A DNA stretch of 60,666 bases, taken from an uncultured Bacilli bacterium. GTDB taxonomy: Bacteria > Bacillota_I > Bacilli_A > ML615J-28 > CAG-698. The stretch's first letter is position 1; each line of letters opens with the position of its first letter. Positions 1-60,666 of the stretch are shown piece after piece. Under the pieces are notes generated by a model, which was not told where the DNA came from, made no database searches, and saw only the letters and a program-made list of their open reading frames with translations. The position numbers and the translations under genes were made by a program. Where the stretch lies: the NCBI GenBank assembly GCA_947627195.1, contig CANQVC010000004.1, forward strand, positions 1 to 60,666, in the 5' to 3' direction.

Positions 1-77
1 TATTCACACCTAAATTTGTTTATATTTAGGTGTGAATATATATCATAAAATGGTATCATTTTGATTAATGATTAACA
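1..77. mobile_element. Right end of a truncated transposable element
   Basis: Bases 48-77 are identical (30/30) and in the same orientation to 60629-60658, the right terminal repeat of the small element at the other end of the window. The repeat ends in CA at 76-77. Bases 1-47 would be element interior, and they differ from the interior of the other copy. They carry a perfect 15-bp inverted repeat (1-15 and 24-38, 8-base loop), which could be the terminator behind a transposase gene lying outside the window. The element end is 12 bases from the stop codon of the metal-binding lipoprotein gene. No transposase sequence is visible, so the family is not established. Confidence 0.6.
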
Positions 78-89
78 TCTTTTTTCACT

Positions 90-1022
90 TTATTTTTTAG
101 GTAATATTTTCTTTAAAACTTCAAGATTTTTTTCCATTATCGAAATGTAATTTTCCCCATTTTTTGATTCAGATTTAGTAAGGGTGGCAACATGATTAAG
201 TTCAACAATCTCCGCATTTAATTCTTTAGCATAATTATTAATAATTGTACATGATGATTCATTCTTAGTAATGACAATATATTTAATATTATATTCTTTA
301 GCTTTTTCAATATTTTTTCCCCAATCAGATGGTACAACATCACAGCTTTCATTATCAACTCTTGTCCTAATTCTTTGAATACCATAACGATCTTCCCAAT
401 ATACATATGCATCATGATCTACTAACATTACTTTTTGCAAATCAGGATCACTTAAAAATTCCACATATTCATCATCTAATTTTTGTAAATCATCAATTAA
501 ACTTCGTGTATTTTCTAAGAAAAAATCTTTATCATCAGGATATATTTTAATAATCTCTTGATAAATTACTTGGGCAAATTGAATCATACGGACAGGATCC
601 ATCCATACATGAGTGTCAACATCATGTTTATGTTCATTAGCTGTAGGATTAATTGTAATAGGATCAATTAATTGAATATAAGAACCTAATTCAACTAAAT
701 GAAGATCACTTTTAGAAAAGACAGTATCTTTTGCTGCATCAATAAAACTTTCCAAACCATACCCAATGTAAAACATTAATTTTGCTTCTGCCATTGATAC
801 TAAGGCAGAGCCAAATCCTGGATCATAATCATGAACATCTGTTCCCATTGGATATACTTGTTTTACTTTAACTTTGTCTTGAACAATTCTATCTGTTAGA
901 AAATAAATAGGATAAATAGATGCATAAATATCGACATCTTCTTTATTATTTTGACATCCTGTTATACCTAAACAAGATATAATAATAATTAACAATAAAG
1001 TAATTCTTTGAATTCTTTTCAT
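90..1022 (-). CDS. Metal-binding lipoprotein of a zinc/manganese ABC importer (ZnuA/TroA family)
   Basis: Extracellular solute-binding subunit that captures zinc or manganese for an ABC importer. The 310-residue protein starts with a lipoprotein signal peptide (lipobox GITGC, Cys23). The three metal-ligand histidines of cluster A-I proteins can be placed: His64 in DVHDYDPG, His138 in DTHVWMDP and His203 in VDHDAYVYW. The His-rich loop is short (NEHKHD, about 130-134). A good ribosome binding site (GGAAAGG) precedes the ATG. It lies 19 bases downstream of yabQ, while a metal ABC ATPase/permease pair without a binding protein sits at 44058-45729. Zinc versus manganese cannot be decided from sequence. 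Confidence 0.88.
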   Translation of the reverse strand: MKRIQRITLLLIIIISCLGITGCQNNKEDVDIYASIYPIYFLTDRIVQDKVKVKQVYPMGTDVHDYDPGFGSALVSMAEAKLMFYIGYGLESFIDAAKDTVFSKSDLHLVELGSYIQLIDPITINPTANEHKHDVDTHVWMDPVRMIQFAQVIYQEIIKIYPDDKDFFLENTRSLIDDLQKLDDEYVEFLSDPDLQKVMLVDHDAYVYWEDRYGIQRIRTRVDNESCDVVPSDWGKNIEKAKEYNIKYIVITKNESSCTIINNYAKELNAEIVELNHVATLTKSESKNGENYISIMEKNLEVLKKILPKK

Positions 1023-1041
1023 ACTGCTTTCCTTTCCATAG

Positions 1042-1488
1042 TTAATTTTCTTGTTTTAATTTTTTTCTTTTTTTATTAACTAATTTCTCATGAATATTTT
1101 TTTTAATACTTAAATATATTTTTTTTAATTTATTATATATATAACTAAATAATTCAATGGGAAAAACTATATCTATTATTCTTTCTTTTTGTTTTTTTAT
1201 ACATTCCCAAGTATGATAATATTTCTTTTGTAATAATTTTATATATAACATATATCCAACTAAAAAGAAAATGAAAAAATATAATGGTAAATATCCATCA
1301 TTAATTTTAATAATAAAAAGAGAAGAAAAAACAATTAAAATGAACCAAAGAATAATTTCTAAAATAATATGATACCATTTCTTTTTCATAAATATAATAT
1401 TAAAGGTATCTGATATAATAGCAATAAACATACCTAATAAAATGAACTGTCCTAAAAAAATAGTTTGTTCATAAAAAGTATACATCAT
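1042..1488 (-). CDS. yabQ: Spore cortex biosynthesis membrane protein YabQ
   Basis: 148-residue membrane protein recognised as YabQ from its size, its start (MMYTFYEQ, then hydrophobic segments at about 8-30, 40-62 and 67-85), its basic tail and its position directly after yabP. YabQ is needed for spore cortex formation in Bacillus and sits in the membranes around the forespore. The ATG overlaps the yabP stop codon (ATGA), so translation is probably coupled. The C-terminal 60 residues are strongly lysine-rich. In Bacillus the next gene is divIC, which is not found here; a metal-binding lipoprotein gene follows instead. Confidence 0.82.
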   Translation of the reverse strand: MMYTFYEQTIFLGQFILLGMFIAIISDTFNIIFMKKKWYHIILEIILWFILIVFSSLFIIKINDGYLPLYFFIFFLVGYMLYIKLLQKKYYHTWECIKKQKERIIDIVFPIELFSYIYNKLKKIYLSIKKNIHEKLVNKKRKKLKQEN

Positions 1489-1775
1489 TTAAATAATTTA
1501 GCAATAAAGCTACTTTCTTTTCTTCTTTTCACATTATCTAGATATGAAACTTGATGAATACTGCCTGTAATTAATAATATACCATCTTCAATATCCATTG
1601 ATATCATCTCTAAATCTTTTCCATCAATTTTCATTCTTCCTAAAATTGTTTCAACATCAAAACAAGTTGGATTCAATGTATTAACTTTTTTAACCCCTGT
1701 GATTGTTAAATCCTTACGATCTTTTAAAATAATTTCTTGGCTAGTTGCCTTAATAGCAGAATTTCCATTGTTCAT
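1485..1775 (-). CDS. yabP: Sporulation protein YabP (YabP/YqfC family)
   Basis: Small soluble sporulation protein of the YabP/YqfC family, required with YabQ for normal spore formation. The motif LKDRKDLTITGV followed by LGRMKIDGKDLEM and IEDGILLITGSI matches the conserved beta-rich core of the family. An upstream in-frame GTG at 1784 gives three more residues, but the strong site GAGGTG lies 8 bases before the ATG at 1775, so that start is preferred. The stop overlaps the yabQ start by four bases. In Bacillus yabP follows rqcP (yabO); here rqcP is about 10 kb away at 11792-12049. Confidence 0.85.
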   Translation of the reverse strand: MNNGNSAIKATSQEIILKDRKDLTITGVKKVNTLNPTCFDVETILGRMKIDGKDLEMISMDIEDGILLITGSIHQVSYLDNVKRRKESSFIAKLFK

Positions 1776-1810
1776 ATCATTCACCTCATTAAATGATATG
1801 CATAACTTAA

Positions 1811-2341
1811 TTATTTTAGAAGAATATGTTTAAATTCTTCATCTATATTAACAAATTGCATTATTTGATATCCATATGGTTTTTTGTAAATATTGATTTC
1901 TTCTAATTCACTTTCATTTAGATAACGAACTATTTGGGTAGTCTTAGGATATACTAAAATAATTTTTTTTAGTTCTTTATTCATTTTATATTCTTTTTTT
2001 AAAAAAGGAACTAATTCATTTAAATATTTTTGTTGAGGAAATGCTTTACCTTTTTCTTGAGAAATACCACCATATGATAATACCCATGTATCTTTATTAT
2101 TAATTGTAATCATTGAATTAGAAGATATAAAAAGGCATTTTATAAATATAATATTTAAATCGTCTTCGATAATAAAATCATATAATTCTTTTTTTGCTAT
2201 TTTAAAATTCAATTGTTTATTCGTTTCACATAATATTAATAATTTCTTTTCAATCTTTTTTTTACGATATAATGGTAAAAAAAACATTTCTATTAAAACA
2301 ATTAACAATATAATAACAACACCAGATATTAAATAATACAT
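1811..2341 (-). CDS. Membrane-anchored protein of unknown function
   Basis: 176 residues with one N-terminal hydrophobic segment (about 2-27, ending in a basic stop RKKKIEKK), then a soluble mixed alpha/beta domain. The section around KDTWVLSYGGISQEKG and the following Q..YLNELVPFLKK helix loosely recalls NERD-like nuclease-related domains, but no catalytic residues can be assigned, so this stays an unsupported idea. The ribosome binding site AAGGAAG is well placed. A near-perfect promoter lies just upstream (2363-2391). It is 35 bases upstream of yabP and may be co-transcribed with it. Confidence 0.7.
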   Translation of the reverse strand: MYYLISGVVIILLIVLIEMFFLPLYRKKKIEKKLLILCETNKQLNFKIAKKELYDFIIEDDLNIIFIKCLFISSNSMITINNKDTWVLSYGGISQEKGKAFPQQKYLNELVPFLKKEYKMNKELKKIILVYPKTTQIVRYLNESELEEINIYKKPYGYQIMQFVNIDEEFKHILLK

Positions 2342-2362
2342 ATTATACTTCCTTTGTAAATC

Positions 2363-2391
2363 ATTATACTACACTTTAATAAAATAGTCAA
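2363..2391 (-). promoter_or_regulatory. Sigma-A type promoter upstream of the 1811-2341 gene
   Basis: On the minus strand, TTGACT (2386-2391) and TATAAT (2363-2368) are separated by exactly 17 bases. This could drive the anchored protein gene and possibly yabP, yabQ and the metal lipoprotein gene behind it. Confidence 0.75.
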
Positions 2392-2393
2392 AT

Positions 2394-2424
2394 TTAAAAA
2401 AGCGACCTTTATAAAAAGGTCACT
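2394..2424 (-). terminator. Rho-independent terminator of the 2431-3300 lipoprotein gene
   Basis: Minus-strand stem GTGACCTTT / AAAGGTCGC with a 4-base loop and one G-U pair, directly followed by a run of six T. It lies just after the stop codon. Confidence 0.85.
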
Positions 2425-2430
2425 TCATTT

Positions 2431-3300
2431 TTAAGCTAAATTTTTGGGAACAAAAAATTCAAGCATTAATTCAGTTAATGATTTTTCTGGATAATCTTTG
2501 TCATCTGGTTTTTTATTAGTAACAGCATCATATGAAAATTCAGCTGTACAAGTTAAATTAGTATCTAATTTAGCAGTAACAAATACTAAATCATTTTCTT
2601 TAAATACTACACGAGCATTAACACCATCATTATTTGCTTCAATAACAAAATTACCATCTTTATCTGTACCAGCTTTTTGAATATTATTAAATAATTCTTC
2701 AAAATCAAATGAATCAAAACTTGGAATATTCATTTCTGGCTCTGTTGTAGTATCAGGTAAAGTTACATCAGGATTTACACCACCCATTGAACCAATCATA
2801 CTCATCAATTGTTCTAATACTTCTGGAGTAACTGCCATTCTGAATTTCATTGATACGTTTTCTTCTTCTTTAGCACCTTTAGCATCTAAAGATACATATG
2901 CTAAATCATCTTGGTATAAAATGAAAGCATTAATTGTTTCATCTCCCATTTTACCATCTAATTTAACAGATAAATCCATATTTTTACTTTTTGTATTCAT
3001 TTTAACTTCAGCAGTAAGATTAACATCTTCTTTTTCAGTTTGATCAGATGTTTGATCATTTTGAACATCAACTTGACCTTTAATCTTTACAGAAATTGTT
3101 AAACCGTCTTTATCTTCAGTTGTTTGATTTTCAGAAATTTCTGCAAGCTTAACTTGAATTTGCTCATTGCTTAATTCTTCTTTGTATGTTACTTCTTTGT
3201 CTAAGTCATACTTCTTTTCATAGTTTTCTTGGCAACCAGCAAACATAAACATAAAAACAAATAAAAACATAACAGTTAATACTTTAGTTATTTTTTTCAT
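2431..3300 (-). CDS. Lipoprotein of unknown function
   Basis: 289-residue secreted lipoprotein with a clear signal peptide and lipobox (MFAGC, Cys23). The mature part is acidic and rich in beta-strand patterns, with a Pro/Thr/Met-rich loop at about 175-192 (VTLPDTTTEPEMNIP). The overall pattern of paired strands around KIKGQVDVQN and AEVKMNTKSK resembles the LolA/LprG-like fold seen in many Firmicute lipoproteins that scan lipids or polymers, but this is only a fold impression. It is a single-gene unit with its own promoter (3337-3365) and terminator, divergent from lysS. Function unknown. Confidence 0.8.
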   Translation of the reverse strand: MKKITKVLTVMFLFVFMFMFAGCQENYEKKYDLDKEVTYKEELSNEQIQVKLAEISENQTTEDKDGLTISVKIKGQVDVQNDQTSDQTEKEDVNLTAEVKMNTKSKNMDLSVKLDGKMGDETINAFILYQDDLAYVSLDAKGAKEEENVSMKFRMAVTPEVLEQLMSMIGSMGGVNPDVTLPDTTTEPEMNIPSFDSFDFEELFNNIQKAGTDKDGNFVIEANNDGVNARVVFKENDLVFVTAKLDTNLTCTAEFSYDAVTNKKPDDKDYPEKSLTELMLEFFVPKNLA

Positions 3301-3336
3301 AAAACCCCTCTTTTCTATTTTGTTTTTACATAATAT

Positions 3337-3365
3337 ATTATATTACATTCTTAAAATAAAGTCAA
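3337..3365 (-). promoter_or_regulatory. Sigma-A promoter of the 2431-3300 lipoprotein gene
   Basis: Minus-strand TTGACT (3360-3365) and TATAAT (3337-3342) with a 17-base spacer, 37 bases upstream of the ATG. Confidence 0.85.
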
Positions 3366-3438
3366 TATTTTTCGTTTGCTAACAAATTTTGTCATATAAT
3401 ATTGATATTAGAAAGTGTTCTCAATATTAATAAAATAT

Positions 3439-3467
3439 TTGTCTTTTTTAAAACTCTATGATATAAT
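3439..3467 (+). promoter_or_regulatory. Sigma-A promoter of lysS
   Basis: TTGTCT (3439-3444) and TATAAT (3462-3467) with a 17-base spacer. The expected start near 3474 leaves a leader of only about 25 bases, too short for a T-box riboswitch. Confidence 0.8.
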
Positions 3468-3498
3468 AATTTTAGTTAAATTAAAGGAGATGAATGGA

Positions 3499-4995
3499 AT
3501 GGTTCAAGAACAAAACTTGACTGATCAAGAGTTGGTTAGAAGAAAAAAAATGGAAGAACTTAGAGAAAAAGGTATTGATCCATTTGGTCATAAATTTAAT
3601 AGAAAAGATTTCTCTAAAGATCTAAAAGAAAAATACCAATCTTATCAAAAAGAAGAATTGCATGAAATGCATATTCCTGCTTCTGTTGCTGGGAGAATTA
3701 TGTCTAAAAGAAGCAAAGGTAAAGCTGGATTTATGCATATCCAAGATAAATATGGTTTAATTCAAATTTATGTACGTCAAGATGCCTTAACTGAATTAGA
3801 ATTTGAATTATTTGATAAAGGAGATATCGGTGATATTGTTGGTATTGAAGGTGAAGTAATGTTAACTAATACAGGTGAAGTTACAGTTAAAGCCTTAAAA
3901 TATACGCATCTTTGTAAAGCATTACGTCCTTTACCAGAAAAATTTCATGGATTACAAGATCGTGAAGAAGCAAGAAGACGTCGTTATGTTGATTTAATAA
4001 TGAATGAAGATGCCAAAAAAATTGCTTTTATGCGTCCGAAAATAATACGATCAATTCAAAACTTTTTTGATGAAAGAGGATTCGTTGAAGTAGAAACACC
4101 TGTATTACAACCTATTTTAGGAGGTGCTGCTGCCAAACCATTTGTGACACATCATAATGCATTGGATATGGATTTCTATTTACGTATTGCCACAGAATTA
4201 TCTTTAAAAAGATTAATTGTTGGGGGAATGGAAGCTGTTTATGAAATAGGTCGTCTATTCCGTAATGAAGGAATGGATTCTACTCATAATCCTGAATTTA
4301 CCACAATTGAAGCTTATTTAGCATATTCTGATATGGAAGGTATGATGAATTTAGTTGAAGATTGTTTTGCTTATCTTGCTAACAATGTTTTAGGTACAAC
4401 CACAATTGAATATCAAGGAAATAATATTTCTCTTGCGAAAGGATTTAAACGAATTCATATGGTTGATGCTATTAAAGAAGTAACTGGTATAGATTTCTTT
4501 AAAGTTACTGATTTAAATGATTGTTTAAAATTAGCAAATGAACATCATATTGAAGTAGCTAAACATGAACAAACATACGGGCATATTATTAATTTATTCT
4601 TTGAAAAATATGTTGAAGAAACATTAATTCAACCAACATTTATTTATGGACATCCATTAGATATTAGTCCATTAGCTAAGAAAAATGAACAAAATCCTTT
4701 ATTCACTGATCGTTTTGAATTATTCATTAATCGTAAAGAATTTGCTAATGCCTTTACAGAATTAAATGATCCAATCGATCAAAGAGAAAGATTTGAAAAT
4801 CAATTAAAAGAAAAAGATTTGGGAAATGATGAAGCTAATGAAATGGATATTGATTTTATTGAAGCATTAGAATATGGAATGCCACCAACAGGGGGAGTAG
4901 GAATTGGTATAGACCGTCTTGTTATGTTACTATGTGGTGTTGATTCAATTCGTGATGTTCTTCTATTCCCACATATGAGAAAAGTAAATCATTAA
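3499..4995 (+). CDS. lysS: Lysyl-tRNA synthetase, class II
   Basis: Charges tRNA-Lys with lysine in the cytoplasm. The protein (498 residues from the chosen start, normal for bacterial LysRS) has the N-terminal OB-fold anticodon-binding domain ([20 protein letters not shown]) and the class II core: motif 2 around [20 protein letters not shown] and motif 3 [14 protein letters not shown] near the end. Three in-frame starts exist. The ATG at 3499 is preferred because AAAGGAG lies 9 bases upstream, whereas the ATG at 3490 touches the binding site and the 3415 start lies upstream of the promoter. It is a monocistronic gene ended by a bidirectional hairpin. Confidence 0.97.
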
Positions 4996-5024
4996 AAAAA
5001 TGTAGTCATTATGGCTACATTTTT
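4995..5024. terminator. Bidirectional terminator between lysS and a convergent gene
   Basis: Hairpin 5001-5019 (TGTAGTC / GGCTACA) flanked by an A-run and a T-run, so it can work on both strands between the convergent lysS and 5028-5555 genes. Confidence 0.85.
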
Positions 5025-5027
5025 ATT

Positions 5028-5555
5028 TTACGAAACTTGTAATTCTTCCGCAATTCTATCAAATACTTCAGGTGTTGTTATATATTCTTTAGAATAAGTG
5101 AATGTGGATAAAATTTGAGCATCAAATTTATCAACAATTTCATTATCGAATTTCTTTTTATTAATAACAATATCATCTATTTCTTCTAATACAGCACTAA
5201 ATTCTTTTTGAATATCTTTATTCATGACTTCATATTCTTCTAATACTGATTTTAATTCATTAACATAAAGACTATAATTAATTAATAATTCATATTCTAA
5301 AAAACGATGAAAATTATTATTAAAATATTTATCTAAATATAATTCCATTTCAGAAACTGTGGAAAACAAATACGAAAATCCACAATCAAAAATAACTTCA
5401 TAATCTTCATTTATTTCTTTTTCATCAAGTGTTTCAATAAAATTTAATACTCGAATAACATTTTCAAATCGATGAAAAATAATTGAATCATGATGAAATA
5501 AATGATTTAAAAAATCTTCTTTTTGCGCATACCATTTTTTATAATCATCAAGCAT
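5028..5555 (-). CDS. Uncharacterised acidic helical protein
   Basis: 175 residues, strongly acidic and mostly helical by pattern, with no signal peptide or membrane segment. I do not recognise a family. The middle (about 70-130) has leucine- and glutamate-rich helices that could form a bundle or short coiled coil. The start has a GAGGAT ribosome binding site. It follows the YcxB-like membrane protein gene by 10 bases and is probably co-transcribed with it, so it may act near the membrane, but no function can be assigned. Confidence 0.65.
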   Translation of the reverse strand: MLDDYKKWYAQKEDFLNHLFHHDSIIFHRFENVIRVLNFIETLDEKEINEDYEVIFDCGFSYLFSTVSEMELYLDKYFNNNFHRFLEYELLINYSLYVNELKSVLEEYEVMNKDIQKEFSAVLEEIDDIVINKKKFDNEIVDKFDAQILSTFTYSKEYITTPEVFDRIAEELQVS

Positions 5556-5565
5556 TTTTAAATCC

Positions 5566-6168
5566 TCAATTCATCTTTAAATTATTTTTATTCTTTTTCT
5601 TTTCTTCACGTTTTTTTGCTTTATATTCTTTTTTAACTTGACCAAAATATCTATAAACTGGTCTACCTTTTTTATCTAAAGGTAATTGTGATAAAGCAAT
5701 TTTACGAAACATCTCAACATTGCCTTCAATAATATCTTCTTTCACAATAAATATTCCTGTTGTATCAGTTGTATAAATATAAAAATAATTATCATTCTCA
5801 CAAACTAATTCAATATTTTTCCAACCAATTACAGCTTTTCCTTGTAAAACATCATTGCTTCTAACCAACTTATCTTTAGTCACTTCAATTGTATCTGTAG
5901 ATTTAATTCTTTCAGGAGTTTCTTGTTTAACAACACTATTTACTCTTTGTAAGATCATCAAAGGAGTTAAAATTGCTGTTATACCAAATGCAACCCAACT
6001 AAATATTAAAGAATTTTTATGCAATGTATTATAAATTGCTAATACTAACATTATTAATGTAACAATTAATAACAAATATATTGTCATTGTTCGATGAAAT
6101 AAATGAAACATATAAAACTTTTTATGTTGTTTACGATTGTATTTTGTTCTTGATACTATTTTTTCCAT
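5566..6168 (-). CDS. YcxB-like membrane protein
   Basis: 200 residues. Two membrane segments lie at about 30-48 and 54-74 after a basic N-terminus. A C-terminal domain follows with the pattern seen in YcxB-like proteins: ITKDKLVRSND-type strand pairs, then VIGWKNIELVCENDNYFYIY and a strand before a phenylalanine-rich helix. The last 25 residues are almost all lysine and glutamate. The ribosome binding site AGGAG is clear. The family has no established biochemical role. It is the first gene of a two-gene unit with 5028-5555. Confidence 0.7.
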   Translation of the reverse strand: MEKIVSRTKYNRKQHKKFYMFHLFHRTMTIYLLLIVTLIMLVLAIYNTLHKNSLIFSWVAFGITAILTPLMILQRVNSVVKQETPERIKSTDTIEVTKDKLVRSNDVLQGKAVIGWKNIELVCENDNYFYIYTTDTTGIFIVKEDIIEGNVEMFRKIALSQLPLDKKGRPVYRYFGQVKKEYKAKKREEKKKNKNNLKMN

Positions 6169-6262
6169 TGAATGCTCCTTTATATATTATGTAACATATT
6201 ATGTTTATTATATCACATTTTATTCTTTTCGAAAAGTAGAAAATGTTTTTTTATAACAATGA

Positions 6263-6290
6263 TTGTTTTTTTAAAATTTTATGATATACT
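6263..6290 (+). promoter_or_regulatory. Probable promoter of hslO
   Basis: TTGTTT (6263-6268) and TATACT (6285-6290), spacer 16 bases, 24 bases upstream of the hslO ATG. Confidence 0.6.
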
Positions 6291-6314
6291 ATTTAAAGAA
6301 AAGGATGTGAAAAA

Positions 6315-7181
6315 ATGGATCAATTAATTAAGGCTTTAGCTTTAAATGAACAAGTTAGAGTTTATATTACTAATACCATTGATATAGTCAATACAGCCGT
6401 TAGAAAACATGATTTATGGCCATCATCAACTTCAGTTTTAGGAAAAGTATTAACAATGGGTGTTATTATGGGTGGCATGTTAAAAAATGATGCGGCAATA
6501 ACAATTAAATTAAGAGGGAATGGCTATTTAGGTAATGTTGTTGTTGATAGTAATGCCCTAGGACAAGTTAGAGGTTATGTTGATAATCCTCATATTACTT
6601 TTGACAATAATAATGGGGGCTTAAACGATGAAATGGCGATTGGAAACGAAGGAATGATGGATATAATTAAAGATTTAAAATTAAAAGATTTATTCACATC
6701 AAGTATTGAAATTACAGGTAATATTGCTAATGATTTTACTTATTATTTTTATGAAAGTGAACAAACAAAATCAATTGTGTGTTTAGCTATCGAAGTTGGA
6801 ACAGATAATTTTGTAACAATAAGTGGAGGTCTTGTCATTCAATTATTACCAAATGCAACTGAAGATGTAATTTGTGAATTAGAACAAAAAATTTCTTCAT
6901 TAAGTCAATTTCGTAATTTAATAAAAACTGAATCATTAGAAAATATTATTGACTTTTTCTTTCCTAATGATTATACAATATTAGAAACAATGCCTATTTC
7001 ATTTCATTGTAATTGTTCAAAAGAAAGTTTTGCTGCAGGATTAAAAACTTTAAATGTTGATGTATTAAATGATATATTAAACACAGATCATCATATTGAA
7101 ACAGTTTGTCATTATTGTGGAGAAAAATATCAGTTCGATGAATCAGAAATCAAACAATTAATAAAGGAGATTAAAAAATGA
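6315..7181 (+). CDS. hslO: Redox-regulated chaperone Hsp33
   Basis: Cytoplasmic holdase switched on by oxidative unfolding. The 288-residue protein has the usual length and the four zinc-binding redox cysteines near the C-terminus: Cys232 and Cys234 in HCNCSKE, and Cys265 and Cys268 in VCHYCGEKY. The N-terminal domain keeps the family pattern (LGKVLTMGVIMGGMLK, ITIKLRGNGYLG). In Bacillus hslO follows ftsH; here it is on the opposite strand, about 5 kb from ftsH. Its stop overlaps the start of the M42 peptidase gene by four bases, implying co-translation. Confidence 0.96.
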   Translation: MDQLIKALALNEQVRVYITNTIDIVNTAVRKHDLWPSSTSVLGKVLTMGVIMGGMLKNDAAITIKLRGNGYLGNVVVDSNALGQVRGYVDNPHITFDNNNGGLNDEMAIGNEGMMDIIKDLKLKDLFTSSIEITGNIANDFTYYFYESEQTKSIVCLAIEVGTDNFVTISGGLVIQLLPNATEDVICELEQKISSLSQFRNLIKTESLENIIDFFFPNDYTILETMPISFHCNCSKESFAAGLKTLNVDVLNDILNTDHHIETVCHYCGEKYQFDESEIKQLIKEIKK

Positions 7182-8203
7182 ATAAACAATATATTCTAAA
7201 TATGACTAAAAAAATTTTATCAATTGATAGTCCAAGTGGATTTACTGAAACAGTTATTTCTTTTTTAGAAAAAGAAATTAATGATTTAGGATTTAAAACA
7301 GAAAGAAATAAAAAAGGCAATTTAATAGTTACTGTTCCTGGTAAAAAAGAAAATATTTTAGGAATTACATCGCATGTTGATACTTTAGGTTTAATGGTTC
7401 GTTCAATTGATAAAGATGGTACATTACGCTTCATGAAAATTGGTGGACCAATTTTACCAACATATGATGGAGAATATTGTAAAATATATACTCGAGATAA
7501 TAAAGTTTATACAGGTACTGTATTATCAGATGCTCCTGCTGTTCATGTTTATAAAGAGGCAACAACAATGCCAAGAGATGAAGAACATATGCATATTCGT
7601 CTTGATGAAGTTGTGAAAAACAAAGAAGATGTTTTAAAACTTGGAATTGAAAATGGGGATTATATTGCAATTGATCCAAAAACAGTTATTACCGAAAATG
7701 GTTTTATTAAATCAAGATTTTTAGATGATAAAATGAGTTGTGCTATTTTATTAGGGCTTTTAAATCATTTAGTTACAGAAAAAATAAAACCAGAAAAAAC
7801 TTTAAAATTAATGTTCTCAACATATGAAGAATGTGGATTTGGTTCTTCTTATGTTTTTGAATGTGATGAATTATTAGCTGTTGATATGGGTTGCATTGGT
7901 AAAGATTTAAGTTGTACTGAATATGATGTTTCAATTTGTGCTAAAGATGGCGCAGGTCCATATGATTACAATATGACTTCAAGATTAATAAAGCTTGCCA
8001 AAGATAATCATTTAAATTATGTTGTTGATGTTTATCCATATTATTCATCTGATGTAACAGCAGCATTAAAAGGGGGAAATAACATCAAAGGAGCTTTAAT
8101 TGGTCCAGGTATTTGCGCTAGCCATGGAATGGAAAGAACTCATTATGAAGCTGTGGAAAACACATTGAAGTTATTAATTAGTTATTGTTGCCATATAGAA
8201 TAA
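7178..8203 (+). CDS. M42 family metallo-aminopeptidase
   Basis: Cytoplasmic two-metal aminopeptidase of the M42 (FrvX/glutamyl aminopeptidase) family, 341 residues. The metal and catalytic residues can be traced: His66 and Asp68 in TSHVDT, Asp183 in RFLDDK, Glu217/Glu218 in YEECG, Asp236 in VDMG and a histidine in ASHGMERTH near the end. These enzymes trim peptides released by proteases and form large tetrahedral particles. Translational coupling to hslO (ATGA overlap) is not an arrangement I know as standard; it may link oxidative protein damage to peptide recycling (inference). Confidence 0.92.
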   Translation: MNKQYILNMTKKILSIDSPSGFTETVISFLEKEINDLGFKTERNKKGNLIVTVPGKKENILGITSHVDTLGLMVRSIDKDGTLRFMKIGGPILPTYDGEYCKIYTRDNKVYTGTVLSDAPAVHVYKEATTMPRDEEHMHIRLDEVVKNKEDVLKLGIENGDYIAIDPKTVITENGFIKSRFLDDKMSCAILLGLLNHLVTEKIKPEKTLKLMFSTYEECGFGSSYVFECDELLAVDMGCIGKDLSCTEYDVSICAKDGAGPYDYNMTSRLIKLAKDNHLNYVVDVYPYYSSDVTAALKGGNNIKGALIGPGICASHGMERTHYEAVENTLKLLISYCCHIE

Positions 8204-8205
8204 AT

Positions 8206-8253
8206 AAAAGGGCTGTGATAAAACCTTAAAAATAAGGTATCACAACCCTTTTT
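8206..8253. terminator. Bidirectional terminator after the M42 peptidase gene
   Basis: Long interrupted hairpin (GGG..GTGATA..CCTT / AAGG..TATCAC..CCC) followed by a T-run on the plus strand and by a T-run on the minus strand. It overlaps the stop codon of the convergent Maf-fusion gene. Confidence 0.85.
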
Positions 8254-9349
8254 ATATTAAATTAAACAAAAATATAAAATATGGTTCACTAGTATAAAGA
8301 ATAATTATATAAATGAAGATTAAAAGTCCTATAATAAAACCAAGAATTCCTGTAACAATACCAACTATCGAATAAATTTTATCACCTTTTTTAATACTTA
8401 TTATACCTAAAATTACTGCTATCAAACCAAAGATAAAAAATGGACACATCATACAAATAAAATTACCAACAAGACTAATAATACCAAGAGCCATAGATAC
8501 TTGGGATAGATTATTTTTTTTATCTTTTACTTCATTAATTTGGGAAGGAATTTGATAAAAATTATTATATTTTTCTTCGAGATTCACCCCACAAGCAGGA
8601 CAAAATTTTTCATTAATATCATTTTCTTTCCCACAGACAGGGCAAAGCTTTTTTGTTTGATTATTAGTGACTTGTCCTAATGGTCGTCCACAATACATAC
8701 AGAAACGACTGGAATAATGATTTTCTTTTCCACAGTTACAACACGTAATTGTATGAACATGATATTCTTTTTTGGCTTCTTCAGTATTTTCATTACCTAA
8801 AAATTTCTTTAATACTTGATTAACTTTGGCAATAGGTAGTCCCATAACATTATAATAATCACCTTGGACTTTCGCAATATATTTGGAAAATATACCTTGA
8901 ATAGCATATCCACCAGCTTTATCATAAGGTTCATCAGTGTTAATATAATCTTCAATTTCTTGTTCACTCATTGGTGACACAGAAACTTTTGTTGATTCGA
9001 TAAAACTTTCTTCATTTTCATTACTTTTAATACATACTGCTGTATATACAGTATGCGTTCTACCTTGTAAAGTTTCAATCATTTTTCGTGCATCATCTTT
9101 ATCTTTAGGTTTTTCTAAAATATTAAAGTCGACAACAACTATTGTATCAGCACATAAAATGACTTCATCTTCATTACTAGTAGCAAATAATGCATCACAT
9201 TTCTTTTTCGCAATATTTTTTACTTTATCTTCAGGGAAAATAGAAATTACATTTTCATCAACATTGCTTACTCTAACTTCAAAATTATATCCTGCATTAG
9301 AAAGAATTTCTTTTCTTCTAGGCGATTGGGAGCCAAGTATCAATTTCAT
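8252..9349 (-). CDS. Maf nucleotide pyrophosphatase fused to two zinc ribbons and a membrane domain
   Basis: Residues 1-185 are a complete Maf domain, a house-cleaning pyrophosphatase acting on non-canonical or pyrimidine nucleoside triphosphates: SQSPRR at 8-13, ADTIVV at 67-72, EKPKD at 79-83 and GGYAIQG at 146-152. A linker leads to two zinc ribbons (Cys203/Cys206 with Cys217/Cys220, and Cys236/Cys239 with Cys250/Cys253). A DUF4190-like membrane domain follows, with segments at about 285-318 and 327-352. Ordinary Maf proteins are about 190 residues and soluble. This is one uninterrupted frame with good coding character throughout, so it looks like a real fusion rather than a frameshift. 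Confidence 0.88.
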   Translation of the reverse strand: MKLILGSQSPRRKEILSNAGYNFEVRVSNVDENVISIFPEDKVKNIAKKKCDALFATSNEDEVILCADTIVVVDFNILEKPKDKDDARKMIETLQGRTHTVYTAVCIKSNENEESFIESTKVSVSPMSEQEIEDYINTDEPYDKAGGYAIQGIFSKYIAKVQGDYYNVMGLPIAKVNQVLKKFLGNENTEEAKKEYHVHTITCCNCGKENHYSSRFCMYCGRPLGQVTNNQTKKLCPVCGKENDINEKFCPACGVNLEEKYNNFYQIPSQINEVKDKKNNLSQVSMALGIISLVGNFICMMCPFFIFGLIAVILGIISIKKGDKIYSIVGIVTGILGFIIGLLIFIYIIILYTSEPYFIFLFNLI

Positions 9350-9411
9350 AATTATAACCTCTTATACTATTAGTATATCATATTATTTAAAAAAATGTAT
9401 ATTATTTTTAA

Positions 9412-9445
9412 AATAAAAAAATAAAAAAGAGGTTTTACCCCCTTT
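9412..9445 (-). terminator. Terminator after the sugar kinase gene
   Basis: Minus-strand stem AAAGGGG / CCTCTTT (one G-U pair) followed by a long T-rich run, one base past the kinase stop codon. Confidence 0.7.
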
Positions 9446-9446
9446 A

Positions 9447-10451
9447 TTATCTTTTCTTTTCAAGTGCTTTTTTAACGTCTTGAATAATGGATTGACGAAC
9501 ATCAAATGTTGGAAAACTTCCTTGATATAATTCTAATGCCCAAATTATTGCCCCTGTAGCAGGTGGAACAGTCAACACTTTAAATTCACAATCTCTTTTA
9601 GTATATTCACAAACTTTTTTCTTAAATTCATCAATTAAAACAGGACAGCTTCCTTTAACATACACACTACCTGCTAAGACTATTTCTGGTTTTTTAGGTA
9701 AATTTAAATGAACAACTGCTCCTGAGGCACTTCTTGCTAAATTATCTGCCATTGTTTTTAAAATATTTAAAGCAGCTAAATCATTTTTATTTGCTTCTTC
9801 AAAACAAGCAATTGTTAGTACATTATAATCTACTTTACCTGGGATATATACTTCACCAATAGTTTCCATTAACATCATTGGATCTTTAACTTGTAATAAA
9901 TTTAAAACAATTGGGGTAAGAGATGTTTTAATCCCACATCTCATTAATTCATCAAAAGCTGCTCTTACAACTTTACGAGCTATAAATCTACCACCAGCTT
10001 CATCACCAACAATTTCTCCAATACCACCTACTTGTAAAGTATTACCATCTAAATCAATACCACCAGCAACTGTGCCTGTACCATTAATTGAACAAACGCC
10101 AACACCATTTTGGGTTCCTGCTTTAATTCCTAGCATTGAATCATTAACAACTTTAAAGTTTTTAAATCCTAAACGAACCATGACATCATCTAGTTTCTTT
10201 TGTTGACTAGGAAAATCATCACCAGCTAAACCAAAACAAGCAGCATTAATATCAGAAACACATAAACCAAATTGTGGTAAAAAAGAATCAAGTACTTCTT
10301 TCATTACTCTATATGTTCCCATAAAGCTATCTTTCAATCCTTCATGAGAACATGTCCCACCACGATGCATACCAATTAAACCTTTTTTTGTATCATACAA
10401 AAAATAATCTGTTTTGGTATTACCACCATCAACACCTAAAATATAACCCAT
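9447..10451 (-). CDS. BadF/BadG-type sugar kinase (N-acetylglucosamine kinase-like)
   Basis: 334-residue ASKHA-fold ATPase of the BadF/BadG/NAGK group. The phosphate-1 loop GVDGGNTKTDYFLYD is at 5-19, the phosphate-2 region is CSINGTGTVAGG at about 123-134, and EIVGDEAGGRFIARK follows, typical of N-acetylglucosamine or glucosamine kinases. It lies 8 bases downstream of a GH4 phospho-glycosidase gene and is surely co-transcribed with it. The kinase could phosphorylate an amino sugar or beta-glucoside for, or after, the GH4 step. No PTS genes are nearby. The exact substrate is not readable from sequence. Confidence 0.83.
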   Translation of the reverse strand: MGYILGVDGGNTKTDYFLYDTKKGLIGMHRGGTCSHEGLKDSFMGTYRVMKEVLDSFLPQFGLCVSDINAACFGLAGDDFPSQQKKLDDVMVRLGFKNFKVVNDSMLGIKAGTQNGVGVCSINGTGTVAGGIDLDGNTLQVGGIGEIVGDEAGGRFIARKVVRAAFDELMRCGIKTSLTPIVLNLLQVKDPMMLMETIGEVYIPGKVDYNVLTIACFEEANKNDLAALNILKTMADNLARSASGAVVHLNLPKKPEIVLAGSVYVKGSCPVLIDEFKKKVCEYTKRDCEFKVLTVPPATGAIIWALELYQGSFPTFDVRQSIIQDVKKALEKKR

Positions 10452-10459
10452 TAGTTTAA

Positions 10460-11761
10460 TTATTCATCTTTCTTTAAATATTTTCTAAATTGAGGAAGAT
10501 ATTGTTGATGCACTTCTAATAATTCATGGAAACAATCCCACGCAGCTTGATGATCAAATACAAGTGGATTAATCATTAAAGCTCTCATTGCTTCATCAAT
10601 ATCACCAGTAAGAGCTGCTTTAACAGCATGTTTTTCATAAGCTTTCATCATATGCATAATTTCCTCAATGTGTTCATTATGATAATTTGTCATAATAGGT
10701 GTTGCACCATCTTTACCAATAACAGCACATATTTCCACAGCATCATTATCATTCATAAATGGGATAGCACCTTTATTTAAGATATTGACAACATGAACAT
10801 CTTTTTTATCATTATAAATTGAATCAACTAAATTTATTGCTGCTTCTGAATAACGTGCTCCACCACGTTTACTTAATTCTTCAGGTTTAACATGTAATTC
10901 ACTATTAGAATAAATCTCTAAAAGTCTTTCTTCAATTTCTAAACAAACTTCACCACGACATTTTTCCGCATGCAAACAATGTTCTAATTTAGATGCTTTA
11001 TGATAATAATATTCTAAATAACATGTTGGAATAGCTCCAACTGTTTGAATTAATTCACGACTAAATCCAAGTGTTGGAATATTTTTCATATTAGCACTAT
11101 TTAAACCCATTTTAATAGCATCAATTAAATAATCTTTACCATCTTGTTCAATTTTAGTAACCCAAGCAAGATGATTTAATCCTAAATATTCTACATATGC
11201 ATTTGGTAAATTCATTTGTTTACGAATACTATCAATTGTATTAATTGGAACATTACATAATCCCATCATTTTAATTGGTGAATTATTTAAAACTGCTTCC
11301 GCAATCATTCCACTAGGATTAGAGAAATTAATTAACCAAGCATCTGGACATAATTCTTCCATTCTTTTAGTAATCTTTAAAATTTCAGGAATTGTTCTCA
11401 TTCCTTTAAAGAAACCACCAATACCATTTGTTTCTTGACCAATTAAATTATATTTTAAAGGAATTTTTTCATCTAAAATACGAGCAGGTAATTTACCGAC
11501 ACGAATTTGTGCTAAAACAAAATCTGCACCTTTTAATGCTTCATCAAGATTATCTGTTTTAGTAATCTTTGTTTTCATTTGAGCAGCTTGAATCATACGA
11601 ATACATAAATCGCCAACAATGTTTCTTTTTCTTTCATCAATATCCATTAGATATAATTCATCTAATGGAAGTTCATTTTTTTTATTAATCAATCCCTCAA
11701 TTAATTCAGGTGTGTAAGTAGATCCAGAGCCAATAATTGCAATTTTTAAACCCTTTTTCAT
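10460..11761 (-). CDS. GH4 family 6-phospho-beta-glucosidase-like enzyme
   Basis: NAD- and metal-dependent glycosidase of family GH4, 433 residues, the usual length. The Rossmann motif is at IAIIGSGSTYTPEL (8-21). NFSNPSG and the metal-binding CNVP motif (LCNVPINTID, with the cysteine near 173) follow; the CNxP form is the type found in 6-phospho-beta-glucosidases such as LicH and CelF, not in alpha-glucosidase members. LNHLAW and an HAEKCRGE segment are also present. The binding site GGAAGG is strong. It would hydrolyse a 6-phosphorylated beta-glucoside or chitobiose; the partner is the adjacent sugar kinase. Confidence 0.88.
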   Translation of the reverse strand: MKKGLKIAIIGSGSTYTPELIEGLINKKNELPLDELYLMDIDERKRNIVGDLCIRMIQAAQMKTKITKTDNLDEALKGADFVLAQIRVGKLPARILDEKIPLKYNLIGQETNGIGGFFKGMRTIPEILKITKRMEELCPDAWLINFSNPSGMIAEAVLNNSPIKMMGLCNVPINTIDSIRKQMNLPNAYVEYLGLNHLAWVTKIEQDGKDYLIDAIKMGLNSANMKNIPTLGFSRELIQTVGAIPTCYLEYYYHKASKLEHCLHAEKCRGEVCLEIEERLLEIYSNSELHVKPEELSKRGGARYSEAAINLVDSIYNDKKDVHVVNILNKGAIPFMNDNDAVEICAVIGKDGATPIMTNYHNEHIEEIMHMMKAYEKHAVKAALTGDIDEAMRALMINPLVFDHQAAWDCFHELLEVHQQYLPQFRKYLKKDE

Positions 11762-11791
11762 TTTTCTTCCTTCCTAATTTTATTGAAATTT

Positions 11792-12049
11792 TTATTTTTC
11801 TTCATGAATAGATATTATTTCATACATTTCTTCAGCATCTTCTTTTTTGGTTGATGAAAGAAGAGCCGTAACTTTTACATCCATTTTTTTCTTAAAATAT
11901 TGAATTGTAATAATATCACCAATTTTTAAATTAGTTGATGGCTTGGCTATTTTGCCATTCACTAATATTTTATCTTCACTAGCAGCATCATGAGCAACAG
12001 TACGTCTTTTAATGATTCGTGAAACTTTTAAATATTTATCTAGTCTCAC
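11792..12049 (-). CDS. rqcP: S4-domain ribosome quality control factor RqcP
   Basis: 85-residue S4 RNA-binding protein ([32 protein letters not shown]). Length and sequence follow Bacillus RqcP (YabO), which binds stalled 50S subunits with RqcH and stabilises the P-site tRNA during alanine tailing. The start codon is GTG and overlaps the ftsH stop (GTGA), so the AAA protease and this factor are translationally coupled. In Bacillus the next genes are yabP and yabQ; here GH4 and kinase genes follow and yabPQ are at 1042-1775. Confidence 0.9.
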
Positions 12050-14043
12050 GATTCATCATCTTTTTTCTTTGCATTTTCCATTGCTTCTAATTGTTTACGA
12101 TAAATATCTTCTAATTCAGCTTCTTTTTCTTTAGCTATTTTCTCAGCTTCATCTTTAGCTTTTTTCTTTTCCCACCAACCAAGTTGACCTGTATTTACTA
12201 ATTCATAAATATCTTCTTTAGTTAATGTTTCAATTTCCATTAAGTGTTTCGCAATTAATGCTACTAATTCACTATTTTCTTTTAAAACTTGTTTAGCTTT
12301 TTCATAACATTCTTCAATAATAGCTCTTACTTCATTATCAATTTCTAAAGCTACTTGGTCAGAGAAATTTTTGTCAGACATGTAATCACGTCCTAAGAAC
12401 ACTGAACCAGTTTGACGTTCGTATTGAATTGGACCTAATTTACTCATACCATATTCAGTAACCATAGCTCGAGCAATTGCGGTAGCTTTTTGGAAGTCAT
12501 TATGAGCCCCAGTAGAAATATCACCAATAAATAATTCTTCTGAAACACGACCACCAAGTAAACCAGTAATTGTATCAACTAATTGAGTCTTAGTTTGTAA
12601 GAATGATTCTTTATCAGGAGTCATCATTGCATATCCACCTGCTTGACCACGTGGAACAATTGTAACTTTTTGGACTGTTTCAGCGTTATCAAGTTTTACA
12701 CCGATAATAGCATGTCCAGCTTCATGGAAAGAAACCATTCTCTTTTCTTCTTCAGAATAACGACGACTTTTCTTAGCTGGTCCCATCATTACTCTATCAA
12801 TAGCTTCATCAATATCATAAATTTTAATTTCTTTACGATTTTCTCTAGCAGCAAGTAATGCAGCTTCATTTAATAAATTCTCTAAATCAGCACCACTAAA
12901 TCCAGGAGTTCTTTTAGAAATATCTTCTAGATTAATTTTTGGTGATAATTTTTTATTTCTAGCATGAACTTGTAAAATCTCAACACGAGCTTTTGCATCA
13001 GGATTACTCATTGTAATTTGACGATCAAAACGACCAGGACGAAGTAAAGCAGGATCTAAAACGTCAGGACGGTTAGTAGCTGCCATAATAATGATACCAG
13101 AATTATCACCAAATCCATCCATTTCAACTAATAATTGGTTTAGTGTTTGTTCTCTTTCATCATGACCACCACCTAAACCAGCACCTCTTTGACGACCAAC
13201 AGCATCTATTTCATCAATAAACACAATACATGGAGCTGTTTGTTTAGCTGTCTTGAACATATCACGAACACGACTTGCACCAACACCAACAAACATTTCA
13301 ACGAAATCACTACCAGATATTGAATAGAAAGGTACTTTAGCTTCACCAGCAACTGCTCTAGCAAGTAATGTTTTACCTGTTCCAGGAGGTCCTACAAGTA
13401 AAATACCTTTAGGAATTCTTGCCCCAATTTCATAATATTTTTGGGGATTTTTTAAGAAATCAATAATTTCTTGCATTTCTTCTTTTTCTTCATCAGCACC
13501 AGCAACATTTTTAAATGTAGTTGTTGAATTACGATTTAATTTAGCACGACTTTTCGCAAAATCAAATGCTTTGTTATTACTTCCTCCAGCATTTCTAAAG
13601 ATAAAAATCAAAAAGACAATCATCCCAATGGGAATAATAACCATTGTAATAATGCTTAACCAATCAACTGTCACTAATTCATTGAATTGATAAGAGAATG
13701 GACATTTGCCACCATCTTCTTGATATTCATGCATTTTGTTTATTAGATCATTAAGTATTACATCATTAACAATAACTGAAAATCTTCTCGATTTACCATC
13801 TTTATTATAATTACCAACAATACTTGATAATTTAGCATTTCCCCCACTACCAACAGGAGTTATTTCCATGTTTTTAATATCTTCATTTTCAACATGACTC
13901 CAAAATTCTTCAACACTCCATTGCTCAGGTTTGGTTGCTGAATTGTAAATAGCAGCGAAAACACCAATTACCAAAAAAACAATTAATAAAATTATAAATA
14001 GATCTCTTACACGAAATCCTTTTTTACCATTTGGTTGTGCCAT
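12046..14043 (-). CDS. ftsH: ATP-dependent zinc metalloprotease FtsH
   Basis: Membrane-bound AAA+ protease that degrades misfolded membrane proteins and short-lived regulators. 665 residues: transmembrane segments at about 14-33 and 128-149 enclose an extracytoplasmic domain. Walker A is GPPGTGKT at 218-225 and Walker B is [11 protein letters not shown]. The second region of homology includes [19 protein letters not shown], and the protease site is FHEAGH. The C-terminal tail is highly charged ([18 protein letters not shown]). It sits between hpt and rqcP in an operon started at tilS, as in Bacillus. Confidence 0.98.
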
Positions 14044-14072
14044 TTATTTCCTCCTTGTACAATATAAATTGT

Positions 14073-14618
14073 TTATTTTTCATAAACTGATTTTTTTAAT
14101 ATACCAATATAAGGTAAATTACGATACATTTCGTTATAATCTAAACCAAATCCAACAACAAATTTATTAGGAATATTATAACCAATATATTTAGGATTAA
14201 CATCATCAACTGTTCGACCTTCAGGTTTATCAACGAGTGTAATAACTTCCATTGAACGAACATGGCGATTACGAAATTCTTTCATAACTTCACTTAATGT
14301 TAAACCAGTATCAATTATATCTTCAACGAATAATATATCTCTATTCTTTACATCAGTTACAATATCACGACGAATATTCACTTTACCAGTTGAACGTGTT
14401 CCAACATAACTAGAAACATCTAAAAAATCAATTTCCATTGAACACGTTATATGTTTCATTAATTCAGCCATAAATGGAACAGCACCTTTTAATAAACCAA
14501 TTAAAATAGGAGTTTTTCCTTCATAATCTGTACTAATTCTTTTTCCAAGTTCTTTACATTTATTAAAAATGTCTTCTTCAGAAATTAGAACTTTTTCCAC
14601 ATCTGGATGTAACTGCAT
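14073..14618 (-). CDS. hpt: Hypoxanthine phosphoribosyltransferase
   Basis: Purine salvage enzyme converting hypoxanthine or guanine plus PRPP to IMP or GMP. 181 residues, normal length. The PRPP-binding motif is ILFVEDIIDTGLTLSEV, and YEGKTPILIGLLKGAVPF and LDVSSYVGTRSTG form the conserved N-terminal half. One base separates it from the end of tilS and 29 from ftsH, reproducing the tilS-hprT-ftsH operon of Bacillus, where HprT and TilS also regulate ftsH expression. Confidence 0.97.
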   Translation of the reverse strand: MQLHPDVEKVLISEEDIFNKCKELGKRISTDYEGKTPILIGLLKGAVPFMAELMKHITCSMEIDFLDVSSYVGTRSTGKVNIRRDIVTDVKNRDILFVEDIIDTGLTLSEVMKEFRNRHVRSMEVITLVDKPEGRTVDDVNPKYIGYNIPNKFVVGFGLDYNEMYRNLPYIGILKKSVYEK

Positions 14619-14619
14619 T

Positions 14620-15984
14620 TTATTTCTCCTTCATTGATACATTATTTTCTATTAATTCTATTTTTAAATTTTTTATTGCAATTGATTTTAATAATTTACT
14701 TTTTCTAATACCTAAGATAGCTAATATTTGTTGATCTTTTTCAATAATTATTGCTTTATTTCTTTTTTCATGAGAAATCTTTTGATCAATAAAAATGTCC
14801 ATTACTTTTTTTGTTCCACATTCTAATGACATTTTATCGCCATTTTTTTTATTTCGCACAATAATAGGTAAATCTCTTTTATTATACCACAGAATGTTTA
14901 AATTGGTAAGACTATTTATATTTTTTTTCTCATCATTTAAAAAATCTTCATATATAACTTTTATATAACGATCAGAATCAATTGGATAAATACCTTCTTT
15001 ATCAATTATAAATTGAAAAAATGATGTGTTGTTATTAATATTGATGCTTAAAGAAATATTATCATATTCTTTTTGAAATCTAATTCCTTGATAAATTAAA
15101 TCTAAATTTCTCGAACTATTGATATAACGAATTATTTCCTGTACATTTTTCTTTGATAAATGTAAAGATGAAAATAATGTAAATAATATTTCTTCTTGGA
15201 TAAGATGATTTAAATTTAAAAAATCATCTTTAAAAAAAGAATATTTATTATTATCTTGTTTAATAAAATTATTAATAAAAAATTGTTTTTCTTCTTCTAT
15301 TTTGGTATAACAAAATGATAATAAATTTTTATATGCAAAATATTGATTATAAAAATTGGGATTTTCTTCTAAAAAAAAGGGAATTAAATGATGACGGATA
15401 CGATTTCTTGTATAATCATCTTTTTGATTAGAATCATCTTCATAATATTGAATATTATTTTTTAAAGCATAATCTATAATTTGATCTTTTGTTATATTTA
15501 AAAGAGGACGAATAATAAATTTATCTTGCCAATTTGTAATCATTTGCATCCCCAAATATCCTTTAGGACTTGAACCACGTATAAAACGCATAAAAAATGT
15601 TTCCATATCATCATTTAAATGATGAGCTAAAAATAAATATGAACTTTTTTCTTTATTCATTACGTCAAGAAAAAATTCATATCTTTTTTTTCTTGCTTCT
15701 TCTTGAAAATTATTATGAATATTTTCTAAATGATAAACATAAAACATCAAATTGTTTTTCTTACAATAAGATTCTAAAAATATTTCTTCTTCATCTGATT
15801 GAATTCTTTTTTTATGATTGACATGAGCAACAACAATTTTTATATTTTCTTTTTTAATTAATTGTTCTAATAAAAATAATAAAGTCATTGAATCAACACC
15901 AGTTGATACACCAATAACAACTTTTTGCTTTTCTAAAGGTATAGATAAATTATTAATAACATTACTAATATAATCCAATAACAT
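14620..15984 (-). CDS. tilS: tRNA(Ile)-lysidine synthase TilS
   Basis: Modifies C34 of the minor tRNA-Ile to lysidine so that it reads AUA. 454 residues with the PP-loop ATPase N-domain, LAHHLNDDMETFFMRFIRGS, and the C-terminal lysidine-synthase domain (NGDKM near 385, IDQKIS, ILGIRKS). The PP-loop reads STGVDS at 27-32 instead of the usual SGGxDS, a substitution at the second position. AUA is likely common in such an AT-rich genome, so the enzyme should be essential and active. First gene of the operon, with a strong promoter at 16013-16041. Confidence 0.95.
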   Translation of the reverse strand: MLLDYISNVINNLSIPLEKQKVVIGVSTGVDSMTLLFLLEQLIKKENIKIVVAHVNHKKRIQSDEEEIFLESYCKKNNLMFYVYHLENIHNNFQEEARKKRYEFFLDVMNKEKSSYLFLAHHLNDDMETFFMRFIRGSSPKGYLGMQMITNWQDKFIIRPLLNITKDQIIDYALKNNIQYYEDDSNQKDDYTRNRIRHHLIPFFLEENPNFYNQYFAYKNLLSFCYTKIEEEKQFFINNFIKQDNNKYSFFKDDFLNLNHLIQEEILFTLFSSLHLSKKNVQEIIRYINSSRNLDLIYQGIRFQKEYDNISLSININNNTSFFQFIIDKEGIYPIDSDRYIKVIYEDFLNDEKKNINSLTNLNILWYNKRDLPIIVRNKKNGDKMSLECGTKKVMDIFIDQKISHEKRNKAIIIEKDQQILAILGIRKSKLLKSIAIKNLKIELIENNVSMKEK

Positions 15985-16012
15985 ATTATTTTTTTCCTCT
16001 TTATTATTAATT

Positions 16013-16041
16013 ATTATAGCTTATTTTTAATTTTTTTTCAA
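16013..16041 (-). promoter_or_regulatory. Sigma-A promoter of the tilS-hpt-ftsH-rqcP operon
   Basis: Minus-strand TTGAAA (16036-16041) and TATAAT (16013-16018), spacer 17 bases, 29 bases upstream of the tilS ATG. Confidence 0.85.
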
Positions 16042-16119
16042 TCATAATGATAAATTATTGTATATAATAATAGGCGATAAACCTTATGATATCCTTAAAA
16101 TTAAGCAAATAAATGAAAA

Positions 16120-16147
16120 GTGAAGTACACATTATTATATACTTCAC
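16120..16147 (-). terminator. Terminator after ddl
   Basis: Perfect 8-bp stem GTGAAGTA / TACTTCAC with a 12-base loop. On the minus strand it is followed by TTTTCATTTATTT. It lies 25 bases past the ddl stop. Confidence 0.65.
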
Positions 16148-16171
16148 AAAAAACATTATTTTATATAAATA

Positions 16172-17260
16172 TTATTTTATTTTTTTGCCATGATATTTTA
16201 AAGCATTAGAAGAAAAACTTTTAATTTTTTGTTTCTTTTCATAATCATCTTTTAAAGCTTTTTCAATTAAAATATCAATTAATTCATCAAAATAAATGCC
16301 TTTATCTTCAAATAAATAATATGCGAAAGATCCAGGAATTGTATTTATTTCATTAACATACAATTGATTTTCATTGTTATCGTATAAAAAATCAATTCTT
16401 ACTACCCCTTTGTTTTGCGTTATGTTATATACTTTTTTAGCTAATTCCATTATTTCATTTTCTAAATCATTATTTATGTTAGCTGGTAAAATATGTTGGG
16501 ATAGAGATTGTTCATATTTATCTTGAAATGTAAGAAAAGAATTTGAGGTACAAACTTCTTCAACACAAGATACTAAATCATCAATAACAGCACAATTAAA
16601 TTCTTTCACATCTTGTAATAATGGTTCAATTAAAACTCTTTTATCATATTTAAATGCTTGATGTAAAGCAAGTTGTATATCTTCTTTGTTTTCCACTTTT
16701 TTAATGCCAATACTTGAACCTAAATTACTTGGTTTCACAATTATTGGTAAAGAAAAAGATATTATTTCTTCAATGATTTCATCTTTTCTTTGGAAAAAAT
16801 CTTTTTCTTCATATGATAAAAAAGGTAAAGTAGGAATTTTATCATAACTTAATATCTTTTTAAATGTTATTTTATCTTGACCAATACTTGCTCCTAACAC
16901 ATCACTAGATGTATATGGAATATTTAAAATACTTAAAAAACCTGCTAATTCACCACTTTCTGCTCCAACACCATGAACAGCATTAATAACAACGTCAATA
17001 GGAATTATTTTGGAAAATTTACCCCTTTTTTTCACGCCTGCTTGCGTTAAAGTAACTTCTTCTAAAATGACATCATCTCTTAAAAATGTATCAACAGAAT
17101 TAAAATTTTCTCCCATCATAAATTTATTTTGTTTATTTAAATATAAAGGAATGACATGATATTTCTTAGGATGAATTGAATTTAATATTTGTATCCCTGT
17201 TAAGATAGAAATTTCATGTTCAACAGTATTTCCCCCAAATATAACAGCAACATTCATCAT
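16172..17260 (-). CDS. ddl: D-alanine--D-alanine ligase (ATP-grasp)
   Basis: Makes the D-Ala-D-Ala dipeptide for peptidoglycan precursors. 362 residues: N-terminal VAVIFGGNTVEHEISILTG, ATP-grasp region VKPSNLGSSIGIKKV, and the metal site RIDFLY..VNEINTIPGSFAYYLF near the end. The ending NTIPGS.A.YL differs from the NTxPGFT.S.yP of classical DdlA/DdlB and marks a divergent subgroup. Whether the second substrate is D-Ala, D-Ser or D-lactate cannot be decided here. It lies 8 bases after the membrane MurF-like gene, so the two should supply and use the same dipeptide. No racemase or VanX-like gene is adjacent. Confidence 0.88.
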   Translation of the reverse strand: MMNVAVIFGGNTVEHEISILTGIQILNSIHPKKYHVIPLYLNKQNKFMMGENFNSVDTFLRDDVILEEVTLTQAGVKKRGKFSKIIPIDVVINAVHGVGAESGELAGFLSILNIPYTSSDVLGASIGQDKITFKKILSYDKIPTLPFLSYEEKDFFQRKDEIIEEIISFSLPIIVKPSNLGSSIGIKKVENKEDIQLALHQAFKYDKRVLIEPLLQDVKEFNCAVIDDLVSCVEEVCTSNSFLTFQDKYEQSLSQHILPANINNDLENEIMELAKKVYNITQNKGVVRIDFLYDNNENQLYVNEINTIPGSFAYYLFEDKGIYFDELIDILIEKALKDDYEKKQKIKSFSSNALKYHGKKIK

Positions 17261-17268
17261 AAAACCCC

Positions 17269-18909
17269 CTACACAAAATAGTTGTCTGTTAGATCATTTT
17301 CAATTAACACAGTAATATTTTCATTTTTAATAAGACTATATGCTTCTTTAAATGAAGATACAATAGTGAAATGAGAAAAATGATTCTCCATAAAATAATC
17401 AATATAATATTTAGTTATTTTATTTTTTACTAAAATAACTTGATCAACAATATCTATCATTGCTGAAGCAACTTTAGTATTTATTTCTTTTTCTTTATTT
17501 CCCCCATCAACAATCCCAGGTGTAATTACAAATTTATTATTTGTTGATGTTGATAAAACTTCTAAAGCATTAAGAAATCCAGCAATATTACTATTATATG
17601 CATCATCTAGAATAGTAAGAAAACCATTTTTGTTTGGTATAATTCTTTTTTCTAAACGATGAGGATATGGATTTAAACATTGAATTTCGTTTTGAATAGT
17701 TATAGGATCATAATCTAATGATAAAAGTAAACTGATACTTGATAAAATATTACTAACAGTATGTTTACCTAATAATGATGTATAAATAGGGAATGTACCA
17801 TTTTTATTGTTAATATTGTATTCTACTTCAAAAATAGTTTTATCAATTGATATCTTAATATTCTTGCCATAAATATAAAATAATTTAATTGATTTTAAAT
17901 TATTAGATAAATTTATAATATCGTGATATATTTCTAAAGATGTTGTATAGGAAATAATCGCTTTACAAGTTTTGGGAATAAAAGATAAAATATTATCTCT
18001 AATTAATTTATTATCAAAATTAACAATACAAATTCCATTGTCTTTCATTCTAACAATAATTTGCATTTTCTCATGAATAATATTTTCCATAGAATGAAAT
18101 GATGACAAATGTTGGGGCAATATATTACTTAAAATAGCATAATCAGGTATTATATTTTTAGTTATTTTTTCAATATCATGAACATGACTTGCGCCCATTT
18201 CTAATATTAATTTTAGATTTTTTTGTCTTGGATTAGAATAAATATCATTGATGGTTTTACATAATCCATTTAATGTATTATATGATTTAGGGGAAGCATA
18301 AACTTCTTCATGTGATTTCATCATATCAAATATCATATGTTTAATACTAGTTTTTCCACCTGAACCTGTAATAGCAATAATAATGGGTTTATATTCTTTA
18401 ATAATATTTTTAGATTTAATTAAATATTTTTTCATAATTAATTTTTCAATTGGCATCATTATCAAAGATATTAAAAATATTACTAATGGATTAAAATAAT
18501 AAATTATTAAAGAAGCAATATTGAATGTGGAAAATGAATGATTAAGTAAATATGATAAAATTAAAATAAAGATAAATAATGTTATATAACAAATACTAAA
18601 GCGCATCATTCTTTTAGTTATTTTAAAATGAACAATTATTTTTTTTCTTTCTCGATAATTTAATAAAATTAAAACCAAAAAATAGATACAAAAAAATAAT
18701 GTAATATATAAAAATGAATGAAAGAAAATGAATAATAAAGATAAATGAATCCACCATTGCTTTAAATATATTTTCTTTAAATAACGAGAAAAACCACTTA
18801 AATGATAATGTTCTTGTTGATAAAATGATAAACACTTAATATATGATAAATAATTTATATAAAGTAAAAGAATAAATAAAATTATATTAAGAAATAAAGA
18901 AAAGGCCAT
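17269..18909 (-). CDS. murF: Membrane-anchored MurF-type Mur ligase
   Basis: 546 residues. About 160 N-terminal residues carry hydrophobic segments (4-24, 54-84, 104-124, 128-156), then a complete Mur ligase follows: P-loop ITGSGGKTSIK at about 180-190, EMGASHVHDI, NILPQHLSSF, and the C-terminal domain with LDDAYNSNIAGFLNALEVL, as in MurF. MurF adds D-Ala-D-Ala to the UDP-MurNAc tripeptide and is normally a cytosolic protein of about 450 residues. The membrane anchor is the unusual part. Three genes, hydrolase-murF-ddl, are packed with 3- and 8-base gaps. The start follows a strong GAAGGAGG. Confidence 0.85.
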   Translation of the reverse strand: MAFSLFLNIILFILLLYINYLSYIKCLSFYQQEHYHLSGFSRYLKKIYLKQWWIHLSLLFIFFHSFLYITLFFCIYFLVLILLNYRERKKIIVHFKITKRMMRFSICYITLFIFILILSYLLNHSFSTFNIASLIIYYFNPLVIFLISLIMMPIEKLIMKKYLIKSKNIIKEYKPIIIAITGSGGKTSIKHMIFDMMKSHEEVYASPKSYNTLNGLCKTINDIYSNPRQKNLKLILEMGASHVHDIEKITKNIIPDYAILSNILPQHLSSFHSMENIIHEKMQIIVRMKDNGICIVNFDNKLIRDNILSFIPKTCKAIISYTTSLEIYHDIINLSNNLKSIKLFYIYGKNIKISIDKTIFEVEYNINNKNGTFPIYTSLLGKHTVSNILSSISLLLSLDYDPITIQNEIQCLNPYPHRLEKRIIPNKNGFLTILDDAYNSNIAGFLNALEVLSTSTNNKFVITPGIVDGGNKEKEINTKVASAMIDIVDQVILVKNKITKYYIDYFMENHFSHFTIVSSFKEAYSLIKNENITVLIENDLTDNYFV

Positions 18910-18912
18910 GCA

Positions 18913-19695
18913 TTACAAAACCTCCTTCAAAACTTGAATAAACTTTTTTTCTTCATCCAAGTAAGGAAAATGTCCTGATTGATAAAATAAAATAAGCCTA
19001 CTTTGGGGTAATAATTCTTGCATAATTTTAGCATCTTTAATAGGAGTAGTTTTATCATTTATTCCCCATAATAAAATTGTTTCAGAATTTATTTTAGGTA
19101 ATAAATTTTTTAAATCTTCATGAACAATTTTACTCATTGTTTGTTTCATAATATCATTTAGTTTTCGATAATCTTCACTACCTGAATTTTTAATTAATTT
19201 TAAATATTTTTCCAAAGAAAATAAATGATACCATACTTTCTTTATTTTGTATGAAATTATTTTCTTTGTAATGGAGAAATCACGATATCGAATACCTGCA
19301 CTGTCAACTAAAATCATTTTTTGACATGAATATTTTAAACTATATTTAATAGCAACTCTTCCACCAAATGAATGACCTAGTAAAATAGGATTTTCAATAT
19401 GTAAATAGAAAAGTAATTGATGAATCATTTCCACAAATTCATCAAGACTAAATACTTCTTTAGGTTCATCACTTTCCCCAAATCCTGGAAAATCAACAGA
19501 TAAAATATTATAATTTGTTAGTGATGGATATAAAGAAGAAAAAGTTGTTAATGACATACCCCAACCATGTAAGAAAACAATTGGTGAATCAATTGGTATT
19601 ACTTCATTATTTATACTTTGATTTACATTATCTTTTAAATAAAGTTCATAATGAATGTTATACCATTCTTTTTTAATTTTAATACGAACATACAT
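18913..19695 (-). CDS. Alpha/beta hydrolase of unknown substrate
   Basis: Alpha/beta hydrolase fold protein: oxyanion motif FLHGWGMS, nucleophile elbow LLGHSFGGR, acid in LLWGINDKT and histidine in SGHFPYLD, so a full Ser-Asp-His triad is present. The substrate is unknown; close relatives are often annotated as esterases or peptidases. The chosen ATG at 19695 (MYVRIK) has GGGGGA upstream. A longer in-frame start at 19719 has no binding site and lies inside a hairpin. It is the first gene of a tight unit with the MurF-like and Ddl genes, which suggests an envelope role (inference). Confidence 0.82.
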   Translation of the reverse strand: MYVRIKIKKEWYNIHYELYLKDNVNQSINNEVIPIDSPIVFLHGWGMSLTTFSSLYPSLTNYNILSVDFPGFGESDEPKEVFSLDEFVEMIHQLLFYLHIENPILLGHSFGGRVAIKYSLKYSCQKMILVDSAGIRYRDFSITKKIISYKIKKVWYHLFSLEKYLKLIKNSGSEDYRKLNDIMKQTMSKIVHEDLKNLLPKINSETILLWGINDKTTPIKDAKIMQELLPQSRLILFYQSGHFPYLDEEKKFIQVLKEVL

Positions 19696-19703
19696 AAATA
19701 GAT

Positions 19704-19733
19704 AAATCCCCCATAGCAATTTATGAGGGATTT
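19704..19733 (-). promoter_or_regulatory. Hairpin covering the ribosome binding site of the hydrolase gene
   Basis: Arms 19704-19715 and 19722-19733 pair over 11 of 12 positions. On the minus-strand RNA the right arm contains the GGGGGA that precedes the hydrolase start. No T-run follows on the minus strand, but one follows on the plus strand (19735-19740). It may act as a weak terminator of the LtaS-like gene, a translational control element, or both. Confidence 0.5.
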
Positions 19734-19739
19734 GTTTTT

Positions 19740-21779
19740 TTATTCTTGTTTTTTAAAAAATAAGTCATTTTTTAAAAGTCTATCATTTAATTGTTTTTGT
19801 TTTAAGGCTAGGTCTTTAATATCTTGTAGTTTATCTTTAATATTATTATCAATAATATTATTATTGATTGGATATGTTTTTAAAGATGATGCACTTATCA
19901 TACCATAATCACTAATAACATCTAAAGTTCGTGGGGAATAATGAATAGTTGGTTCATTTGATAAAATATCGACACCAAAATAATAATCTGTATCTAAATT
20001 AAACAAGCTATCCATTGTTCTTTTAATATCTACTTGACTTCGAATTTTAGATATTGTTTGCGGAATAATATTTTTGCTTTTTGCACAATCATATATAACA
20101 AAAGGAATTTCTTGAGTAATTTTACGAAAAGCAAATTTATCTAAATTACGCCAATTCATATCATTAAAATTATTGATATTATCAATATAATTAAATATTG
20201 AGGCATCGCGATGGAAATCATGATGCGATATTGTTCCACCATGATCACCATATAAAGCAATAACAGTATTTTCTAATAAATTATTTTCTTCAAGTGAATC
20301 TAATAATTTACCAATGCAATAATCAACATAATGAGTATGTTCTAAATATCCTCTTAATAATTTCCCTTTAACATCATTCTTTAAGGAAAATCCTTCAGTG
20401 TCCAATACTTTTCTAAGATTACTATCTTCTTCATAAGGAATATGACAAGAAACTAAAACTGCAAAAGCAAAAGTTGGTTTAGTTGATTTAGTCATTAAAG
20501 AAACAGTTTCAGTCAATAAATCTTCATCAGCAATTCTAGTATGAATATAATTGTTATAATTATTATAATTTTCGGTAAATAAAGATATATCATAATGATA
20601 ATCAAAGCCATATGTATTAGTATGAACTTCAGTACGATTATAAAACACACCTGTGTTACCATGAATTGAAAAAGTTTGATATCCTTTTGCTTTAAAGTCT
20701 TTAGCTAATGTTGGATATTCGTGATTAACATTTTCATAAACTGTCATTGTTGAACCAGTTGGTCTTAAACCAGTCATTGCGGAAAATTCAGCATCAGATG
20801 TATTACCAATACCAACAGTTGTATAAAACTGATTACAATATATTCCTTCTTCAATCATTTTATTAATATTAGGAGTAATTTCTTTACCATTGACACTTAA
20901 ACCAATAGTGAAATTATTCATTGATTCCATTTGTAATAAAATAAGATTTTTATTGGTAAAGCAACCTTCATATTGACTATTGCCATATATATTACCATCA
21001 ATTTCATTTGTTCTTTCTTTTTCTTGATAATAAGCTAGTTCATTTAAAGTACTTTCCTTATCTTTCTTTGATAATTTATCAGGAATTAAATAACAATCAA
21101 TTGCATCTTTCACATAATAATTCCATAATCCACAATTTTGAATACCATATAATGGTTCATCATTTTTTTCAAACCATGTATTCGTTATTCTTGCGGAATA
21201 TAAAATTGAGGATGTTGAAGAAAATAATAACGAAATAACTAATATAACAATTCCAAAAATCTTTTTTATTTTAAAACCACCAAACATTGATGCATCCATT
21301 ATTTCATTATGTTTTTTATTTAAAAAGATAAAATAATAAATTAATAATAAAATAAATGGAATTAAAGTTAAATATTGAGCATTAGCTAATAAACTAAGTA
21401 ATGCATCAAAGAAAAATTCATAAGCCATTTCTCCTGCAGGATTATTTAAAGCTTTTAAATTTTTAAAAGAAAACATCATGCCAAAATTATAAACAAAAAC
21501 ACATAAGGCAAAACATAATATTGTATTAAATAAAGTAACACATAACAAATATTGACTACGATGACGATCTGAATGAAAAATTAAAATACCAATTCCTAAA
21601 AAGAATAATGATGTACCAAATGATCCAATAATATAATTTAAAATCATAATTCCATTTAAAGGAAATGGACTTAAATTATTATTAAAAAAAGATGTTGTAC
21701 AAAGAAAACAATTTAAACCATTTAATAATATAAATAATATAAAAAATATCCATTTTTTTATATTGGCTTTTCTTTCCAT
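19740..21779 (-). CDS. LtaS-family lipoteichoic acid synthase/phosphoglycerol transferase
   Basis: 679 residues: about five membrane segments in the first 200 residues, then an extracellular sulfatase-type domain. The catalytic threonine is Thr327 in GNTSDAEFS, with the metal-ligand Glu285 in QMESMN and the ALYGDHGG motif further on. LtaS enzymes move glycerol phosphate from phosphatidylglycerol to a glycolipid or growing teichoic acid. The C-terminal 110 residues after the sulfatase domain are longer than in typical LtaS. It lies 5 bases downstream of a membrane protein gene paired with a dead ABC-ATPase homologue. It may be a synthase or a primase-type paralogue. Confidence 0.88.
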   Translation of the reverse strand: MERKANIKKWIFFILFILLNGLNCFLCTTSFFNNNLSPFPLNGIMILNYIIGSFGTSLFFLGIGILIFHSDRHRSQYLLCVTLFNTILCFALCVFVYNFGMMFSFKNLKALNNPAGEMAYEFFFDALLSLLANAQYLTLIPFILLLIYYFIFLNKKHNEIMDASMFGGFKIKKIFGIVILVISLLFSSTSSILYSARITNTWFEKNDEPLYGIQNCGLWNYYVKDAIDCYLIPDKLSKKDKESTLNELAYYQEKERTNEIDGNIYGNSQYEGCFTNKNLILLQMESMNNFTIGLSVNGKEITPNINKMIEEGIYCNQFYTTVGIGNTSDAEFSAMTGLRPTGSTMTVYENVNHEYPTLAKDFKAKGYQTFSIHGNTGVFYNRTEVHTNTYGFDYHYDISLFTENYNNYNNYIHTRIADEDLLTETVSLMTKSTKPTFAFAVLVSCHIPYEEDSNLRKVLDTEGFSLKNDVKGKLLRGYLEHTHYVDYCIGKLLDSLEENNLLENTVIALYGDHGGTISHHDFHRDASIFNYIDNINNFNDMNWRNLDKFAFRKITQEIPFVIYDCAKSKNIIPQTISKIRSQVDIKRTMDSLFNLDTDYYFGVDILSNEPTIHYSPRTLDVISDYGMISASSLKTYPINNNIIDNNIKDKLQDIKDLALKQKQLNDRLLKNDLFFKKQE

Positions 21780-21784
21780 TTATC

Positions 21785-22330
21785 TCACCCCTCTAGTGGA
21801 ATTTTACGAATAATTATTTTATTACATACATAAAGTAAAATAATCATAATTAATAATATTATGTCAGAAATAATTTGATTAGGAATAAATATTGTGCCAA
21901 TAAAAATTATTAATCCTAATACTATCATTATTATTTTCCATTTATTTGGTATGTTTTGAATTATGAATCCTAATATACCTAAAAATAAACTAGCAAGATA
22001 TGTAAATATAATCATTCTAATTTGGGGAGCAAATATTTTCGACATAATAAATATAAATACATAATTTAAGGCAATACTTATAATTGAAATTAATATAACT
22101 ATACTAACATGAATTATAAATTGTTTTTCTAATTGTTTTCTTGTTAACCCTAAACCTAAACTAATAATATTTAATGAATATTTTTGACCAATCAAAAAAG
22201 AAGAAATTCCAGTTGTCATACATAAAACATATAAAGACATCTCAGCTTTTTCATTTAATAAAACATCAATTAGGAAAAGTAAAAAAAGTGTGCAAACAAA
22301 TGATATTATATAAGGTTTACATCGTTTCAT
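21785..22330 (-). CDS. Multi-pass membrane protein, possible ABC-2-like permease partner
   Basis: 181 residues with about six hydrophobic segments covering nearly the whole protein. A cytoplasmic loop SLGLGLTRKQLEKQF between segments two and three resembles the coupling-loop pattern (slGmtRkq) seen in ABC-2-type and lantibiotic-immunity permeases. I do not recognise a named family. It overlaps the preceding gene, which encodes a degenerate ABC ATPase homologue, by four bases (ATGA), the arrangement expected for an ABC ATPase-permease pair. The LtaS-like gene follows after 5 bases. Confidence 0.7.
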   Translation of the reverse strand: MKRCKPYIISFVCTLFLLFLIDVLLNEKAEMSLYVLCMTTGISSFLIGQKYSLNIISLGLGLTRKQLEKQFIIHVSIVILISIISIALNYVFIFIMSKIFAPQIRMIIFTYLASLFLGILGFIIQNIPNKWKIIMIVLGLIIFIGTIFIPNQIISDIILLIMIILLYVCNKIIIRKIPLEG

Positions 22331-23139
22331 ATGTAATCCTCCAAATCATATATAGATATTTCTTTTATTCGTTCTTTGTTATGATTTAATTTTTTCTTTT
22401 GTTCTTTTGTAAGTAAATCTTGAATGATAATATTATTAATATTATGTATACTACGATATAATAATATTGATTCTAAATTCAAATCACTAATTGTTTCTTC
22501 ATCAATTTCAAATATAACTAAAAATTTAGTATTTGGTTCCTTGATTTCAATAACTTGATTGTTAGCAAGAATAATTAACTTATCAAATATTCCTGTATAT
22601 TTTTTTAAAGAATCAATACCTATTAAATTTCCTCTTTTTTCTTTTATTTCGTTTTTTAAATATTCTATTTTCTTGGTATCTTGAATATAAGAAAAAGGAT
22701 GATATAAAATACGAAAAGCATATATTGCTAATGCTAATGCTAAATTAACTAATTGATTGCCATTATTATTAAAATTATATTCTATATCAAATTTACCTTC
22801 ACAACGAATCAATAATTCTTTTACATATTTTTTAAATAAATCTTGATGAAAAACTTTATGATATTTAGTAGCTATTAGATTTTGAATAATATTATCTAGT
22901 AATGTATGAACATATTTTTTTTCACAATCCATATATATTCTTTCTTGAAAATATTTTTCATCATCAAACAATATTTTATTTTTATAGAAACATTCATTAC
23001 TATAATTAATTCCTGATAAAATTAACAGTAATTGTTTTACAACATCTTCATGAGGACAATATATTCCTGTATTTTCATTTTCTAAGATGTTTGTACATAT
23101 TGTATATTGATGAAATTTAAGATTCTTTATTTCTATCAT
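22327..23139 (-). CDS. Degenerate ABC-transporter ATPase homologue lacking all catalytic motifs
   Basis: 270 residues that follow the ABC-ATPase layout by eye: MIEIKNLKF start, then LLLILSGI after the would-be P-loop, LALALAIYAFRILYHPFS at the signature/Walker B region, and FDKLIILANNQVIEI as in the D-loop-to-H-loop end. None of the catalytic motifs remains. Walker A is GIYCPHEDVVKQ (25-36), the signature is NFNNNGNQL (122-130), Walker B is FRILYHPFSYIQD (142-154) and the switch histidine is lost (GID, 174-176). A tail of about 70 residues follows. The frame is open and well translated, so it is not a decayed pseudogene. Probably a non-hydrolysing partner of the adjacent membrane protein. Confidence 0.7.
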   Translation of the reverse strand: MIEIKNLKFHQYTICTNILENENTGIYCPHEDVVKQLLLILSGINYSNECFYKNKILFDDEKYFQERIYMDCEKKYVHTLLDNIIQNLIATKYHKVFHQDLFKKYVKELLIRCEGKFDIEYNFNNNGNQLVNLALALAIYAFRILYHPFSYIQDTKKIEYLKNEIKEKRGNLIGIDSLKKYTGIFDKLIILANNQVIEIKEPNTKFLVIFEIDEETISDLNLESILLYRSIHNINNIIIQDLLTKEQKKKLNHNKERIKEISIYDLEDYI

Positions 23140-23254
23140 TTTAATACCTTTATTTCTCTATATTATTATAAAATATGTTTACATTGTTGTTAATATTATA
23201 TAACATTTTCTTTAATATGAAAAGTAAAATTTTAAAACTAAATGAAAATAAAAA

Positions 23255-23279
23255 CAGAAAATTTTTTAAAAATCTTCTG
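23255..23279 (-). terminator. Terminator after the small membrane protein gene
   Basis: Minus-strand stem CAGAAGATTT / AAATTTTCTG (one G-U pair) followed by TTTTTATTTT. Confidence 0.75.
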
Positions 23280-23295
23280 CTCTCGTATAAACATT

Positions 23296-23493
23296 TTATT
23301 TATCTTTTTTACATTTTTCAATAATTGATAATAATACTCCTATTGCAAATATTATACCAAAAAAGAAACCAATTAATATATATAATTTAGCACTTTGATC
23401 AGCATTTACTTTTATAGCAACTGATACTAAACTAATTGATATACCTAATGCTCCTGTAATAATTAAAGCACAAAATGTTATAATTTTTAACAT
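23296..23493 (-). CDS. Small two-segment membrane protein
   Basis: 65 residues with hydrophobic segments at about 3-26 and 36-58 and a lysine-rich end (EKCKKDK). An ATG further upstream (23547) gives 18 more residues, but GAGGT lies just before the ATG at 23493, which is preferred. It is a single gene with its own terminator and no recognisable family. Small proteins of this shape often act as regulators or subunits of larger membrane complexes, but nothing specific can be said here. Confidence 0.65.
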   Translation of the reverse strand: MLKIITFCALIITGALGISISLVSVAIKVNADQSAKLYILIGFFFGIIFAIGVLLSIIEKCKKDK

Positions 23494-23599
23494 GGTTAAT
23501 ACCTCAAATATAAATAATTTATAATGAATTTTAAAGTATTTTACCACATTATATTTCTTTTTACAATCTTTTTTTGTATTTATTTAAGAATAAATTAAA

Positions 23600-25006
23600 T
23601 TATCCAATAGCTCCTGTCATCTCTAATTTGATTAGTTGATTTAATTCAACAGCATATTCCATTGGTAATTCTCTAGCAAATGGTTCAATAAAGCCCATGA
23701 CAATCATTTGTAAAGCATCATTTGCTTTAATACCACGACTCATTAAATAAAACAATTGTTCTTCACTTACTTTTGAAACTGTAGCTTCATGTTCAATTCT
23801 TGCTTTTTGATTTTGAACAAAATTAAATGGGATTGTATCACTTGAGGAAATATCATCTAATATGATAGTATCACATTCAACATGACTTCGAGCATTATAT
23901 GCTTCTTTACCATGTTTTACTGTACCACGATAATTTACTTTTCCTCCTCCGCGACAAATGGATTTAGAAATGATTGTTGATGAAGTATTAGGAGCTAAAT
24001 GAATCATTTTAGCACCTGTATCTTGATATTGTCCTTTAGATGCAAAAGCAATGGAAATTGTTGTTCCTTTTGCTCCTTCACCTGCTAATATACAAGCAGG
24101 ATATTTCATATTTACCATTGAACCAACATTACCATCAATCCATTCCATTGTAGCATTTTTCTCACAATACGCTCTTTTTGTGACAAGATTTACAATATTG
24201 TTACTCCAATTTTGGACTGTTGAATAACGACAATATCCTCCTTCTTTAACATATATTTCCACAATCGCGGCATGCAAAGAATCTTCAGAATAAATTGGTG
24301 CAGTACAACCCTCAACATAATGAACGCTAGCCCCTTCGTCAACAATTATTAAAGTACGTTCAAATTGTCCCATTTGTTTAGAATTAATACGAAAATATGA
24401 TTGTAATGGTTTTTCTACTTTTACACCTTTTGGTACATAAATAAAAGATCCTCCACTCCAAACACATGAATTTAAAGCGGCAAATTTATTATCAGTATAT
24501 GGGACAACTTTGCCAAAATATTGTTTAACTAAATCAGGATAATTTTTTAAAGCGGTATCTGTATCACAAAATATAACACCTAATTCTTCTAATTCTTTTA
24601 TAGTATTATGATAAACAACTTCTGATTCAAATTGAGTAGATACACCAGCAAGAAATTTCTTTTCTGCTTCAGGAATACCTAATTTATCAAATGTATCTTT
24701 AATTGCTCCTGGTACATCATTCCAATCTTTTTCCACACCTTTAGTTGATTTAATATAATAAGTATAGTCATCAAAATTAAGAAAACTTAAATCAGGGCCA
24801 AAAGATGGAAGAGGCATTGATATAAATTTATTAAAAGCTTTGATGCGAAAATCAAGCATCCATTCAGGTTCATTTTTATATTTAGATATTGCTCTAACAA
24901 CATCTTCATTTAAACCTTTACCTGTATCAACAACATTTTTAACATCAGTTTTAAATCCATATTGATATTCACCAACTATGGCATCAATTTCATTATTCTT
25001 CTTCAT
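23600..25006 (-). CDS. sufB: Fe-S cluster scaffold SufB
   Basis: 468 residues, the usual length. Recognised by [26 protein letters not shown]-like N-terminal sequence, by [26 protein letters not shown] and by the C-terminal [14 protein letters not shown] typical of SufB/SufD beta-helix scaffolds. SufB forms the SufBC2D complex on which clusters are built. It is the last gene of the sufCDSUB operon, in the Gram-positive order, and overlaps sufU by 14 bases. The only Fe-S assembly system in the window; PFOR and the EFR1 protein encoded nearby would be its clients. Confidence 0.97.
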
Positions 25007-25427
25007 CTTTTTCTCCTAATAAATCTTCTACTGCTTTCCAAGCAATAGTTGCACATTTTGTTCTAGCTGGAAATTGCGCAACTCCTTGATATACAAGGGC
25101 TTCTTCAAGTATATCTTCATCTTCAATATTTTCACCTTTAATCATTTGAAAATATGTTTTTATTATTTCTTTTGCTTCTTCAACTGTTTTACCAGTTAAT
25201 ATTTCACTCATAACTGAAGCACTAGAACAACATATTGAACATCCATGTCCATCATGATGAACATGTTTTACTATGCCATTTTCAATTTCAGCTTCAACTG
25301 TTATATCATCACCACATGAAGGATTACGTAAATGATTTTGTTTACCATTACCAGTTAAACCTTTATTACGAGGATGACTATAATGATCCATAATAACTTG
25401 ACGATATAAATTTTGCATATTATTCAT
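24993..25427 (-). CDS. sufU: Sulfur-transfer protein SufU
   Basis: 144-residue zinc-containing SufU, which takes persulfide sulfur from SufS. The three conserved cysteines are visible in [21 protein letters not shown] and RTKCATIAW. The first of these segments has the Gly-Asp pair typical of SufU. The insert [16 protein letters not shown] between the second and third cysteine separates SufU from IscU. It overlaps sufS by eight bases and sufB by fourteen, so the whole operon is tightly coupled. Confidence 0.96.
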
Positions 25428-26643
25428 TTTTATTCACCTCGAATTGATGGAAAAATTCAACAACTTCTTTCACAACTTTTATGAATTTATCAACATCTTC
25501 TTTAGTATTATAAATATAAAATGTAGCTCTTAATGTGCCAATACAATGCAACCATTTAGTAATTAATTGAGCACAATGATGCCCAGCTCTTAAACAAATA
25601 TTAGCTTCATCAAAAAAACTTGCAGCATCATGAGGATGAACGCCATCAACATTAAAACTAATTATACCAACATCACTAGTTTTATTATAGATAGTTACTC
25701 CTTTAATTTGCGATAATTTATCCATGGCATAATGTAATAATTCTTGTTCATGTTTCATAATGGCATCAAAACCAATTGATTTTATAAAATCAATAGCTCT
25801 TCCTAAACCTATTGCTTCAGCAATCATTGGAGTACCAGCTTCAAAACGAAATGGAATATCTTTTACATCAACATGATATAAATCAACTTCTTCATTCATA
25901 TCGCCACCATAATCAATAGGATCTAATTTTTTTAATATTTTCTTTTTACCATATAAAACACCAATACCAGTAGGTCCCATCATTTTATGTGAAGAGAACG
26001 CTAAAAAATCACAATCTAACTTTTTAACATCAATTGGTAAATGTTGAATGGCTTGAGCAGCATCAACTATCACAATCATATTATGTTCATGAGCTATTTT
26101 AATCATTTCTTCAATTGGGGTTATATATCCCATTACATTGGAAACATATGTAATAACTAAAGCTTTTGAATTATTCGTAATAGTTTTTTTAAAGTTTTCA
26201 ATCGTAACTCTTCCTTCATCATTTAAAGGAATATAAACTAATTTCATATCTTTTTCTTTTGTTGCTATCATCCATGGTAAAACAGAACTATGATGTTCTA
26301 ATTCACATGTAATAATCTCATCATCTTTGTGTAAAAACTTTTGATACATTTGGCATATTTTATTAAGTGCATCAGTAACATTTTTGGTAAAGACGATTTC
26401 TTCAAAATCAGCATTAATAAAATCAGCAACTTTTTGTCTAGCTTTATCATATTCATCAGTTGCTTGATAACTTAAACGATAAACACCACGATGAATATTA
26501 ACACCATATTCAGTATAATATTCATTCATTTTATCTAAAACACATTGAGGTTTTAATGAAGTTGCTCCACTATCTAAATATACTAAATCTGGATATTTAT
26601 GATAAATGGGAAACATTTTTCTAATGTTTTTTATATCTAACAT
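25420..26643 (-). CDS. sufS: Cysteine desulfurase SufS
   Basis: PLP enzyme of the group II desulfurases, 407 residues. It starts with YLDSGATSLKPQCVLDKMNEYY; the PLP lysine is in FLAFSSHKMMGPTGIG and the catalytic cysteine is in LRAGHHCAQ near residue 360. It releases sulfur from cysteine and passes it to SufU. It overlaps sufU and is 9 bases after sufD. Confidence 0.97.
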   Translation of the reverse strand: MLDIKNIRKMFPIYHKYPDLVYLDSGATSLKPQCVLDKMNEYYTEYGVNIHRGVYRLSYQATDEYDKARQKVADFINADFEEIVFTKNVTDALNKICQMYQKFLHKDDEIITCELEHHSSVLPWMIATKEKDMKLVYIPLNDEGRVTIENFKKTITNNSKALVITYVSNVMGYITPIEEMIKIAHEHNMIVIVDAAQAIQHLPIDVKKLDCDFLAFSSHKMMGPTGIGVLYGKKKILKKLDPIDYGGDMNEEVDLYHVDVKDIPFRFEAGTPMIAEAIGLGRAIDFIKSIGFDAIMKHEQELLHYAMDKLSQIKGVTIYNKTSDVGIISFNVDGVHPHDAASFFDEANICLRAGHHCAQLITKWLHCIGTLRATFYIYNTKEDVDKFIKVVKEVVEFFHQFEVNKNE

Positions 26644-26652
26644 ATTTCACCC

Positions 26653-27675
26653 CTATAATTTTTGATCAATCATATTTTTCACAAACATTTCAATTTTTTC
26701 ATCATGAATTTGATTTAAAAAGGGAGTAATGAAAGCATTGACTATTAATGCTTCACTCATTTGTTTAGATAAGCCTCTAGACATTAAATAATATAAATCA
26801 TCTTCGTCAATTGCACCAATTGATGCTCCATGATTTGCTAATACATCATATTCATCAATTTGTAATAAAGGATTAGCACTAATTGCGGAATGTAAATCTA
26901 AAATAATTCCTTTTGATTTTTGACTTAATTCAGATTTAAAACATCCTTTTTTAATTATACCATTACTATCGATATGTAAAATAGATGAGTTTTTCGCAAT
27001 GCCATAATTTTTCATTATAGAATATGTATATGGTTTTAAATGATAAACATTTAATATATAATCTTGTTCTTGATTACTTATGTTACAAACACAATGACAA
27101 AATTCAGCCTTAGCTTTTTCACTATATAAATAAGTATTATACATTAAATTAGCTTTTGTCTCATTAAAAGAAAATGTATTTAAAGAAAGAGTAGAACTTT
27201 CATCTAAATATTGGTTAACATATTCTTTAATTTCTTTTTCAGCATGACTAAATTGAATGTAATTAACATTGCTATGTTCATTACAATTAATTTCCACAAC
27301 ACTTTCCATAGGAATTTCAATACGTAAATATATTTGCATAATATTTGCTTTAACATGTTCATCAATATCAAATACAAGATTCATTGCTTCTGATTGATCA
27401 TTAACATGAATAATTTTTAAATTAACATTACGCATTATATGAATAATTGTTGTGAAATTAGCTTTTTTAATTATTTCATTTTCTTCATTAGGACGTTTTC
27501 TTTTACAAATGTCATAACAATCAAATGAATCAGCAACATCTATATCAATGATGTCTTCATCTACATTATTTAAGATAGCTTTGCAATCATTAAAAATAAT
27601 GTATTGATCATTATCATTAATTAAAGAAAATACTTCTTCTCTATATTCTGAAAATCGTTTCATATTACTTTGCAC
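26653..27675 (-). CDS. sufD: Fe-S assembly protein SufD
   Basis: 340 residues, somewhat shorter and more divergent than Bacillus SufD. The C-terminal pattern HGASIGAIDEDDLYYLMSRGLSK and the preceding ILDLHSAISANPLLQIDEYD identify it as a SufB/SufD-type protein. It partners SufB and SufC in the scaffold complex. The N-terminal half is hard to align by eye. It overlaps sufC by 11 bases. Confidence 0.93.
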   Translation of the reverse strand: MQSNMKRFSEYREEVFSLINDNDQYIIFNDCKAILNNVDEDIIDIDVADSFDCYDICKRKRPNEENEIIKKANFTTIIHIMRNVNLKIIHVNDQSEAMNLVFDIDEHVKANIMQIYLRIEIPMESVVEINCNEHSNVNYIQFSHAEKEIKEYVNQYLDESSTLSLNTFSFNETKANLMYNTYLYSEKAKAEFCHCVCNISNQEQDYILNVYHLKPYTYSIMKNYGIAKNSSILHIDSNGIIKKGCFKSELSQKSKGIILDLHSAISANPLLQIDEYDVLANHGASIGAIDEDDLYYLMSRGLSKQMSEALIVNAFITPFLNQIHDEKIEMFVKNMIDQKL

Positions 27676-28483
27676 CTTTATTTACAGCACAAGAGCCAAG
27701 AATAATAGCTTCTTTTTTATTCGTACTTTCATCAACAATTCCTAACTCTACTTTTATCCAATCATAACCTTCATTATCAACTTTGGTAATCAATTCTTTT
27801 CCTCCACTTTTAACAATCTTTCCATTAACCATAATATGCACATTGCTAACATCTATGTAGTCTAAAAGCCTTTGATAATGAGTAATAATTAAACTAGCAA
27901 AATTATCACTTTGCATACCATTAATATTTTCACCAACTATTTTTAATGCATCAACATCTAATCCTGAATCAATTTCATCTAAAATGGCAAAATGAGGTTT
28001 CAACATTTTCATTTGTAATATTTCATTTCTTTTCTTTTCTCCACCTGAAAATCCTTCATTAATATAACGATGAGGTAAATCAGGATTCATTTTTAAATCT
28101 TTTACTGCTTTATCCATTTCTTTAATGAATTTGAATAACGAAACATGTTCATTTTCTCCTAAACGTGCTTGCATTGCTGCTTTAATAAAATCAGAATTGG
28201 TAATACCTGTAATTTCATTAGGATATTGCATAGCAAGAAAAATACCTTTACGACTTCTTTCATCAACTGACATTGATAATAAATCTTCTCCATCTAATGT
28301 AATTGAACCTTCAGTTACAATATATTTAGGATTTCCCATAATAACAGCTGATAAAGTAGATTTACCTGTACCATTAGGTCCCATGATAGCATGCATTTCT
28401 CCTGTATGGATTGTTAAATCGACACCTTTTAAAATTTCTTTGTTATCTATTTTTGCATGAAGATTTTTAATAACTAATTCCAT
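27665..28483 (-). CDS. sufC: Fe-S assembly ATPase SufC
   Basis: ABC-type ATPase of the SUF scaffold. Walker A is GPNGTGKST, the Q-loop region is MQYPNEITGI, the signature is EGFSGGEKKRNEI and Walker B is FAILDEIDSGLDVDAL, with the switch in ITHYQRLL. At 272 residues it is about 20 longer than usual because of a C-terminal tail (VDESTNKKEAIILGSCAVNK). First gene of sufCDSUB. A TATAAT-like hexamer lies about 50 bases upstream, but no convincing -35 box was found. Confidence 0.96.
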   Translation of the reverse strand: MELVIKNLHAKIDNKEILKGVDLTIHTGEMHAIMGPNGTGKSTLSAVIMGNPKYIVTEGSITLDGEDLLSMSVDERSRKGIFLAMQYPNEITGITNSDFIKAAMQARLGENEHVSLFKFIKEMDKAVKDLKMNPDLPHRYINEGFSGGEKKRNEILQMKMLKPHFAILDEIDSGLDVDALKIVGENINGMQSDNFASLIITHYQRLLDYIDVSNVHIMVNGKIVKSGGKELITKVDNEGYDWIKVELGIVDESTNKKEAIILGSCAVNKGAK

Positions 28484-28640
28484 TTCTTTTCTCCTTGTTT
28501 GTTTTTAATATTTTGTAATTTATAACATATATATTATATCACTTTTTTTATTCTATTGTGTGAAATATTATAATTTTTTTATTTTATCTTAAATTATTAA
28601 TAATTTTATTAAATAAATATTTCCTATTGTAAAAGTCTTT

Positions 28641-28667
28641 AAAAAAGCAAAGAGAACTTCTCTTTGC
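28641..28667 (-). terminator. Terminator after the 28677-29054 membrane protein gene
   Basis: Perfect minus-strand stem GCAAAGAGAA / TTCTCTTTGC followed by six T. Confidence 0.9.
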
Positions 28668-28676
28668 ATTTTTAAA

Positions 28677-29054
28677 CTATTTTTTATTTTGTTGTTTTCT
28701 TTTTTCTGTTGCTTCAACAACAATCGGAATAAAGAATAAAATTAATGTTAAAGCGAATAAACCAATACCAATATATAACAAAACTTGAGATGATATTAAT
28801 ATGGAAACAGCAATTAAAATAATAACTATGAATGTATAAATATTTAATTGTTTAATAAAATTTCTTAAACTTCCTGAACCAATTCCTGTAAATAAAATTC
28901 CACAAGCACTAGCCGTTACACAAAATATAGCTAATATATTAGTATAACTTTCATATTGTAACCAAACCGTTACAACCATCATTACTGCACAAATTGCTAA
29001 CATGACATTAGATGCAATAGAAAATATATTTTTTGTTTGAGTATTTTCTTCCAT
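28677..29054 (-). CDS. Four-segment membrane protein of unknown function
   Basis: 125 residues with four hydrophobic segments (about 13-31, 39-58, 71-90, 93-113) and a lysine-rich C-terminus. The binding site AGAGGT precedes the ATG. It has its own strong terminator and lies between sufC and the ABC exporter genes on the same strand. The gap to the exporter's stop codon is 83 bases, so it could be cotranscribed from the exporter promoter. Not recognised as a named family. Confidence 0.7.
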   Translation of the reverse strand: MEENTQTKNIFSIASNVMLAICAVMMVVTVWLQYESYTNILAIFCVTASACGILFTGIGSGSLRNFIKQLNIYTFIVIILIAVSILISSQVLLYIGIGLFALTLILFFIPIVVEATEKRKQQNKK

Positions 29055-29137
29055 TAGATTACCTCTTTCTAATATTTTAATTACATATATATTATACCAA
29101 GAAATAATTAAAAAATAAAGTAAAATTAATAAATTTG

Positions 29138-30916
29138 TTATTGAAATTGTGAATAATAAAGTTCATGATAGAATCCTTTGTTATTTAATAATTCATTATG
29201 TGTTCCTTTTTCCACAATATTTCCATCTTTCACAACTAATATTAAATCAGCATTTTGGATAGTTGATAAACGATGAGCAATAATAAAACAAGTTTTACCT
29301 TTCATCAATTCTTTCATTGCTTCTTGAATTTGTATTTCAGTACGAGTATCAACATTAGATGTAGCTTCATCTAATATTAACATTTTGGCATCTAATAACA
29401 TTGCTCTAGCAATTGTTAATAATTGTTTTTGTCCTTTGGATATATTTGTTCCCCCTTCAATAAGAACAGTATCATATCCATTAGGAAGTCTAGTAATAAA
29501 ATTATGTATTCGAGCAACTTTTGCCACATTTGTTACATCTTCTAATGTCGCATCTTCTTTACCATATGCTAAATTATCATAAACAGTTCCTTGAAATAAC
29601 CATGTATCTTGTAATACCATTGCATAACTTTTTCTTAAACTTGCTCTTGTTAATTGATTGATTGAAATATTATCTAAATCAATTTCACCATCTTGGATAT
29701 CATAAAAACGCATCAATAAGTTAACTATAGTTGTTTTACCTGCTCCCGTTGGTCCTACAATAGCAACAACTTTCCCTGCTAAAGCTGAAAAACTTAAATC
29801 ATGGATTATTGTTTGATCAGGAATATAGCCAAATTTAACATGCGAAAATTCTACATCACCTTTGACATCGTTTAATACAATTGCATTATCGATGTCTTTC
29901 TTTTCTGCTTCTGCATCAATTAAAGCAAAAACTCTTTCGCCTGCTGCTAATGCTGATTGTAAATCAGTAAAGATATTTGCTACTTCATTTATTGGTCCAG
30001 AAAACTTTTTAGAATATAATACAAATGAACCAATTTTACCTAAACTAAAGCCATTGTAAACATTAAGCAAAGCTCCAAATATACATACTAAAGATAATGA
30101 CAAATTATTAACAAAATTAACACCTGGTCCAGTCATTGATCCATAATATTCTGCTTGATAAGCTGCATCTGTAGCTTTAGTGTTATATTCATCAAATACA
30201 TTTAACGTTTTTTCTTCTCTACCATATGCTCTTATTGTTTTATTTCCTGTAATCATTTCTTCAACGTATCCATTTAAATATCCTAATGTTGCTGATCTTT
30301 CTTTAAATAATTTATGTGTCCTCTTTAACATAAATCTTGTAAATAATAAAGAAATGGGAATTGTTATTACAAATACTAATATTAATATAGGCGATATAAT
30401 AATCATCATTATAAGAGAACCAATGACAGTAATAATACTTGTACATATAGATATTAAATCACTTGAAAGAGAAGTATTAATAGTATCAATATCGTATGAC
30501 ATTTTGCTAATAATATCACCTATTTGATTTGTATCATAATATGATACAGGTAACATAGATAATTTACTAAAAGCATCTTTTCTCATTTCAAAGACAACAG
30601 ACTTACCAATTTTAATCATTAGTTTTGATAAAACATATGAAAAAATAGAAGATAATAAATAAAATATAACCATTAATATAGCATAGAAATATATTTTTTG
30701 AAAATCAGCTTGTCCTGCTTCATTACCAATTGCATCTATTGCCCATCCTGATAATAATGGACCAACTAATGAAAATAAATTTGAAGCAACTGTTAAAAAG
30801 AAAGCAAGTAATAATGACCATTTAAAACGGTATAAATACTGCCACAATCTTCTAAGAACATATTTTACATCTTTAGGTTTTTGAAATGTTCGCATTTTAC
30901 CTTGTTTTTGATTCAT
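29138..30916 (-). CDS. ABC exporter subunit with consensus catalytic site
   Basis: 592-residue half-transporter with six membrane segments then an ATPase domain: Walker A GPTGAGKTT, Walker B MLILDEATSNVD with the catalytic glutamate, and switch histidine in IAHRLST. The signature is ISKGQ rather than LSGGQ. Its start overlaps the stop of the preceding exporter gene by one base. Together they form a heterodimeric multidrug or lipid exporter of the BmrCD/LmrCD/TM287-288 type. The substrate is unknown. There is no adjacent regulator gene. Confidence 0.92.
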   Translation of the reverse strand: MNQKQGKMRTFQKPKDVKYVLRRLWQYLYRFKWSLLLAFFLTVASNLFSLVGPLLSGWAIDAIGNEAGQADFQKIYFYAILMVIFYLLSSIFSYVLSKLMIKIGKSVVFEMRKDAFSKLSMLPVSYYDTNQIGDIISKMSYDIDTINTSLSSDLISICTSIITVIGSLIMMIIISPILILVFVITIPISLLFTRFMLKRTHKLFKERSATLGYLNGYVEEMITGNKTIRAYGREEKTLNVFDEYNTKATDAAYQAEYYGSMTGPGVNFVNNLSLSLVCIFGALLNVYNGFSLGKIGSFVLYSKKFSGPINEVANIFTDLQSALAAGERVFALIDAEAEKKDIDNAIVLNDVKGDVEFSHVKFGYIPDQTIIHDLSFSALAGKVVAIVGPTGAGKTTIVNLLMRFYDIQDGEIDLDNISINQLTRASLRKSYAMVLQDTWLFQGTVYDNLAYGKEDATLEDVTNVAKVARIHNFITRLPNGYDTVLIEGGTNISKGQKQLLTIARAMLLDAKMLILDEATSNVDTRTEIQIQEAMKELMKGKTCFIIAHRLSTIQNADLILVVKDGNIVEKGTHNELLNNKGFYHELYYSQFQ

Positions 30917-32628
30917 TATTCATTACCTCCCATTTGAGAGTGATATATTTCTTGATAAACACTAACTGAATTCAATAATTCTTCATGTGTTCCATAACCA
31001 ATCATTTTACCTTCTTCAATTACTAATATAGAATCACAATTCATAATTGAACTAATTCTTTGGGCAACAATAATATTAGTTGTTGTTTGAAAATGTTCTT
31101 TTAAATCTTTACGAAGAGTAGCATCTGTTTTATAATCTAATGCACTTGATGAATCATCTAATATTAAAATATCAGGATGATTAGCTAATGCTCGAGCAAT
31201 TAATAATCGTTGTTTTTGACCACCACTAATATTAGTTCCTTTAGGAGTTAACATTGTTTGAATACCTTCAGGTTCTTTTAATATGAATTCTTTTGCTTGA
31301 GCAACTTCTGCTGCTTTCATTATTTCTTCTTCACTTAAATCACGACCAAAATTGATGTTTTCATAAATTGTATCTGTAAAGATTGTATCATTTTGAAAAA
31401 CTACACCAAACATTTTACGTAAATCTTTGACATCAAAACTTCTAATATCATTTCCATCAATTCTTATAGAACCATTATCTACATCATAAAAACGCATTAA
31501 TAATTGAATGATTGTTGTTTTACCACTTCCTGTTGAGCCAATTATTCCCAAACTTTTCCCTTTTTCTAAAGAGAAATTAATGTTTTCTAAATTAGTTTCT
31601 TTTTTGTTATAACTAAATGTTACATGATCAAATGTAATATATCCTTCATCATTACATTCTTCAATATTATTTTGTTTAGTTAATTCAGGAGGAAGTTGAA
31701 ATACATATTGAATACGAGCAGCAGATGCGGCAGATCTTGAATATATAACAAATATACGTGTAATGGATATCATTGCATTTAGAATCATTGTGAAATAAGT
31801 GGTAAAGGAAATGATAACTCCTACTTTAATAATTCCATTGTTTACTCGATATGCTCCAAGAATAATAACTCCAACTAATCCAATATTTAAAAATATGTTA
31901 ATTAAGGGATTAGATTTAGCCATTGTATACCCTGATTTTAATTCATATTTCATGACATCTTTATTTACTTTTTCAAATCTTTTCTTTTCATAATCTGCTT
32001 TAGACAAAGCTTTTATAACACGAACACCACTAACATTTTCTCTAATTGTTCTAACCATATCATCTATAGCTATTTGTACTTTAGTGAATAATGGTAATCC
32101 GGCTTTAGAAACTAAATAAACAACTAATATAATAAATGGTAATGTAGCTAATAATACTAATGTTAATATTGGATCTAATGTTAATGTAACAATAATTCCT
32201 CCAATTAATAATATTGGCGCTCTTACTCCTAATCGTTGCATCATTCCAACCATTTGGTGGATATTATAAGTATCACTACTCATACGTGATATTAATGATG
32301 GCATTGTTATGTCATCAACTTGTGCACTACTTAAACTTTCAACTTTTTTAAATAAATCGTGACGTAAATGATTAGTTACATTACGGGCTACTCTGCTTGC
32401 CATACGATTAGCAATTATATTGAAAGTTACACCAATGATGGCAAAAAAAATCATTAATCCGCCAAATAGAAAGATAAGTTTTAAATCTCCTTTTTCTAAT
32501 AAATTATCAACAATATAACTTAATACATAGGGGATTGCTAAATCCATTAATGTTCCAATAATTTTGATTAATAATCCTAAAGTTATTCGTCCCCAATATG
32601 GGTTTACATATTCTAATATTTTTTTCAT
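30916..32628 (-). CDS. ABC exporter subunit with degenerate catalytic site
   Basis: 570-residue half-transporter paired with the next gene. Walker A is intact (GSTGSGKTT) and the signature is ISGGQKQR. Walker B reads ILILDDSSSALD, with Asp in place of the catalytic Glu, and the switch residue is Gln in VAQRISS. These two changes are the known hallmark of the degenerate-site subunit in heterodimeric exporters such as TM287, so they are functional design and not decay. The transmembrane half is typical. A promoter is visible at 32650-32678. Confidence 0.92.
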   Translation of the reverse strand: MKKILEYVNPYWGRITLGLLIKIIGTLMDLAIPYVLSYIVDNLLEKGDLKLIFLFGGLMIFFAIIGVTFNIIANRMASRVARNVTNHLRHDLFKKVESLSSAQVDDITMPSLISRMSSDTYNIHQMVGMMQRLGVRAPILLIGGIIVTLTLDPILTLVLLATLPFIILVVYLVSKAGLPLFTKVQIAIDDMVRTIRENVSGVRVIKALSKADYEKKRFEKVNKDVMKYELKSGYTMAKSNPLINIFLNIGLVGVIILGAYRVNNGIIKVGVIISFTTYFTMILNAMISITRIFVIYSRSAASAARIQYVFQLPPELTKQNNIEECNDEGYITFDHVTFSYNKKETNLENINFSLEKGKSLGIIGSTGSGKTTIIQLLMRFYDVDNGSIRIDGNDIRSFDVKDLRKMFGVVFQNDTIFTDTIYENINFGRDLSEEEIMKAAEVAQAKEFILKEPEGIQTMLTPKGTNISGGQKQRLLIARALANHPDILILDDSSSALDYKTDATLRKDLKEHFQTTTNIIVAQRISSIMNCDSILVIEEGKMIGYGTHEELLNSVSVYQEIYHSQMGGNE

Positions 32629-32649
32629 ATTTTTCCTCTTATGCTTTTC

Positions 32650-32678
32650 ATATTATACTTTTTTTACATAGAAGTCAA
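32650..32678 (-). promoter_or_regulatory. Promoter of the heterodimeric ABC exporter genes
   Basis: Minus-strand TTGACT (32673-32678). A -10 element TAATAT (32650-32655) gives a 17-base spacer; an overlapping TATAAT (32652-32657) gives 15. It lies 22 bases upstream of the ATG. Confidence 0.7.
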
Positions 32679-32709
32679 GAAAAAAACGATTGACAAAAAT
32701 ATTTTAAAA

Positions 32710-32739
32710 AGTATGAATCTAAATATAATGATTCATACT
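32710..32739. terminator. Perfect hairpin, probable terminator
   Basis: Ten-base arms AGTATGAATC / GATTCATACT with a 10-base loop. A T5 run follows on the minus strand, and a T7 run follows 5 bases later on the plus strand. It could end transcripts from the EFR1 gene 300 bases upstream, or act as an operator above the exporter promoter. Confidence 0.55.
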
Positions 32740-33042
32740 ATATGTTTTTTTATAATTTCCTTTTTATCTTTGTTATATGTTAATTTTCCAATTATATATA
32801 TTATAATTAACTGCATTATTTCAATCAAATTTTTATAAACTACACCATCATAATTAATAAAATTATAAATTGTTTTGAAATATGTTTATTTATTACAAAT
32901 TTTATATCTTAAACCAATTTTTTATTTTTCAATAATATTGAAAAATATATTTTTTAAATAATAAAAAGAATAAATTAATTATAAATAGTAAAATAAAATT
33001 AAAAAACATATAATAGAAATAATCTATCATATGTTAATTTAT

Positions 33043-33972
33043 TTAACTAATATAATCATAAATATTTATATTAGCATTTTCTAATTGTTTATTTACTTCA
33101 CGATAATATTTTTTATAAATTCGATATACCCCTTTAGCATGATTGAATACAAATGGAAATTCAATTGTTTCATCTTTTAATAAATCATTTAAATGATAAC
33201 TACCATTAACTTTCCAAAATTTAAATATCCCAATATGAATAGCATTGGCAGGACAATTAAATGAACATCCCATACATAAAACACATTTATGACCAAACTT
33301 GTATTTACCATTTTCGATTGTAATATTATTTTGACTACATTCTTTAATACATTTACCACATTTTATACATTTTTTATAATCTACTTTAAAACAAGTTCCA
33401 TGAAGATGAGCAAACTTACGTTCAATAAAACCTATAGGATTAGTCAACATTCTTTTGAGAATACTTCTTTTAACTCTAGTTCTTTGATTTGTTTGATATA
33501 AATTAGTTAATTCACGACAATTTAAATCAGCTAAGGCATGAGCATATATCCACATTTGTTTTGCCATTGCATCTTTATGTCGATAAATCATATTATAAGG
33601 CATAACAATATGTCTTTCCATTATAACATCATAACCTTTTTTGGTTAATATTTTCAAACATTTTTGTGATGAACAATCATTAATATGTAATCCTTCTCCT
33701 GATGTTTTAAAGAAAAATGTTTTTTTAATGTTTACATCAGGCAATTCTTTACAAAGCCTAATTATTGGTTCAGGAGCACAAAAAGCATGAATAGGATAAC
33801 CAATACCAATTAAATCATATTCATTAGGATTTGGTATAGAGACAACTTCTTGAGATATACGATAAATATCTACTTGATTATTATTATCTAATTGAGAAAA
33901 ATATTTTTGATATAATTTACTAACTTGATACGTATTTCCTGTGCCCGAAAAAACATAAAGAATTATTTTCAT
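33043..33972 (-). CDS. EFR1-type flavodoxin-ferredoxin fusion protein
   Basis: 309 residues. An N-terminal flavodoxin-like domain (FSGTGNTYQV phosphate-binding loop at 9-18) is followed near residues 200-250 by two 4Fe-4S motifs, CIKCGKCIKECS and CVLCMGCSFNCPANAI. This is the EFR1 family layout, a one-chain electron carrier able to connect FMN and Fe-S chemistry. It overlaps the upstream SDR gene by four bases, so the two are translationally coupled. The likely role is to supply or accept electrons for the SDR-type enzyme or an unknown partner. Confidence 0.87.
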   Translation of the reverse strand: MKIILYVFSGTGNTYQVSKLYQKYFSQLDNNNQVDIYRISQEVVSIPNPNEYDLIGIGYPIHAFCAPEPIIRLCKELPDVNIKKTFFFKTSGEGLHINDCSSQKCLKILTKKGYDVIMERHIVMPYNMIYRHKDAMAKQMWIYAHALADLNCRELTNLYQTNQRTRVKRSILKRMLTNPIGFIERKFAHLHGTCFKVDYKKCIKCGKCIKECSQNNITIENGKYKFGHKCVLCMGCSFNCPANAIHIGIFKFWKVNGSYHLNDLLKDETIEFPFVFNHAKGVYRIYKKYYREVNKQLENANINIYDYIS

Positions 33973-35486
33973 TTTTCAATAACCGCCTGGAAATTATCAT
34001 CCATTACATATTTATCATTTTCATTTTCTTCATGAGAATCATACCAATAATAAGCAAATATTTTATCATTTTTTGCTAAACGATTGAAATCCCAAACATT
34101 TTCTTTATAAATTGGATTATACCAATGACCACATCTTATAACTGTATAAGCATTCGCACTAAACTGTTCATGATCTTGAGTTTCCCATACTAAAGGACGA
34201 TACATGTCCCCTTTCGCAAACATTTGAGTTATTAATTTACCACCATGAAATGATGCATATTGTTTTAAATCATCAATTGTAATTTCACTATCTTTTTTAT
34301 TAATATCAAAAAATGAGTTTTCTTTTTTCTTTTCTTCTTTAGAAATATCTTTTAATGTGAAAACAAATTGTTCCCAAGGTATATTTAATTCTTGATATTT
34401 TTCCATACTACCATAATAAGCAATAATTTTAGCTTCTTGATTATTATTATACCAATAAGATGGAGCATTTTTATTTTTTCTTAAACGATTAAAGAAAAAT
34501 TTATTTATTAATTTTGTTGGAACAAATCTTCCTAAACGATATAATTTGTTATTATTACTGATATTTTGCCAATATGATGAAATAGATTGTTTTTGATAAT
34601 TAAATTTTTCATTTAATAAATTACCATCTGAAAACCAAACACCATGAAAATTACGTGTGCAACAATCTTGAGGTGTAAAAAACTTTTCTATACTTCCACC
34701 AATAATTTTAAATCCCTCATTAATTGTTTCATAACCAGATATACAATTTTCTTCTAAACTACCAATATTAAAAACTTTTTTCCAAAAAGTTGAATCTAAA
34801 TGTTTTAAACGATCTTCTTTTAATATATTGGCAATTAATGTTCCACTATCTTCAGCTGTGACCCATTCTAATGGAGCATTCATTGGCGTATGAAACATTA
34901 ATCCATCACTCATATTATCTTTTAACATATTTTTATGAATCATTGCTGTTTGACGTAAGACAACCCATGAAGAAATATGGCTTTCTAAGACACAAAATTC
35001 CCCTCGTAATTTTGTTGCAGCATATATATCAAATGGGCTTACTAATAATGGATCACCAACTTTGGCATATGGATGTTTTTCTGTTCTATTTCCATATAAT
35101 GCAACAGTACTAATATGGATTAACTTAGGTTGTGATGAAACAACTTTTTCTATTTCATTTACTAATACTTTAACTCCTTTTTCATTGCAACGAATAGATG
35201 CACTTGGATCTTGATCTGATCTTGGGGGAATAACAGCAGCTAAATTTATTACATAATCTACATCATGAATAAGTCGATGACACATATGTGAATCATCAAT
35301 ATTACCAATAATTATTTCAACCATATTTTGTTTAATCTCATTTTTAAATTGTTTTTTAAAATGTTTCATTCTATCATCATTGGGTTCAATTAATACTTTG
35401 ATTAAACTTACTTCAGGAAGTGGTAATACTTTTTCCATAACAGCCATACCCATATTACCAGTAGCTCCAGTAATTGCTAATTTCAT
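33969..35486 (-). CDS. Extended SDR (NAD-dependent epimerase/dehydratase-like) with a C-terminal extension
   Basis: 505 residues. The first 300 or so are an extended short-chain dehydrogenase/epimerase: dinucleotide motif GATGNMG at 7-13, VINLAAVIPP, and the active-site motif YAATK. A further 200 residues follow, with tryptophan- and tyrosine-rich segments (APSYWYNNNQEAKIIAYYG and KIFAYYWYDSHEENEN look like a weak internal repeat), for which I recognise no domain. Most family members stop near 320 residues. The overlap with the EFR1 gene suggests a two-protein redox system. The substrate (sugar nucleotide, sterol-like or other) is unknown. Confidence 0.82.
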   Translation of the reverse strand: MKLAITGATGNMGMAVMEKVLPLPEVSLIKVLIEPNDDRMKHFKKQFKNEIKQNMVEIIIGNIDDSHMCHRLIHDVDYVINLAAVIPPRSDQDPSASIRCNEKGVKVLVNEIEKVVSSQPKLIHISTVALYGNRTEKHPYAKVGDPLLVSPFDIYAATKLRGEFCVLESHISSWVVLRQTAMIHKNMLKDNMSDGLMFHTPMNAPLEWVTAEDSGTLIANILKEDRLKHLDSTFWKKVFNIGSLEENCISGYETINEGFKIIGGSIEKFFTPQDCCTRNFHGVWFSDGNLLNEKFNYQKQSISSYWQNISNNNKLYRLGRFVPTKLINKFFFNRLRKNKNAPSYWYNNNQEAKIIAYYGSMEKYQELNIPWEQFVFTLKDISKEEKKKENSFFDINKKDSEITIDDLKQYASFHGGKLITQMFAKGDMYRPLVWETQDHEQFSANAYTVIRCGHWYNPIYKENVWDFNRLAKNDKIFAYYWYDSHEENENDKYVMDDNFQAVIEK

Positions 35487-35570
35487 TGTAATCCTCCTAT
35501 ATTTGATAACTAATTGTATTTATTATATATTAAAATTTAAAAAAAGTAAAGTGTCAATATATGTCGAATA

Positions 35571-35619
35571 ATAAAAAAGACCTATAGTCTTATTGTATAG
35601 ACAATAAAACTATAAGCCT
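35571..35619 (-). terminator. Terminator after the PFOR gene
   Basis: Long interrupted stem between 35579 and 35619 (including TTATTG / CAATAA and CTATAG / CTATAAG sections) followed by a minus-strand T-run at 35571-35578. Confidence 0.8.
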
Positions 35620-35624
35620 ATTAT

Positions 35625-38600
35625 TTATTCTTGACTATAATCCATAGCTAAATAACGTTGATACATTTGATAACGTCTTTGTGCTTCTTTCTTATTTGTT
35701 TCAAGTAATTCATTCGCTTTTTCAGGATTAATTACTTTTAATTGGGCATAACGAGTTTCAGTCATCAAATGATCTTCATATTTATCCCATTGAGGAGCAG
35801 CAGAATCTAATTGGAATGGATTCTTTCCTTCTTTGATTAATCTTGGATCATATCTGAAGTTAACCCAATATCCACATTCAACAGCAAGTTTAGCTTGTTC
35901 TTGTGTCTTACCCATACCACGTTTTAAACCATGAGCAATACATGGAGCATAAGCAATAATAATAGAAGGTCCATGATAACTTTCAGCTTCTTTAATTGCT
36001 TTCAACATTTGTTGTTGTGATGCACCATGAGCGATTGTAGCAACATATACATGTCCATAACTCATAGCTATTGCAGCTAAATCTTTCTTCTTTCCTGCTT
36101 TTCCACTAGCTGTGAATTTTGCAATTGAAGCTGTTGGACTTGATTTAGAAGATTGTCCACCTGTATTAGAATATACTTCAGTATCAATAACTAAAATATT
36201 AACATCTTCATTATTAGCAATAACGTGGTCTAATCCTCCATAACCGATATCATAAGCCCAACCATCACCACCAAAGATCCATTGTGAACGTTTCATAATG
36301 TAGTCTTTTAATGAAAGAATTTCTTTAGCTGTTTCACAATCTTTACCTTCTAATAATGGTACTAATTCAGAAGCAATTCTCTTTGTAATTATACCATCAT
36401 CACGATTTTCTAACCATTCTTGACATAATGATTTAACTTTCGCATCTGCTTCCTTGCAATCAACTACTTTTTCCATAGCTACACCTAAACGATTACGAAG
36501 AGTTTCTACACCCATTCTCATACCATATCCAAATTCAGCATTGTCCTCAAATAATGAATTAGCCCAAGCAGGTCCCATACCTTCTTTATTTGTTGTATAA
36601 GGAGATGCAGGATAAGAACCACCATAAATTGAAGAACATCCAGTAGCATTAGCAACCATCATTCTATCACCAAATAATTGGGTGATTAATTTAATATATG
36701 GTGTCTCACCACAACCACCACAAGCACCACTAAATTCAAATAATGGTTGAGCAAATTGAGAATTTTTCGCATTTTGAGTTATATCAACTAAATCAGTTTT
36801 ATAACTTACTTCATTAAAGAAATATTCACTATTGTGATATGTCTTGTTGTGATGTAATTGATCAGCATTAACCATTGTTAAGGCTTTTTCACCTTTCTTA
36901 CCAGGACATTGATTTACACAAACTTCACATCCAGTACAATCTGCAGCAGAAATTTGAATTGTATATTTCAATCCTTCTAAACCTTTACCAATTGCTGGTA
37001 AATATTTTGTCTTCTTAGGAGCATTTGCTTCTTCTTCAGGAGTTACTAAGAATGGTCTGATAACAGCATGAGGACAAACAAATGAACATTGATTACATTG
37101 AATACAATTTGATGGATTCCATACAGGAACGAACGTTGAAATTTCACGTTTTTCGAATGCAGCAGTTCCAACTTTCATTGTACCATCTTCATATCCATTA
37201 AATGCTGATACAGGTAGATCATAACCTTTAACGGCATTAATTGGATTAGCAATTTTTTGGATGAATTCAGGTAAATCTTTATTTACTTTCTTCTTTTCAG
37301 GTTTTAATGTTGCCCATGCTGGATCAACTTTTACTTCTTCTAATCCTGATGCACCTATTTCAATAGCTTTATAATTAAGTTCAACAATAGCTTCACCTTT
37401 CTTGATATAAGATTTATAAGCATATTTCTTCATTAATTCTTGAGCTTTTTCATAAGGCATAATTTGTTCATTTAATTTGAAGAAAGCTGATTGCATAATT
37501 GTATTAGTTCTATTTCCTAATCCAACTTGACGAGCTAAATCAGTTGCATTAATAATGTAAAATTTAGCATTTTTCTTAGCTAATGCAATTTTAACAGTAT
37601 TAGGCATATATTCAAGAATTTCATCTTTTGGTTTTGTTGTATTTAAAAGGAATGTACCATTATCTTTTAATGAGCTTAACATATCATATTTTTCTAAATA
37701 TGTATCTAATGAGCAAGCAACAAAATCAGCTTTAGTAACTAAATATGTTGAACGAATTGGTTCTGGACTAAATCGTAAATGGCTTCTTGTAACACCACCA
37801 GATTTTTTAGAATCATATGCAAAATATGCTTGAGCATAATTATCAGTATTATCACCAATAATTTTAATTGTACTCTTATTAGCACCTACTGTTCCATCTG
37901 AGCCAAGTCCAAAGAAAATTAATTGACTTGCTTTGTTACCAGCAACATTGATTTCTTCTTCTAATGGTAAACTTAAATAAGTTACATCATCATTGATACC
38001 AATTGTGAAACGTTCTTTAGCTTTCTTTCCTTTAGCAAGGTTTTTATAAACAGCAAATATTTGAGCTGGAGTTGTATCTTTACTAGATAATCCATAACGA
38101 CCACCAATAATCATTGGGGCGTTCTTTTGTCCATAGAATGCAGCTTTAACATCTAAGAATAAAGGCTCACCCATAGATCCTGGTTCTTTTGTACGATCTA
38201 ATACTGCAATTCTTTTAACAGTTGTAGGCATTACATCCATTAAATATTTAACAGAGAATGGACGATATAAATGAACATTTATCGCACCAACTTTTTCACC
38301 TTGAGCTAATTTATAATCAATTACTTCTTTAATACATTCATTAACTGAACCCATTGAAATAATAATATCTGTAGCATCTTCAGCACCATAATATGTAAAT
38401 GGAGCATAATCTCTACCAGTTACTTTAGAAATTTCTTTCATGTAATTAGCTACAATATCAGGTACTGCATCATAATATTTATTTTGAGCTTCACGAGTTT
38501 GGAAATATACATCATCGTTTTGCGCAGTTCCTTTTTCAACAGGATGATTTGGACTTAATGCTCTTGCTCTAAATTTAGCAACAGCTTCTCTATCAAGTAA

Positions 38601-39179
38601 ACGATCAAATACTTCATAATCCATAACTTCTACTTTTTGAATTTCATGACTTGTTCTAAATCCATCAAAGAAATGTAAGAATGGAACACTTGATTTAATT
38701 GCACTTAAATGAGCAACACCTGCTAAGTCCATAACTTCTTGTACACTAGAAGTACATAACATAGCAAATCCAGTTTGACGACATGCCATAACATCTTGAT
38801 GATCACCAAAAATAGAAAGTGCTTGGGCAGCTAAAGCTCTTGCGGAAACATGGATAACACCTGGCAATAATTCACCTGCAATCTTATACATATTTGGTAT
38901 CTTCAATAATAAACCTTGACTAGCTGTATAAGTTGTAGTTAATGCACCCGCTTGCAAAGATCCATGTACTGTTCCTGCAGCTCCTCCTTCAGATTGCATT
39001 TCAACAATCTTTACTGGAGTTCCAAATAAGTTCTTTTGTCCCTTACTTGCCCAATCATCTGTGTACTCAGCCATTGGAGAAGAAGGTGTAATAGGATAAA
39101 TACCTGCTACTTCAGTGAAAGCATAAGATGCCCATGCAGCAGCTTGGTTTCCATCCATTGATTGAAATTTCTTAGCCAT
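35625..39179 (-). CDS. nifJ: Pyruvate:ferredoxin (flavodoxin) oxidoreductase
   Basis: Single-chain PFOR, 1184 residues: oxidises pyruvate with CoA to acetyl-CoA and CO2, reducing ferredoxin or flavodoxin. The N-terminal domain starts DGNQAAAWASYAFTEVAGIYPITPSSPMAE. Two 4Fe-4S motifs (CIQCNQCSFVCPHAV and CTGCEVCVNQCPG) lie near residues 690-760, the TPP domain begins at CGGCGETPY and continues with GGDGWAYDIGYGG. An ATG five codons upstream overlaps its own GGAGG site, so the ATG at 39179 is the real start. Monocistronic, with strong promoter and terminator, it is a central anaerobic enzyme. Confidence 0.97.
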   Translation of the reverse strand: MAKKFQSMDGNQAAAWASYAFTEVAGIYPITPSSPMAEYTDDWASKGQKNLFGTPVKIVEMQSEGGAAGTVHGSLQAGALTTTYTASQGLLLKIPNMYKIAGELLPGVIHVSARALAAQALSIFGDHQDVMACRQTGFAMLCTSSVQEVMDLAGVAHLSAIKSSVPFLHFFDGFRTSHEIQKVEVMDYEVFDRLLDREAVAKFRARALSPNHPVEKGTAQNDDVYFQTREAQNKYYDAVPDIVANYMKEISKVTGRDYAPFTYYGAEDATDIIISMGSVNECIKEVIDYKLAQGEKVGAINVHLYRPFSVKYLMDVMPTTVKRIAVLDRTKEPGSMGEPLFLDVKAAFYGQKNAPMIIGGRYGLSSKDTTPAQIFAVYKNLAKGKKAKERFTIGINDDVTYLSLPLEEEINVAGNKASQLIFFGLGSDGTVGANKSTIKIIGDNTDNYAQAYFAYDSKKSGGVTRSHLRFSPEPIRSTYLVTKADFVACSLDTYLEKYDMLSSLKDNGTFLLNTTKPKDEILEYMPNTVKIALAKKNAKFYIINATDLARQVGLGNRTNTIMQSAFFKLNEQIMPYEKAQELMKKYAYKSYIKKGEAIVELNYKAIEIGASGLEEVKVDPAWATLKPEKKKVNKDLPEFIQKIANPINAVKGYDLPVSAFNGYEDGTMKVGTAAFEKREISTFVPVWNPSNCIQCNQCSFVCPHAVIRPFLVTPEEEANAPKKTKYLPAIGKGLEGLKYTIQISAADCTGCEVCVNQCPGKKGEKALTMVNADQLHHNKTYHNSEYFFNEVSYKTDLVDITQNAKNSQFAQPLFEFSGACGGCGETPYIKLITQLFGDRMMVANATGCSSIYGGSYPASPYTTNKEGMGPAWANSLFEDNAEFGYGMRMGVETLRNRLGVAMEKVVDCKEADAKVKSLCQEWLENRDDGIITKRIASELVPLLEGKDCETAKEILSLKDYIMKRSQWIFGGDGWAYDIGYGGLDHVIANNEDVNILVIDTEVYSNTGGQSSKSSPTASIAKFTASGKAGKKKDLAAIAMSYGHVYVATIAHGASQQQMLKAIKEAESYHGPSIIIAYAPCIAHGLKRGMGKTQEQAKLAVECGYWVNFRYDPRLIKEGKNPFQLDSAAPQWDKYEDHLMTETRYAQLKVINPEKANELLETNKKEAQRRYQMYQRYLAMDYSQE

Positions 39180-39235
39180 TTTTTTATCCTCCATTGATAT
39201 AAATTTAAAAAATTAGCTTATTTTTACCACCAAAT

Positions 39236-39264
39236 ATTATACAACACTTTTACTAAAAAGTTAA
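39236..39264 (-). promoter_or_regulatory. Sigma-A promoter of the PFOR gene
   Basis: Minus-strand TTAACT (39259-39264) and TATAAT (39236-39241) with a 17-base spacer, 56 bases upstream of the chosen start. Confidence 0.8.
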
Positions 39265-39360
39265 GTTTTTTTTGAAAATTATTAATATTTTATTATTTTT
39301 TTAAATTTTCATATAAATCTAATAAATATAAAATATTATATGAATAGGAATTTTTTATTT

Positions 39361-39399
39361 AAAAAATAAAAATAAGTAAATGATAATCATCTACTTATT
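39361..39399 (-). terminator. Terminator after rsmI
   Basis: Stem AATAAGTA / TACTTATT (39371-39378 and 39392-39399) overlapping the rsmI stop codon, followed on the minus strand by a T-rich run. Confidence 0.75.
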
Positions 39400-40238
39400 A
39401 TTTCTTTATATACATCACTTTTAGAAATATTTCTATCTTTCGCAACTTTTTTCATGGCTTCTTTTTCTGATAATTTATGATTTAAATAATAATTATAATG
39501 TTCAAATATGGAAAGATTATTTAAATGTTCTATTTCATTTGTAATTTTACTTCCTTCAAGTATTATCACAATTTCCCCTTTTAATTCTTGAACATTTTCT
39601 AATAAAGTATCAATATCTGTTCGTATATATTCTTCGTATTTTTTAGTTAATTCTCTAGCTATACAAATATGACGATTACCAAACACTTTTTTCATATCTT
39701 GTAAAGTTTCCATAATGCGATGAGGAGCTTCATAAAAAATCATTGTTTCCATTTTATCTTGTAATGATTCTAATTGTTTTAATCTTTGTTGCTTTTTACT
39801 AGATAAAAAACCATTAAAATAAAACTTATCGTTAGGTAATCCAGAAGCAATTAATGCCGTCAATGCCGCATTTGCCCCAGGCAAACTAATCACCGAAAAT
39901 CCTTCATCAATAGCCCATTTAGCAACATAATATCCAGGATCACTAATACATGGCAAACCAGCATCACTAACTAAAGATATATTTTTTCCTTCTTTTAATA
40001 ATTTAATTATTTCTTCACATTGAATTTTTTCATTAAAAATATGATAATTTCTTAAAGGTGTTTTGATATTAAAATGAACGAGTAAAACTTTAGTAATCCT
40101 TGTATCTTCACAAAAAATATAATCGGATTGTTTTAATATCTCAACACTTCGATAAGTCATATCATCAAAATTACCAATTGGTGTTGGTACTAAATATAAT
40201 GTAGGTTTTACATCACCAAAAGATTTTTGCACATTCAT
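39387..40238 (-). CDS. rsmI: 16S rRNA C1402 2'-O-methyltransferase RsmI
   Basis: 283 residues, tetrapyrrole-methylase fold. Diagnostic segments are LYLVPTPIGNFDDMTYRS near the start, FCEDTRITKVLL, SDAGLPCISDPGY and LPGANAALTALIASGLP. RsmI methylates the ribose of C1402 in the ribosomal decoding centre. It is the last gene of the tmk-holB-ricT operon, in the place it also holds in Bacillus (yabC/yraL-type neighbourhood), and follows the TerB-like gene by 6 bases. Confidence 0.96.
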   Translation of the reverse strand: MNVQKSFGDVKPTLYLVPTPIGNFDDMTYRSVEILKQSDYIFCEDTRITKVLLVHFNIKTPLRNYHIFNEKIQCEEIIKLLKEGKNISLVSDAGLPCISDPGYYVAKWAIDEGFSVISLPGANAALTALIASGLPNDKFYFNGFLSSKKQQRLKQLESLQDKMETMIFYEAPHRIMETLQDMKKVFGNRHICIARELTKKYEEYIRTDIDTLLENVQELKGEIVIILEGSKITNEIEHLNNLSIFEHYNYYLNHKLSEKEAMKKVAKDRNISKSDVYKEIISR

Positions 40239-40244
40239 GATAAA

Positions 40245-40649
40245 TTAATCAGATATAACTCTCTTAATACGTTCTCTTAAATCACGTTCAGCATAAACAA
40301 CTTTCATTAATTCAGTTTTTTTCTTATCAGATATATCAAATGCTTGTTGAATCTCTTCAAGAAGAAAATGTTCTTCTACACTATACCATTCATCATTAAG
40401 GGAAACAGAAACTAAATTTAAGAAAACCAAATTTTTTGTTGCTTTGGGTTTTTGAGAAAAATAATCTAACAATTTAGCTTTAGCAAGATTACTTTTCTTA
40501 TATTTGGAAATTTCTTCTCCCATTTCATTTTTAATTTTTTTAATTAAATTAAGTTCAATTTGTGTTGGATCTCCATCAACACCAATTAAATCATAAACCA
40601 AATCAATAAAATAATATTTTTCTTCTTTTGTTAATAAACTAAGTAACAT
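40245..40649 (-). CDS. Small TerB-like helical protein
   Basis: 134 residues, all helical by pattern. The segment LVYDLIGVDGDPTQIELNLIKKI, an acidic turn after a hydrophobic helix, resembles the repeated TerB/DnaJ-N type helical domain, but the match is by eye only. A GGGGTG binding site precedes the ATG. It sits between the methyltransferase and rsmI genes, the place where Bacillus has yabA (initiation control) and yazA (GIY-YIG). It has neither the YabA zinc tail nor a GIY-YIG motif, so it is not either of them. Confidence 0.6.
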   Translation of the reverse strand: MLLSLLTKEEKYYFIDLVYDLIGVDGDPTQIELNLIKKIKNEMGEEISKYKKSNLAKAKLLDYFSQKPKATKNLVFLNLVSVSLNDEWYSVEEHFLLEEIQQAFDISDKKKTELMKVVYAERDLRERIKRVISD

Positions 40650-40730
40650 ATTTTCACCCCTTTATGATTTATTATTTTATTTTAACTACTTTTATTTTAC
40701 TACATTTTTATTAAGAAAACAATCATTTAT

Positions 40731-41465
40731 TTATTTTTCTTGAAAATGAAATATTTGTTTTACTTCATTTGTATATTCACCATCTTCTTGATAAATATAT
40801 AATGGTTGTTCAACTTTCATGCTTTCATTACCATTTTTCTTAGCTTCAATTAATATTAGTAATGCTTCTTTAGCGTTTGTTTTAGGATAAACAAATTTCA
40901 TTTTTTTTATAGCAAATCCATGCTTCTTTAAACAAATAATGATTTCCGATAATCTTTCACTTCGGTGAACCATATAAAACATCCCACCATCGATTAATAA
41001 TCTTTTTGCTTCTTGAATGATATCTTCTAAGGTGACATATACTTCATGACGAGCTGTTGTCAAATAAGAATTTTTATTAATATGTGAAGATTCTTGATAT
41101 TTAAAATATGGTGGATTAGAAGTAACAATATCAAATGTATTGGCTCCAACTTTTTGATATATATTTTTTAAATCACAATTGATTATTTCAATTTGCGATG
41201 TAAAATCATTTAACTCAACACTTCTTTTCGCCATATCAGCAACTATTTCTTGAATTTCAACACCAATTATTTTCGCCTTTGTTTTTAATGTTAAAAATAA
41301 AGGAATAGGAGCATTACCACATCCTAAATCAATAATCTTTTTTGTTTTATAATTGGTATTAACAAAATTTGCTAAAAGCATTGAATCAATACTAAAACAA
41401 AACATTTCATCATTTTGAATAATTTTTATTTGCTTATATCCTAGAAGTTCATGTATAACTTCCAT
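40731..41465 (-). CDS. YabB/TrmN6-type N6-adenine methyltransferase
   Basis: SAM-dependent methyltransferase with the NPPY motif (VTSNPPYFKYQES) and a SAM loop DLGCGNAPIPLFL. The N-terminal IHELLGYKQIKIIQND and FSIDSMLLANFV match the YabB/tRNA1(Val) m6A37 methyltransferase family. Three starts are possible. The ATG at 41465, one base after the ricT stop with AAGGAA upstream, is preferred over a TTG/ATG pair at 41492/41489 that has no binding site. Length is then 244 residues. Gene order matches Bacillus. Confidence 0.88.
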   Translation of the reverse strand: MEVIHELLGYKQIKIIQNDEMFCFSIDSMLLANFVNTNYKTKKIIDLGCGNAPIPLFLTLKTKAKIIGVEIQEIVADMAKRSVELNDFTSQIEIINCDLKNIYQKVGANTFDIVTSNPPYFKYQESSHINKNSYLTTARHEVYVTLEDIIQEAKRLLIDGGMFYMVHRSERLSEIIICLKKHGFAIKKMKFVYPKTNAKEALLILIEAKKNGNESMKVEQPLYIYQEDGEYTNEVKQIFHFQEK

Positions 41466-41466
41466 A

Positions 41467-42321
41467 CTAATCTTGTAGTTCCTTTTCATCAATGGTTAAT
41501 TGTTCTTGTTCTTTTTTAGCACTTTTTATTTTTTTTACTTGACTTGCTTCCCATACTTCAATTTGTCCTTGATTATCTGTTTTTATTTTTTCTTGGACAT
41601 AATCAACATTAATTACTTTACAATTTGGACAACTAGGAGTGGAAACAGTATCACCAATTCCTGGTATTCTTTGTCTTGCATCTTCATACATTTTATTTTC
41701 ATATGCAATGCAACACATTAATTTACCACATACTCCAGCAATTTTATTTGTTGATAAAGCCATACCTTGATCTTTTGCCATTTTCATTGTCACTAAATCA
41801 AATTCTCTTAAATGACTTTTACAACATGCTTCTCTACCACATGTTCCTAATGCACCAATCATTTTAGCGCCTTCTCTTGGTCCTATTTGGCGAAGTTCAA
41901 TTCGAACACGAAACTCACTTGCTAAAACTTTAACTAATTCACGAAAATCAACTCTACCATCAGCATTATAATATATTAAAAGTTTACTACCATCTAATGT
42001 GTATTCACATCCAACAGTTTTCATTTCCAATTTATATTCTTTAATAATTTCTTTAATTCTACTAAATGATTTCTTAGCTTTTTCTTCATTTTCTTCATAA
42101 GATTTTAAATCTTTTTCATTAGCTACACGAATTACATCTTTTAAATCATGTTCAACATCTTCATCAGATATTTCTTTAATTGGTTGAACAATATGTCCCA
42201 ATTCTAATCCTCTAATAGTTTCCACAACAACTTTACTACCTACTTGTAAATTAAATGGACCAGGATTAAACCAATATATTTTACCGACATCTTTAAAACC
42301 AATGCCTACAATTTTTGTCAT
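41467..42321 (-). CDS. ricT: RicT (YaaT), PSP1-domain regulator of RNase Y processing
   Basis: 284 residues, PSP1/YaaT family: VGIGFKDVGKIYWFNPGP at the start, VDFRELVKVLASEFRVRIELRQIGPR, and the cysteines of GTCGREACCK and KLMCCIAYEN that bind Fe-S in the RicAFT complex. In Bacillus this complex speeds RNA maturation and supports sporulation and biofilm formation. RicA and RicF are not in this window. Fourth-position gene of the tmk operon. Confidence 0.95.
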   Translation of the reverse strand: MTKIVGIGFKDVGKIYWFNPGPFNLQVGSKVVVETIRGLELGHIVQPIKEISDEDVEHDLKDVIRVANEKDLKSYEENEEKAKKSFSRIKEIIKEYKLEMKTVGCEYTLDGSKLLIYYNADGRVDFRELVKVLASEFRVRIELRQIGPREGAKMIGALGTCGREACCKSHLREFDLVTMKMAKDQGMALSTNKIAGVCGKLMCCIAYENKMYEDARQRIPGIGDTVSTPSCPNCKVINVDYVQEKIKTDNQGQIEVWEASQVKKIKSAKKEQEQLTIDEKELQD

Positions 42322-42324
42322 ATT

Positions 42325-43305
42325 TTATTCCTCTCTTAAATATATATTTTCTATTTTCACAAACATTTCAGTGTATAATAAATCTATATTAACATTTGTG
42401 TTTAGTCTTTGACGAAACGTTAATAATATATCTAATATTTTAATTTCTTGATCAATTGACAATCTAAATGTACAAGTATCTAATAAATATTGAAAAGCTA
42501 TATCTTCTTTTAAATAATAACAATATTTTATTTTATCATTTTGTAAATTAATTAAAAGATCTAAAAAATATTCATGATATTTTTTATCAGCTTTTAATAA
42601 GAAATTCCCTTTTTCAAAGAAAACAAGATATAAATTAGCATTATCACTTTCCATTGACATACCAATATCTTCTACTAAATTAACTAATTTGGGAAACATT
42701 TCGTTATTAGATAAACCTACCCCTTCACTTAAATTATTAGTTAAATGAGATATTATTTTAGCATATGTTTCATCAATACCATTACTTAATAAATGGTTAT
42801 AAACAACCATATTATTCATTGGTTGAAATTGAACAATAGCTGATCTGGAACGAATAGTAGGTAATACTTGAAAACTATTTTCCGTTAATAAAACTCCATA
42901 TGAATCATCACTCATTGATTCTAAAAACTTTAATAAGGAATTACTGGCTGATGGAGTTGCTTTATCTATATCTTTAATAATAAATACTCTTTTATCATCT
43001 GATGTTAAAGAAAACTCATGTTCTAACTTTTCTATTTGTTCTTTTTTGATATTTTCACCATCAGGTGAAATTAAAAACAAACGGGGATGAACAAAACGAC
43101 TTAATCTTTTACAATCGTCACATTTACCACATGCTCCCCCATTTTTACATAAAATGAGACTAGCAAAATAATAGGCAGCATCCATCTTTAAACTACCTTT
43201 TGGTCCACTAAATAAATATGTATGAACAAAACGATCTTTTTCATGACTATTATTTAATAATTGAACAACTTTAGGCTGATTTTTAAATAAATTAGAAAAA
43301 TCCAT
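42325..43305 (-). CDS. holB: DNA polymerase III delta-prime subunit
   Basis: Clamp-loader subunit, 326 residues. It has YLFSGPKGSLKMDAA at the modified P-loop, a zinc motif CKNGGACGKCDDCKRL, VFIIKDIDKATPSASNSLLKFLES and LPTIRSRSAIVQF (the SRC-type motif). Starts 3 bases after tmk and ends 4 bases before ricT. The P-loop position reads GPKGSLK rather than GxxGxGK, consistent with a delta-prime subunit that does not hydrolyse ATP. Confidence 0.94.
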   Translation of the reverse strand: MDFSNLFKNQPKVVQLLNNSHEKDRFVHTYLFSGPKGSLKMDAAYYFASLILCKNGGACGKCDDCKRLSRFVHPRLFLISPDGENIKKEQIEKLEHEFSLTSDDKRVFIIKDIDKATPSASNSLLKFLESMSDDSYGVLLTENSFQVLPTIRSRSAIVQFQPMNNMVVYNHLLSNGIDETYAKIISHLTNNLSEGVGLSNNEMFPKLVNLVEDIGMSMESDNANLYLVFFEKGNFLLKADKKYHEYFLDLLINLQNDKIKYCYYLKEDIAFQYLLDTCTFRLSIDQEIKILDILLTFRQRLNTNVNIDLLYTEMFVKIENIYLREE

Positions 43306-43307
43306 AA

Positions 43308-43940
43308 TTAACCTCTTAATTTTATTAAATTCTCAATGTATTGCAAAGAATCTTGAAATACTTTATCAGATAGTTGATTTCCATCAACTATAGCAAAACG
43401 ATTAGCAAATTTTTTAGAAATAATATTGTATCCTTCATAAACTCTATGATGAAATTCTAACTTTTCTAAATCTAATCTATTTTGTTCACGACTATTATTT
43501 TTGATTCTATTTAATCCTATTTCTGGTTTTACATCAATATAAATAGTTAAATCAGGTAAAAGACCATTTGTGGCAAATTGATTAACTTGGTAAATTTCCT
43601 CAATTCCTAATCCTCTAGCATAACCTTGATAAGCTAGTGAACTATCAATATATCTATCACACAATACAATATAACCATTTTCTAAATAAGGAAGAACTTT
43701 TTCCACAAGATGTTGTCTACGACTTGCTGCATATAATAATGCCTCGGTAATTCCATCCATTTTTACATTATCAACATCTAATATTATATTACGAATTTCT
43801 TCAGCAATTTTACTACCACCTGGTTCACGTGTTGTAATGACTTTATAATTCATTTCTAATAATTTATTTTCAATTTTGTGAACAACTGTTGTTTTTCCAC
43901 TGCCTTCTGTACCTTCAAATGTAATAAAAATACCTTTCAT
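43308..43940 (-). CDS. tmk: Thymidylate kinase
   Basis: 210 residues: P-loop FEGTEGSGKTTVVHKI at 8-23, TREPGGSKIAEEIR, and DRYIDSSLAYQGYARGLG. Phosphorylates dTMP to dTDP. First gene of the tmk-holB-ricT-methyltransferase-TerB-like-rsmI operon. The YaaQ and YaaR genes that follow tmk in Bacillus are missing here. A TATACT box lies about 20 bases upstream of the start region, but its -35 box is weak. Confidence 0.97.
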   Translation of the reverse strand: MKGIFITFEGTEGSGKTTVVHKIENKLLEMNYKVITTREPGGSKIAEEIRNIILDVDNVKMDGITEALLYAASRRQHLVEKVLPYLENGYIVLCDRYIDSSLAYQGYARGLGIEEIYQVNQFATNGLLPDLTIYIDVKPEIGLNRIKNNSREQNRLDLEKLEFHHRVYEGYNIISKKFANRFAIVDGNQLSDKVFQDSLQYIENLIKLRG

Positions 43941-44006
43941 ACAATCTTCCTTTCATATTCATTATGTATAGTATACCATAAAAAAAAATAAAAATAAACA
44001 TTTCAC

Positions 44007-44035
44007 TTGTCTAATTTTCATTTTTATGTTAAACT
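44007..44035 (+). promoter_or_regulatory. Probable promoter of the metal ABC transporter genes
   Basis: TTGTCT (44007-44012) and TAAACT (44030-44035) with a 17-base spacer, 22 bases upstream of the chosen ATG. No obvious Zur- or MntR-type palindrome overlaps it. Confidence 0.6.
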
Positions 44036-44057
44036 TTTTACAAAGCGAGGTAATAAT

Positions 44058-44714
44058 ATGCGTATTAAAGTTAATGATTTAAGTTTTTCATATGGACAAA
44101 AAACAATATTAAATCACCTTTCTTTTTCCATTAATACTGGTGACTTTTTAACAATCACAGGTAAAAATGGAAGTGGTAAATCAACATTTATTAAATGTCT
44201 TTTAAAACTTCATAAAATTCCTAATGGCATGATTTATATGGATGATGTTGATATTAATGAAATAAAAAAATATCATAATATAGGTTATGTTCCCCAAAAA
44301 GCTGAATTCAATTATGAATTTCCTATTACTGTAAAAGAAATATTATCTACAGCTTATCAACAAAGAACATATGATCAATTTTATAAATCGATTGTATCAA
44401 GTCTTAATCTAAATAAATTTTATAATGAAAATATTAATAACTTATCAGGTGGACAACTGCAAAGATTATTTATTGCTAGAGCGTTATTAATAAAACCTAG
44501 ATTATTAATTTTAGATGAACCAACTGTGGGAATAGATCAAGAAAATGTTAATAACTTATATCAAATACTTAAACAATTAAAAAATGAAAAAATAACAATT
44601 ATTTTAATTACTCATGATCAAGAATTTGCGAAAGACTTATATGATCATCTTTTACATTTAGATGAAGATACTAATTATACATTTACAACTATAGGAGATG
44701 ATAAAAATGTTTAA
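44058..44714 (+). CDS. Zinc/manganese ABC importer ATPase
   Basis: 218-residue ATPase of the ZnuC/AdcC/MntB type. Walker A is GKNGSGKST, the Q-loop is YVPQKAEFN, the signature is LSGGQLQR and Walker B is LLILDEPTVGID, with the switch histidine in LITHDQEF. The family pattern YVPQK..F is typical of metal importers. GAGG lies 6 bases before the ATG at 44058; the longer in-frame start at 44007 falls on the promoter. It overlaps the permease gene by eight bases. The matching binding protein is probably that at 90-1022, since none is adjacent. Confidence 0.92.
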   Translation: MRIKVNDLSFSYGQKTILNHLSFSINTGDFLTITGKNGSGKSTFIKCLLKLHKIPNGMIYMDDVDINEIKKYHNIGYVPQKAEFNYEFPITVKEILSTAYQQRTYDQFYKSIVSSLNLNKFYNENINNLSGGQLQRLFIARALLIKPRLLILDEPTVGIDQENVNNLYQILKQLKNEKITIILITHDQEFAKDLYDHLLHLDEDTNYTFTTIGDDKNV

Positions 44715-45729
44715 TCAAAACTTTTTAGTTTTTTTAGGCTTTTTTCAAGATTTAATAAAATATAAAAACATATATGTCTATCCAATTATTGTTGGAGTAA
44801 TTATTGGATGTCTTGCTCCTTTAATTGGTTCAGTAATTGTTATTAGACGTTTATCTTTTATCGCTGATACCCTTTCTCATTTTTCTTTAGCTGGTGTATG
44901 TTTTGGAGTTTTATTAGCTCATCAATTAGCTGATACTGTATTTGAAAATACAATATCCCCAATTGCTTTAGGAATTGTGTTTTCGGTTATTGGTACTTTA
45001 TTAATTGAAAAACTGCGTAGCTTTTATAAAAACTATAAAGAATTATCAATGCCGATTGTTATGAGTTTTGGCGCTGCATTATCAGGTATATTTATAGCTC
45101 TAAGTGGTGATAGCTCAAGTAATATTACTTCTAGTTTGTTATTTGGTAGTATATCAATTGTTGAACTAAAAGATTTTATTGTTATATTGGTAATGTCATT
45201 AATTATTATTATATTTATTGTTATTTTTTATAAGAAAATAATTACATTATGTTTTGATGAAACATTTGCGAAAGTATCGGGCATTAATGTTAAATTATTA
45301 CAATTGTTAATTACTATCATTTTAGCAGTCTTTATTTCTATTTCTATGGAAATAGTTGGCGTATTATTAATTTCTTCATTAATGATTGTTCCTGTTGCAT
45401 CTTCAATTTTAGTTGGTAAATCATTCAAAAATACATGTATAATTTCTGTGATATTTTCTGAGGTATCAATCTTATTAGGTATTTACTTTAGTTATACATT
45501 ATCAGTTCCAACAGGATCATTAATTGTTATATTTAATATTGTCATTTTGTTATTTATTATGATTTATCGAAATCTTATTAAATGTTTTAAGAAAAAGAAT
45601 ACTAAACAATTAGATTATTCAATTACAATAGATCCTAATACTATTAATGAAAATGTTGATGAAGTAACAGAAATTAATGAAGAAGATAAGGAAATTGTGA
45701 AAGAAGAAAATTTAGAAAATAAAGAATGA
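44707..45729 (+). CDS. Zinc/manganese ABC importer permease
   Basis: 340-residue multi-pass membrane protein of the ZnuB/AdcB family: YPIIVGVIIGCLAPLIGSVI, IRRLSFIADTLSHFSLAG, and SMEIVGVLLISSLMIVPVA are the conserved segments. About eight or nine membrane helices are followed by an acidic 50-residue tail (NENVDEVTEINEEDKE) that ordinary permeases lack. The ATG at 44707 has AGGAG at good spacing; the ATG at 44698 touches the site. It is ended by a very strong hairpin. Confidence 0.92.
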   Translation: MFNQNFLVFLGFFQDLIKYKNIYVYPIIVGVIIGCLAPLIGSVIVIRRLSFIADTLSHFSLAGVCFGVLLAHQLADTVFENTISPIALGIVFSVIGTLLIEKLRSFYKNYKELSMPIVMSFGAALSGIFIALSGDSSSNITSSLLFGSISIVELKDFIVILVMSLIIIIFIVIFYKKIITLCFDETFAKVSGINVKLLQLLITIILAVFISISMEIVGVLLISSLMIVPVASSILVGKSFKNTCIISVIFSEVSILLGIYFSYTLSVPTGSLIVIFNIVILLFIMIYRNLIKCFKKKNTKQLDYSITIDPNTINENVDEVTEINEEDKEIVKEENLENKE

Positions 45730-45733
45730 ATGT

Positions 45734-45770
45734 TTAAAGGTCCTTAGTTTAAAGGACCTTTAATTTTTAT
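45734..45770. terminator. Bidirectional terminator after the metal permease gene
   Basis: Perfect 10-base stem AAAGGTCCTT / AAGGACCTTT with a 6-base loop, extended by TTA/TAA pairs and followed by AATTTTT on the plus strand. It overlaps the 3' end of the convergent 45744-46016 gene. Confidence 0.9.
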
Positions 45771-46016
45771 TATTCTTTGATATAATTGATTTAAAAGTTT
45801 TTCATTAGCTCTTAAATAACCAATTGTACTTTCTAATAAAATATTTTTCTCTTCTTCTGTTATTTCTTTTTCATATAAAATTAATTCTTTGTTATTAACT
45901 ATTTTATTTTCATAGCAATAATTAAAAACAACTTTTAATTTTTCTTCAATTTCTTTATTTGTTCCATGACATAATTCATCCATTTTATCTATTAATTGTT
46001 TTTGTTTATCTTTCAT
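45744..46016 (-). CDS. Small helical protein of unknown function
   Basis: 90 residues, highly charged and helical, without a membrane segment (MKDKQKQLIDKMDELCHG start). An AGAGGA site precedes the ATG. Convergent to the metal permease gene, with its 3' end inside their shared terminator. Not recognised; no useful context beyond standing alone between the transporter and the rpsP operon. Confidence 0.65.
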   Translation of the reverse strand: MKDKQKQLIDKMDELCHGTNKEIEEKLKVVFNYCYENKIVNNKELILYEKEITEEEKNILLESTIGYLRANEKLLNQLYQRIIKIKGPLN

Positions 46017-46111
46017 ATCTTTCCTCTTTTAATAATATATTTCATAATACAATAATATATAATGAATAATTGTCAAAAAATGTCGAAAATATTAAATATG
46101 TTAAAATTGCA

Positions 46112-46139
46112 TAAAAAAAGAAGAGGAAATCCTCTTCTT
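46112..46139 (-). terminator. Terminator after khpA
   Basis: Perfect 10-base stem AAGAAGAGGA / TCCTCTTCTT with a 2-base loop, followed by a T7 run on the minus strand. Confidence 0.9.
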
Positions 46140-46387
46140 TATTCATCAAATTTATCAATGGTAATTTCTACTTTTTTGCCATTTCTTGCAGAACATGCAT
46201 AAACAACAGTACGAATAGCATTGGCAACACGACCTTTTCTACCAATTACTCTTCCTAAGTCATCTTCATGAACTAAAACTTGAATTGATAAAACATCACC
46301 ATCATCAGATAATGTTTTTACTTTTACTTCCTCGGGCTTTTGTACTAGAGGTTTTATTAATTCCAATACGAATGTTTCATAATTCAT
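46139..46387 (-). CDS. khpA: KH-domain RNA-binding protein KhpA (YlqC)
   Basis: 82 residues. A single type II KH domain with the GxxG loop in VIGRKGRVANAIRTVV. KhpA with KhpB (Jag) binds RNA and influences cell size and elongation in other Firmicutes. It follows rpsP after 9 bases, as in Bacillus. The ATG at 46387 is preferred because AGGTG lies 6 bases upstream; a GTG at 46396 overlaps that site. Confidence 0.93.
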   Translation of the reverse strand: MNYETFVLELIKPLVQKPEEVKVKTLSDDGDVLSIQVLVHEDDLGRVIGRKGRVANAIRTVVYACSARNGKKVEITIDKFDE

Positions 46388-46396
46388 ATTAATCAC

Positions 46397-46660
46397 CTAC
46401 TTGTTACTTACAAATTTTTGATTTATACCAAGCTTTGTGAAAATGGATTTAACAGTATCTGTAGGCTGTGCTCCTTCTTGTAACCATTTTAAAGCTTTTT
46501 CTTCATCGATTTTTATTTGTTCTTCTTTTTGAGCTGCTGGATGATATGTTCCTATGATTTCAATAAAACGTCCATCACGGGGATTTCTTGAATCTGTGGC
46601 AACAACTCTATAATAAGGTGCTTTATTTTTACCAAATCTTTGTAATCTAATCTTAACCAT
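46397..46660 (-). CDS. rpsP: 30S ribosomal protein S16
   Basis: 87 residues starting [20 protein letters not shown], the invariant beginning of S16, with [17 protein letters not shown] following. The start at 46660 has GGAGGG and is fixed by homology; an upstream in-frame extension to 46717 runs into the promoter. It forms an operon with khpA. The trmD, rimM and rplS genes of the Bacillus operon are not nearby. Confidence 0.98.
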
Positions 46661-46688
46661 TTCTAACCCTCCTTTTATTACTACATAT

Positions 46689-46717
46689 AGTATATCATAA
46701 TTTATTATGCATGTCAA
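46689..46717 (-). promoter_or_regulatory. Consensus sigma-A promoter of rpsP-khpA
   Basis: Minus-strand TTGACA (46712-46717) and TATACT (46689-46694) with a 17-base spacer. The -35 box is the full consensus. Confidence 0.9.
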
Positions 46718-46733
46718 GTATTTTTACTTGACA
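46712..46733. promoter_or_regulatory. Palindrome overlapping the rpsP -35 box
   Basis: Perfect 9-base arms TGTCAAGTA (46712-46720) / TACTTGACA (46725-46733), loop TTTT. One arm contains the whole -35 hexamer. There is no T-run, so it is not a simple terminator for ylbE. It could be an operator site. Confidence 0.5.
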
Positions 46734-46745
46734 GTTAATATATTT

Positions 46746-46973
46746 CTAATCTTTTGTGAAATATTGAATCATTGAACTAGCAAAATTAACTTGTTTTTTA
46801 ATCGATTCTAATTTATCATAAGTAGTTATTTTTAAATCTTTTTTTACTTGTTTTTCAAAAGCACTATAATAAGCTGGATTTAAATCAAGATAATAATACC
46901 ATTTAGGATGATAACGTAAATATTCTAAATAATCAGGATGAGAATAAAGCATACGTAAAATATCATCGCGCAA
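46746..46973 (-). CDS. ylbE: YlbE-like protein
   Basis: 75 residues from a TTG start (RDDILRMLYSHPDYLEYLR), then HPKWYYYLDLNPAYYSAFE, the pattern of the YlbE family. The TTG at 46973 has GGTGGGA at good spacing and gives the length and beginning (MR.D) of Bacillus YlbE; a longer GTG/TTG start at 46985-46988 is less likely. The function is unknown. It follows ylbD with 2 bases between stop and start, the same pairing as in Bacillus. Confidence 0.82.
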   Translation of the reverse strand: MRDDILRMLYSHPDYLEYLRYHPKWYYYLDLNPAYYSAFEKQVKKDLKITTYDKLESIKKQVNFASSMIQYFTKD

Positions 46974-46975
46974 AA

Positions 46976-47371
46976 TTAATCCCACCAATCGCTATACATA
47001 CTATTTATCATTGGTCCAGGAATCGGAGTTTTACTTCCACCATTAACTGTTTGGACAATTTGAATTACTTTTTGAACTGTATTTAATGTTTTATTAACTG
47101 TATCAGGATTTAATTTTTGGATATAATTTACAATACTTTTAATACTATCTAAATTAACAATATTATTTGCTTGATTTGTTTGATTTGTTTGATTAGAACT
47201 ATTCTCATTAGATGTTGGTGCCTCATATGCTTTCCACTGTTCATTTTCTTCACCATATAACACCCATTCTTCATAAATATTTTGCCATGTTAATTTTTGA
47301 TTTCTAACTTCATCTCTTAATAGTGGGTGTTTACTAACAAATATTCTAAATTGATCCATTCTTGAATTCAT
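46976..47371 (-). CDS. ylbD: Spore coat-associated protein YlbD
   Basis: 131 residues: MDQFRIFVSKHPLLRDEVRN and LTWQNIYEEWVLYGEEN match YlbD, a spore coat protein of Bacillus. The middle contains a low-complexity Asn/Gln/Thr tract (NQTNQTNQANN). An AGGTGG site precedes the ATG. Together with ylbE it indicates a sporulating organism. Confidence 0.85.
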   Translation of the reverse strand: MNSRMDQFRIFVSKHPLLRDEVRNQKLTWQNIYEEWVLYGEENEQWKAYEAPTSNENSSNQTNQTNQANNIVNLDSIKSIVNYIQKLNPDTVNKTLNTVQKVIQIVQTVNGGSKTPIPGPMINSMYSDWWD

Positions 47372-47424
47372 ATAATTCCACCTTCAATATATCATATTAC
47401 AAATGAAAGTTTTTGGTGACAATT

Positions 47425-48126
47425 TTATATATCCTTTAATAAGTCAATTTCTTGTTCTGATAAGAAACGGTATTCACCTGGTTGCAATGATTCATCTAAC
47501 ATAATTGGTCCCATGCTTATTCTTTTTAAATATGTAACATGAATATCGAAATACAAAAACATTCTTTTGATTTGATGATATTTACCTTCTGTAATGGAAA
47601 CATAATAAGTGTTTTTATTTATTTTTTCTAAAACTGATGGTTTAGTATGAAAAATATTTTGTTTACCATCACATATATCAATACCACTTTGAAATGTCAT
47701 TTCTTCTTCATTAGTTAATTCTTTATCGACAACTACATAATATTTTTTTTGAATATGATGACGTGGACTTGTTAAATGATGAGCTAATTTTCCATCATTC
47801 ATGATAAGTAATAATCCTTCAGTATCTTTATCTAAACGACCAACAGGAAATAAAGATCTTTTATAAGGTAACAAATCAATAATTGTTTTATCTTTTTCAT
47901 CAGTTGTTGCACTAACATATCCAGAAGGCTTATTCATCATTATATATAAAAAAGCTTTATATTCAATAATATTTCCATCAATACTTACAATATCATTATC
48001 ATTAATTTGCATATTTTTTCGTAATGCTTTTTTATTGTTTACTTCAATAATTCCTTTGCTTATTAGATTTGATACTTCAGTTCGTGATTTTTGTAAAGCT
48101 TTTGATAAAAAATGATCTAATCTCAT
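47425..48126 (-). CDS. Pseudouridine synthase of the RsuA/RluB family
   Basis: 233 residues: S4 domain at the start (MRLDHFLSKALQKSRTEVSNLI), then the catalytic domain with the active-site aspartate in PVGRLDKDTEGLLL and MMNKPSGYVSA. RsuA modifies U516 of 16S rRNA; RluB/RluF act on 23S rRNA. The short length and short C-terminus fit RsuA best. An AGGAG site precedes the ATG. Confidence 0.92.
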   Translation of the reverse strand: MRLDHFLSKALQKSRTEVSNLISKGIIEVNNKKALRKNMQINDNDIVSIDGNIIEYKAFLYIMMNKPSGYVSATTDEKDKTIIDLLPYKRSLFPVGRLDKDTEGLLLIMNDGKLAHHLTSPRHHIQKKYYVVVDKELTNEEEMTFQSGIDICDGKQNIFHTKPSVLEKINKNTYYVSITEGKYHQIKRMFLYFDIHVTYLKRISMGPIMLDESLQPGEYRFLSEQEIDLLKDI

Positions 48127-48200
48127 TTTATTCTCCTTGTATAAAAAATAGTGTCCAAATGATATTCTTTATCATATTCTATCTTGAAAGGATAGATAAA

Positions 48201-48461
48201 ATGTTTAAAAGAAATCGTTTCGATGAACGTTATAATCAAGTTGATATGAATCAAAATTATATGGGAATGAATTATCCCAATGGACAAATGTATCCTAATA
48301 TGGAATGGAATCGTCTTTTATATGAAATCAAAGAAAATAGAAGACGAATAAATAATTTAGCAAAACGCATAACACGAATTGAAAGTTATTTGCGTATTAA
48401 AGATACATCTGATTATAGTTATATTGAAGAAGAAAATAAACCTAATGATTTTTCTTTTTAA
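48201..48461 (+). CDS. Small protein with a YNMP-rich head and helical tail
   Basis: 86 residues from the ATG at 48201 (AAGGAT upstream). The first 40 residues are rich in Asn, Tyr, Met, Gly and Pro (MNQNYMGMNYPNGQMYPNM), like many spore coat proteins. The rest is a basic amphipathic helix (LLYEIKENRRRINNLAKRI) that could form a coiled coil. Not recognised as a family. A CATATTCTA box (48173-48181) resembles the -10 of mother-cell sigma promoters. Its location among ylbD, ylbE and yjcZ supports a spore role, by inference. Confidence 0.65.
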   Translation: MFKRNRFDERYNQVDMNQNYMGMNYPNGQMYPNMEWNRLLYEIKENRRRINNLAKRITRIESYLRIKDTSDYSYIEEENKPNDFSF

Positions 48462-48482
48462 TCATTAATAATATTAATTATT

Positions 48483-48510
48483 CATAATATTATGTATCCA
48501 TAATATTATG
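48483..48510. repeat. Two tandem copies of a 12-base palindrome
   Basis: CATAATATTATG occurs at 48483-48494 and 48499-48510, four bases apart. Each copy is a perfect palindrome. The second lies in the last codons of the UPF0223 gene. It could be part of a bidirectional terminator or a binding site. Confidence 0.6.
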
Positions 48511-48759
48511 CATAATACGATAAATTGATATACCACATTTTTTCTCTAACATTTTATCGTATTGTTTTTCTAAGGATTTATTATTTAAAATATTACGATA
48601 TTCATTGTATTTTTCAATTAACAATTTTGAAGAAACTTTTCTTTTCTTAGTTTCTTCTATTAAACGCATAAATGAAATAATTTTAATTGTTTCTTCAACA
48701 TTAAATAAATCAAAGTCAATTTCATAATTGGATATTATTTCTTTATTTTTTTTACTCAT
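48490..48759 (-). CDS. UPF0223 family protein
   Basis: 89 residues with the UPF0223 (YktA-like) pattern: YEIDFDLFNVEETIKIISFM at the start, LLIEKYNEYRNIL in the middle and a G.S.YR motif (CGISIYRIMH) near the end. The family is small, soluble and of unknown function, widespread in Firmicutes. The AGGAGA site precedes the ATG. Confidence 0.75.
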   Translation of the reverse strand: MSKKNKEIISNYEIDFDLFNVEETIKIISFMRLIEETKKRKVSSKLLIEKYNEYRNILNNKSLEKQYDKMLEKKCGISIYRIMHNIMDT

Positions 48760-48876
48760 ATGTTTCTCCTAAAATGATTATATCATAAAATAAAAGGATT
48801 GTAAAAAGAATTAGGTAAAATTCCTAATCATTAAATATTTTTTGTCATATATTACAGTAAGAAAGGAGGGAATACA

Positions 48877-49020
48877 ATGTTTGGTTATAATAATTATGGT
48901 TATGCACCATCATGTGGTTGTGGATCAAATCAAGGTATGGGTAGTGGATATGCCCTAATTCTTGTTCTTTTCATTCTACTAGCAATTATTGGATCAGCAT
49001 GGTATGGAAACAATAGATAA
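48877..49020 (+). CDS. yjcZ: YjcZ-family sporulation protein
   Basis: 47 residues. The first 23 residues are Gly/Tyr/Asn-rich with a CGC pair (SCGCGSNQG). A single membrane segment ALILVLFILLAIIGSAWYG and a short polar end follow. This is the layout of the tiny YjcZ sporulation proteins (Gly/Tyr head, then ALIVVLFILL-type helix). GAAAGGAGGG sits 7 bases before the ATG, a very strong binding site. A CATATATTA box (48846-48854) upstream fits the CATANNNTA -10 of mother-cell sigma factors; no clear -35 box was found. Confidence 0.87.
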   Translation: MFGYNNYGYAPSCGCGSNQGMGSGYALILVLFILLAIIGSAWYGNNR

Positions 49021-49023
49021 CAC

Positions 49024-49052
49024 TTGCAAATTTTCGTATTTAATGATATGAT
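49024..49052 (+). promoter_or_regulatory. Sigma-A promoter of def
   Basis: TTGCAA (49024-49029) and TATGAT (49047-49052) with a 17-base spacer, 20 bases before the ATG. Confidence 0.75.
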
Positions 49053-49072
49053 ATTTATCGTAGGTGAATATT

Positions 49073-49657
49073 ATGTTATTATATGAAGATATTATTAAAG
49101 AAGATAATTTGGATTTAAGAAAACAAAGTGTTGAAGTAAAACTTCCATTATCAAATGAAGATAAACAAACATTATTAGATATGAATGAATATCTAGAAAA
49201 TGGTTATCAAGAAGAACTTGTGAAAAAATACCATCTTCGTCCAGGAGTTGGTATTGCCGCTCCCCAAATAGATATTCTTAAAAAAATGTTTGTAATATTA
49301 GCATATGATGAAAAAAATATACTTCATCATTATGGTGTCATAAATCCTAAAATATTAAGTTATTCGGAAGAATTAACTTATCTTGAATCTGGTGAGGGAT
49401 GTTTATCAGTTGATCGTAAAGTTGATGGTTTAGTTCATCGACCAAAGCGAATAAAAGTAACATTTGATTCATATGATTTTACAACAGGAGAAATTAATAA
49501 AGTAACAATTCGATTAAAAAATTATATAGCTGTTGTGTTCCAACATGAATATGATCATTTATTTGGTCATTTATTCATTGACAGAATTAGAAAAGATCAA
49601 CCTTTCTATGTTCCATCTAATTCAACACCAATTCAATTTACATCAGACGAAGAATAA
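49073..49657 (+). CDS. def: Peptide deformylase
   Basis: 194-residue metalloenzyme that removes the formyl group from nascent N-terminal methionine. All three motifs are present: GVGIAAPQI, EGCLSV with the metal cysteine, and QHEYDHLFGH with the two metal histidines and the catalytic glutamate. The insert between motifs and the length fit Gram-positive type II deformylases. The ATG at 49073 has AGGTG upstream; a GTG at 49064 overlaps that site. Confidence 0.96.
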   Translation: MLLYEDIIKEDNLDLRKQSVEVKLPLSNEDKQTLLDMNEYLENGYQEELVKKYHLRPGVGIAAPQIDILKKMFVILAYDEKNILHHYGVINPKILSYSEELTYLESGEGCLSVDRKVDGLVHRPKRIKVTFDSYDFTTGEINKVTIRLKNYIAVVFQHEYDHLFGHLFIDRIRKDQPFYVPSNSTPIQFTSDEE

Positions 49658-49694
49658 AGGGCTGAAACCTACTAACTAGGTTTTTGCCCCCTTT
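49656..49694. terminator. Bidirectional terminator between def and the HAD gene
   Basis: Stem of GGGC..AAACCTA / TAGGTTT..GCCC with a 5-base loop followed by CCTTTTTATTT, between two convergent genes. Confidence 0.85.
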
Positions 49695-50438
49695 TTATTT
49701 CATTTCTGGAATTAACCCAAAATGAAGAAATGCATTGTATACTCCATCATCACCAATAGCAGTAGTTACATATTTACTTACTTCTTTAACTTCATTAATA
49801 GCATTACCCATAGCTATTCCAAGATTAACCGTTTGTAACATTAAAATATCATTATTTGCATCACCAATAGCAATTGTATCTTCCATTGGTATTTTTAAAT
49901 AATCTGATAATATTTTAATAGCCTGGGCTTTACTTCTTCCCTTTTTAACAACATCATAACCAATATTCCCCCATGCTAAAAATTCGAAATCATCATGAAT
50001 TAATTTTAATTTTTCTATTTCATCTTTTTTTCCATAACACCATATTTGATATATATCAACACTATCTTTTTGCATATTATCTAAATCACTTAATTGATTC
50101 AATTTTTCATCATATGCTGAACGAAATCCATATTGTAAATGATGCTCTTCAAAACTTACTAATAAATTTCTTAATGTTGATGTTGGTAATGTACTAGCAT
50201 ATATTAATTTTTTATTTGAAACGACTTGTTGACCATTAATTAAAATATAATGTTTAAAAAATGGTAAAACATTTGCTATATGATGTAATGATACGTGAGC
50301 TCTACCAGTAGCAATTGCTAATTCATGTCCATTTTTATATAATTGTTCTAATGTATAATATGTACTTTGATGAACAATTTGTTTAGCATTATCAAAAATT
50401 GTTCCATCAATATCAAACAAAATTAATTTCTTTTGCAT
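49695..50438 (-). CDS. HAD-superfamily (Cof-type) phosphatase
   Basis: 247 residues: motif I ILFDIDGTIFDN with the nucleophile aspartate, motif III lysine in KKGRSKAQAI, and motif IV AIGDANNDILML. The cap domain is of the Cof (IIB) type. Family members dephosphorylate sugar phosphates or flavin mononucleotide; the substrate is not readable here. Convergent to def and divergent from the RNase J gene. Confidence 0.9.
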   Translation of the reverse strand: MQKKLILFDIDGTIFDNAKQIVHQSTYYTLEQLYKNGHELAIATGRAHVSLHHIANVLPFFKHYILINGQQVVSNKKLIYASTLPTSTLRNLLVSFEEHHLQYGFRSAYDEKLNQLSDLDNMQKDSVDIYQIWCYGKKDEIEKLKLIHDDFEFLAWGNIGYDVVKKGRSKAQAIKILSDYLKIPMEDTIAIGDANNDILMLQTVNLGIAMGNAINEVKEVSKYVTTAIGDDGVYNAFLHFGLIPEMK

Positions 50439-50603
50439 ATACTTTCTCCTTTTAAATATTGATATTATTTATTATACTTTAAAACGACAAAAAAAGAAAT
50501 ATTTTTTTATTCTTTATTTTAAATTTTATTTTTTTCTTTATTTTTAAGTTAGTTTGGTGTATACTAGTTACATCGTAAAAAATAAAAAGAAAGGAGATAA
50601 ATT

Positions 50604-52313
50604 TTGGAAAACAATAATTCAATAAATTCATCAGAAATAATGCATCATCATTTTCATGATGCAAATATTAAAGTTTTTGCTCTTGGTGGTTTAGGTGAAG
50701 TTGGTAAAAATATGTATGTCATTGAGCAAAACCAAGAAATACTAATAATTGATTCAGGCATTTTATTTCCTGATGCTAATTATGGTATTGATTATATTAT
50801 TCCTGATTATACTTATTTAAAAGAAAATGAAAACAAAATTGTCGGATTATTTATTACTCATGGTCATGAAGATCATATTGGTGGTATTCCTTATTTACTA
50901 GCTAATGTTCCTATTAAAAAAGTTTATGCTTGTGGATTAGCAGTTGGTTTAATAAAAAACAAAATGTCAGAATTTGCTAATTTACATATCGATATCGAAG
51001 AATACAATCGTAATTCATGCTATACCTTCAAAAACTTTGAAGTATCATTTTTTCGAACTAATCATAGCATTCCTGATTCTTATGGAATAGCTATTCGTAC
51101 TAATCTTGGATATATTTTACATACAGGTGATTTTAAATTTGACTTTACACCTATTGCGGAACATACTGATTATGCCAAATTGACTTCATTTAGTGAAAAA
51201 GGAGTTTTATTATTATTAGCAGATAGTACTAACGCTAATGTTAATCAATTAGCTCCATCAGAAAGAAAAATTAGTGCAAATATTCATAGTATATTATCAC
51301 AACTAAAAGGAAGAGTAATTATATCAACATTTGCATCAAATGTATATCGTGTCCAACAAATCGTTGAAGCAAGTATTGCTTGTGGAAGAAAAGTAATAGT
51401 TTTTGGTAGAAGTATGGAAAAAACAATTAATGTAGGACAACAATTAAAATACATTAAAGCACCAGCTGGTACATTTATTACTGCTAAAGAATTTCCTTTT
51501 CTACCACCTGAAAAAATAACTATTTTAAGTACAGGATCACAAGGAGAACCCCTAGCAGCCTTAAGTAGAATTGCTGAAGGAACACACAAACAAATTAAAA
51601 TAATTCCTGGTGATACAATAGTATTTTCTTCATCAACAATTCCTGGAAATCAAGAAAGCATTAATCGTACAATTAATAAACTTTATAAATCAGGAGCAAA
51701 TGTTATTGTAAATAGTCCATTAACAGATACTCACACATCTGGACATGCATCCCAAACTGAATTACAATTAATGCTTGTATTAACTAGACCTCAATATTTT
51801 ATGCCTATTCATGGTGAATATGCGATGCAAAAGAAACATATTGATTTAGCAATCGAAACAGGAGTCAAAAAAGAAAATTGTTTCATTTTAGAAAATGGTC
51901 AAGTATTAGAATTATCAAAAAAACATGCCAAAATAATTGGTAAAGTCCCATCAGGAGATATTTTTATTGATAGTAATAATACACCAGTAGATGGTGGAAC
52001 AATAAGGGAAAGAAAATTGTTATCTGATGATGGAATGTTGTGTGCAATTTTTGTAGTACAAAAGAATCGTCAAATTATTCAACCTACTATTGTTTCAAGA
52101 GGTTTTATATATATGAAAAACTCGGAAACTTTAGTATCTAATATTGGAAAGAAAGCTAGTGAATTATTAGATCACTACTTATGTACGCATAAAATACCAA
52201 ATTATCAAAATGTGAAAGGATACATTACAACTGAATTAAGTTCATACATTTATGAATTAACTGAAAAGAAACCAATGATTATTCCTATTATTATGGAATT
52301 AAATAAAAAATAA
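50604..52313 (+). CDS. rnj: Ribonuclease J
   Basis: 569-residue metallo-beta-lactamase/beta-CASP RNase with 5'-3' exonuclease and endonuclease activity in RNA decay. FALGGLGEVGKNMYVIEQ is followed by the zinc motif THGHEDHIGG, by NHSIPDSYGIAI and HTGDFKFD, and by beta-CASP residues in PIHGEY. The start is TTG with AAGGAG 7 bases upstream. Ten extra residues with three histidines (EIMHHHFHD) precede the conserved domain. A -10 box TATACT (50560-50565) is present with a weak -35. Confidence 0.95.
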   Translation: MENNNSINSSEIMHHHFHDANIKVFALGGLGEVGKNMYVIEQNQEILIIDSGILFPDANYGIDYIIPDYTYLKENENKIVGLFITHGHEDHIGGIPYLLANVPIKKVYACGLAVGLIKNKMSEFANLHIDIEEYNRNSCYTFKNFEVSFFRTNHSIPDSYGIAIRTNLGYILHTGDFKFDFTPIAEHTDYAKLTSFSEKGVLLLLADSTNANVNQLAPSERKISANIHSILSQLKGRVIISTFASNVYRVQQIVEASIACGRKVIVFGRSMEKTINVGQQLKYIKAPAGTFITAKEFPFLPPEKITILSTGSQGEPLAALSRIAEGTHKQIKIIPGDTIVFSSSTIPGNQESINRTINKLYKSGANVIVNSPLTDTHTSGHASQTELQLMLVLTRPQYFMPIHGEYAMQKKHIDLAIETGVKKENCFILENGQVLELSKKHAKIIGKVPSGDIFIDSNNTPVDGGTIRERKLLSDDGMLCAIFVVQKNRQIIQPTIVSRGFIYMKNSETLVSNIGKKASELLDHYLCTHKIPNYQNVKGYITTELSSYIYELTEKKPMIIPIIMELNKK

Positions 52314-52322
52314 TTATTGCAT

Positions 52323-52360
52323 AGACTATAATATCATATTTAGATTTATAGTCTTTTTTT
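52323..52360 (+). terminator. Terminator after the RNase J gene
   Basis: Nine-base arms AGACTATAA / TTATAGTCT with a 14-base loop, then T6. Confidence 0.85.
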
Positions 52361-52391
52361 ACAAAAAAAAGTTGCTAGATAAACTAACAAC
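52361..52391 (-). terminator. Terminator after the exonuclease gene
   Basis: Minus-strand arms GTTGTTAG / CTAGCAAC (one G-U pair), 5-base loop, then T8. Confidence 0.85.
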
Positions 52392-52394
52392 ATT

Positions 52395-53240
52395 TTATTC
52401 ATTATTAATTTTGCTTTTAAATAAATGAAAAATTTCCCGAGCAATCATGGCATCTTCTAAAGCATCATGCATTTGTTCATCAATTGGACGATGAGTAAAT
52501 TCACTATATGTAGCAAATAAACCCATTTCTTGTTTATAATTATAATAATTTTTCACAACTTGCATTAAATTCATATATCTATTTCTTACATCTAAAGGAA
52601 GTAAATGATTTAATTTAAATGAATTTTCCATAGCTAATATATCATTTCTTCCCCAAGCAATAATTTTAGGATCATATTTATTAATAATACTTTCCAATAA
52701 TTGGTAAAATTCTATATAATTACATGCATGTTTAAAATCATCAAGACCCTTAGATAAAAATAGTAATGTTTTCACATTTAATGATGCTTTTAATGTTGGT
52801 TTAACTAATGAAGCATCTTCTAATATAATTTTACCATTTTCATCTTCTAAAACAAAACCATATTGAACAATTTCACTAACTCCATATGTTAAAGGAGAAA
52901 TAAGAGAAAATTCTAAATCAATGAAAAGACGATTTTGTGGACGATTAATAATTGATTTAACACCTTGTTGAATTAAATTCAAATCATAAAATATATCTGA
53001 TTTTTTTCTTTTAGGTAAAATAATTTTAATAAAATGTTCTACTTCATGACAACGGTAACCATTTATTATTTGACTATTATTATTTACATCTAAAAATACA
53101 TATGGTTTTTTAGATAAATAATTTTTAAAATCTTTCATATAACGATGACTTAAATGAAAAAAACTTAAATGATTATCGATAACAATACTAATACATCTAT
53201 CTTTTTTCATTAAATTATGAATTTTACCATATACTTTCAT
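52395..53240 (-). CDS. DEDD-type 3'-5' exonuclease domain protein
   Basis: 281 residues. The C-terminal 180 residues are a DnaQ-like exonuclease: Asp108 and Glu110 in FIDLEFS, the second aspartate region IIAWGRNDILAMEN and the final HDALEDAMIA. The N-terminal 100 residues, with a possible small alpha/beta domain (YVFLDVNNNSQIINGYRCHE), have no recognised family. It lies 16 bases downstream of gerE, with its own terminator. KapD, a sporulation inhibitor with the same fold in Bacillus, is a possible analogue, but the extra N-domain differs. Confidence 0.83.
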   Translation of the reverse strand: MKVYGKIHNLMKKDRCISIVIDNHLSFFHLSHRYMKDFKNYLSKKPYVFLDVNNNSQIINGYRCHEVEHFIKIILPKRKKSDIFYDLNLIQQGVKSIINRPQNRLFIDLEFSLISPLTYGVSEIVQYGFVLEDENGKIILEDASLVKPTLKASLNVKTLLFLSKGLDDFKHACNYIEFYQLLESIINKYDPKIIAWGRNDILAMENSFKLNHLLPLDVRNRYMNLMQVVKNYYNYKQEMGLFATYSEFTHRPIDEQMHDALEDAMIAREIFHLFKSKINNE

Positions 53241-53256
53241 ATTGAATCCTTTCTAT

Positions 53257-53463
53257 CTAAAGAGTCAATGCTTGAATTCTAATAAGTTCTAAAATAGCTT
53301 GACTTCTTCCTTTTACCCCTAATTTTTGTATAACATTTGAAATATGATTGCGAACTGTCTTTTCACTAATTCCTAATTTTTGAGATATTTCTAATGTATC
53401 ATAATTTAAAATTAATAAATCAAATATTTCTTTTTCACGGGGTGTTAATAAATGTGATGGCAT
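53257..53463 (-). CDS. gerE: Mother-cell transcription regulator GerE
   Basis: 68 residues, all of it a LuxR-type HTH domain: LTPREKEIFDLLI, then ISEKTVRNHISNVIQKLGVKG, nearly identical in layout to Bacillus GerE (74 residues). GerE is the last regulator in the mother-cell cascade, acting with sigma-K on spore coat genes. Bacillus has sdhCAB between uvrC and gerE; here gerE directly follows uvrC, with only 59 bases between them. Confidence 0.93.
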   Translation of the reverse strand: MPSHLLTPREKEIFDLLILNYDTLEISQKLGISEKTVRNHISNVIQKLGVKGRSQAILELIRIQALTL

Positions 53464-53522
53464 TATTTTTTTCCTCCCATGTATTGTATGTGAAAAAGAA
53501 ATAAAATGTCACAAAATATAGT

Positions 53523-55271
53523 TTATAAATTTAATAACTCTAATATTTGTTTTATTTGTTCATCATTTAATTTTAATTTCTTTATTTCTTCTTTAAAATT
53601 ATCTTCTTTTAATAATTTTAATATTTGCGCTTTTTTAACTTTACCTATTCCTTTTATTTTATCTAAAGAAGATAAAAAAGTTGATTTTGAATGTTGATTT
53701 CTAAAATATGTTATTGCATATCGATGTACTTCTTCTTGAATTTGTTCTAACAATTTAAATGCATAACTTTTTTTATCTAAAGGAATAATTTTATTATCGA
53801 ATAATAAACTTTCTGTTTGATGTTTATCATTTTTTATTAGTCCTAAAACAGGAATGAATTGCTTTATTTCTTCTAAAGCTTTTAAACAACTATTGACTTG
53901 AATAGCTCCACCATCCATAATAATTAAATCAGGTAAATTATTACCATCTTTATATCTTCGTTGTACAACTTCATACATCGTTGCTGCTTCATTTGCCCCA
54001 ACAACTGTTTTAATTTTGTATTTTCGATACATTTTACGATTTGGTTTTCCATCAGAAAAACGTACCATAGCACTAACTGCATCCATACCTAACATATTAG
54101 AATTATCAAAAGCTTCAATATGATGAATAGATTTTAATCCTAGTAACGATGCTAAATAATCTGATGCACCAGTTGTTTTTTGATATTCAATTTCTTGTTT
54201 ACGAATTAATTCATCAATTTTTTGTTTAGCATTATCACATACTAATTTAATTAATTCTAAATTTTTACCAATTTTAGGAATCATGATTTTATGATTAAGA
54301 GCTCTTGTTAACTCTTCTTCATTTCCTTCACTTATTAAAATATTTTTAGGAAATGGATTATGATTAACTAAATAAAATTGAACAATAAATTCTTGAAACA
54401 AATCTTTCTCATTATCATAATTATCGTATAAGAATCCATTTCTTTCAATCATTTTTCCATCACGTAGATGAAATACTTGAATACTAACATATTCATTAGT
54501 AGCATAATAACCAAATACATCAGTATCTAGTAAATATCCTTCCATCTTTTGTTTTTCGCCAATAATATTTAAATCATGGATTAAATTGCGATATTCAATG
54601 GCTTTTTCAAAGTCTAATTTATTTGAAGATTCTTCCATTAAAATATTTAATCTCTTAATTTCATCTTTTACATTACCTTTTAAAATAGTAGTAATTTTAT
54701 CACAAATATTATCATATAAATGTAAATCTACATTATTAATGCATGGAGCTAAACATTGATGGATATGATAATATAAACATTCTTTTTTAGGAATGTTTCG
54801 ACATTTACGTAATGGATATAGTCTATTAAGTAGTTCCACAATTTCTTTAGCTGCTTTAGCATTAGGATATGGTCCATAAACTTTACCAATATTTTTTTTA
54901 ATTTCTCTAGCATATATTAGTCTTGGATGTTTTTCTTTTGTTATACATATATAAGGATATGTTTTATCATCAGTTAGCATTATATTATATTTAGGTGTAT
55001 ATTTTTTTATTAAATTAATCTCTAAAATAAATGCTTCTATTTCTGAACTAGTGATAATATATTCAAAATCACAAATTTGCGAAACTAGTTTTGTAGTTTT
55101 TGCATCATGACTGCCAACAAAATAACTATGCATACGATTATATAAATTCTTAGCTTTCCCAACATAAATAATTGTTCCATCTTTATCTTTATATTGATAA
55201 CAACCAGGCTTTTTAGGAATAGTTTTTAATTTTTCTTTTAAATCCACTAATATTTGTTCTTTATTGTTCAT
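53523..55271 (-). CDS. uvrC: Excinuclease ABC subunit C
   Basis: 582 residues from the chosen start. A GIY-YIG nuclease domain (KPGCYQYKDKDGTIIYVGKA) is at the N-terminus, a UVR motif (LDFEKAIEYRNLIHDL) is in the middle, an RNase H-like nuclease domain (EAFDNSNMLGMDAVSAMVRF, DLIIMDGGAIQVN) follows and a HhH domain ends the protein. It makes both incisions in nucleotide excision repair. The start at 55271 has GAGGAT; the longer ORF to 55337 overlaps the promoter. Confidence 0.96.
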   Translation of the reverse strand: MNNKEQILVDLKEKLKTIPKKPGCYQYKDKDGTIIYVGKAKNLYNRMHSYFVGSHDAKTTKLVSQICDFEYIITSSEIEAFILEINLIKKYTPKYNIMLTDDKTYPYICITKEKHPRLIYAREIKKNIGKVYGPYPNAKAAKEIVELLNRLYPLRKCRNIPKKECLYYHIHQCLAPCINNVDLHLYDNICDKITTILKGNVKDEIKRLNILMEESSNKLDFEKAIEYRNLIHDLNIIGEKQKMEGYLLDTDVFGYYATNEYVSIQVFHLRDGKMIERNGFLYDNYDNEKDLFQEFIVQFYLVNHNPFPKNILISEGNEEELTRALNHKIMIPKIGKNLELIKLVCDNAKQKIDELIRKQEIEYQKTTGASDYLASLLGLKSIHHIEAFDNSNMLGMDAVSAMVRFSDGKPNRKMYRKYKIKTVVGANEAATMYEVVQRRYKDGNNLPDLIIMDGGAIQVNSCLKALEEIKQFIPVLGLIKNDKHQTESLLFDNKIIPLDKKSYAFKLLEQIQEEVHRYAITYFRNQHSKSTFLSSLDKIKGIGKVKKAQILKLLKEDNFKEEIKKLKLNDEQIKQILELLNL

Positions 55272-55308
55272 CCAATTTATCCTCATTATACAATGATATA
55301 TTACACAT

Positions 55309-55337
55309 ATTATACTATAGTTGTAAGATAATTGCAA
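55309..55337 (-). promoter_or_regulatory. Sigma-A promoter of uvrC
   Basis: Minus-strand TTGCAA (55332-55337) and TATAAT (55309-55314) with a 17-base spacer, 37 bases before the chosen ATG. Confidence 0.8.
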
Positions 55338-55370
55338 AAAAATTATACATTTTATTTTAATATAATATTT

Positions 55371-55397
55371 TAAAATAAAAAGGTTAGAAATCTAACC
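55371..55397 (-). terminator. Terminator of the rimP-rbfA operon
   Basis: Minus-strand stem GGTTAGA / TCTAACC followed by T5 and a T-rich run, 12 bases past the rbfA stop. Confidence 0.85.
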
Positions 55398-55409
55398 CTT
55401 TCATTTTGT

Positions 55410-55751
55410 TTAGTTGTTATTAATGTTTCTTAAAATTTCTTCAATTTTATTTCCTTCTTTAAAAGAATCATCGTATTTAAAACGAAGTTCTGGTGTTTTT
55501 TTAACTTCTAAACGTTTGCTTAAAACAGATCTAATAAATCCTTTTGCTTCTTCAAATGTATTAATTGTTGCTTCAATTTGAATATCATTACCTAATACAG
55601 TAAAATAAACTGTTGCAATAGAAAGATCATTTGTTAAATCAACTTTAGTAATTGTAACAAACTTTAATCTATCATCTTTTACTTCACTAAATAAAATTGA
55701 ACTTAATTCTCTTTCAACAATCTTTTCCATTCTTTCTTTTTTATAAGCCAT
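55410..55751 (-). CDS. rbfA: Ribosome-binding factor A
   Basis: 113 residues, the usual length, with MEKIVERELSSILFSEVKDDRLKFV at the start and FIRSVLSKRLEVKKTPELRF in the KH-like fold. RbfA helps mature the 30S subunit. Last gene of the rimP-nusA-rnpM-ylxQ-infB-rbfA operon, 2 bases after infB. Confidence 0.96.
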   Translation of the reverse strand: MAYKKERMEKIVERELSSILFSEVKDDRLKFVTITKVDLTNDLSIATVYFTVLGNDIQIEATINTFEEAKGFIRSVLSKRLEVKKTPELRFKYDDSFKEGNKIEEILRNINNN

Positions 55752-55753
55752 TA

Positions 55754-58012
55754 TTATTCCACCTTTTCCATGATAAATGCTTCAACAACATCTCCCACTT
55801 TAACATCATTATAATTTTCAATTGTAAGTCCACATTCAAAACCATTTCTTACTTCTTTAACATCATCTTTAAATCGTTTTAAAGAAGAAAGTTTTCCAGT
55901 ATAAATAACAATACTATCACGAATTAAACGAACTCCACAATTTCTTTCAATATATCCATCAGTAACATAGCATCCAGCAATTGTTCCAACTTTTGATGCT
56001 TTGTATGTTTGACGAACTTCAGCTTGACCAGTAATTTTTTCTTCAAATACAGGATCTAGCATACCTTTCATTGCTGCTTCAATATCTTCTAGTAATTTAT
56101 AAATAATATTGTATTGTCTAACTTCAATACCTTTTTCTTTTGCTAAATCAACTATTTTGGCATTTGGACGAATATTAAATGCCACAATTATTGAACTTGA
56201 TGCTACAGCTAAAGAAATGTCTGTTTCTGTAATGGCACCTACACCACTACGAACAATATTAATTTTAACTCCATCAACTTTTACTTTTTCAATAGAGGAA
56301 CGTAGAGCTTCGATAGATCCTTGTACATCACCTTTAATAATTAAATTTAATTCTTTAGATGAATCATTTAAATCATTAAATAATGAGGCAAGAGATACAG
56401 ATTTACGATTTTGATTATCTAAATTATATGCTCTTAACATTCTTTGTTCAGCAACTAATCGCGATGTTTTTTCATCTTCAAAGACCATAAAACGATCTCC
56501 AGCATTAGGAACATCAACTAATCCAGTTACTTCAACTGCTTTTGATGGACCTGCAGATTTCAAATTATTCTTTGATTCATCTTGCATTGCTCTTATTTTA
56601 CCCCAAGTATTACCAACTACTATTGGATCCCCAACTTTAATTGTACCATTTTTAACAAGTAATGTAGCAACAGCTCCTCTTCCTTTATCTAGTTTAGCTT
56701 CAAGAACTGTACCAATACCTAAACGATTAGGATTGGCTTTATATTCTTGCATTTCAGCAACTAATAATACCATTTCTAATAATGTATCTACACCTTTACC
56801 TTGTAAAGCAGATATTTCAACAAAAATAGTATTTCCACCCCATTCTTCAGCAACTAAATTATATGCAGCTAATTCTTCTTTAATACGTGCAGGATTGGCA
56901 CCAACTTTATCCATTTTGTTAATTGCAACAATAATTGGTACATTAGCTGCTTGAGCATGTTCAATTGCTTCTTTAGTTTGTGGCATAACACCATCGTCGG
57001 CAGCCACAACTAAAATAACAATATCAGTAATATTGGCACCTCTTGCTCTCATTTCGGTAAATGCAGCATGTCCTGGAGTATCAATGAAAGTAATAGTTTT
57101 ACCATTTTTTTCAACTTGATATGCTCCAATATGTTGAGTAATACCTCCTGCTTCACCACTAACAATCTTAGAATTACGAATTGTATCTAATAAAGTTGTC
57201 TTTCCATGATCAACATGTCCCATAATTGTGACAATAGCAGGTCTTTCAACAAGATTTTCAGGATCATCTTCAATGCTCATTTCTTCAAATTTAGTAATAT
57301 CTGTTTGAATTTCATCTTTAACTTCATAGCCATTATCTTCAGCAATAATTTCAATGGCATCTTTTTCTAATACATCACTAGCACTAGCCATATATCCTAG
57401 CATTAAAAGCTTACGAACAACGTCTCCAACACTTAATTTTAAACCATCAGCAACCATAGCAACAGTCATTTGTGGGCGATAATACAAAATCTTAGCTGTT
57501 TCATCTTTTTCTTGAGGTATATTTGCCTTTCTACCTTCTTTATTTTTACCCTTATTTTTCTTAACGTGTTTGATTCTTCCATAGTTTTCTTTTTCATCTT
57601 CAAAATCAGCATATTTTTCATCATAAACACGAGTTAATTCTAATTCAACTTCAGGTTCTTTCTTTTCTGGTTTAATATCTTCTTTCTTTGTTTTTTCCTT
57701 TTTTATAGGCTGTTCAGGCTTTTTTTCTTCTTGTTGTTTTGTTTCTTGTTTTATTTCTTTAGTTTTAGCCTGTTTTTTCGCCTCTACTGGTTTTTCTTCT
57801 TTATTTGGATTAATTAGCTGTGTTTCAACTTTAGGAGGTTTAACAGCCTTTTTGGGTTTTATGTCTCTTTTATATGCTTTGCTTAACTTTTTGACAATTA
57901 AATCAGGAACAGTTGTTTCTAGCTCAAAAACATCCTCAGAAACATTCTCTAATTTTTTAATAATTTCTTGGGGATCAACTTCTAGAATTTCAGCAATCTC
58001 TTTTACCTTCAT
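55754..58012 (-). CDS. infB: Translation initiation factor IF-2
   Basis: 752 residues from the ATG at 58012. A small N-terminal IF2-N domain ([18 protein letters not shown]) is followed by a long Lys/Glu/Pro-rich linker (about 60-150) and the second N-domain region. The G domain (G1 [11 protein letters not shown]3 [12 protein letters not shown]) and domains II to IV complete the protein. The ATG at 58012 has AGAGGTG at good spacing; a GTG at 58021 overlaps it. Places initiator tRNA on the 30S subunit. Confidence 0.97.
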
Positions 58013-58013
58013 T

Positions 58014-58316
58014 TTATTCACCTCTCATATATTTTTGATAGGTCATGTAAAAGCCCTCATCACATAGGGCAATTATTTTCCTTATTTTGCCTAAACTTCG
58101 ACTTATTTCATCACTTGAAAACATCTTATTACATGGTATTTTATAGAAAAAACATTTTTTTTCAAAAGTATCAATAGTTTTATTACTGCAATCACTAGCA
58201 ATAAAAACTATTTTAACAATTTTTTTCTGTAAAGCATGAATAACATTATCTTCTCCTGTCACTATTTTGTTAGCACGAAAGGCTAATCCAAGTAACTGGA
58301 ATATTTTTTCTTTCAT
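58014..58316 (-). CDS. ylxQ: L7Ae-family ribosomal protein-like YlxQ
   Basis: 100 residues of the L7Ae/L30e/Gadd45 fold: [21 protein letters not shown] at the start and the [11 protein letters not shown] strand-loop. Binds kink-turn-like RNA. It overlaps rnpM by 4 bases and stops one base before the infB start chosen here, as in other Firmicute nusA operons. Confidence 0.93.
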
Positions 58317-58588
58317 TGTTCCTCCAATTTTTTTAATAATACTTCATAAATTTCATCAGGAACTGTTACTTCTAGCTTTTTATCTAGAACTTTTTTCTTT
58401 TTCGCAATCGCAATTGCTTCTTTTGATTTAGATATGTAGGCACCATGACCATTCATTTTTCCTTTGTCATCAACACAGACATTTCCTTCAGGTGTTCTAA
58501 CAATACGAAACATATCTTTTTTGGGAAACGATTCATTAGTTGCTAAGCATTGTCTCATAGGTACTTTTTTCATATCATCACCTAACAA
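58313..58588 (-). CDS. rnpM: YlxR/RnpM, RNase P modulator
   Basis: 91 residues with the YlxR pattern PMRQCLATNESFPKKDMFRIVRT and GRGAYIS-like NGHGAYISKS. In Bacillus this protein binds RNase P RNA and modulates it. It overlaps both nusA and ylxQ. The usual GRGAY motif reads GHGAY here. Confidence 0.93.
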   Translation of the reverse strand: MLGDDMKKVPMRQCLATNESFPKKDMFRIVRTPEGNVCVDDKGKMNGHGAYISKSKEAIAIAKKKKVLDKKLEVTVPDEIYEVLLKKLEEQ

Positions 58589-59667
58589 TTAACATTATAT
58601 TTAAAATCTATTTTTTCTAAATAAGCATCAGAAAGTTTTTTAATGTCAATTCTCCAACCAGTAGCAAAAGCAGCAAGCTTAGCATTTTGTCCATTTTTCC
58701 CAATAGCAAGAGAAAATTGATCATCATTAACTATAACCATTGCTCTTTTTTCTACTTCATTAGGCATAACACTAACAACTTTAGCTGGAGATAAAGCTTC
58801 CGCGATTAAATTAATTGGATCGTCTTTCCAAATAAAAATATCAATCTTTTCCCCATTTAACGCTTCATTAATAGCTTTAATACGCATACCTGAATTACCA
58901 ACACAAGCTCCTTTTGGATCAATATCTCCATTTACTGATATTACACCAACTTTTGTTCTACTACCAGCTTCACGAGCAATACCCATTATTTCAATTAATC
59001 CTGAAGCAATTTCAGGAATATTAATTTCAAATAATTTACGAACAATATCTTTACTATTGCGATTAATAAATATTTTAGGACCTTTTGTGGTTTTTTCAAC
59101 TTTGGATACATATAATTTTTTATCTTCGCCAACAGTAAATGTTTCATTTGGTAATGCATCACGTAAAGACATCGTAGCACTAACACCTTTACCAACTGAG
59201 AAAGTAATAAAGGTATCATTAATTGAAGTAACTCTTCCTGTAACAATTTCTCCTACTTGGTCAATAAAGTAATTATAAGCTTCTTCTCTTTCTAAACCTT
59301 TTAATTCATTTAATAAGTTTTGACGAAACATTGAAGCAGCTTTTCGTTTAAATAAACCTAAATTAACTTTTTCCCGAATTTCTTGACCAACTTTTGGTTT
59401 ACTTTTAATTTTCTTAGCTTCTTCTAAAGTAATTTGCCCTCTTGGTCCTTCAGGATCTACTTCATCAACAATGTATTGATAATTATAAAATTCAATTTTC
59501 TTTTTTTCTTGATCTGCTTCTAGCTTAATAGTTCCTTTATAAGGAACATCACTATTTTTACAAGCTACAGACATAGCAACTTCAACTTTTTCTAAAATTT
59601 GTCCAATATCTAAGCTTCTTTCTTTGGCAATATCTTCTAATGATTCATAAAATGTTTTGCTTATCAT
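58582..59667 (-). CDS. nusA: Transcription factor NusA
   Basis: 361 residues, the short Gram-positive form without the C-terminal acidic repeats. N-terminal RNA polymerase-binding domain, S1 domain (GEIVTGRVTSINDTFITF), KH1 (VGVISVNGDIDPKGACVG) and KH2 (AIGKNGQNAKLAAFATGWRID). Acts in pausing, termination and antitermination. Second gene of the operon, 8 bases after rimP. Confidence 0.97.
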   Translation of the reverse strand: MISKTFYESLEDIAKERSLDIGQILEKVEVAMSVACKNSDVPYKGTIKLEADQEKKKIEFYNYQYIVDEVDPEGPRGQITLEEAKKIKSKPKVGQEIREKVNLGLFKRKAASMFRQNLLNELKGLEREEAYNYFIDQVGEIVTGRVTSINDTFITFSVGKGVSATMSLRDALPNETFTVGEDKKLYVSKVEKTTKGPKIFINRNSKDIVRKLFEINIPEIASGLIEIMGIAREAGSRTKVGVISVNGDIDPKGACVGNSGMRIKAINEALNGEKIDIFIWKDDPINLIAEALSPAKVVSVMPNEVEKRAMVIVNDDQFSLAIGKNGQNAKLAAFATGWRIDIKKLSDAYLEKIDFKYNVNC

Positions 59668-59675
59668 ATTTCCTC

Positions 59676-60182
59676 CTAAAATTTTATTGCTAATCGAATC
59701 AATTGAATATTATCTTTTTGAATAGGGATGTGTTTCTTTTGTCCACGATAATTTACTAAAACAACAATATTATTGTCATTTACTTCTTCTAAATAACCTT
59801 CCAATGATTTGAATTTTTGTTTTTGATTAATTGAAACATAATTATTAAGATCCACATGAACATATTCATTAATTGAAGATATTATATCTTCATTAGTTTT
59901 TAATTCACGTTCACAACCCATTGATGAAACTTCTAAAACATATTCATCTTCAATAGGGTCTAATTCATCTAATGCATCACTAAGAGCTTCATTTAATAAA
60001 GATGATGATTCAATTGTTAATCCCTGATCTTCATCAGCAATTATTCTTAATACATTGTTTGGTTCTTCATATACCCATTCAACAGAAACAATTCTTAAAT
60101 TTAATTCATTAGCTTTTTGAATGGCAAGATTTTTAATGTCATTTAAAACATCATTTGATAATTCGTGTTTCATATTTGTCAC
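59676..60182 (-). CDS. rimP: Ribosome maturation factor RimP
   Basis: 168 residues. The YVLEVSSMGCERELKTNEDI segment contains the RimP signature (vSSPGldR in most species, SSMGCER here), followed by an SH3-like C-terminal domain (FKSLEGYLEEVNDNNIVVLV). Helps assemble the 30S subunit. First gene of the operon. The usual SPG reads SMG, a small divergence seen directly in the sequence. Confidence 0.93.
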   Translation of the reverse strand: MTNMKHELSNDVLNDIKNLAIQKANELNLRIVSVEWVYEEPNNVLRIIADEDQGLTIESSSLLNEALSDALDELDPIEDEYVLEVSSMGCERELKTNEDIISSINEYVHVDLNNYVSINQKQKFKSLEGYLEEVNDNNIVVLVNYRGQKKHIPIQKDNIQLIRLAIKF

Positions 60183-60205
60183 ATCCTTTCATATTGCATA
60201 GATAA

Positions 60206-60228
60206 AGGAGTGAGGGTCTCTCACTCCT
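60206..60228 (-). promoter_or_regulatory. Leader hairpin of the rimP-nusA operon
   Basis: Perfect 9-base stem AGGAGTGAG / CTCACTCCT with a 5-base loop, between the promoter and the rimP ribosome binding site. It has only a weak T-run after it, so it could stabilise the message, act as a weak attenuator, or bind a regulator. Confidence 0.65.
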
Positions 60229-60239
60229 AATTTATTAAT

Positions 60240-60268
60240 ATTGTATCATATTTTTTGCTTAATGTAAA
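60240..60268 (-). promoter_or_regulatory. Sigma-A promoter of the rimP-nusA-infB-rbfA operon
   Basis: Minus-strand TTTACA (60263-60268) and TACAAT (60240-60245) with a 17-base spacer. The transposable element starts 15 bases upstream of the -35 box. Confidence 0.75.
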
Positions 60269-60283
60269 GAACTTTTTAGATAT

Positions 60284-60658
60284 TGTTAATACTTTTTCAA
60301 AATGATACCAGTTTCTCATTTTTCAAAATGATACCACCTATTTGATATTTTTTTAATTGTTTTAATATATATGACCATATATTCAATAATATTTGAAATT
60401 GTATTTATTTCATAAATTGTTTTAAAATTAATGATTTTATTAACACATATAACTCTTTTTAATTAAAAACAGCTAATAAATAAAGTATTTTATCTAAAAA
60501 AAAGTCAATTTAAAATTTAAATTATATTTCAAATAAAAATAATCAATAGCTAAAGATTACTAAATATTTTAAAAAAATTATTTTACTTAACTAAAACAAT
60601 ATTATATTTTTACTAATTTCAAATATTTAAATGGTATCATTTTGATTAATGATTAACA
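60284..60658. mobile_element. 375-base non-autonomous transposable element (MITE-like)
   Basis: The element starts TG and ends CA. Its 27-base terminal repeats (60284-60310 and 60632-60658 inverted) share TGTTAAT at the outer edge and a common TCAAAATGATACCA block inside. A second copy of that inner block sits at 60323-60336, so the left end carries two repeats and the right end one, as in IS21-like ends. The interior (60340-60630) is AT-rich and has no coding frame. Left flanking bases 60269-60276 (GAACTTTT) recur right after the right end at 60659-60666, which would fit a target duplication of about 15 bases cut by the window edge. Confidence 0.65.
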
Positions 60659-60666
60659 GAACTTTT

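Follow-up and report, generated by a model that had tools for sequence, protein, structure and literature searches.

A catalytically dead ABC-ATPase homologue and its membrane partner form a conserved pair beside an LtaS-like gene in a family of uncultured Bacilli

Organisation of the locus

A stretch of 60,666 nucleotides from the genome of an uncultured Bacilli bacterium belonging to a family of gut bacteria (hereafter, the window) carries two adjoining genes encoding an ABC-ATPase homologue (NBD1) and a membrane protein (TMD1), followed by a gene for a homologue of the lipoteichoic acid synthase LtaS. Judged from the alignment of its orthologues, NBD1 is an old, selected and non-catalytic nucleotide-binding domain, since all orthologues are dead, new residues have become conserved, the reading frames are open and dN/dS is below 1. 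ABC proteins with one degenerate site are known, normally with the other site alive; a conserved bacterial pair with a fully dead NBD was not found described in the open-access literature.

The genes lie on the minus strand in the order SufB, a small membrane ORF, NBD1, TMD1, LtaS-like, alpha/beta hydrolase, MurF-like and D-Ala-D-Ala ligase-like (Table 1). NBD1 and TMD1 overlap by 4 bp (positions 22327-22330), the LtaS-like ORF starts at position 21779, 5 bases past the TMD1 stop codon, and gaps of only 3-20 bases separate the hydrolase, MurF-like and ligase-like genes from each other and from the LtaS-like gene; the coordinates, the four-base overlap and the five-base gap given in the initial annotation are all correct in this ORF layout. 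Because of these short gaps and the sigma-A-like site before NBD1, the six genes from NBD1 to the D-Ala-D-Ala ligase-like gene likely constitute one envelope operon. The sigma-A-like site matches the consensus at 11 of 12 positions, a level at which chance occurrences are frequent in such AT-rich DNA. The small membrane ORF did not recur as a conserved neighbour at the other loci. The hydrolase, MurF-like and ligase-like cluster is also present in the sister family (L155, L157).

Table 1. Features of the NBD1/TMD1 locus (positions in the window)
Feature	Position	Strand	Remarks
D-Ala-D-Ala ligase-like protein	16172..17260	(-)	Assignment by eye, no family search
MurF-like ligase, long hydrophobic N-terminal membrane region	17269..18909	(-)	
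Alpha/beta hydrolase	18913..19719	(-)	Next gene in predicted operon
LtaS-type sulfatase-fold lipoteichoic acid synthase homologue	19740..21779	(-)	Motifs GNTSDAEF and YGDHGG in catalytic region
TMD1, 181 aa	21785..22330	(-)	Predicted six-helix membrane protein; G-x-(S/T)-R-K motif common to YtrC-type permeases
NBD1, 270 aa	22327..23139	(-)	Catalytically dead ABC-ATPase homologue; profile comparison and alignment
Sigma-A-like promoter TTAACA-17-TATAAT	23165..23193	(-)	25 bases before NBD1 start codon
Small two-helix membrane ORF, 83 aa	23296-23547	(-)	Between SufB and NBD1
SufB, end of suf operon	23600..25006	(-)	Usual upstream neighbour of NBD1

Homology of NBD1 to ABC ATPases and loss of the catalytic motifs

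As a single sequence, NBD1 has no match in Pfam, NCBIfam or the PDB. The best PDB matches of a profile built from 21 orthologues were ABC ATPases, namely EcfA2 (E-value 6.3e-6), the ABC ATPase of a Mn transporter (3.8e-5) and ST1066 (1.9e-4, profile positions 11-196). In profile comparisons with hhalign, the E-value was 1.5e-6 for a set of 28 live NBDs from the window's own genome and 1.9e-9 for live NBDs of the YtrB type; the scores against ABC NBDs were in the range of 50-70, while 60 column shuffles yielded at most 22 and reversed profiles 11-13. Since these controls lie far below the scores of the real comparisons, the homology of NBD1 to ABC ATPases is secure at the level of sequence profiles, and the same controls ruled out that NBD1 is not an ABC protein at all. 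The similarity runs across the domain, and the loop lengths of ABC ATPases are preserved. An AlphaFold2 model based on a two-sequence alignment (the window protein and one relative) reached a pLDDT of 44.8 with residues 188-270 as the only confident stretch; a PDB fold search with this low-pLDDT model ranked the PmtCD exporter first at a non-significant E-value of 0.047.

In NBD1, V34 aligns with the Walker A (P-loop) lysine, F123-N-N-N-G127 with the signature L-S-G-G-Q, Y146-H147 with the Walker B D-E pair, and D176 with the switch histidine. Not one of the 22 orthologues carries the lysine of the Walker A motif GxxGxGK(S/T), the LSGGQ signature, the Walker B aspartate, the Walker B glutamate or the switch histidine (0/22 in each case). 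New residues are conserved at these places: the signature has become F(T/S)xxGN(T/Q), Walker B reads N-P-T, and the switch position is mostly occupied by Asp or Asn; an R-x-E motif is also conserved among the orthologues. The initial annotation had described the 270-residue protein as an ABC-ATPase homologue that had lost Walker A, signature, Walker B and the switch histidine, and both parts of this description hold, the second for the window protein and for all 22 orthologues. Relatives with intact motifs, which it had named as a sign of recent decay, are absent among the orthologues and appear only among more distant proteins of the YtrB type.

The NBD1 frames are open in 22 genomes at orthologue identities of about 25-57%, and the overlap or near-contact of the two genes is maintained across genomes. 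A comparison of two species of the genus, at a dS close to saturation, gave dN/dS values of ~0.39 (NBD1) and ~0.26 (TMD1), and both genes are under purifying selection. Local decay of NBD1 was ruled out by this selection and by the absence of the motifs in 22/22 orthologues.

Distribution and ancestry of the pair

Of the 28 family genomes examined, 22 carry NBD1; no copy was found in the sister family, and the distribution of TMD1 across genomes is much like that of NBD1. In the class and phylum samples outside the family, the NBD1 profile gave only weak matches; the P-loop is intact in all six of those that were read, and the full live motif set occurs in G411 and G471, the strongest two, which belong to GntR-NBD-TMD operons. 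No dead copy of NBD1 was found elsewhere in these samples.

A low-confidence model of TMD1 has six helices, and its profile matches the permeases of GntR-YtrA-type operons with an hhalign E-value of 5.6e-6 and a score of 44 (controls: shuffled profiles, maximum 14.5; reversed, 22; LtaS membrane domain, 19); the six-segment, permease-like partner proposed earlier corresponds to a profile homologue of YtrC-type permeases. Pairwise profile comparisons with controls relate both NBD1 and TMD1 to their YtrB/YtrC-type counterparts, and with GntR-YtrA-type ABC-2 systems, such as YtrBC(D) of B. subtilis and PmtAB/PmtCD of S. aureus, the two proteins align over most of their length. Common features are a C-terminal extension of the NBD, a D-N-x(n)-R region after Walker A and the (G/N)x(S/T)RK motif of the membrane protein. 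Because of the NBD and TMD profile matches, the TMD motif and the match of NBD2, the NBD of a second eroded pair, to PmtA, a YtrB/YtrC- or PmtA/B-like (GntR-YtrA-type) ABC-2 transporter is the most likely ancestor of the pair. Ytr systems are linked to cell-wall homeostasis, which resembles the envelope setting of NBD1/TMD1. Unlike them, the pair has lost all catalytic motifs and is located in a lipoteichoic acid and peptidoglycan gene cluster, and the YtrA-type GntR regulator gene that accompanies the live relatives does not adjoin it in the window.

The LtaS-like gene and its linkage to the pair

The product of the gene downstream of TMD1 matches the solved extracellular domains of LtaS/LtaP (4uop, 4e-30; 2w8d, 7e-30), and its alignment with 4uop comprises an LtaS-type sulfatase domain with the nucleophilic threonine region (GNTSDAEF) and the DH metal motif (YGDHGG); its score with the NCBIfam LtaS model is 165, far under the equivalog cut-off of 970. 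By these matches, it is a homologue of LtaS-type lipoteichoic acid synthases with putative polyglycerol-phosphate polymerase activity. A second, distant LtaS-like match with 25% identity and stops inside the match is located elsewhere in the window's genome (G000 C1:133050-135050).

LtaS directly follows TMD1 in 15 of the 20 loci with a readable next gene, so that the coupling anticipated in the initial annotation occurs in most relatives. The trio of NBD1, TMD1 and LtaS is intact even though a glycogen operon (G010) or a glycine-cleavage operon (G009) lies upstream, and it is still together in G018, where two genes are inserted between SufB and NBD1; G026 and G015 likewise have an upstream neighbour other than SufB, and their short contigs show no more. 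The linkage is strong and not absolute, since the pair occurs without LtaS, LtaS occurs without the pair, and both occur at separate loci. The pair is present and LtaS undetectable in G005, G022 and G013, the last of which has truncated NBD1 and TMD1 (229 and 137 aa), while LtaS is at another locus in G011 and G012. Two genomes of 0.9-1.0 Mb (G007 and G020) keep LtaS without the pair, and two genomes of genus g14 have lost both the pair and LtaS and retain NBD2. NBD1 is on the whole most diverged in the three LtaS-less genomes (p 0.002, 19 genomes compared), and it remains so when measured against NBD2 (p 0.011). This greater divergence is suggestive of a tie between NBD1 and LtaS, and no stronger than suggestive because the LtaS-less genomes represent only two lineages.

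Possible role of the pair and alternative explanations

One could hypothesise that NBD1 and TMD1 constitute an ABC-2-type membrane module that gave up ATP binding and hydrolysis, in which the pseudo-NBD would still dock on TMD1. The complex may bind or position an enzyme of the membrane, with the LtaS-type polymerase encoded by the next gene as the likeliest candidate. It would then be a subunit that regulates or scaffolds without transporting, and that links polymer synthesis to a signal from the cytosol or the membrane. Homology, motif loss, selection, the operon-like layout and the linkage to LtaS all point to such a YtrB/YtrC-derived non-catalytic module regulating or scaffolding an envelope-polymer enzyme, and we favour this reading tentatively, at somewhat less than an even chance; docking and the interaction with LtaS are its conjectural parts. 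A putative role as a sensor or scaffold for teichoic acid synthesis is plausible, and the partner could also be another envelope enzyme, as the rest of the operon consists of peptidoglycan genes.

Live Ytr relatives offer an analogy for this role. B. subtilis cells in which ytrBCDEF is derepressed or overexpressed have a thicker wall, also when YtrB or YtrE is missing, and the authors of that study raised the possibility that the Ytr complex modulates wall enzymes and does not transport (PMC8060467); the ytr operon has also been tied to the lipid II cycle (PMC12772383). FtsEX is another ABC-type pair, described as a signal transmitter that controls a wall enzyme rather than transporting (PMC11627006). 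The comparison with FtsEX is by analogy and implies no kinship, since FtsE is an active ATPase and FtsX has a different type of membrane domain.

The window's genome encodes a second ABC pair, NBD2/TMD2 (G000:C2:84431-85989; L163:4432-5990, L077:1501-3059). The best NCBIfam match of NBD2 is PmtA, and its nearest live relatives are ATPases of GntR-YtrA-type operons with intact motifs; seven such relatives keep the catalytic motifs, one of them with Ala for a P-loop Gly. NBD2 itself is eroded to a lesser degree: the switch histidine and the signature glycine are lost in 21/21 aligned copies, while GK(S/T) survives in two of the 21 (G011 and G005) and the Walker B D-E pair likewise in two (G005 and G025). 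It was found in 23 of the 26 family genomes searched.

NBD1/TMD1 and NBD2/TMD2 might form one hetero-tetrameric, largely ATP-independent complex, as do PmtAB plus PmtCD or YtrB2CD, in which case the adjacency of LtaS would only reflect the pathway served. Homology of the two NBDs extends from end to end and takes in the C-terminal extension (hhalign E-value 1.3e-9, 272 columns), and NBD2 accompanies all 21 NBD1 carriers in the searched sample, three genomes having neither. Nevertheless, two genomes have NBD2 without NBD1, these being the g14 genomes that also lack LtaS; moreover, the NBD1 and NBD2 loci are unlinked and no similarity between TMD1 and TMD2 was detectable, and we regard a four-part complex as unlikely. 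A broader form of the regulatory reading, in which lineage-wide, fully non-catalytic ABC modules regulate or scaffold a lipoteichoic-acid-type synthase as its subunits and, together with the second eroded pair, act as ATP-independent envelope regulators, has perhaps a third of a chance of being correct. If true, a transporter family would have been converted wholesale into such regulators.

It is distinctly unlikely that the pair is a working transporter in which NBD1 combines with an intact NBD encoded elsewhere, as in an exporter with one degenerate site or an importer with a shared ATPase. ABC ATPases are matched at 70 places in the genome, and degenerate single sites, with a structural role, are common in ABC proteins (PMC7756269, PMC11466899); such a role of the degenerate NBD in TmrAB, BmrCD, MRP1 and CFTR is comparable with NBD1 (PMC7756269). 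However, degenerate NBDs of this kind spare half-sites, so that one composite ATP site works, whereas NBD1 has no intact half-site; with Walker A, signature, Walker B and switch all missing from it, both composite sites would be incomplete, and no gene for a live NBD adjoins it.

TMD1 could also be a passive scramblase for lipids or precursors, or a channel, serving the envelope operon, in which case NBD1 would plug or stabilise it structurally. This proposal draws on the purifying selection on TMD1 and on its position beside an enzyme with a membrane-lipid substrate, yet it is pure inference, the membrane core is small and neither residues nor structure give a sign of a path, which makes it improbable. 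A functionless relic in decay, to which the truncated copies in G013 and the loss of the pair from some genomes might point, is highly improbable and already contradicted by the diverged open frames in 22 genomes, dN/dS well below 1, the novel conserved motifs and the retained overlap or near-contact of the genes.

For the favoured regulatory or scaffold module, no precedent turned up in the open-access literature: searches there found neither a bacterial ABC pair whose NBD is entirely dead nor an LtaS that has an ABC-like partner, in agreement with the initial annotation, to whose author no system of this type was known. A conserved dead pair beside LtaS would provide a natural test of the idea that Ytr-type ABC proteins affect the wall by means other than transport. 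From live proteins of the YtrB type through the half-eroded NBD2 to the fully dead NBD1, the family spans several degrees of erosion, so that the loss of ATP dependence could be traced stepwise.

Genes resembling those for a SpoIIQ-like M23 peptidase and SpoIIID (both by eye) adjoin NBD2. A role in sporulation was rejected, since the spore marker SpoIVA and the pair are distributed differently: SpoIVA is absent from many carriers and present in most of the sister family, which has no pair. In genus g6, a possibly AlgJ/DltD-like gene is located directly upstream of NBD1 in G026 (L203, G026:C28:1-900), and a gene assigned by eye as an MBOAT-type acyltransferase lies downstream of SufB in G019 (L150, G019:C40); these two genes may indicate polymer acylation near the NBD1 locus.
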